Below, piece after piece: positions 1-22,587 of a stretch of 22,587 nt of DNA (positions are counted from its first letter, which is position 1; each line of letters starts with the position of its first letter). The notes beneath the pieces were generated by a model that was given only the letters and a program-made list of their open reading frames with translations, did no database searches and was not told the origin of the DNA. Origin of the DNA: a virus; the IMG/VR virus record IMGVR_UViG_3300042375_000943, positions 1-22,587 of that record; one strand, 5' to 3'. Position numbers and translations under genes: made by a program.

Positions 1-73
1 ATCTTATTTGCAGGCCCTCGCATCCACTCCATACTCCGCGTCCCCCAAACGCCCGCGAAAAAAAGCCCCAACC

Positions 74-2197
74 ATGGCAGCCCCTTTCCTCAATCAGGAC
101 TTGCACATCCGCTGGTCCACCCTGACCCCCGAACACATCGAAGCCGACATCCGCGCCGCTCTTGAAAAAGCGCAGGCGAATCTGGATGCCGTCATCGATC
201 AAGATCGTGGCAAGCTGATGAACTTTGATTCCGTCGTGCTCGGTCTCGACGAATGCACCCGCGAACTGAACGAAGCCTGGGGCCTGGTCACCCATCTCGA
301 TTCCCTGTGCAACTCCCCCGCCCTGCGTGAGGCGCACAACAAGATGCTGTCTGAAGTCAGCTCCTTCTTCGCCAAGATCCCCCTCAACGAGCACCTCTGG
401 GACCTCTTTGTCACCTACAGCAAGACCGACGAGGCCAAGCAGCTCCCGCCCGTGCGCAAACGCGCCCTGCAGGAGGCCATGGAAGGCTTCATCGAGGCCG
501 GTGCCGATCTGCCGCCGGAAAAGAAGAAACGCATGGAGGAGATCGAAGCCGAGCTCTCCAAGCACACACAGAAGTACTCCGAGAACGTACTCGACTCCAC
601 GAACAAGTGGGAGCTTCTCATCGAAGATGTCGATCGTCTCAAGGGTCTGCCGCAGACCGCCATCGAAGCCGCCAGGGCGGATGCGCTGGCCAAAAACCTC
701 GGCACGCCGGAGAAGCCCGTCTATCGCTTCACCCTGAAGGCCCCCTCGATGATTCCGGTCATGGAATACCTCGAAGACGAAAGCATCCGCCGTCAGGTCT
801 GGGAAGGTTCCGGCAGCATTGGCCGCGGCGGCGATCACGACAACACCGAGCTCGTCTGGAAAATCCTGCGCCTGCGCCATGAGAAAGCGCAGATCATGGG
901 CAAGGCGAACTTCGCCGATCATGTACTGAACCATCGCATGGCCAAGAACGGCCAGAGCGCCCTCCGTTTCATCACCGACCTCTACGAACGCGTACACGAG
1001 GCCTTCCAGCGTGAAACCATCGAGCTGCAGGAATTCCGCGCCGACAACGCCCACCAGAAAGTCGATCTCTTCGAACCCTGGGAAGTCTCCTTCTGGAGCG
1101 AACGCCAGCGCAAATCAAAGTACGACTTTGATGAAGAAGAGCTGCGCCCCTTCTTCCCCATCGACAAGGTGCTCAACGGCATGTTCCAGCTGGCGGAAAA
1201 GGTCTTCGACCTGCGCATCACCAGCCGCGAGGTCGTTTGTGTCGAGCCCGGCAAGGAAGCCCCCGCCAATGTCAGCACCCAGCCCGGCAAGGCAGGCCCT
1301 GTGGAGGTCTGGCACCCCGAGGTGAAATTCTACGAAGTCCGCAATGAAAAAGGCGTGCACATCGGCTCCTTCTACGCCGACTGGCATCCGCGTGACTCCA
1401 AACGCGGCGGAGCCTGGATGAACTATCTCAGGATGGGTGTGCCACCCAGCGGCGAGCGCGACCGCCGCCTGCACCTCGGCCTCATCTGCGGCAACATGAC
1501 GCCGCCAGTGGATGGCAAGCCTGCGCTGCTCACGCATGACGAAGTCACCACCGTCTTCCATGAGTTCGGCCATCTGCTGCACCAGCTCTGCGGCAATGTT
1601 GAAATCCCCTCGCTCAACGGCGTCAGCGTTTACTGGGACTTCGTGGAGCTGCCCTCGCAGCTCATGGAAAACTTCTGCTGGGAGCGTGAGAGTCTTGACC
1701 TCTTCGCCCGCCATCATGAAACCGGCGAAACGATTCCCGCACGCCTATTCAAGAAGCTGCTGGCCGCCAAGAACTACCGCAGCGCCAGCGACATCATGCG
1801 CCAGCTCGCCTTCGGCAAGCTGGACCTCGAACTGCACATGCACCACGCCACCGATGAAGACGTGGACCTCGACAAGCTCGCGCGCTCCATTTTGAAAGGC
1901 TACATCATGCAGCTCAAAACCGAGCAGCCGACCATGGCCCGTCGTTTCGGCCATCTCTTCAGCAGCCCCGTCGGTTATGCCGCCGGTTACTACAGCTACA
2001 AGTGGGCCGAAGTGCTGGATGCCGATGCCTTCACCCGCTTCCAGCAGGAAGGCGTGCTTAATCCCACCGTGGGCCGCGAATTCCGTGACACGATCTTGAG
2101 CAAGGGCAACTCCGAAGACCCCGCCAAGCTCTTCCAAAAATTCATGGGCCGCGATCCCGATGCCATGGCGCTGCTCGTCCGCGCCGGTCTGGCGTAA
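74..2197 (+). CDS. prlC: M3 family oligopeptidase A-like zinc metallopeptidase
   Basis: Cytosolic zinc endopeptidase of the M3A (oligopeptidase A/thimet) family, which degrades short peptides; it is a host housekeeping gene and not part of the phage. The protein is 707 residues from ATG 74, close to the usual length of about 680. The active site is visible as HEFGH at residues 496-500 with the downstream glutamate E525 in VELPSQ, preceded by the family-typical KPALLTHDEV stretch. The reading frame continues upstream of ATG 74 to a TTG at position 8, but those 22 residues are basic and Ser/Pro-rich and look untranslated, so I chose ATG 74. No clear terminator follows the stop; the prophage end begins within about 10 nt. 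The symbol prlC (opdA) rests on family resemblance. Confidence 0.93.
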   Translation: MAAPFLNQDLHIRWSTLTPEHIEADIRAALEKAQANLDAVIDQDRGKLMNFDSVVLGLDECTRELNEAWGLVTHLDSLCNSPALREAHNKMLSEVSSFFAKIPLNEHLWDLFVTYSKTDEAKQLPPVRKRALQEAMEGFIEAGADLPPEKKKRMEEIEAELSKHTQKYSENVLDSTNKWELLIEDVDRLKGLPQTAIEAARADALAKNLGTPEKPVYRFTLKAPSMIPVMEYLEDESIRRQVWEGSGSIGRGGDHDNTELVWKILRLRHEKAQIMGKANFADHVLNHRMAKNGQSALRFITDLYERVHEAFQRETIELQEFRADNAHQKVDLFEPWEVSFWSERQRKSKYDFDEEELRPFFPIDKVLNGMFQLAEKVFDLRITSREVVCVEPGKEAPANVSTQPGKAGPVEVWHPEVKFYEVRNEKGVHIGSFYADWHPRDSKRGGAWMNYLRMGVPPSGERDRRLHLGLICGNMTPPVDGKPALLTHDEVTTVFHEFGHLLHQLCGNVEIPSLNGVSVYWDFVELPSQLMENFCWERESLDLFARHHETGETIPARLFKKLLAAKNYRSASDIMRQLAFGKLDLELHMHHATDEDVDLDKLARSILKGYIMQLKTEQPTMARRFGHLFSSPVGYAAGYYSYKWAEVLDADAFTRFQQEGVLNPTVGREFRDTILSKGNSEDPAKLFQKFMGRDPDAMALLVRAGLA

Positions 2198-2205
2198 AGT
2201 ACGTT

Positions 2206-2264
2206 GGGTGTGTTTGGCGAAAGTGATTCCTCAATCACACGAACGCTGCTTCGCCAAACCACCC
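2206..2264. repeat. Long imperfect inverted repeat after the peptidase gene
   Basis: Left arm 2206-2221 and right arm 2250-2264 are reverse complements over about 15 bp with a single-base bulge. A second, nested hairpin (GTGATT 2223-2228, AATCAC 2233-2238, loop CCTC) sits inside the loop. Neither side is followed by a T tract, so it is not a classical intrinsic terminator. The arms carry the core GTTTGGCGAA, related to the GTTTGCGCAAA direct repeats further in, so I read it as part of the phage-end protein-binding array. Confidence 0.6.
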
Positions 2265-2307
2265 GACTTCTGGGGGAGCGTCCGCAAACCGTATAGCCGC
2301 GACACCG

Positions 2308-2340
2308 AGTTTGCGCAAAAATGACAAAGGTTTGCGCAAA
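2308..2340. repeat. Two palindromic TTTGCGCAAA direct repeats
   Basis: The perfect palindrome TTTGCGCAAA occurs at 2310-2319 and again at 2331-2340. The spacing is exactly 21 bp, two helical turns, which puts both on the same DNA face. This is typical of binding sites for a dimeric or multimeric DNA-binding protein. Given the location, a phage transposase is the first candidate and a regulator the second. Confidence 0.7.
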
Positions 2341-2382
2341 TAGCCCGCTTTCAGCAGATCTGCTGCACTCGCCTTGCAGGGC

Positions 2383-2847
2383 TCATGCAGGCCATAACCC
2401 CTCCGGGCAGGGCTTTCCAGCCAGCCAGAGCAAGGGATGAGCGCACCGGCAGCGCACACTGTCGCAGCTCCCCCGGCCATCCCGGGCGCGCTCGTTCCAT
2501 AGATTGCAGCCCCGGCAGGCGTCCAGACGGGCGCGGAAGATCTCTTCGCTTACCACCGCCCCCTCAGCATTCAGAGCAGCCGTTTCAGGGCCATAGCCGC
2601 CTTCCAGCACGGCAATGGAGGGCTCTTGAACGGTGGCGGCCTTCCTGCGCTGCAAATGCGCCAAACGCGCTGCAAATGCAGGGCAAAGCAGCGCGGCGGC
2701 AGGGTCCAGCTCAGTGCGGTTTGGCTCGCAGATCAAGGCAATGCCGTCCCACGTCACTGTGGCAGCGGGAGCGATGAAGGCTCCCGGCTCCGGTTTCCAG
2801 ACGCGCAGCCACAGCCGCACCAGCTCGATGTCGGAGATCGCCGTCAT
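2383..2847 (-). CDS. Cys-rich protein at the end of the phage late operon (putative zinc-binding)
   Basis: A 154-residue protein of unknown function, the last phage gene before the prophage end. The N-terminal part is unremarkable. The C-terminal 45 residues carry six cysteines (C111, C114, C128, C133, C135, C147) in the arrangement CxxC-x13-C-x4-CxC-x11-CPxGxW. That looks like a small zinc-ribbon or treble-clef module; a similar C-terminal pattern recurs, to my knowledge, in small uncharacterised tail-module proteins. It overlaps the upstream gene by ATGA, so the two are probably translationally coupled and expressed with the tail genes. By position it might be compared with Mu Com, which is also a zinc protein at the right end, but I see no real sequence likeness. 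Confidence 0.72.
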   Translation of the reverse strand: MTAISDIELVRLWLRVWKPEPGAFIAPAATVTWDGIALICEPNRTELDPAAALLCPAFAARLAHLQRRKAATVQEPSIAVLEGGYGPETAALNAEGAVVSEEIFRARLDACRGCNLWNERARDGRGSCDSVRCRCAHPLLWLAGKPCPEGLWPA

Positions 2848-3335
2848 CCTACGATCTCCACATCAAAGGTGATGTCACAGGCGGGCGCGGTGGTCGCGCC
2901 GGTGCCGTCAAACGACAACACCAGCTCCATGCCGCAGATCACCTGGAAGGTCACATCGTCATCACCGGCAAGGCCCGCGCTATCACAGGCCACGCCGCCC
3001 GTCTCGCCAAACAGGCTGATAGCATCCTGAATGGACACGCCAGCGCCGTCGCGCAGCAGCAGTTGAGAGAAGGCAATAGGCCGTCCAATTGTCGCGCCGC
3101 TGGTGCCCGCCGCTGTCAGATGCACCCGCCCGCAGCCGTTGAATTTGAGGCTGCATGAAGCGTAGGCGTCGATCTCCGAGCCCGGATCTCCACCAGGGCA
3201 GTAGCGGCCCGGTGGGAAATGAACTTCCCAGGTGCCGTGCGAGGCTGAGGCCGCTGTCCAGGTGGATGTGGCCCCGCCACCCTGCACGATGTTCGGGGTC
3301 AACGTCGTCAGATCGATGCACTTCCCCAGCCTCAT
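2844..3335 (-). CDS. Hypothetical beta-rich tail-module protein
   Basis: A 163-residue protein of unknown function. It is rich in Gly, Thr, Ser and Ala with alternating hydrophobic positions, compatible with a beta-sandwich such as a small fibre tip or receptor-binding domain. It has six cysteines (for example in GRYCPGG and FNGCGR) spread over the length and no signal peptide or membrane segment. Its ATG overlaps the stop of the large hub/fibre gene as ATGA, and its own stop overlaps the next gene the same way, so the three genes form a tight translationally coupled set. An accessory tail-tip role is inferred from context only. Confidence 0.72.
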   Translation of the reverse strand: MRLGKCIDLTTLTPNIVQGGGATSTWTAASASHGTWEVHFPPGRYCPGGDPGSEIDAYASCSLKFNGCGRVHLTAAGTSGATIGRPIAFSQLLLRDGAGVSIQDAISLFGETGGVACDSAGLAGDDDVTFQVICGMELVLSFDGTGATTAPACDITFDVEIVG

Positions 3336-5902
3336 GCAGGAGTCACCGCCCCCCTCAGCACCTTCGTCGTGGTCGTGATCGGCTCCTCAGCATCATCCAC
3401 ATCACAACCATCAGTGTCTTGGAAACTGATCGCCTGCTCTGGCACCGGTGTGATGTCCACCGTGCCGCCGCTGCCGTTGTCCAGCTGCACCGAGCCAACG
3501 AACATCATCGCCTCGTTGCCGGAGTAAATATTCCTGAAGCCACCTTCAGCGCTCACCGACGAATAATTGCTGCCGCCATCATTCACACGCACTTCATTAG
3601 GCTTGATGGTCACATCATCCCCGGTGCCATTCTGCACGGTGGTTTGGCCCGCTTCGATGACTGTCATATCGCCGCCATCACTGATCACGATCTGCTCATC
3701 CGTCACTGAGTTCGTTTTCCCGCTGCCATTGTTATGAAGCAGCTGCAGCAGGTTGTAGGTTGAGGTTGCCGTGCCATCGCTGATCACCATCCCAGTCCCC
3801 GGCTTGATCTGCAAAGTAAGCCCGCTGTCAGTCATCACCAGCCCGTCAGTAGCCGAAAGCGTGATGCTAAATCCATCCTCTCCCGTGATGGTGAGGATGC
3901 CCGCCTTGAGCTGCGCCGTCTTCGTCTCCGTGAGCAGCTTGAGGCCATCGGCCACACTCAGCTCCGCCGTGTCAGTCTCGCCGCTCTTCAGGCTCTGCTT
4001 GTCAGGCGTGCTCGTGTTGCTCTTTTCGGAGGAAGTATTCTGCACCGTCTGCTTCCCGGGCGTCGTCACCACTTCGTCACCGCTGCCCGTGTCCTTGTTG
4101 CTGATCGTGGGTCCGGCCTCGGCCGTCATGTCAGTCAGGTGCACCGCCGTGGATGTCGTGATCTTGATCTTCTGCTCGCCATAGCTCACGCTGGATTTGA
4201 TCGCGCCCGGCCCCACCAAGTCATCGAGTTCATCAGGGTCGGGATCACTGGACGGCACCTCCCCCATCGCTTGCTGGTCCAGATCTGTGGCCACCACTGT
4301 GCGCAGTCGGCTCATGGGCAGCAGGCTGGCATATTCTTCGATGCCCAGATGTTCCGCCGCACCCGTCTGGATGGTCGTGGTGCCCGTGTCGATGTCTCGC
4401 GTCAATGAATGCACCTGCGTGTTCATGTCGACCCACTCAATCAGGCCACCTGTCACATTGATCACATCGCCTAGTGTTACGGGTTCATCACATTCACTCT
4501 TCACCAGTTTAAAGGTGCCATCATACTGCGGCACACTCCAGGAGGCTAGCAGCTGCGCCGCCAGTCCCGGGGTTATATAACTGCCCGTCATGATCTGCGG
4601 GATGACACCATTGATGCTGGTCGAAGCTTCGGAGATCACCTGCTCATACTCACCGCTCAGCTTGGTCACAGGCACCAGCAGCTTCACCGTGCGCCGCTCT
4701 TGGATTTCTGTGTTGGTGATCGGCGCTGCATCAGAGTTCTCCGCCTTGTTGGTTCGCACCGTGAGGTAGCCTGTCACCAGTGCCACTCGTGTATTGGCGC
4801 TGAGACGTGTTTTCGGCATGCCACCTTCCAGCCACTGCCGGTCACATCCACCCAGGTCATCTTTCCCGGCGTTCTCTGGCGCGTTCGGCGCAAACTCCAT
4901 CTGCGAGCCATCCCCCACCACGATGTCCGCAGCGGTCAGAGCCCCCGTGTCCCCGTATTTAAACCACCAGTCACGGGTCATCTCGATGGCTTCACTCACC
5001 ACCGTGTACTTGCGCGTCACAGCAGGTGTCACTGTCGGATTCGTCGCCGCAGCACCACGCGCATTGCCGCCGCAGTCGATCACCGCCTTGAGCAGCCGCG
5101 TGCCTGTTGTTTCCCCGGCTTGATCCGCGATGCGGAAGGACAGGCCCGCAGAATTCAGCCCCGCATAAGTGATCGCGATGCCGCGCACCACTAGGTCATC
5201 ACGCTTCATGAAGTCGCGCTCCACGATGACACCATTGTCAGCAAACGAATACGTGCGCGCCGTAGCCTCGCCGCGCTGCACAAAAGACAGCGTCGGAGGT
5301 GTCGTCGAGTAGTCCCATTGCTGGATCGCATCAGGTACCCACCCCAGCGCCTGGCGCAGCACGCTTTCAAACGTCGCATTGTTCATCCGCTGCGGGATGG
5401 GGTTCGCGGTAAAGCCACTGCCCAGCATCTCGCCCATCTGCATCACACCACCGCCAAAGTAGGCATTGCACGCCTCAATGATGACTGGAATCTCCGCAGA
5501 GATCGGACGCTTCAACCAGGCCTCCCCAGGGCTGATGCTCGCAAACAAAGCCACCATGGCCGAATCCTGCGCGCCGCCGCCCCCGGGCACCCACCACGGC
5601 TGCTCATACGTCCCCTGGCTCAGGTACCACCACGGATCTGCAAAGCGCAGCACGATGTTCTGGCTGAAGCCGTTGTCAGCTCGCTTGGGGCTCAGCGCCA
5701 CGCCTTTAAATTTCACCACGCCATCAAGCTTCAGCGTGATCACGTCCTCATACTCCCATGGCAGCTCCGCCAGCATGTTGCCCGGGATCTGCGCGCTAAA
5801 CATCCCCGCTGTCAGCGACTGCTCAGAGATCACACAATGAGTCATGCCCCACCCTCTTAGGGTGCGGGTTTCATCTTCAAAGGTGAGCGTCCATTCAGCC
5901 AT
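3332..5902 (-). CDS. Large tail hub / tail-tip protein with beta-rich C-terminal region
   Basis: An 856-residue structural protein. The first 120 or so residues (short beta strands, VKFKGVALSPKR near residues 63-74) resemble the opening domain of gp27/VgrG-type tail hub proteins, which form the ring at the tail tip. A middle region around residues 430-530 (VTLGDVINVTGG, then TRDIDTGTTTIQTG) is also typical of hub proteins. From roughly 570 onward the protein becomes a Ser/Thr/Gly/Asp-rich series of short beta segments, suggesting a fibre-like extension on the hub. It lies downstream of the tape measure and fibre-like genes and ends with an ATGA overlap. The hub assignment is by domain flavour and position, so it is moderately sure. 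Confidence 0.72.
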   Translation of the reverse strand: MAEWTLTFEDETRTLRGWGMTHCVISEQSLTAGMFSAQIPGNMLAELPWEYEDVITLKLDGVVKFKGVALSPKRADNGFSQNIVLRFADPWWYLSQGTYEQPWWVPGGGGAQDSAMVALFASISPGEAWLKRPISAEIPVIIEACNAYFGGGVMQMGEMLGSGFTANPIPQRMNNATFESVLRQALGWVPDAIQQWDYSTTPPTLSFVQRGEATARTYSFADNGVIVERDFMKRDDLVVRGIAITYAGLNSAGLSFRIADQAGETTGTRLLKAVIDCGGNARGAAATNPTVTPAVTRKYTVVSEAIEMTRDWWFKYGDTGALTAADIVVGDGSQMEFAPNAPENAGKDDLGGCDRQWLEGGMPKTRLSANTRVALVTGYLTVRTNKAENSDAAPITNTEIQERRTVKLLVPVTKLSGEYEQVISEASTSINGVIPQIMTGSYITPGLAAQLLASWSVPQYDGTFKLVKSECDEPVTLGDVINVTGGLIEWVDMNTQVHSLTRDIDTGTTTIQTGAAEHLGIEEYASLLPMSRLRTVVATDLDQQAMGEVPSSDPDPDELDDLVGPGAIKSSVSYGEQKIKITTSTAVHLTDMTAEAGPTISNKDTGSGDEVVTTPGKQTVQNTSSEKSNTSTPDKQSLKSGETDTAELSVADGLKLLTETKTAQLKAGILTITGEDGFSITLSATDGLVMTDSGLTLQIKPGTGMVISDGTATSTYNLLQLLHNNGSGKTNSVTDEQIVISDGGDMTVIEAGQTTVQNGTGDDVTIKPNEVRVNDGGSNYSSVSAEGGFRNIYSGNEAMMFVGSVQLDNGSGGTVDITPVPEQAISFQDTDGCDVDDAEEPITTTTKVLRGAVTPA

Positions 5903-5924
5903 TATGGTATCAATTCAGGAGACT

Positions 5925-7526
5925 TTAATTTTGCTCGCAAATCGCATAGACGGTCAGCGTGCCGCCATCAGTCACCGTGCCAATAAGCCGAGCAACCAGC
6001 GACCCATTCAAAAGACCGTTGATCCAGCGAACTTGATAAGCCCCCATCGGCATATTGCCTGTGGCACCAAGAATCTCACCAGCTGCAACGACGGTGCTAA
6101 ACTCGGCGCACAGCGGGTAGTATGAGCCGCCCTCTTTTAGACACACGTCAACGGTCATCCCGGAGAATGCGCCATCGCCCAATGCAAACACTCGCACTGG
6201 AAGGATTGTCTTGCCTGACACAGCCGGGATGATTTCGATCTCTGTCACCGCCCCGTATCCCTCGGCACCATCTGTGCCCGCTACGTATCCGCTGGTGGCT
6301 ATGTTGCTCATCGTCGTCGTGGCGTTCACGTAGAGCGCGCTGCCGGTGCCGAAAGTGTCAAATGTCACATTGAATTCGCTCCTCGCGATATTCGTCAGGT
6401 AGGCACTAAAAAATGATGTGAGCTGACTCTCGATTGCTAGAGCGTAGTCAAGGCTTCCAGAAAACGACGTGATGTCGATGAAGACGGAACCATCCATGGG
6501 ATCGGTGGTGTCAAACGTCATGATCAGGACGGTGCCGTTCACATCCACTGTGATCGTGCCGCTGCCGATGCTTGAGACCGTATTGATGGAGTAGCCGGTC
6601 ACAGCCGTGGGAGATCCATGCGGGGTCGTGTTCCCTTTCAATTGCCCGCTGCCGCGCACCAGCGCGCTGCCGCCTCCACCACCGCCAGCAGGCTCAGCCC
6701 ATGAGCCATCGGCGCGCAGAAAGTTAGTCGTGCCACCGCCGAGCTTGGGCAGCAGGCCATGCGCGGAGGTGGTGGCGTTGAGCGTGGTGACATCAGTGGG
6801 CGCGGCCAGCTCATCGAGCTTGATCGCATCCGCGCCGCCAGATTTGTGAGCGGCAGCGTGCGCCGATGGCGCAAACGTGCTCGGCTTGTTCGCAATGACG
6901 CTCCATTCAGGCGTGACATCCGCCGTCTCGATATAGCTGGCTTCAGTTGTCTTGCTGCCGCTGCCTTTGTAGATCCAGCGCCGTCCATCGGTCGTCGTCA
7001 CAATGGCACCGCTTGTGACGGTCGCCTGCTGCGGGCTGGTGAGATCAGCAATCGCACCGCTGCTCACCACCTGCACGCCGCTGTAAAGCAGAGGGATGCG
7101 TGCCACGTCGATGGTGCCCGTTGTCAGCGCCGCTGCGTTGAGGTTGGTCAATGCGCTGCCATTGAGCGCAGGCAGCGTGCTGGGGAAGCGCGCATCGGGG
7201 AGCGTGCCGCTGGTAAGATCCGCCGCGCTGTGATTGTGCGCCACGGCAGCGTACACCAGATCCGCCTTGGCCTTGATGGCCAGCCAGAGATTGGCCCATG
7301 TGATTTTCTTCGTCGCATTGCTCGCCGCGCTGTCGGAGAGCGGCAGCTCATCCGCGTCCACCAGCGTCGTCTTGGCAGTCGCCGCATGCGTCTGAGTTCC
7401 CAGCAATGAGCCGATCAATGAATTGAAAGCGGCGGCAGTCAGCTGCCGCACACCGCCTGCGATGTTCACAAACCAGTTCGTGGGTGTGGTGGTGGTCGTG
7501 GCCTGGTCTTGCAGTTTCTTGCTCAT
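5925..7526 (-). CDS. Tail fibre-like protein
   Basis: A 533-residue protein with tail-fibre character. The N-terminus has a DWFVNIAGG/RQLTAAAF-like attachment segment, followed by low-complexity repeats such as AHNHSAADLTSGTLPDARFP and NLNAAALTTGTIDVARIP that are common in fibre shafts. A long Gly run (around residues 285-293) acts as a hinge before a beta-rich C-terminal half. It probably trimerises and contributes to host binding. Unusually, it sits between the small post-tape-measure gene and the large hub gene instead of after the hub. No chaperone gene for fibre assembly is visible nearby. Confidence 0.75.
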   Translation of the reverse strand: MSKKLQDQATTTTTPTNWFVNIAGGVRQLTAAAFNSLIGSLLGTQTHAATAKTTLVDADELPLSDSAASNATKKITWANLWLAIKAKADLVYAAVAHNHSAADLTSGTLPDARFPSTLPALNGSALTNLNAAALTTGTIDVARIPLLYSGVQVVSSGAIADLTSPQQATVTSGAIVTTTDGRRWIYKGSGSKTTEASYIETADVTPEWSVIANKPSTFAPSAHAAAHKSGGADAIKLDELAAPTDVTTLNATTSAHGLLPKLGGGTTNFLRADGSWAEPAGGGGGGSALVRGSGQLKGNTTPHGSPTAVTGYSINTVSSIGSGTITVDVNGTVLIMTFDTTDPMDGSVFIDITSFSGSLDYALAIESQLTSFFSAYLTNIARSEFNVTFDTFGTGSALYVNATTTMSNIATSGYVAGTDGAEGYGAVTEIEIIPAVSGKTILPVRVFALGDGAFSGMTVDVCLKEGGSYYPLCAEFSTVVAAGEILGATGNMPMGAYQVRWINGLLNGSLVARLIGTVTDGGTLTVYAICEQN

Positions 7527-7538
7527 AAAAAAAGGGGT

Positions 7539-8009
7539 TCAGTAAGTGAATTCTTCGTCGTCTTCGCCATCCGTGAAAATCTCGCCATCGCTGTCCAGCA
7601 CCAGCTCCTCAGCGGTTGGGCGCACTGCGGTCAGAGAAAAAGTAAAGCGGTTGCTCACACCAGTGCGGTCAGTGGAGATGCGGTTGATCCATGCCTGCGC
7701 GTATGTGATGCGCACACCGGCATGGTATTCCTTGAGCACACCGCCCTTGGGGCATTGCGCTTGGATCAAGCGCGACTGCATCAGCGCATCTTCCAGGCTG
7801 GCACATGCCGGGAATGCCACGGCATAGCTCAAGGAGACGCTGCGCACGGCATGCTCAGGAAAGGCCGTGGGTGCATCATCGCGGCTCAGCGTCGCCACCT
7901 GCGTCTGCTGTTGCATGTCCACGCTCTCATCACCCAGCACTTGCAGCGTGCGGTCATCGCCGTTGGCGATCGCAAAGTCAGTGCCTCCATCATGCAGATC
8001 AATCGTCAT
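7539..8009 (-). CDS. Hypothetical distal tail protein
   Basis: A 156-residue protein of unknown family directly after the tape measure gene, with ATGA overlap (8006-8009), so translation is probably coupled. The position is that of distal tail (Dit) or Mu gp43-type proteins, which cap the tube and connect it to the hub. The sequence is beta-rich in its middle (for example VRITYAQAWINRIS) and ends in a strongly acidic tail, DGEDDEEFTY. No catalytic motif, membrane segment or signal peptide is seen. Distal tail function is a positional inference. Confidence 0.75.
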   Translation of the reverse strand: MTIDLHDGGTDFAIANGDDRTLQVLGDESVDMQQQTQVATLSRDDAPTAFPEHAVRSVSLSYAVAFPACASLEDALMQSRLIQAQCPKGGVLKEYHAGVRITYAQAWINRISTDRTGVSNRFTFSLTAVRPTAEELVLDSDGEIFTDGEDDEEFTY

Positions 8010-10267
8010 TGCCGGGAAGTCCTCAGTTTGGCGTTCAGCGTTGCCACCGCCTGCTTCAGGGAGGCGATCTGTTTGTCTTGATTGCCGAAGCGCTCGGTGA
8101 TGATCGGTGTCAGCGCCTGCACGAGCTGAACCACCTGCTGCAGTTCCTTCGCTGTGGCACCACCCTGGCGCAGCTGCTGCACGGCTTTCGCAAGGTCAAT
8201 GCCAGCCGGTCCTAGACTCTTCGCCAAGTTATCAAGCGGCGCAGTGATCTGGCTTGCGTCAACCACACCTTCAGGCCCGCCCTTGGTGGCGTTCTTCGCA
8301 CGCTGCCGCTGCTCCAGCTCCAGCGCACGGCGCTGCTCGTCTGTGGCATTGTCCGGCAGCTTGGCGCGCTCGGCTTTCTTCCGCAGGTTTTCCGCGCCCT
8401 TCGTATCGCCGCGCATTTCTGCTTCCTTGGCATCGTTTTCGAGTTTGCGCGCCTGTTCCTCAAGCTGCTGCTTGCGCTGCTTTTCAGCCGCTTCGCGTTC
8501 TGCCATCGCCTTTGCGGTTCCAGCCTTCACGAAGTCCTCGGAGTCCTTGGCCTCAGCAGCCTGCAATTGCAGCTTTTTGAGGGCGAGCTGCTTCTCGTTG
8601 TCCGCTTCAGCTTGCCGGATTTTAGCCACGGCTTCAGTGGCCGTTTTGAGAGCTTCATTAGCGGCCTTTAATTCAGCATCTATTTTTTTCTGCTGATCAG
8701 CGGCTTCCTGCAAAGCTTGCGCGAGAGACTGCGCTCCACGCCGCTCCTCATCATCCTTGGAATCCTTGGCCTTATCAGCCTGGCCTTTGAGGCGGTCAAA
8801 AGAAAGCCCCTTGCCAGATTCGAGATCCTTGCGCGCCTGATCAAGGCCCGCCGCTTCTTTGGCGATCGTGTTGTGCAGTTCTTCCAGCTTGGCCTGAAGC
8901 TCCTCATACTCACCTTCATACGAGCCAGTGCTCTCCATGGTGGCACCGGGAGCATTCAGCTGCTTCATGCGCTCAAGAGCCTCATCACGCTGCTTGGCGG
9001 CTTCTTCATAAGCTTTCACCTGCTGCGCCTGATCACTGAGCCCGCCGAATTTTTCCCCGTAGGACTTCTGTGCGTTGTTCGCCTCTCCAATCTTCCCCTC
9101 GGCTTCATCCTTCTGATTGTGGACGTTGGAAAACTGGCGGCGCAGCATTTCGGCCTGTGCCTTCTCTGCTTCAAGGTTGCGCTTTGCCTGCTCGATGGCG
9201 CTGGCGTCATTCAGAGCCGCTTTTCGTGCGTCATACTCGGCATTGACGGCCTTCTTTTCATCATCGGTTTTAACACCAGTCAGCGCAGTCTGGCGGGCAA
9301 TCTCCAGTTGAGAGTTGGCGATCTCTGTTTGCACCTTGGCCACCTCGTTGTGGTAGCCCAGCACTTTCGTGATCTCGGCACCCATCGTCGTCCAGGCCGT
9401 GGAGGCGCGCTCCACATCGGCAAGGTACTTGTCCAGTTCCAGCTGGAAGGCTTTGTTGGAAGCTTCACCTGCACGCGCAAGGCTCTCACGCAGCTGCTCG
9501 ACGGATTCGTTGACCTCGTTGGTTTTATCCTTCGCTTCCGTAGCCCCGCCAAACTTGTCCCACAGCAGATTCACCGCCACGGCGGCAATGCCTATGACGC
9601 CTGCAAGTCCAGTGCCCAGCCCGAGGACAGAGATCAACTGCGGGATCTGGCCGGTCACAGCACGCAGGCCATACTGCATGTCATCAAAGAACTGCGCACC
9701 CACCAGCAGCGCACCGCCGATGTCACGGCGCGTACCCTGCATGGCAGTACCCAACTGCTTCGTGTTCTCGGTGGCCTCGCGTGCGAGTCGCTCATTCTTG
9801 AGCCGCACCATGATTTCCTGCTCCAGCTTCTCGGTATTCGCTTGGAGCCTGCGGCCTTCGGCCTCCATGTATAGCTGATCTTCCTGACGGCGGCGGCGCT
9901 GGTTGGCCTCCGCTTCCTCCTGCACATCCTTTTCGTGTAAAGCGTGCTCAAAGTTGACCTTGAGCTGCTGAATGCGCTTGGCCTCCGCAGCTGCGGCGGC
10001 TTGCAGATTCTGCTCCAGCTTCGCGATTTTCTGCGCCACCTCGTCACCGCTCGCCCCGGTTTCTTTCAGCTCCGTATTGAGCCGGTCAAACTCATCCGTG
10101 ACGTGGGTGATGAACTTGCTGTCAACGCCTTCACCTTTGAGAGCGTTAGCCACGCCTTGCTTCAGATCTTCAAACAGCTCATCATACTGACTGCGCGCCT
10201 GATCGACACCGCTTGAATCAGCGGTGGTGACGATTTTGATTTTGACCTGACTTTCATTGTCACCCAT
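8006..10267 (-). CDS. Tail tape measure protein
   Basis: A 753-residue protein that by family knowledge sets tail length and is ejected ahead of the DNA. It is dominated by Lys/Glu/Ala/Gln-rich coiled-coil helices (about residues 75-175 and 245-700). One hydrophobic segment lies at about 205-236 (IPQLISVLGLGTGL...), the usual tape-measure membrane-insertion region. Its order after tail tube and putative chaperone genes supports the call. No lytic transglycosylase or peptidase domain is obvious, so the protein does not seem to carry its own cell-wall hydrolase. Its ATG overlaps the end of a possible -1 frameshift extension of the preceding gene. Confidence 0.9.
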   Translation of the reverse strand: MGDNESQVKIKIVTTADSSGVDQARSQYDELFEDLKQGVANALKGEGVDSKFITHVTDEFDRLNTELKETGASGDEVAQKIAKLEQNLQAAAAAEAKRIQQLKVNFEHALHEKDVQEEAEANQRRRRQEDQLYMEAEGRRLQANTEKLEQEIMVRLKNERLAREATENTKQLGTAMQGTRRDIGGALLVGAQFFDDMQYGLRAVTGQIPQLISVLGLGTGLAGVIGIAAVAVNLLWDKFGGATEAKDKTNEVNESVEQLRESLARAGEASNKAFQLELDKYLADVERASTAWTTMGAEITKVLGYHNEVAKVQTEIANSQLEIARQTALTGVKTDDEKKAVNAEYDARKAALNDASAIEQAKRNLEAEKAQAEMLRRQFSNVHNQKDEAEGKIGEANNAQKSYGEKFGGLSDQAQQVKAYEEAAKQRDEALERMKQLNAPGATMESTGSYEGEYEELQAKLEELHNTIAKEAAGLDQARKDLESGKGLSFDRLKGQADKAKDSKDDEERRGAQSLAQALQEAADQQKKIDAELKAANEALKTATEAVAKIRQAEADNEKQLALKKLQLQAAEAKDSEDFVKAGTAKAMAEREAAEKQRKQQLEEQARKLENDAKEAEMRGDTKGAENLRKKAERAKLPDNATDEQRRALELEQRQRAKNATKGGPEGVVDASQITAPLDNLAKSLGPAGIDLAKAVQQLRQGGATAKELQQVVQLVQALTPIITERFGNQDKQIASLKQAVATLNAKLRTSRQ

Positions 10268-10288
10268 GGCGGCGGTGGTCGGCAGGTG

Positions 10289-10726
10289 TTAGCTCACGGG
10301 CGGCGGCGCAGGATCGGCTTTGCCGCCGCGTGGTTTTTTCACCACCGGTGCGGCTTCATCCGTCGTCACAGCGGGCGCTGCCGCAGTTTCTTCCGTGGTC
10401 ACCACTGCCACCGCGTTAGGATTGAGCGCAGCTTCAAAACGCTCCACGTCCTGTTTCTTCAGCGTGCTGCCCAGCGAGATCAGCAGACGGTTGGCCGCGC
10501 TGTAGCTCGCCGCCAGTTCATTGTCCGGGTAGCGCGCCGCACTGGTGGCTGCAAGGCGCGTGCAGAGTGCAGGCAGGTTCTCAGACTGCTTGACTGCCTG
10601 TGCTTCGATCTTCGCCCAGCGGGGCGCATCAAAGCAGCCCTTGAGCTTGTTGAAGGCTTCCATGCTGATGATGGGCGCGGCGGATGGCGCGGCTGTTTCT
10701 GAGGTGGGTGTGACGGGCGTTTCCAT
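10289..10726 (-). CDS. Putative tail assembly chaperone
   Basis: A 145-residue protein between the tail tube and tape measure genes, the position occupied by lambda gpG/Mu gp41-type chaperones that coat the tape measure during assembly. The sequence has low-complexity Thr/Ala/Pro ends and a helical centre (about residues 24-100). The C-terminus contains VVKKPRGGK encoded over a run of six A residues (10334-10339 on the plus-strand numbering), where ribosomal slippage could happen. Only the position supports the chaperone function; no family motif is recognised. Confidence 0.68.
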   Translation of the reverse strand: METPVTPTSETAAPSAAPIISMEAFNKLKGCFDAPRWAKIEAQAVKQSENLPALCTRLAATSAARYPDNELAASYSAANRLLISLGSTLKKQDVERFEAALNPNAVAVVTTEETAAAPAVTTDEAAPVVKKPRGGKADPAPPPVS

Positions 10727-10770
10727 AAGTGACGGATGAGGTGTGGAGTCGTGGGGGTGTGAATCAAAGA

Positions 10771-11709
10771 TCAGGCGGGCTCGGCTTCGCCCACGTAGAG
10801 CTGCGCCACTTCCACGCCGGTATCGAATGAGCGCGTGCTCTGAAACTTCAGCTTGCCCACGGCACGGGGTTCAGCGCCAAAGGAGAAGTTGGCACCCGGC
10901 ACCAAGGCCGCGCCACGCACGGCCACATAGATGCCCGTGCCCTGACACACGATTTCCATGCCAGATGCGCTCTTGCGGCCGCCCAGGGCAGTTCCCCATC
11001 CCGCCATCGCCATGACGGCGGCGCGGGTCAGGTTCATGGGCTCCAGCTCGATCTCAACGCCGTAGTCAACGATGGCCACATTGTAGGTGCCAACGCCATT
11101 GATCTTGTCCTCAACGAGCTTGGGCGTGGTTTTGAGGGTGAAGCCGCTGTCTGCCAGATCAACCGCCGTGGCACCCAGCATCACCGTCCATGCTGGCGTG
11201 ATGATCGCGCTCGTGTCAAAGAGCGAGTCCCCCGGGTAGCTCACGCTCGTTTCAGCAAAGAAATTCGCCAGCGCGTCGCCGTTGCCACTCAGTGGCACGA
11301 TGCCCCAGAACTCCACTTCACCCAGCGGCGTCTTGCGCACGTCTCCCCGGATGTCGGGCTCCTTGTACACAAAGCCGTTGGGGATGCGGCAGCGCTTGCC
11401 GCTCGTCGTGTGAATGTCCAGCGTCTTGTCAGTGCTGGCAAGGATGGAGGCACCGCGTGCCTTGGCCGCAAACGGATACAGCTTGGCCACAGCACCATCG
11501 CTGAACTGCTGCACGATGCCTTTGATCTTCACCAGCCGCCCCACCGGGATGCGGTCCAGATCACCAAACATGGAGGATGGCAGTGAGACGACTTCCTCCA
11601 TCATCTCCACCGTCCAGGGGGCTTCAGAGTAAAACGTGGCGGGCGTTCCGGCTGCATCAATGATGATGTGGCCTGGTTCACGGAGGATGAGTGTGCGATT
11701 GTTGGACAT
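10771..11709 (-). CDS. Major tail tube protein-like
   Basis: A 312-residue beta-rich protein lying 6 nt after the stop of the tail terminator-like gene and before the chaperone/tape measure pair. This is the classic tube position in non-contractile tails. It contains a run of beta segments (FGDLDRIPVGRLVKIKG, ITPAWTVMLG, VDYGVEIELEPMNL) and no membrane or enzymatic motif. No sheath protein gene of Mu gpL type is found beside it, so the tail is probably not contractile. The assignment is from order plus fold flavour. Confidence 0.75.
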   Translation of the reverse strand: MSNNRTLILREPGHIIIDAAGTPATFYSEAPWTVEMMEEVVSLPSSMFGDLDRIPVGRLVKIKGIVQQFSDGAVAKLYPFAAKARGASILASTDKTLDIHTTSGKRCRIPNGFVYKEPDIRGDVRKTPLGEVEFWGIVPLSGNGDALANFFAETSVSYPGDSLFDTSAIITPAWTVMLGATAVDLADSGFTLKTTPKLVEDKINGVGTYNVAIVDYGVEIELEPMNLTRAAVMAMAGWGTALGGRKSASGMEIVCQGTGIYVAVRGAALVPGANFSFGAEPRAVGKLKFQSTRSFDTGVEVAQLYVGEAEPA

Positions 11710-11715
11710 GGCGTG

Positions 11716-12537
11716 TTAGTCGATGGTGATTTCTGCGCTGAGATCGTTGCTGGCCTGCATGCCTTCATGCTCGGCGGCGGTGCGCAGCCGGTGGTCACCA
11801 GCTGCAAGGGTGAAGGGTTCGGTATAGGTCAGCACGGCTGCATTGCCGCTGCCCGGATAGCCGCCATCCAGCGTGTAGTAGATGGCCGCTCCTGCCGTTG
11901 TGCAGGCCAGCGTGATGAGGGTGCCTGCGGCGCTGATGGTTGGCGTTGCAACCTTGGGTAGTGCATCCGGCGTGATGTTTTGGATGAACACGCACTCATG
12001 CGCTTTTTCGTCATCCGGCAGCGGCACTTCCTGCACCATGGCCTTGAGATCACAGTACAGCGCATTGCCACCACGGAAGGCGCGGCGGTTGAGCACCTGC
12101 ACCACATGCAGCGACAGCTTGCTGGCTGTGATGCCAGTGCCACCCACGCCTTCATTCGTGAGCCGGTTCTCAATGAGTCGCACCTTGATGATGAGCTGCA
12201 TGGCCGGGGCTGCGCTGTTCACGCTCTCACCCTTCACGTCCGGCAGCATCACCACGCAGGCCAGACCTGCCTTGCCACTGGTGGCACAAGCGATTTTCCA
12301 CTCATCTTCTGTTTGCCCTGGGGTGCGTGCGATGAACTTCTCCATGCCCGCCAGCGCACTCTTGATCATTTCCTCAATCTGCTGGCTCTGCCCCATGATG
12401 GGATTGCCTTCGTTGTCGAGTTCCAGCGGCGTGCGGGATTGATACACCGGCACATACATGAATCCGGGATCGCTCGAAAGAGCGCCGGAAACATCGTCAT
12501 GCAGCTGCTGGATGAAGTCATCAATCACAGCGGCCAT
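11716..12537 (-). CDS. Tail terminator-like protein with C-terminal chitobiase-type beta domain
   Basis: A 273-residue protein from ATG 12537 (MAAVIDDF). Residues 1-190 have the size, position and mixed alpha/beta look of tail terminator or tail completion proteins. The last 80 residues (about 194-273) match the CHB_HEX_C_1 (chitobiase/hexosaminidase C-terminal) pattern: IYYTLDGGYP, then LTYTEPFTL and RLRTAAEHEGMQAS. That beta-sandwich is usually found on secreted or surface proteins. The frame stays open upstream to an ATG at 12564, adding nine residues, but that segment is encoded by a dispersed repeat, so I prefer the internal ATG. No Shine-Dalgarno sequence is seen. Confidence 0.75.
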   Translation of the reverse strand: MAAVIDDFIQQLHDDVSGALSSDPGFMYVPVYQSRTPLELDNEGNPIMGQSQQIEEMIKSALAGMEKFIARTPGQTEDEWKIACATSGKAGLACVVMLPDVKGESVNSAAPAMQLIIKVRLIENRLTNEGVGGTGITASKLSLHVVQVLNRRAFRGGNALYCDLKAMVQEVPLPDDEKAHECVFIQNITPDALPKVATPTISAAGTLITLACTTAGAAIYYTLDGGYPGSGNAAVLTYTEPFTLAAGDHRLRTAAEHEGMQASNDLSAEITID

Positions 12538-12539
12538 TC

Positions 12540-12584
12540 TGCATGCCGCATGGCATCTCATCACCGCGCCCGGTGGGACGAGTG
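12540..12584 (-). repeat. Dispersed 45-nt repeat, copy 2 (before tail terminator gene)
   Basis: This copy shares the block TGCATGCC, nine variable bases and a 28-nt block (12557-12584) with positions 20442-20486. The spacing is identical and there is one mismatch in the 28-nt block. It lies immediately upstream of the start codon at 12537 on the minus strand. The core ACCGcgccCGGT (12562-12573) can fold into a short hairpin. It is either a phage regulatory leader or a host interspersed element. Confidence 0.85.
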
Positions 12585-12606
12585 CGCAGCAGGAAGTGTG
12601 GTGATG

Positions 12607-12622
12607 CTGTAACGGTTTACAG
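12607..12622. promoter_or_regulatory. Perfect 16-nt palindrome CTGTAA-CGGT-TTACAG
   Basis: CTGTAA (12607-12612) and TTACAG (12617-12622) are perfect inverted repeats around a 4-nt centre. They lie in the short gap between the gpG-like gene and the tail terminator-like gene, just upstream of the dispersed repeat. The size and AT content suggest an operator-like site or a small RNA hairpin; there is no T tract, so it is not a terminator. No second copy of the same palindrome was noticed. Confidence 0.4.
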
Positions 12623-12633
12623 TATCGAGATCG

Positions 12634-13221
12634 TCAGTTCCGCAGCAGCTTGCTCAAATAGCCGCGTGCTCCGATCTCCGCACCTTGCGCGTACTGCTCC
12701 TCAGTCGGCAGCAGGCCGGTGTCCTGTTGCAGCACGACCATGCTCTTGAGCAGGTAGTACAGCTGGATCGTCTTGCCTTCACGCCGCGCCAAAAAGGCCA
12801 GCCCTTTGCCGCGCTTGCTCACATACACAAACAAATCTCCGAACTCACGCGCCCGCCTGCCATAGGCCTCGGCACGCCATGGGATCGTCAGCATCTTGCC
12901 AGCCACCGGCTTGATGGTCACCGGCCCAAACACGCGGCGGAAGATCGCGCCCGTGACAGCCAGCTCCACGCCTGCGCTGCTCGCCGTGTAGCTCACCAGT
13001 TCGGCGCGCTTCGTGAGGTAGCCGGTGGGAGTGGCACCCAGCGCGGCGGATGTTTCATGACGGGACTCAGCAGCGCTGCGGATGTGCAGGCGCGTGCCTT
13101 CTGCTGCCGTGCTGCCAATGTATTCATTGAGGGGTGTGAGATCCGTCAATTCCTGCATCAGATGCTGCAACACCGGCGTGCTGTCATCCACCACGATTTC
13201 GACATTGATAAAAGGAGTCAT
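12634..13221 (-). CDS. Phage virion morphogenesis protein (Mu gpG-like)
   Basis: A 195-residue protein placed after the minor head protein gene, as Mu gpG follows gpF. The Mu gpG/PF05069 virion morphogenesis family acts in head completion or tail attachment. Visible features agree: an N-terminal FINVEIVVDD strand, a central KRAELVSYTAS region, and a C-terminal basic stretch (FLARREGKTIQLYYLLKSMV) typical of these proteins. The gene is separated from the upstream gene by 148 nt, the largest gap in the head/tail block besides that before the portal. The start at 13221 has AAGGA some 15 nt upstream, a distant and weak ribosome site. Confidence 0.75.
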   Translation of the reverse strand: MTPFINVEIVVDDSTPVLQHLMQELTDLTPLNEYIGSTAAEGTRLHIRSAAESRHETSAALGATPTGYLTKRAELVSYTASSAGVELAVTGAIFRRVFGPVTIKPVAGKMLTIPWRAEAYGRRAREFGDLFVYVSKRGKGLAFLARREGKTIQLYYLLKSMVVLQQDTGLLPTEEQYAQGAEIGARGYLSKLLRN

Positions 13222-13291
13222 GTGGTTAAAATGGAATCCTTCACAGCACCCTTTCGCGCCTCGGCAAACAGTTGGCGTGAATGTGTAGAGC

Positions 13292-13360
13292 CAGGGAACT
13301 CCAGCCCTGTTCTCACCTGAGTCGTAGGCCCGGTTGACCGCAAGGGAAGCCGGGCTTTTT
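13292..13360 (+). terminator. Plus-strand terminator-like structure between minor head and gpG-like genes
   Basis: On the plus strand, a small hairpin (CAGGG 13292-13296, CCCTG 13305-13309) is followed by GCCCGG 13328-13333 paired with CCGGGC 13350-13355, then five T residues (13356-13360). That is the form of an intrinsic terminator, but it points against the minus-strand phage operon. It may end an antisense transcript or a short plus-strand RNA. Read on the minus strand, the T tract would precede the stem, so it would not terminate the operon. Confidence 0.45.
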
Positions 13361-13369
13361 CATGTCTGC

Positions 13370-14911
13370 TCATGAGCGTGGTTTTTTCCGGCCCCGGATG
13401 TCATCATGAATCAGCGTCGTCACACTCCAATGCCCGGGCCTTGAACGTTTGACCACCGCCGTCCATCCAGCATGCCGGACGTAACGTTTGTCCGCCTCTT
13501 CATGTTTGCCAGTCTTGCCATGGGCCAGCACCACAGGCAGACGCCTGATGGCAGTCATGCCACGTTTTGAATGGATGTGATGAATGCCCCATCCGCCCGC
13601 ATGCGTGGCCCCTTGATCATTCTCCGCCTTGGCACCGCGTGCACCCCACAGAAAATCAATGCCACCCAGTCCCTTCACATGCATGGCTTCCGGCTTGTCT
13701 TCATGGTTGAGCATGACCTTTTTCAAGGCATCCGCTCCCAGTCTTGCCTGTTTCTTGCGGCGTCGGGTCTCCCATCCCTTGAGCGCACCTGCACGGTTGC
13801 CCATGTTGATCCTGCTCACATCAGCAAGCAGCAGCAGGCAGTCCAGGCCATCGCACAGGCTGGCCGCATTCATGCGCTGCTTGCGCGGCGGCGGCGGTGC
13901 ATTGCCAAAGACACTCTTCAGCGTGAGCCTGCCGTCTTTGGCCTCGGCATTGTCCATCGTCTTCTTCAGCCGCGCCAGCGTGGCCGCGCTCAGGCCGTTG
14001 GTGCTCACCGTCGCAGGCGGCAGCGGCAGCGTCATATCACGCGCCAGCTTGGCCATGGTCTTAGCCAAGGCAGGATCTGCCTTCTGCTTGGAGAGCGCCG
14101 TTGCAAAGGCCAGCGCGATGGTGTTGGGCTTCCTCTTCTGCAAGTCCGCATCTTCGCTGAACTTTTGCAGGCTGAGGCCGAACGCTTCCGCCTCGGCACG
14201 GTCCTTCACTTCCCAGCCCATGCCGCTGTTGAAACGGAAAGGCGGATGACTCACATCCAGCGCATCAGGAAACAGCGCGCTGCTGCCCACTGCCGCCCAG
14301 ATGGGCGAGATCTTCAGCGCGATCATGCGCCCCTGTTTGAAGGCTTCTTTGGAGACGCCTTCCCAGTTGATGTTGTCCGCAGCGATCTCCCAATCACGCA
14401 GCCATTCACGCGGTACACGGCGCGACTCGATGCGGATGAGTTCATACGCGGGGAACAGATCCAATGCGGCGAAGCTCAAGCCCTGCTGTTCCTGCCCCTT
14501 GCCAGCCAGCAGTTTGAGCTGCGTGTCGAGGATGAGGTTGATGCGCTTGTCACTGCTGAGATCTTGCAGTGAGCCTGCACGCGCCGGTGGGATGCCAAGC
14601 TCCTCATCACCGGGAAACCCTGTCACCGGATCGTATTGCAACCGCAGGAGGATGTCTTTCAACTCCAGCCTCAGCTTGGCCTGGTCTCCATCATAGCCAT
14701 TGGCAACGAAACGCTCGATGCGCTGCTTGAGTTCATCGAGGTACACCGCATTCGTCGTGCGTGCACTGAACACGGCGCGCTCCTTGATCGCCTTGGTCAA
14801 TTCGCGGATCTCCGCCGTCCCCATCCAGGTGGGATAGATCCCGCGCTCACGCGCCAGCTTGAACGCCGCGCTGATCGTGCTGCCGTAGGGGTTGGTTATG
14901 AGCAGGGCCAT
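13370..14911 (-). CDS. Minor head protein (Mu gpF-type) with C-terminal PBECR-like nuclease domain
   Basis: A 513-residue protein from ATG 14911. The first ~340 residues match the head-morphogenesis proteins of Mu-like phages: LILDTQLKLLAG, then FPAYELIRIESRRVPREW, RMIALKISPIW and FRFNSGMGWEV. Such proteins sit at the portal vertex and often enter the host with the DNA. The C-terminal part (from about residue 410) has HVKGLGGIDFLWG, GIHHIHSKRG (442-451) and WSVTT (495-499). This is the layout of phage-Barnase-EndoU-ColicinE5/D-RelE-like (PBECR) RNases fused to SPP1 gp7-type proteins. A GALKGWETRRRKK basic motif links the two. A longer start (GTG 14950) is possible, but the 25-codon ORF ending at 14917 makes ATG 14911 more likely. 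Confidence 0.85.
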   Translation of the reverse strand: MALLITNPYGSTISAAFKLARERGIYPTWMGTAEIRELTKAIKERAVFSARTTNAVYLDELKQRIERFVANGYDGDQAKLRLELKDILLRLQYDPVTGFPGDEELGIPPARAGSLQDLSSDKRINLILDTQLKLLAGKGQEQQGLSFAALDLFPAYELIRIESRRVPREWLRDWEIAADNINWEGVSKEAFKQGRMIALKISPIWAAVGSSALFPDALDVSHPPFRFNSGMGWEVKDRAEAEAFGLSLQKFSEDADLQKRKPNTIALAFATALSKQKADPALAKTMAKLARDMTLPLPPATVSTNGLSAATLARLKKTMDNAEAKDGRLTLKSVFGNAPPPPRKQRMNAASLCDGLDCLLLLADVSRINMGNRAGALKGWETRRRKKQARLGADALKKVMLNHEDKPEAMHVKGLGGIDFLWGARGAKAENDQGATHAGGWGIHHIHSKRGMTAIRRLPVVLAHGKTGKHEEADKRYVRHAGWTAVVKRSRPGHWSVTTLIHDDIRGRKKPRS

Positions 14912-14916
14912 GATGT

Positions 14917-14994
14917 CTAGCGGTGAATGATTGAATGCGCGCCCTCCCACTCGGCGCGTTCGATGTCGCCAAACTCAGGAGGTGGCCGGGGCAT
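14917..14994 (-). CDS. 25-residue ORF between connector and minor head genes
   Basis: ATG at 14994 overlaps the stop of the connector gene as TGATG, and the TAG at 14917-14919 lies 5 nt before the minor head start at 14911. The peptide starts MPRPPPEFGDIERAEWEGA and looks like a natural acidic sequence. Exact end-to-end packing between two coupled genes is what a real translated small gene would show. The alternative is that it is only a coupling device that carries ribosomes to the next start. No homologue is recognised. Confidence 0.5.
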   Translation of the reverse strand: MPRPPPEFGDIERAEWEGAHSIIHR

Positions 14995-15464
14995 CAGAAC
15001 AGCCCTCCCGTGTTCTCCCGTCTCATGCGTTTCTTGCCCTTGCTCACCAGCCCGACACTGCCACCACCCGCCTGCTGGGCAGGCTCCGCCGGCGTCACGG
15101 GCTGCACGAGCTTGAAATTGCCTGCCGAGACATCACGCAGCTTGCGCATCGCCTCGTCATATTCTTTGACGCGCAGGTCATCCAGCAGCGCCTTCATCTT
15201 CGGCAGGCGTGTGAAGATACGGTAACGCACGATCACCAGCAGAGTGGCGCGCAGCTCATCCGGCACGGTGCCTTCGATGCCCAGCACATTCGAGGCTTCC
15301 GCCGCGATGTAGCCGCGTGCTTCCGCGATCGCATTGCTGATCACCTCCTCAACAAGCTGCGTGCCAGTCTTGCCATCCGGCAGGGAGGCCGTGGTGATGC
15401 TGTTGTACTCAGAGGCGCTGACTACGCCTTTGACATCGTCGATGATGATCGTGTTCCAGGCCAT
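14994..15464 (-). CDS. Head-tail connector protein (DUF1320 / Mu gp36-like)
   Basis: A 156-residue protein following the major capsid gene, the position of Mu gp36. The DUF1320-type pattern is visible: an N-terminal segment with an early-loop acidic region, a long helix (TQLVEEVISNAIAEARGYIA), then VPDELRATLLVIVRYRIFTRLP and KEYDEAMRKLRDVSAG. These proteins form the adaptor ring between portal and tail. The C-terminus is a Gly/Lys/Arg-rich tail of about 30 residues. Its start codon lies 70 nt after the capsid stop, beyond a very stable hairpin that could lower its expression relative to capsid. Confidence 0.82.
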   Translation of the reverse strand: MAWNTIIIDDVKGVVSASEYNSITTASLPDGKTGTQLVEEVISNAIAEARGYIAAEASNVLGIEGTVPDELRATLLVIVRYRIFTRLPKMKALLDDLRVKEYDEAMRKLRDVSAGNFKLVQPVTPAEPAQQAGGGSVGLVSKGKKRMRRENTGGLF

Positions 15465-15485
15465 GATGGGGATTGCTGTGTTGCA

Positions 15486-15530
15486 GCCTCAAGACTGCGC
15501 ACCGCCGAAGCGGTGCGCAGGGTTTGAGGC
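15486..15530 (-). promoter_or_regulatory. Very stable UUCG-tetraloop hairpin after the capsid gene
   Basis: CTGCGCACCGC (15495-15505) and GCGGTGCGCAG (15510-15520) form an 11-bp perfect stem around four bases. In the minus-strand RNA the loop reads UUCG closed by C-G, the exceptionally stable tetraloop. An outer 7-bp stem (15486-15492 with 15524-15530) extends it. It begins 5 nt after the capsid stop codon. There is no U tract, so mRNA 3'-end protection, processing or translational attenuation of the connector gene is more likely than strong termination. Confidence 0.75.
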
Positions 15531-15535
15531 GGCGC

Positions 15536-16564
15536 TTAGCTGATGGTGAAACTGCGGATCGCCAGATTGCTGGTCAGACGCAGATCTTCATAATGCTCCA
15601 CGGCGATGATCCACTGCTTGACGCCATGTGGGATGCTGTGGACGGCATACTGCGTGCCCTGGTCGGTCGGGGTCCAGAAGTCCTTCACGTTGGAAGGATC
15701 TTCCTCATCCGCGTTTTGCAGCGCGGTGAACATCAGCACCAGCTGGCCGAGGACTTGAGCCTTGGCGGTCTTGGTGGAGGCATAGCGGGAATTGCTGTGC
15801 CTCACCATTTCCACGCCAAGCAGTCCAGCCAGCATCTCCGGCGTCATCCCCGCAGAGGAGAAGCCACCCGCAGAGTTTTGGGCGCGGTGAGCAATGGCGC
15901 GCTTGCTCCAGGCGGTGTCACCATAACCGACCCGCAGAGGCTTCTGCCCCAGAAGGTCAGCGGCTGTCACCAGCTCGCTGATCACATCCATGTCAGGATC
16001 TTTGCCATCGCTGGTGTCCCACGTCTTGCCGGTGTTCACATCGGCGGCGGTGTAAAGCGCGATCGCACGGCGCAGCTTGTTCATCATCAGGCGGCGCTTG
16101 AGCTTGGCCACGCGCTTCTTCTCCCAGTCGATTTCTTCTTTCACATCATCGAGGTCAACGACGATCTGAAGCCCACGGTTGGACGTTTTGCCAAGCGTCT
16201 TGGTGGTGTTGTATTTGACGCTCTTGAAGTCGGCACCGCTGGCGCGCAGATCTTCATCCGCGTCAGAGAGGAAGGACTCCCAGTTGATGTTTTCAGCATA
16301 CTCGAAACGCCGCGTCACACGCACGGCGGGCGCGAAGAAGTCGAGCTCGTCTTGCAGCCCGCCATCGTCTCTCCAGCCGGTGGCGTAGGTGGTGAGCGGT
16401 TCGGAGAAGCTGCCCTGGACGATGCTGGAGGCATTGAGGCGGGTGATCTCCTCTTTCTTCCCGGAGAACTCCGGGTCGGTGTTGAGCGCCATGATGGCGG
16501 CGACAGCGGTTGTCATGGCCTCGAAGCGCTTCTGCGCATTCAGGCGTGTGGTGCGTTTGATCAT
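15536..16564 (-). CDS. Major capsid protein
   Basis: A 342-residue major head protein, placed after protease/scaffold and decoration genes and before the DUF1320 connector, as in Mu (gpT). The sequence has HK97-fold flavour: an N-arm with DELDFFAPAVRVTRRFEYAENINWESF, a long helix around VKEEIDWEKKRVAKLKRRLMMNKLRRAIALYTAA, and a late Trp/His-rich P-domain (QWIIAVEHYEDLRL). Two RLNA motifs lie in the first 45 residues (7-10 and 42-45), outside what looks like the structured core, suggesting an N-terminal pro-region removed on maturation. No Shine-Dalgarno sequence is seen before the ATG. Confidence 0.88.
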   Translation of the reverse strand: MIKRTTRLNAQKRFEAMTTAVAAIMALNTDPEFSGKKEEITRLNASSIVQGSFSEPLTTYATGWRDDGGLQDELDFFAPAVRVTRRFEYAENINWESFLSDADEDLRASGADFKSVKYNTTKTLGKTSNRGLQIVVDLDDVKEEIDWEKKRVAKLKRRLMMNKLRRAIALYTAADVNTGKTWDTSDGKDPDMDVISELVTAADLLGQKPLRVGYGDTAWSKRAIAHRAQNSAGGFSSAGMTPEMLAGLLGVEMVRHSNSRYASTKTAKAQVLGQLVLMFTALQNADEEDPSNVKDFWTPTDQGTQYAVHSIPHGVKQWIIAVEHYEDLRLTSNLAIRSFTIS

Positions 16565-16622
16565 AAAAGGTATGAGTTAAATTGAATGACTGCGTTGATC
16601 GTTGAATGGATGAGAAACGAGT

Positions 16623-17210
16623 TTATGCGCCGAGGACGATGACCACGGCACCGTTGACCATTGCGGCCTGGGTGGTGGCGAGGTTGGCGGCATTGGCCAC
16701 GACTTTGGTCAGCACTGGCAGGCAGGGCTCCACTTCCATTTCGAGGCCCGCAGAGCCTGCGGTGCGTGACTTGCCCACCTTCCAGAAGGTGCCAGCCGTT
16801 GCGGGTGTCGTGGTGATGGTGCCATCCCCGTAGGAATACACATCCACGTCCGCATTGATGCTGCCTTGCGCCACCATAAGCACCGTTTTCTTGACAGTGC
16901 CCAGCAGCTGGACGGCAATGGGATCTTCAACGGCAGCGGCTTCATCGGTGGAAACCCCGAGAGGTTCATCGGATGCAGCCGCACAGACCGCCGCGTGTTT
17001 GGCATCGCTGCCACGTTTCACCAGCAGGAACTTGGTGGCGATGGCGGCATCAGCCCGGAGGCTGAGCGTGTGATGCGTCCCGTCCCCAAGTGCATTGAAG
17101 CGCACGCGGCGGCGGGTATCTTGACTGAAGGCCATCTTCCACATGGGGATGATGACCGCGAGGAGAAAGGCTGCGAGAATGAGGCAGCCCATAACGAGTT
17201 CGATTTTCAT
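16623..17210 (-). CDS. DUF2190-like capsid decoration protein with N-terminal membrane segment
   Basis: A 195-residue protein between the coiled-coil gene and major capsid gene. Residues 27-195 look like a capsid decoration/stabilising protein of the DUF2190 kind: KFLLVKRGSDAKHAAVC, EPLGVSTDEAAAVED, VQLLGTVKKTVLMVAQ, then DVDVYSYGDGTIT. The first 26 residues are unusual: MKIELVMG followed by about 15 hydrophobic residues (LILAAFLLAVIIP) form a transmembrane helix or uncleaved signal anchor. A shorter start at the internal ATG (MAFSQDTRRR, residue 27) would give a normal soluble decoration protein. Neither start has a well-spaced Shine-Dalgarno sequence (GGAAG directly abuts the internal one), so the true start is open. 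Confidence 0.78.
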   Translation of the reverse strand: MKIELVMGCLILAAFLLAVIIPMWKMAFSQDTRRRVRFNALGDGTHHTLSLRADAAIATKFLLVKRGSDAKHAAVCAAASDEPLGVSTDEAAAVEDPIAVQLLGTVKKTVLMVAQGSINADVDVYSYGDGTITTTPATAGTFWKVGKSRTAGSAGLEMEVEPCLPVLTKVVANAANLATTQAAMVNGAVVIVLGA

Positions 17211-17277
17211 TGGTTATGTCTTACTTGGTTTCGGTTTGTTGTGAGCTGCCTCAAAGCGCATGCCGTGAGGCAAAGGG

Positions 17278-17583
17278 TTACTTGGACTTGGCTTGGTCCT
17301 TGAGTTTTTGATCGTGGTCTTTTTGTGCAGCGTGGGCTTGCTCAGCCTGCTTGCGAGAGATGCCGCCAGCCATTCGGCGCCGGATTTCTTTTTCGTCCGC
17401 ATTGTCCGGGACGGGCGGCTTCTCCTTGCCGCTGGCCGCGAGTGCCTTTTCAAGTTCGGCGACCTTGATCGTGAGCGCCTCGTTGTCGGCTCCGAATTTT
17501 GCGTTGTCGGCTTCGAGGGTGCCGATTCTCTTGAGAGCTTCTTCAAGCTCCTGCTCCAGCTGTTCTTTCGTTTTAGCGGCCAT
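17278..17583 (-). CDS. Small coiled-coil protein in the head module
   Basis: A 101-residue, highly charged helical protein. Residues 3-52 form a clear heptad pattern (EQLEQELEEALKRIGTLEAD and onward), and the C-terminal half is Lys/Gln/Asp-rich with a second helix. No catalytic or membrane feature is seen. It follows the protease/scaffold gene and precedes the decoration protein gene, so an assembly (scaffold helper) role is plausible but unproven. The leader just upstream (17584-17637) is C/A-rich on the minus strand and lacks a Shine-Dalgarno site. Confidence 0.75.
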   Translation of the reverse strand: MAAKTKEQLEQELEEALKRIGTLEADNAKFGADNEALTIKVAELEKALAASGKEKPPVPDNADEKEIRRRMAGGISRKQAEQAHAAQKDHDQKLKDQAKSK

Positions 17584-17637
17584 GATGGTGTGTGGTGGCG
17601 GGTGGTGGTGGGTGTGCGTTGAACGCGGTTAAAAAAA

Positions 17638-18291
17638 TCATGCGGCAGGCGCAGCGGCCTTCATCGCCTCAAACAGCGGCTTGAGTTCCGGGGCGGCTTC
17701 AGCAGCCTTGTAGGCCTCGTCATAGCCGACGCCTTTTTTGACCATGTAGTCATCCGTCCAGGCGTTGATGCGCGTCATGCGGTCGCGTGCATCCATGATC
17801 GCAGGCTTCTGCCCGCCGATCTTGAGCCCTTCCGTGTTCAGCCTGGACGGCACCGCATTGAGTTCCTTGAGCGTCTTGTCCGTGTCGGCATTGAGTCGGG
17901 CACGCACACTCTCGGCTCCATCGGCATCGGCTTCAGCCTTGGTCAGACGTCCGGTTTCAACGAGGCGGCTCAGCTCGGCATTGATGCGGGCCGTGCGGGC
18001 AGCATCACGTTCGGCAGTCAGAGTGGTGATGCTCTCATTGAGGGTCGTCACCTCAGCTGCGCCTGCATTGATGCGTGTGAGCGTGGCTTCAATACCAGCG
18101 TCAACATCTGTGACGTCAGCATTCAGCGCGGTTTTGATTCTCTCCTGCCTGGCCTTCTCTTGCGCGGCCCAAATTCGGTTCTGCCCCATCTGCGAGATCA
18201 AGTTGCCGATGTGAGTTTGGATAAGGTCGTCGCTATCGTCATCTTTGCCGAGTCCGGCGTCGACGAGCGCCTTTTTGATTTTCGTGATCAT
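17638..18291 (-). CDS. Possible internally started scaffold protein
   Basis: A candidate 217-residue product from the in-frame ATG at 18291 within the protease gene, starting MITKIKKALVDAGLG directly after a PE-rich linker. In Mu (I/Z) and lambda (C/Nu3), the scaffold is made from such a nested start. The product would be helical, charged and free of the protease domain. No strong Shine-Dalgarno sequence precedes the ATG, so this rests on domain layout and family precedent. Confidence 0.4.
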   Translation of the reverse strand: MITKIKKALVDAGLGKDDDSDDLIQTHIGNLISQMGQNRIWAAQEKARQERIKTALNADVTDVDAGIEATLTRINAGAAEVTTLNESITTLTAERDAARTARINAELSRLVETGRLTKAEADADGAESVRARLNADTDKTLKELNAVPSRLNTEGLKIGGQKPAIMDARDRMTRINAWTDDYMVKKGVGYDEAYKAAEAAPELKPLFEAMKAAAPAA

Positions 18292-18900
18292 GGTGTTTTC
18301 AGGTTCGGGTGTGGGTTCAGGTTCTGGATTGTCTTCAGGCAGGGCATTGATGGCGCTCTTCACGCCTTTGATATTCGGGCGGCTGGTCATCCCCACGCTC
18401 CACAGCATCACGGGGCGCTCCTTGCCGGGTTCCTGCTCGTCGGTGTCCCAGGCCACGGATGGGAAGCCGTGCTTTTTGAGCTGCTCGCCCGCGTCGTCAT
18501 TCCAGCGGATGCGACCATTCAAGCCGTCATCATCCGCACTGACTTCCACCACATCCCCCAATTCGATGCGCTTGGGCCAGATGTCGGGAGCGAAGTCGGG
18601 ATGCCCGACATAGACCTTGCATGAATTGAGACGTGCCAGTCGTGCGATGCGGCGATGCAGGGCATTGAAGCGCTTCACCAGCGCATCACCATCCGCCTTC
18701 GTGAAGATCTGCACAGCCTCAGGCGTGCCGTCATCCTTGCGCTCGCTCGTGGGCCACTCGCCATACGGGGCCAGCTGAATCCAGTCCGGCAGCTCCGCGT
18801 TGATCTGCGTGCGCAGGCCGCTGGCAAAGATGCGGTGCAGCTCCGCGTTGAGACGCACGACGGCCAGCTTGCCAAAGAATGAATGTAGGGGAGTTTTCAT
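17638..18900 (-). CDS. Phage maturation protease with C-terminal scaffold region (Mu gpI-like)
   Basis: A 420-residue protein from ATG 18900, whose start overlaps the portal stop as ATGA. The N-terminal ~180 residues match the Mu gpI-type prohead protease: YVGHPDFAPDIWP (candidate His100), FPSVAWD (candidate Ser148) and LWSVGMTSRPNI (around Ser168). A Pro/Glu linker (188-202) follows, then a charged, helical region (204-420) that reads as a scaffold. An internal ATG at codon 204 (position 18291) could start a separate scaffold, as Mu gpZ starts inside gpI. The protein is packed with (L/I/F)NA tripeptides, about ten copies, which may be processing sites. A frame extension to 18960 upstream is not needed. 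Confidence 0.85.
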   Translation of the reverse strand: MKTPLHSFFGKLAVVRLNAELHRIFASGLRTQINAELPDWIQLAPYGEWPTSERKDDGTPEAVQIFTKADGDALVKRFNALHRRIARLARLNSCKVYVGHPDFAPDIWPKRIELGDVVEVSADDDGLNGRIRWNDDAGEQLKKHGFPSVAWDTDEQEPGKERPVMLWSVGMTSRPNIKGVKSAINALPEDNPEPEPTPEPENTMITKIKKALVDAGLGKDDDSDDLIQTHIGNLISQMGQNRIWAAQEKARQERIKTALNADVTDVDAGIEATLTRINAGAAEVTTLNESITTLTAERDAARTARINAELSRLVETGRLTKAEADADGAESVRARLNADTDKTLKELNAVPSRLNTEGLKIGGQKPAIMDARDRMTRINAWTDDYMVKKGVGYDEAYKAAEAAPELKPLFEAMKAAAPAA

Positions 18901-20429
18901 GATTCGTTTGCGTTGTGGGCCCAGCCATTGACCAGCGCGGAGGCCAGCAGGTTTTCCCACGCGTCCTGTTGCGCGCTGTCATGACCGATCTTGTCCGGCA
19001 GCTGCGCCACGAAGTCAGCCAGGGCATTGAGCCGCGTGGCATCCGGTGCGTTGAGCACCGCCTTCATCTCTGCGACGAGTTCGGCGCGATCTTCGCGGCC
19101 TGCCTTGGCCAGCAATCGTGCAGCCCCGGCCAGAAACTTTTCCTCTTCAGCATCAGCATTGAGTCTTGCGGCATCCGCCTCTGCGGCGGGATCGGCCGGC
19201 ACTGCGGCTGCACGTGCCGCTGTGAGCAGGGCATCGCCCTCCTTGGGTTGTGCCATGCCAAAGCGTTCCAGCGTTTCATTGACGGCAATCGGCGCACCCA
19301 GGGGAACCAGCGCCTGGATGACCTGCAGAAGCAGTTTCAAATCCTCGCTCTGTGGCACGATGAGGCGGATGTAGGCCTTGGGCGTGGCGGCGGCGGCCGC
19401 ACCAAAGTGGAACTCCAAAACGATGCGCTCGATCTCGTTGAGCTTCTCAGAAATCGTGAGCGCATCATCCTGCTCAATCAAATCAGTCTCGCCACCTTGG
19501 AGGGATGCGCCGGTGTTGTCCTTGGCGCTCATCGTGCTCAGATCCGCACCACGCCACAGCGCCGCAAAGCGTTTGTCCACGCGGTCAATGATCAACGGCA
19601 TTGGCAGAGATCCAGAGCCGCCCTCGGCACGGATGAGCTGGATGGGATCTTTGACCTGTCCATCATCACCATACAGCACAGCGGCCCAGTCTTGGCCGAA
19701 GGCTTCCACGGCCTCCGCCATGGCGATGCCGCCTTCTGAATCCTTGCCATGCTTCGTGCGGCCCAGCAGCCCGGGCATGCCGAACTTGTCAGAGAAGGCC
19801 AGAAAGTCAGCCAGCGCATTGCGCTTGCAGAAGTAGCCGATGGAACCCGCCACCATGAGGCCGTCTCCCACCGTGGTCATCCACTCCGTTTCTGCCAGCG
19901 TCTGGCCCTCCATTTCAAAACCGGTCGGGCAGAAGCGCAGCAGGCCGGTGCGGTTCTCAAAGAATTGCAGCGGCACGTACTCAAAGGTGCAGTCGAGCCG
20001 ATCCCGTGAGGGCTTCCAGATGAGGTGATGATTCGCGTACTGAAAACTGACGCTCTCCATCATCTGTCGCACCAGCAGCGCGAAGCCGCCCTTTTGATTG
20101 AGATCAAAGGCATTCACGGCGCGGACATTGTTCCAGAACTCCGTGAGCACCTGCTGCTGGGCCTTGGCGGCGCGGGAGCCATCCACCGTCAACACCTGCC
20201 ACTCGCGTCGCGAGACACTCTTTTCCCGCTTGGGCTTCACAATGGAGATCATGTCATCCCGCCGCGCCATCGGCTGCCACATCGTGGCCGCCTGCCGCAG
20301 ATCCCCCCGGTCAAAGCCGTCCAGGGCACAAGCCAGCGTCTCGCCGCTCAAGCCGCGAAACATGGCCGTGCGGATCTCCCGCACATAGCGGAGCATCGCA
20401 GCAGAGAAGATGGAGGTGCCGGGTTTCAA
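18897..20429 (-). CDS. Portal protein (DUF935 / Mu gp29-like)
   Basis: A 510-residue portal, the dodecameric ring through which DNA is packaged. The DUF935 signature runs through the centre: FWNNVRAVNAFDL, SVSFQYANHHLIWKPS, VPLQFFENRTGLLRF, DGLMVAGSIGYFCKRNALADFLAFSDKFGMPGLLG and a late helical region with DALTISEKLNEIE. The C-terminal ~90 residues (with AARLNADAEEEK and ATRLNALADF) are a flexible helical tail. A stop codon immediately precedes the TTG at 20429; the start is either this TTG or ATG 20396. Copy 1 of the 45-nt dispersed repeat ends 12 nt before the TTG. The gene is coupled to the protease by ATGA. Confidence 0.9.
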   Translation of the reverse strand: MKPGTSIFSAAMLRYVREIRTAMFRGLSGETLACALDGFDRGDLRQAATMWQPMARRDDMISIVKPKREKSVSRREWQVLTVDGSRAAKAQQQVLTEFWNNVRAVNAFDLNQKGGFALLVRQMMESVSFQYANHHLIWKPSRDRLDCTFEYVPLQFFENRTGLLRFCPTGFEMEGQTLAETEWMTTVGDGLMVAGSIGYFCKRNALADFLAFSDKFGMPGLLGRTKHGKDSEGGIAMAEAVEAFGQDWAAVLYGDDGQVKDPIQLIRAEGGSGSLPMPLIIDRVDKRFAALWRGADLSTMSAKDNTGASLQGGETDLIEQDDALTISEKLNEIERIVLEFHFGAAAAATPKAYIRLIVPQSEDLKLLLQVIQALVPLGAPIAVNETLERFGMAQPKEGDALLTAARAAAVPADPAAEADAARLNADAEEEKFLAGAARLLAKAGREDRAELVAEMKAVLNAPDATRLNALADFVAQLPDKIGHDSAQQDAWENLLASALVNGWAHNANES

Positions 20430-20441
20430 GTCCGGCTAGAT

Positions 20442-20486
20442 TGCATGCCCTGCCGCACCTCATCACCGCGCCCAGTGGGACGAGTG
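20442..20486 (-). repeat. Dispersed 45-nt repeat, copy 1 (before portal gene)
   Basis: TGCATGCC at 20442-20449, nine variable bases, then a 28-nt block at 20459-20486 that matches 12557-12584 in 27 of 28 positions. It precedes the portal start by 12 nt. In the minus-strand frame that reads into the tail terminator gene at the other copy, both copies would encode LVPxGAVMRCxxAC, so the repeat may once have been part of a coding or leader-peptide sequence. Confidence 0.85.
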
Positions 20487-20550
20487 AGCAACGAAAACAG
20501 GGCTGCACAGCCCTTGCAGCTATCCTGCCAAAACCTCAAAACCAGAGCCG

Positions 20551-20584
20551 CCCCTCCCACCCACCGCAAACCCACCCCGGCCCC
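20551..20584 (-). other. G-quadruplex-type sequence in the portal leader
   Basis: The minus strand of this block has G runs in the order GGGG, GGGG, GGG, GGG, GGG, GGGG, mostly separated by one or two bases with one longer spacer. At least four runs of three or more G within 34 nt satisfies the usual quadruplex pattern. The transcript upstream of the portal gene would carry it. Confidence 0.6.
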
Positions 20585-20782
20585 ACTCCGCCAAAACCCA
20601 CCTCCCGACCCGCCGCCAGAACGGCCCTGCAAGCGTCCTGCAAGCTTTTCTAGCCCTCCAGCCCCCTATTCCGGGGTGATGACAGCGAAAATGGGGGGCT
20701 GAGGCGGAATTTCGAGACTTACGGCTCAGGTCTCCCAATTGATCCCTTTACAAGCTAGACCGGCCTTTCAGACTGGCGGCCT

Positions 20783-20959
20783 ATGAAGACCTACATCGTT
20801 TATTTCATTGATGGTTCCAAAGTCGAAATTCAAGCGGAGTCCTACCTCGTCATCGGGGCTCAGCCTGTTATCTTCTCCGCGAATAAAGTTCAAGTGGCCT
20901 TGATCAACTTCAGCCAAATTCGCGCCATCATCGACAAGTCAGCCACCGTAAGCTCATAG
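20783..20959 (+). CDS. 58-residue moron-like protein on the opposite strand
   Basis: A short gene from ATG 20783 to TAG 20959, the only plausible plus-strand gene inside the phage block. It begins MKTYIVYFIDGSKVEIQAES and continues as alternating beta strands (YLVIGAQPVIFSANKVQVAL, then INFSQIRAIIDK), like a compact beta-barrel protein. It is visibly lower in G+C than its neighbours. Its last six bases overlap the end of the terminase gene, tail to tail. A gene on the opposite strand between two late genes with foreign composition is the usual description of a moron. No function is recognised, and no Shine-Dalgarno sequence is seen. Confidence 0.65.
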   Translation: MKTYIVYFIDGSKVEIQAESYLVIGAQPVIFSANKVQVALINFSQIRAIIDKSATVSS

Positions 20960-22516
20960 CCCGATCATCCTCTTCATCCGCGCCCGCAGGCCACCCTCCT
21001 GCGGTGCGTGGCTTCCCGGATTCGCTACCCGGCTAAAGCCGAACTCCGCGCCGTTGCCGGTCGCTTCAGTATGATTAGCCAGCATCTTCGCCGCGCACAT
21101 GTCCCCATGGCTGGCTGCATTGAGAGGGTTGGTGCCGAAATCAAATGTCAGCACGCCATTCGTGATCGCTTTCTGCGTACTGTAAATGTCCATGGCGACA
21201 TCATCATTGCCGGTGGCAAGGCGGCACTCGCCACTGGTGAGCGAGTTCATCAGGCGTGATCCCATCTCGCTCTTGCTGTTGCGCGTGAAGGGCACGCCGA
21301 CAAAGCGGCCTCCCGTGCGCTGCTCCGCCGTCCAGGTGATCTGACGGCCCAGTCCGGTGGCATCCCCGCAGCCTCGCGCATCAGGCAGCTCCATGAACCA
21401 CATGAGCGCCGTCGTGAGGAAATCCCAATCCTCTGTCTGCGTAGTCAGCAAGGCGCGCTGCTCAAGCCCACGCGGTGTCTTGGCATCAATCCACATGGCA
21501 GCAAGGTCTCCATCCCCGGAGGCCGCCACGTCAAAACCAATGCGCATCTTCTCCTTGCCATTGAGTACACCAAACTGCGCGGCCATCCACGCATGCATTT
21601 TCTTCATGCGATATTCCGCGCTTGTGTCTGGCAGGCCGAACAGTTCCTTGATCTGATGATCATGCAGATGGTGCCGGTAGATGAACTGATCGCGGCAGCG
21701 TTCGATCACCGACCAGGGCACAATGCTGCTGCCAGTGTCGGAGGGATTGCACTCAAAGCGTTCAGCGAAGATCGCAGGTGTGAGCGCACGCCGCCGCGCA
21801 TCCTCCAGAAACTCTTCCCGCGTCATCTTCATGCCGCTGCGTTCATTAATCTTTTCTACCAGCCCCTCGGCAATGGCATCATGAATGGTGTAGATGCGCA
21901 CCTTCCAGCCTGAGCCCGGTTGGCTGGCCAGTTTGAAGAGCACCTGGTTCACCCAGGTATTGACGCCATTACATGCTGACCATGCGATGTAGTCATAGCC
22001 AAATTGAATGCGCGTGGAGAGCGCCGTATGCATCTGCTCCTGCCGTTCATGGAACTCACACTCATCCCAACGCACATCACCTTCAAAGGTCTGGATGGCC
22101 CAAGGAGATGAAGAAAACAGAATGATGCGTGAACCTCCATCAAACTTGTAGATGCCCACCTTCTCCTGTGTGGCGATGCTTCCACCTTTGCCATCATCGC
22201 GGTGCACCGTGATCCATTCCTCATTCCGGGAGATCACAAACTTACCGAGCTTGTACAGGTCGATCCAGAATTCAATGTACCGCCCGAACTCCAAAGCGCC
22301 GTTCCAGTTTTGCGTGGTGAACAGGCAGTCACGCCCCGGGCACATGATGCGCTTGCGCACATCCTTGAGCGCCATCGTCCATGAGATCCCGGTGCGGTTT
22401 GCCTTGCGGTAAAATTGATAGCGCCACTCATCGAGGACGATCTCTGCCTGTGTCTTGAGCAGGTAGCGGCTCAGGCCTGCGTCTGTGTCGAACTGCGGCC
22501 CGGTGACAAGGTGCAT
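20954..22516 (-). CDS. Terminase large subunit (Mu gp28-like)
   Basis: A 520-residue packaging motor from ATG 22516. The N-terminal ATPase has a divergent Walker A (RKANRTGISW, 37-46, in place of the Mu-type SRQIGxSW) and a Walker B with DE at 151-152 (DVRWDECEFH). The C-terminal nuclease has the three acidic residues expected for the RNase H-like fold: D329 (RIGFDVAASGDGD), D385 (GCGDATGLG) and D472 (SHGDMCAAKML). The ATG overlaps the preceding stop as TGATG, and AAGGAGG lies 7 nt upstream; a GTG one codon earlier is a less likely start. The gene opens the visible head module. Confidence 0.9.
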   Translation of the reverse strand: MHLVTGPQFDTDAGLSRYLLKTQAEIVLDEWRYQFYRKANRTGISWTMALKDVRKRIMCPGRDCLFTTQNWNGALEFGRYIEFWIDLYKLGKFVISRNEEWITVHRDDGKGGSIATQEKVGIYKFDGGSRIILFSSSPWAIQTFEGDVRWDECEFHERQEQMHTALSTRIQFGYDYIAWSACNGVNTWVNQVLFKLASQPGSGWKVRIYTIHDAIAEGLVEKINERSGMKMTREEFLEDARRRALTPAIFAERFECNPSDTGSSIVPWSVIERCRDQFIYRHHLHDHQIKELFGLPDTSAEYRMKKMHAWMAAQFGVLNGKEKMRIGFDVAASGDGDLAAMWIDAKTPRGLEQRALLTTQTEDWDFLTTALMWFMELPDARGCGDATGLGRQITWTAEQRTGGRFVGVPFTRNSKSEMGSRLMNSLTSGECRLATGNDDVAMDIYSTQKAITNGVLTFDFGTNPLNAASHGDMCAAKMLANHTEATGNGAEFGFSRVANPGSHAPQEGGLRARMKRMIGL

Positions 22517-22587
22517 CACTTCGCCTCCTTTTGAGGTTTCGGCCTGCCGAGGAGGAGATGATCCATCTCCGCAATGAGCTGCTTGCG
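22516..22587 (-). CDS. C-terminus of an upstream gene, probably small terminase-type (partial)
   Basis: The window edge cuts this gene. Only the last 23 residues are visible (RKQLIAEMDHLLLGRPKPQK and three more), a helical segment with a basic tail. The stop overlaps the terminase ATG as TGATG, so translation is coupled. In Mu-like phages the gene before the large terminase is a small DNA-recognition subunit (Mu gp27-type), which this tail would suit, but the fragment is too short to identify. Confidence 0.6.
   Translation of the reverse strand, partial: RKQLIAEMDHLLLGRPKPQKEAK
22524..22530 (-). promoter_or_regulatory. Strong Shine-Dalgarno site for the large terminase
   Basis: The minus strand reads AAGGAGG here, 7 nt before ATG 22516. 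It is the clearest ribosome-binding site in the window; most other phage genes have weak or no Shine-Dalgarno sequence and rely on overlaps. It supports ATG 22516 over the GTG one codon earlier. Confidence 0.75.

Follow-up and report, generated by a model that had tools for sequence, protein, structure and literature searches.

In phage T4, the scaffold is cut many times and the 65-residue propeptide of gp23 is removed, after L/I-x-E (PMC9026906). The prohead proteases of giant phages (SPN3US gp245, phiKZ) cut after AxE and favor Ser at P1' (PMC10052503, PMC5694885). For herpesvirus proteases, described sequences include the HCMV substrate RGVVNASSRLA (PMC3853728) and the PRV cleavage sites YLQA-T and VQA-S (PMC4498786).

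Phage Mu has the same kind of protease as the viral DNA analyzed here, a stretch of 22,587 nucleotides (IMG/VR record IMGVR_UViG_3300042375_000943, positions 1 to 22,587; hereafter the window). Mu gpI (PF10123) and the portal protein gpH match the window in protein family, protease-scaffold fusion, portal family and place in the head module. A repeat of its own also occurs in Mu gpI, with six copies of LSA against 0.24 expected, and one LSA occurs in the Mu portal tail, at residues 429-431, 81 residues before the portal end, where a cut after Ala431 would remove 9.0 kDa; the Mu repeat lacks Asn, whereas that of the window contains it. Mu gpH is reportedly processed from about 64 to 54 kDa together with gpI, a change that would fit LSA as a cut site. 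In the literature searched, we found no cleavage sites for gpI, no account of the processing of gpH and gpI, and no paper on the cleavage sites of any Mu-like head protease. The Mu capsid protein gpT belongs to a family other than that of the window capsid and has no propeptide; its record annotates the start as confirmed by amino-acid sequencing and contains no N-terminal processing, so that a propeptide is not a family-wide trait.

In the window, where all features given below lie on the minus strand, the gene at 17638..18900 encodes a fusion of a Mu I-type protease (about residues 36-186) with a helical scaffold (187-420). The assignment to PF10123 (E 9.7e-11) comes from a profile match of 42.2 bits, against a curated cut-off of 25.2, over residues 125-366 of the frame as searched. 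The C-terminal half of the structural model is helical, as in a scaffold fusion, and the neighboring genes (Portal_Mu PF06074, Mu gp36 PF07030 and the capsid) give the Mu-type placement. The original prediction had noted about ten copies of LNA or INA in this protein, three in the C-terminal tail of the portal and two at the capsid N-terminus; with protease residues numbered from the ATG at window position 18900, all these positions are correct. The protease/scaffold contains 9 copies (10 with FNA) compared to 0.36 expected (Poisson 2e-10), a count reached in none of 5000 shuffles, and INA is its commonest tripeptide when no motif is chosen beforehand. The density is thus far above what composition yields and is not background. 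The excess extends to the portal (3 vs 0.37 expected, p 0.005, all within residues 422-469) and to the capsid (2 vs 0.19 expected, p 0.015, both in the N-terminal arm). It is not significant elsewhere in the window (terminase 1, tape measure 2, fibre 2, host prlC 0), in line with the background that had been anticipated for the fibre, terminase and tape measure. The codons differ among the copies (CTC, CTG or ATC, then AAC or AAT, then GCx), which identifies a motif at the protein level and led us to reject a DNA-level repeat or codon artefact. Three further copies, absent from the original prediction, are RFNA in the protease (77-80), RFNA in a decoration-like protein (37-40) and RMNA in an F-like minor head protein.

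Within the protease, two copies stand out as the most telling: QINA 32-35 (18796..18807), a predicted site where the catalytic domain begins, and AINA 183-186 (18343..18354), where protease and scaffold meet and release is predicted. Both are near-invariant (Asn34 in 55/58 homologues, Asn185 in 56/58), and they bracket the catalytic domain. Also near-invariant is Asn18 of RLNA 16-19 (18844..18855), a predicted site in the N-terminal extension (49/54 homologues, with the same code). In the model, residues 19-34 are disordered, with order from about residue 40, and AINA is followed by a disordered linker (187-199). Within the scaffold, six more sites are predicted from motif matches: ALNA 258-261 (18118..18129), RINA 276-279 (18064..18075), RINA 305-308 (17977..17988), RLNA 335-338 (17887..17898), ELNA 346-349 (17854..17865) and RINA 377-380 (17761..17772). 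RFNA 77-80 (18661..18672) lies inside the catalytic domain at a helix end, and Asn is found there in 33/58 homologues in another context (FN[SA]); accordingly, it is probably not a cut site and may be structural. Among the relatives, 93 of 99 have an ATG shortly after the protease domain, at which a separate scaffold could start, as with Mu gpZ; a Shine-Dalgarno-like site accompanies 25 of these 93, compared to 59 of 638 other internal ATGs, and none is present in the window.

The protease model adopts the fold of herpesvirus assemblin and T4 gp21 (peptidase clan SH): herpesvirus proteases and T4 gp21 make up all of its 28 best structural matches, with VIA Z scores of 9.3 over 111 residues for the VZV protease, 8.8 over 127 residues for T4 gp21 and 8.3 for PRV (8-9 for the assemblins). 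Foldseek alone gave a weak match (E 0.012), and a search of the protease sequence profile against the PDB returned no relevant match; only the fold reveals the kinship. His100, in YVGHPD (18601..18603), and Ser148 (18457..18459) are each invariant in 58/58 homologues and form a candidate Ser-His catalytic pair, Ser148 being the candidate nucleophile; Ser168 (57/58) and Asp102 (56/58) are also conserved. In herpesvirus proteases, the third catalytic residue is His. Beside Ser148, residues 145 and 147 differ between phages with Glu and those with Ala at the site (exploratory mutual information), residue 145 being basic in 40/46 of the Glu type; the values for all columns are inflated by phylogeny (median z 2.9), and we therefore make no claim that these residues select P1.

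The capsid gene (15536..16564) encodes a 342-residue precursor of the major capsid protein with the HK97 fold (phrog_1005 major head protein, E 3e-7; AlphaFold pLDDT 88.5), for which the best PDB match, 3bjq, has a Z of 23 over model range 46-342. The predicted propeptide comprises residues 1-45 and the predicted mature protein residues 46-342 (33.0 kDa). The putative maturation site, RLNA↓SS at residues 42-45 (16430..16441), contains Asn44, and conservation here is complete: Asn occupies the aligned position in all 109 alignable distinct homologues and in 62/62 in A5. The residue after it is E, A or D in 61/62, followed by S, A, G or T in 90%. At least 22 residues precede the conserved site in all 109 alignable capsids, which suggests a propeptide. 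Residue 1 of encapsulin aligns to residue 45 of the capsid model, and HK97-fold shells without a propeptide begin where the predicted mature capsid begins. RLNA 7-10 (16535..16546) is a second predicted site, within the propeptide; sites in a phage's own code are enriched in the part of the capsid N-terminal arm that precedes the main site (z 6.3, the main site left out).

The comparison covered about 100 related Mu-like phages, mostly of Verrucomicrobia type, all of them uncultured prophages or contigs; among the isolate phages of the phage collection, neither the window capsid nor that of L003 had a tblastn match. The residues around the capsid Asn vary by phage (RLNA, LANE, FANE, AANE, LAND), and the spelling agrees with the repeat in the scaffold, protease flanks and portal tail of the same phage, with no such match in the capsid body and portal head. 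For instance, L002 and L003, with head proteins 24-46% identical to those of the window, have LANE or IANE in scaffold, portal tail and capsid, and their capsid-site Asn aligns to Asn44. Read from these sequences, the general code appears to be [L/F/A/V]-[A/L]-N-[E/A/D]. Arg before the motif, which occurs five times in the window protease/scaffold as R[LI]NA compared to 0.026 expected, belongs to the small clade of the window and L004; as part of the general code, it is rejected.

When capsid sites were scored with a matrix built from the scaffold Asn sites of each phage, a phage's own capsid site scored higher than the sites of the other phages (mean +0.62 vs -0.78 +/- 0.12, z 11.6), also in 38/49 close pairs. 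Tree-path-disjoint pairs favored the own match by 20 to 5 (p 0.004, Wilcoxon 0.001), compared to 11 vs 12 for each of the control regions, capsid body and portal residues 1-380. The residue after Asn itself tracks the scaffold (offset +1, z 5.5). Own-code sites are enriched in the protease domain (z 11.5), and tail genes, portal head and capsid body show no enrichment; likewise, counts of the capsid tripeptide are 231 against 22 expected in the protease/scaffolds of the same phages, and 12 against 17 expected in the capsid body and portal head combined. The capsid tetrapeptide changes 46 times on the tree. There are exceptions: 5 of the 25 untied disjoint pairs reverse, L007 and L010 fit poorly in the pair test, and scaffolds rich in ANE or ANA accompany many capsids in which D follows Asn, against the trend. 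Pairs on supported branches point in the same direction and are too few for significance.

The Mu-type portal protein (510 residues, 18897..20429, PF06074 E 4e-42) carries RLNA 422-425 (19155..19166), VLNA 458-461 (19047..19058) and RLNA 466-469 (19023..19034). Among the phages compared, portal tails hold an excess of own-code sites (z 8.8), and portal residues 1-380 do not (z 0.8). A cut after residue 425 is predicted to remove the C-terminal tail, reducing the portal from 55.7 to 46.6 kDa. In the decoration-like protein (16623-17210), a possible site, RFNA 37-40 (17091..17102), follows a hydrophobic N-terminal segment, and the N-terminus is hydrophobic in 61/99 homologues. In the homologues, own-code sites are moderately enriched over residues 1-60 (z 3.7); because Ile follows the Asn in many of them (LANIAEG), the motif may here reflect plain homology. 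Another possible site, RMNA (13865..13876) in the F-like minor head protein (13370-14950), is located in a proline-rich linker ahead of the C-terminal domain and is matched by RLNA in the relatives L004, L007 and L010, with a weak family-wide own-code signal (z 1.5).

Taking into account the enrichment, the conservation of capsid Asn44 and the covariation, all of which support the original prediction that LNA/INA is the cleavage code of the maturation protease, we infer that cutting occurs, and consider it very probable that the phage's own Mu I-type protease recognizes [L/I/F]-N-A and cleaves there. Under this scheme, the protease would be made as a scaffold fusion that assembles inside the procapsid; the catalytic domain would free itself by cuts after residues 19, 35 and 186; the scaffold would be chopped into pieces of about 11-75 residues; the portal tail would be trimmed after residue 425; and removal of the 45-residue capsid propeptide would leave the mature N-terminus SSIVQGSF. 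By analogy with SPN3US (AxE↓S) and the HCMV protease (VVNA↓SS), the scissile bond most likely follows the residue after Asn, which would place Asn at P2 and, in the window, Ala at P1; in many relatives P1 would be Glu or Asp, and P1' usually Ser or Ala.

A cut directly after Asn, with a mature capsid starting at Ala45, is an unlikely variant of the same code. Asn is indeed the sole invariant position of the site, but the next residue is also restricted and tracks the scaffold, and the small residue that follows is as in the AxE↓S and NA↓S sites already described; moreover, we know of no protease of this group that cuts after Asn. Nor does an origin in composition, helix periodicity or DNA-level repetition, which would render the motif functionless, merit more than the slightest credence: the scaffolds are rich in Ala, Leu and Glu, and LNA has its background in fibre, tape measure and terminase, but shuffles fall short of the count, the codons differ, and the spelling changes together with the capsid site. 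That the motif serves for binding rather than cutting, as a short peptide on which a shared partner docks to drive co-assembly, seems improbable, even though all motif-bearing proteins must co-assemble and a shared non-cutting reader would produce the same covariation. Against docking, the copies are placed at domain borders (the ends of the catalytic domain, the capsid arm/shell border, the start of the portal tail), such a motif need not end an otherwise unconserved propeptide, and the protease has the fold and the invariant His and Ser of enzymes that cut sites of similar shape, x-N-A↓S or A-x-E↓S. Cleavage by one enzyme that reads all these sites would account for the lineage-specific spelling being in register across scaffold, protease flanks, portal tail and capsid.

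The proposed cleavage scheme can be set beside several described systems. Herpesvirus assemblins (HCMV, HSV UL26, PRV pUL26) share with the window protease the scaffold fusion, a release site at the border, Ala at P1 and Ser or Thr at P1', and VVNA↓SS of HCMV comes close to the predicted RLNA↓SS of the window capsid. To our knowledge, however, herpesvirus proteases make few scaffold cuts and leave the major capsid protein uncut, whereas the present scheme has many predicted scaffold cuts and a predicted loss of the capsid propeptide. In these latter respects, the analogy to L/IxE of T4, which the original prediction had drawn, is apt: sites are abundant in the scaffold and one ends the capsid pro-region. 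The analogy fails for the cut after Glu, because the window sites end in Ala, nearer to the HCMV site; many relatives have Glu at that place but Ala at P3. The window further differs from T4 in the fixed Asn at P2, in having protease and scaffold in one polypeptide, and in the lack of close sequence kinship. Most relatives, with Glu at P1, resemble the giant phages instead, whose code fits LANE↓S and AANE↓S and whose proteases, as in the present scheme, have many propeptide sites, cleave themselves and process portal and capsid. In giant phages, however, P2 is free and P1 is always Glu, compared to Asn at P2 and Ala, Glu or Asp at P1 here, and their protease lacks a fused scaffold of this type.

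Taken together, these results raise an about even prospect of a broader picture, in which Mu I-type proteases have repeatedly changed specificity, the sites in scaffold, flanks, portal tail and capsid being rewritten together, so that one family spans x-N-A↓S and A-N-E↓S, the codes are readable from the scaffold (LSA for Mu), and the protease of the RLNA clade also frees an effector domain of the F-like protein. Because scaffold and capsid spellings change together, cut sites would be predictable from sequence in about 100 phages and, if LSA is read in this way, perhaps in Mu too. A code that must remain legible in four proteins, yet has often changed, would constitute a natural experiment in the co-evolution of a protease and its substrates. 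The occurrence of herpesvirus-like and giant-phage-like specificities within one phage family would also bear on the kinship between the maturation proteases of tailed phages and herpesviruses.

The original prediction held that the tripeptide LNA or INA, often preceded by Arg, is possibly the cleavage code of the maturation protease, and every one of its coordinates proved correct. In the protease/scaffold protein (17638-18900, minus strand), the motif is indeed denser than composition predicts (9 LNA/INA vs 0.36 expected), and INA is its commonest tripeptide, with no prior choice made. All three copies in the portal (18897-20429, minus strand) lie within the last 90 residues, and both copies in the major capsid protein (15536-16564, minus strand) within the first 45, whereas the remaining proteins of the window are at the background level, as anticipated. 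On its minus strand, this 22.6 kb virus record encodes the head and tail module of a Mu-like prophage, to which these genes belong; a host oligopeptidase-like gene adjoins it. The portal is of the Mu type (PF06074), the protease of the Mu I type (PF10123), and the major capsid protein matches phrog_1005; the module also encodes a decoration-like protein and a Mu gp36 adaptor. A small coiled-coil-like protein encoded between the protease and decoration genes (17278-17583, minus strand) has homologues in only 27 loci.

Virus contigs and a few genomes supplied the relatives, whose head genes were annotated with our own profiles; the named genomes with related loci are Verrucomicrobia (Pedosphaera, Akkermansia, Opitutaceae, Methylacidiphilales). 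The first two relatives fetched, L002 and L003, carry LANE or IANE in place of RLNA, jointly in the scaffold, the portal tail and the capsid, where the Asn aligns with N44 of the window. The spelling shifts together in all three, and the comparison shows that the motif is, judging from the sequences, read by something. The capsid site is conserved: all 109 alignable distinct sequences have Asn at the N44 position, and of the two exceptions one is an incomplete contig and the other a frame lacking the arm. This Asn is mostly preceded by L, A, F or V and then A, and followed by E, A or D and then, in 90%, by S, A, G or T.

For each of 98 phages, a matrix was derived from every scaffold Asn (offsets −2, −1 and +1), without site picking, and all capsid sites were scored. 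The phage's own scaffold fitted its capsid site better, with a mean of +0.62 vs −0.78 ± 0.12 for permuted scaffolds. Because relatedness can fake such a fit, the test was repeated with tree-path-disjoint phage pairs, whose paths on the tree have no common branch: 20 favored the own scaffold, 5 were against and 5 tied (p 0.004; Wilcoxon 0.001). The same test showed no preference when run with Asn sites of the capsid body (11 to 12) or of portal residues 1-380 (also 11 to 12). Sites matching the phage's own scaffold motif are enriched in capsid arms (main site excluded), the protease domain and portal tails, and show no enrichment in the capsid body, portal head, adaptor or tail genes.

Within the protease, motif copies are nearly invariant in position at N18 (49/54), N34 (55/58) and N185 (56/58 homologues). 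In the protease model, the catalytic domain is ordered from about 40 to 172, with disorder at 19-34 and 187-199; the sites therefore bracket this domain, which shares its fold with herpesvirus proteases and T4 gp21 (VIA Z 9.3, 8.8 and 8.3; the first 28 rows all belong to this group). The position of N185 corresponds to that of the release site in herpesvirus proteases. The capsid model has the HK97 fold, its best structural match spans 46-342, and encapsulins, which lack a propeptide, begin at model residue 45 in the structural alignment. With Asn at P2, LANE|S and RLNA|SS share the shape of known sites: T4 gp21 cuts after L/I-x-E (PMC9026906), SPN3US gp245 after A-x-E with Ser preferred next (PMC10052503), a standard substrate of the HCMV protease is RGVVNASSRLA (PMC3853728), and PRV sites are written YLQA-T and VQA-S (PMC4498786). 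Because of this resemblance, our best guess is that the predicted cut would fall after the residue that follows Asn.

In phage Mu, gpI (L167:1557-2642, plus strand) contains six LSA vs 0.24 expected; one of them sits in the protease domain beside residue 128, the candidate catalytic Ser, and therefore five lie in the scaffold half. In the 512-residue Mu portal (L168:1755-3293), LSA occurs a single time, with its last residue at 431, which leaves 81 residues after it; among the remaining head proteins of Mu that were checked, F alone contains the motif, once (at 191). For Mu gpH, a size reduction by processing, from about 64 to 54 kDa, has been reported. A Vibrio relative has seven LSA, and a Mannheimia relative eight ALS plus LSA in the portal tail. 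The LSA copies in gpI and the portal yield a prediction for Mu, a classic phage, that can be put to the test. The annotation of the Mu capsid start states that sequencing confirmed it, and capsid protein residues 2-14 are described in the JBD30 virion (PMC11445458); the predicted capsid propeptide therefore characterizes the window's group and is not shared by every Mu-like phage. Scaffolds of Casadabanvirus (MP29, JBD30) and Bise repeat IAAL(T) and AAL(K), not LSA. These repeats suggest further spellings among cultured Mu-like phages.

Further substrates are conceivable. The F-like minor head protein (13370-14950, minus strand) carries RMNA or RLNA in or beside a proline-rich linker in all four RLNA-type clade members (the window, L004, L007 and L010; PPPPRKQRMNAASL, PPPSRLRRLNAASL, PPPPSSSRLNAL and EDPRLNAEHVP), upstream of a variable C-terminal domain. 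The L003 homologue has a PBECR2-type nuclease domain at its end (E 2e-7), and the C-terminal domain in the window weakly resembles PBECR1 (E 0.11, below the cut-off). One possible role of the head protease is to release packaged effector domains. The decoration-like protein (16623-17210, minus strand, and homologues) has a strongly hydrophobic, transmembrane-like N-terminal segment in 61 of 99 phages, followed directly by a conserved (L/F)AN-type stretch; capsid decoration proteins do not, to our knowledge, usually carry such a segment, which is perhaps linked to membrane-associated head assembly.

Taken together, these results support and extend the idea that the motif is the phage's own predicted cutting code. 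Both the enzymes and this type of code belong to known classes; what is new, as far as the literature searched shows, is that in Mu I-type proteases the code is centred on Asn, re-spelled and co-evolving. The predicted RLNA code belongs to a family of lineage-specific codes, the spelling of which changes jointly in the different substrates.
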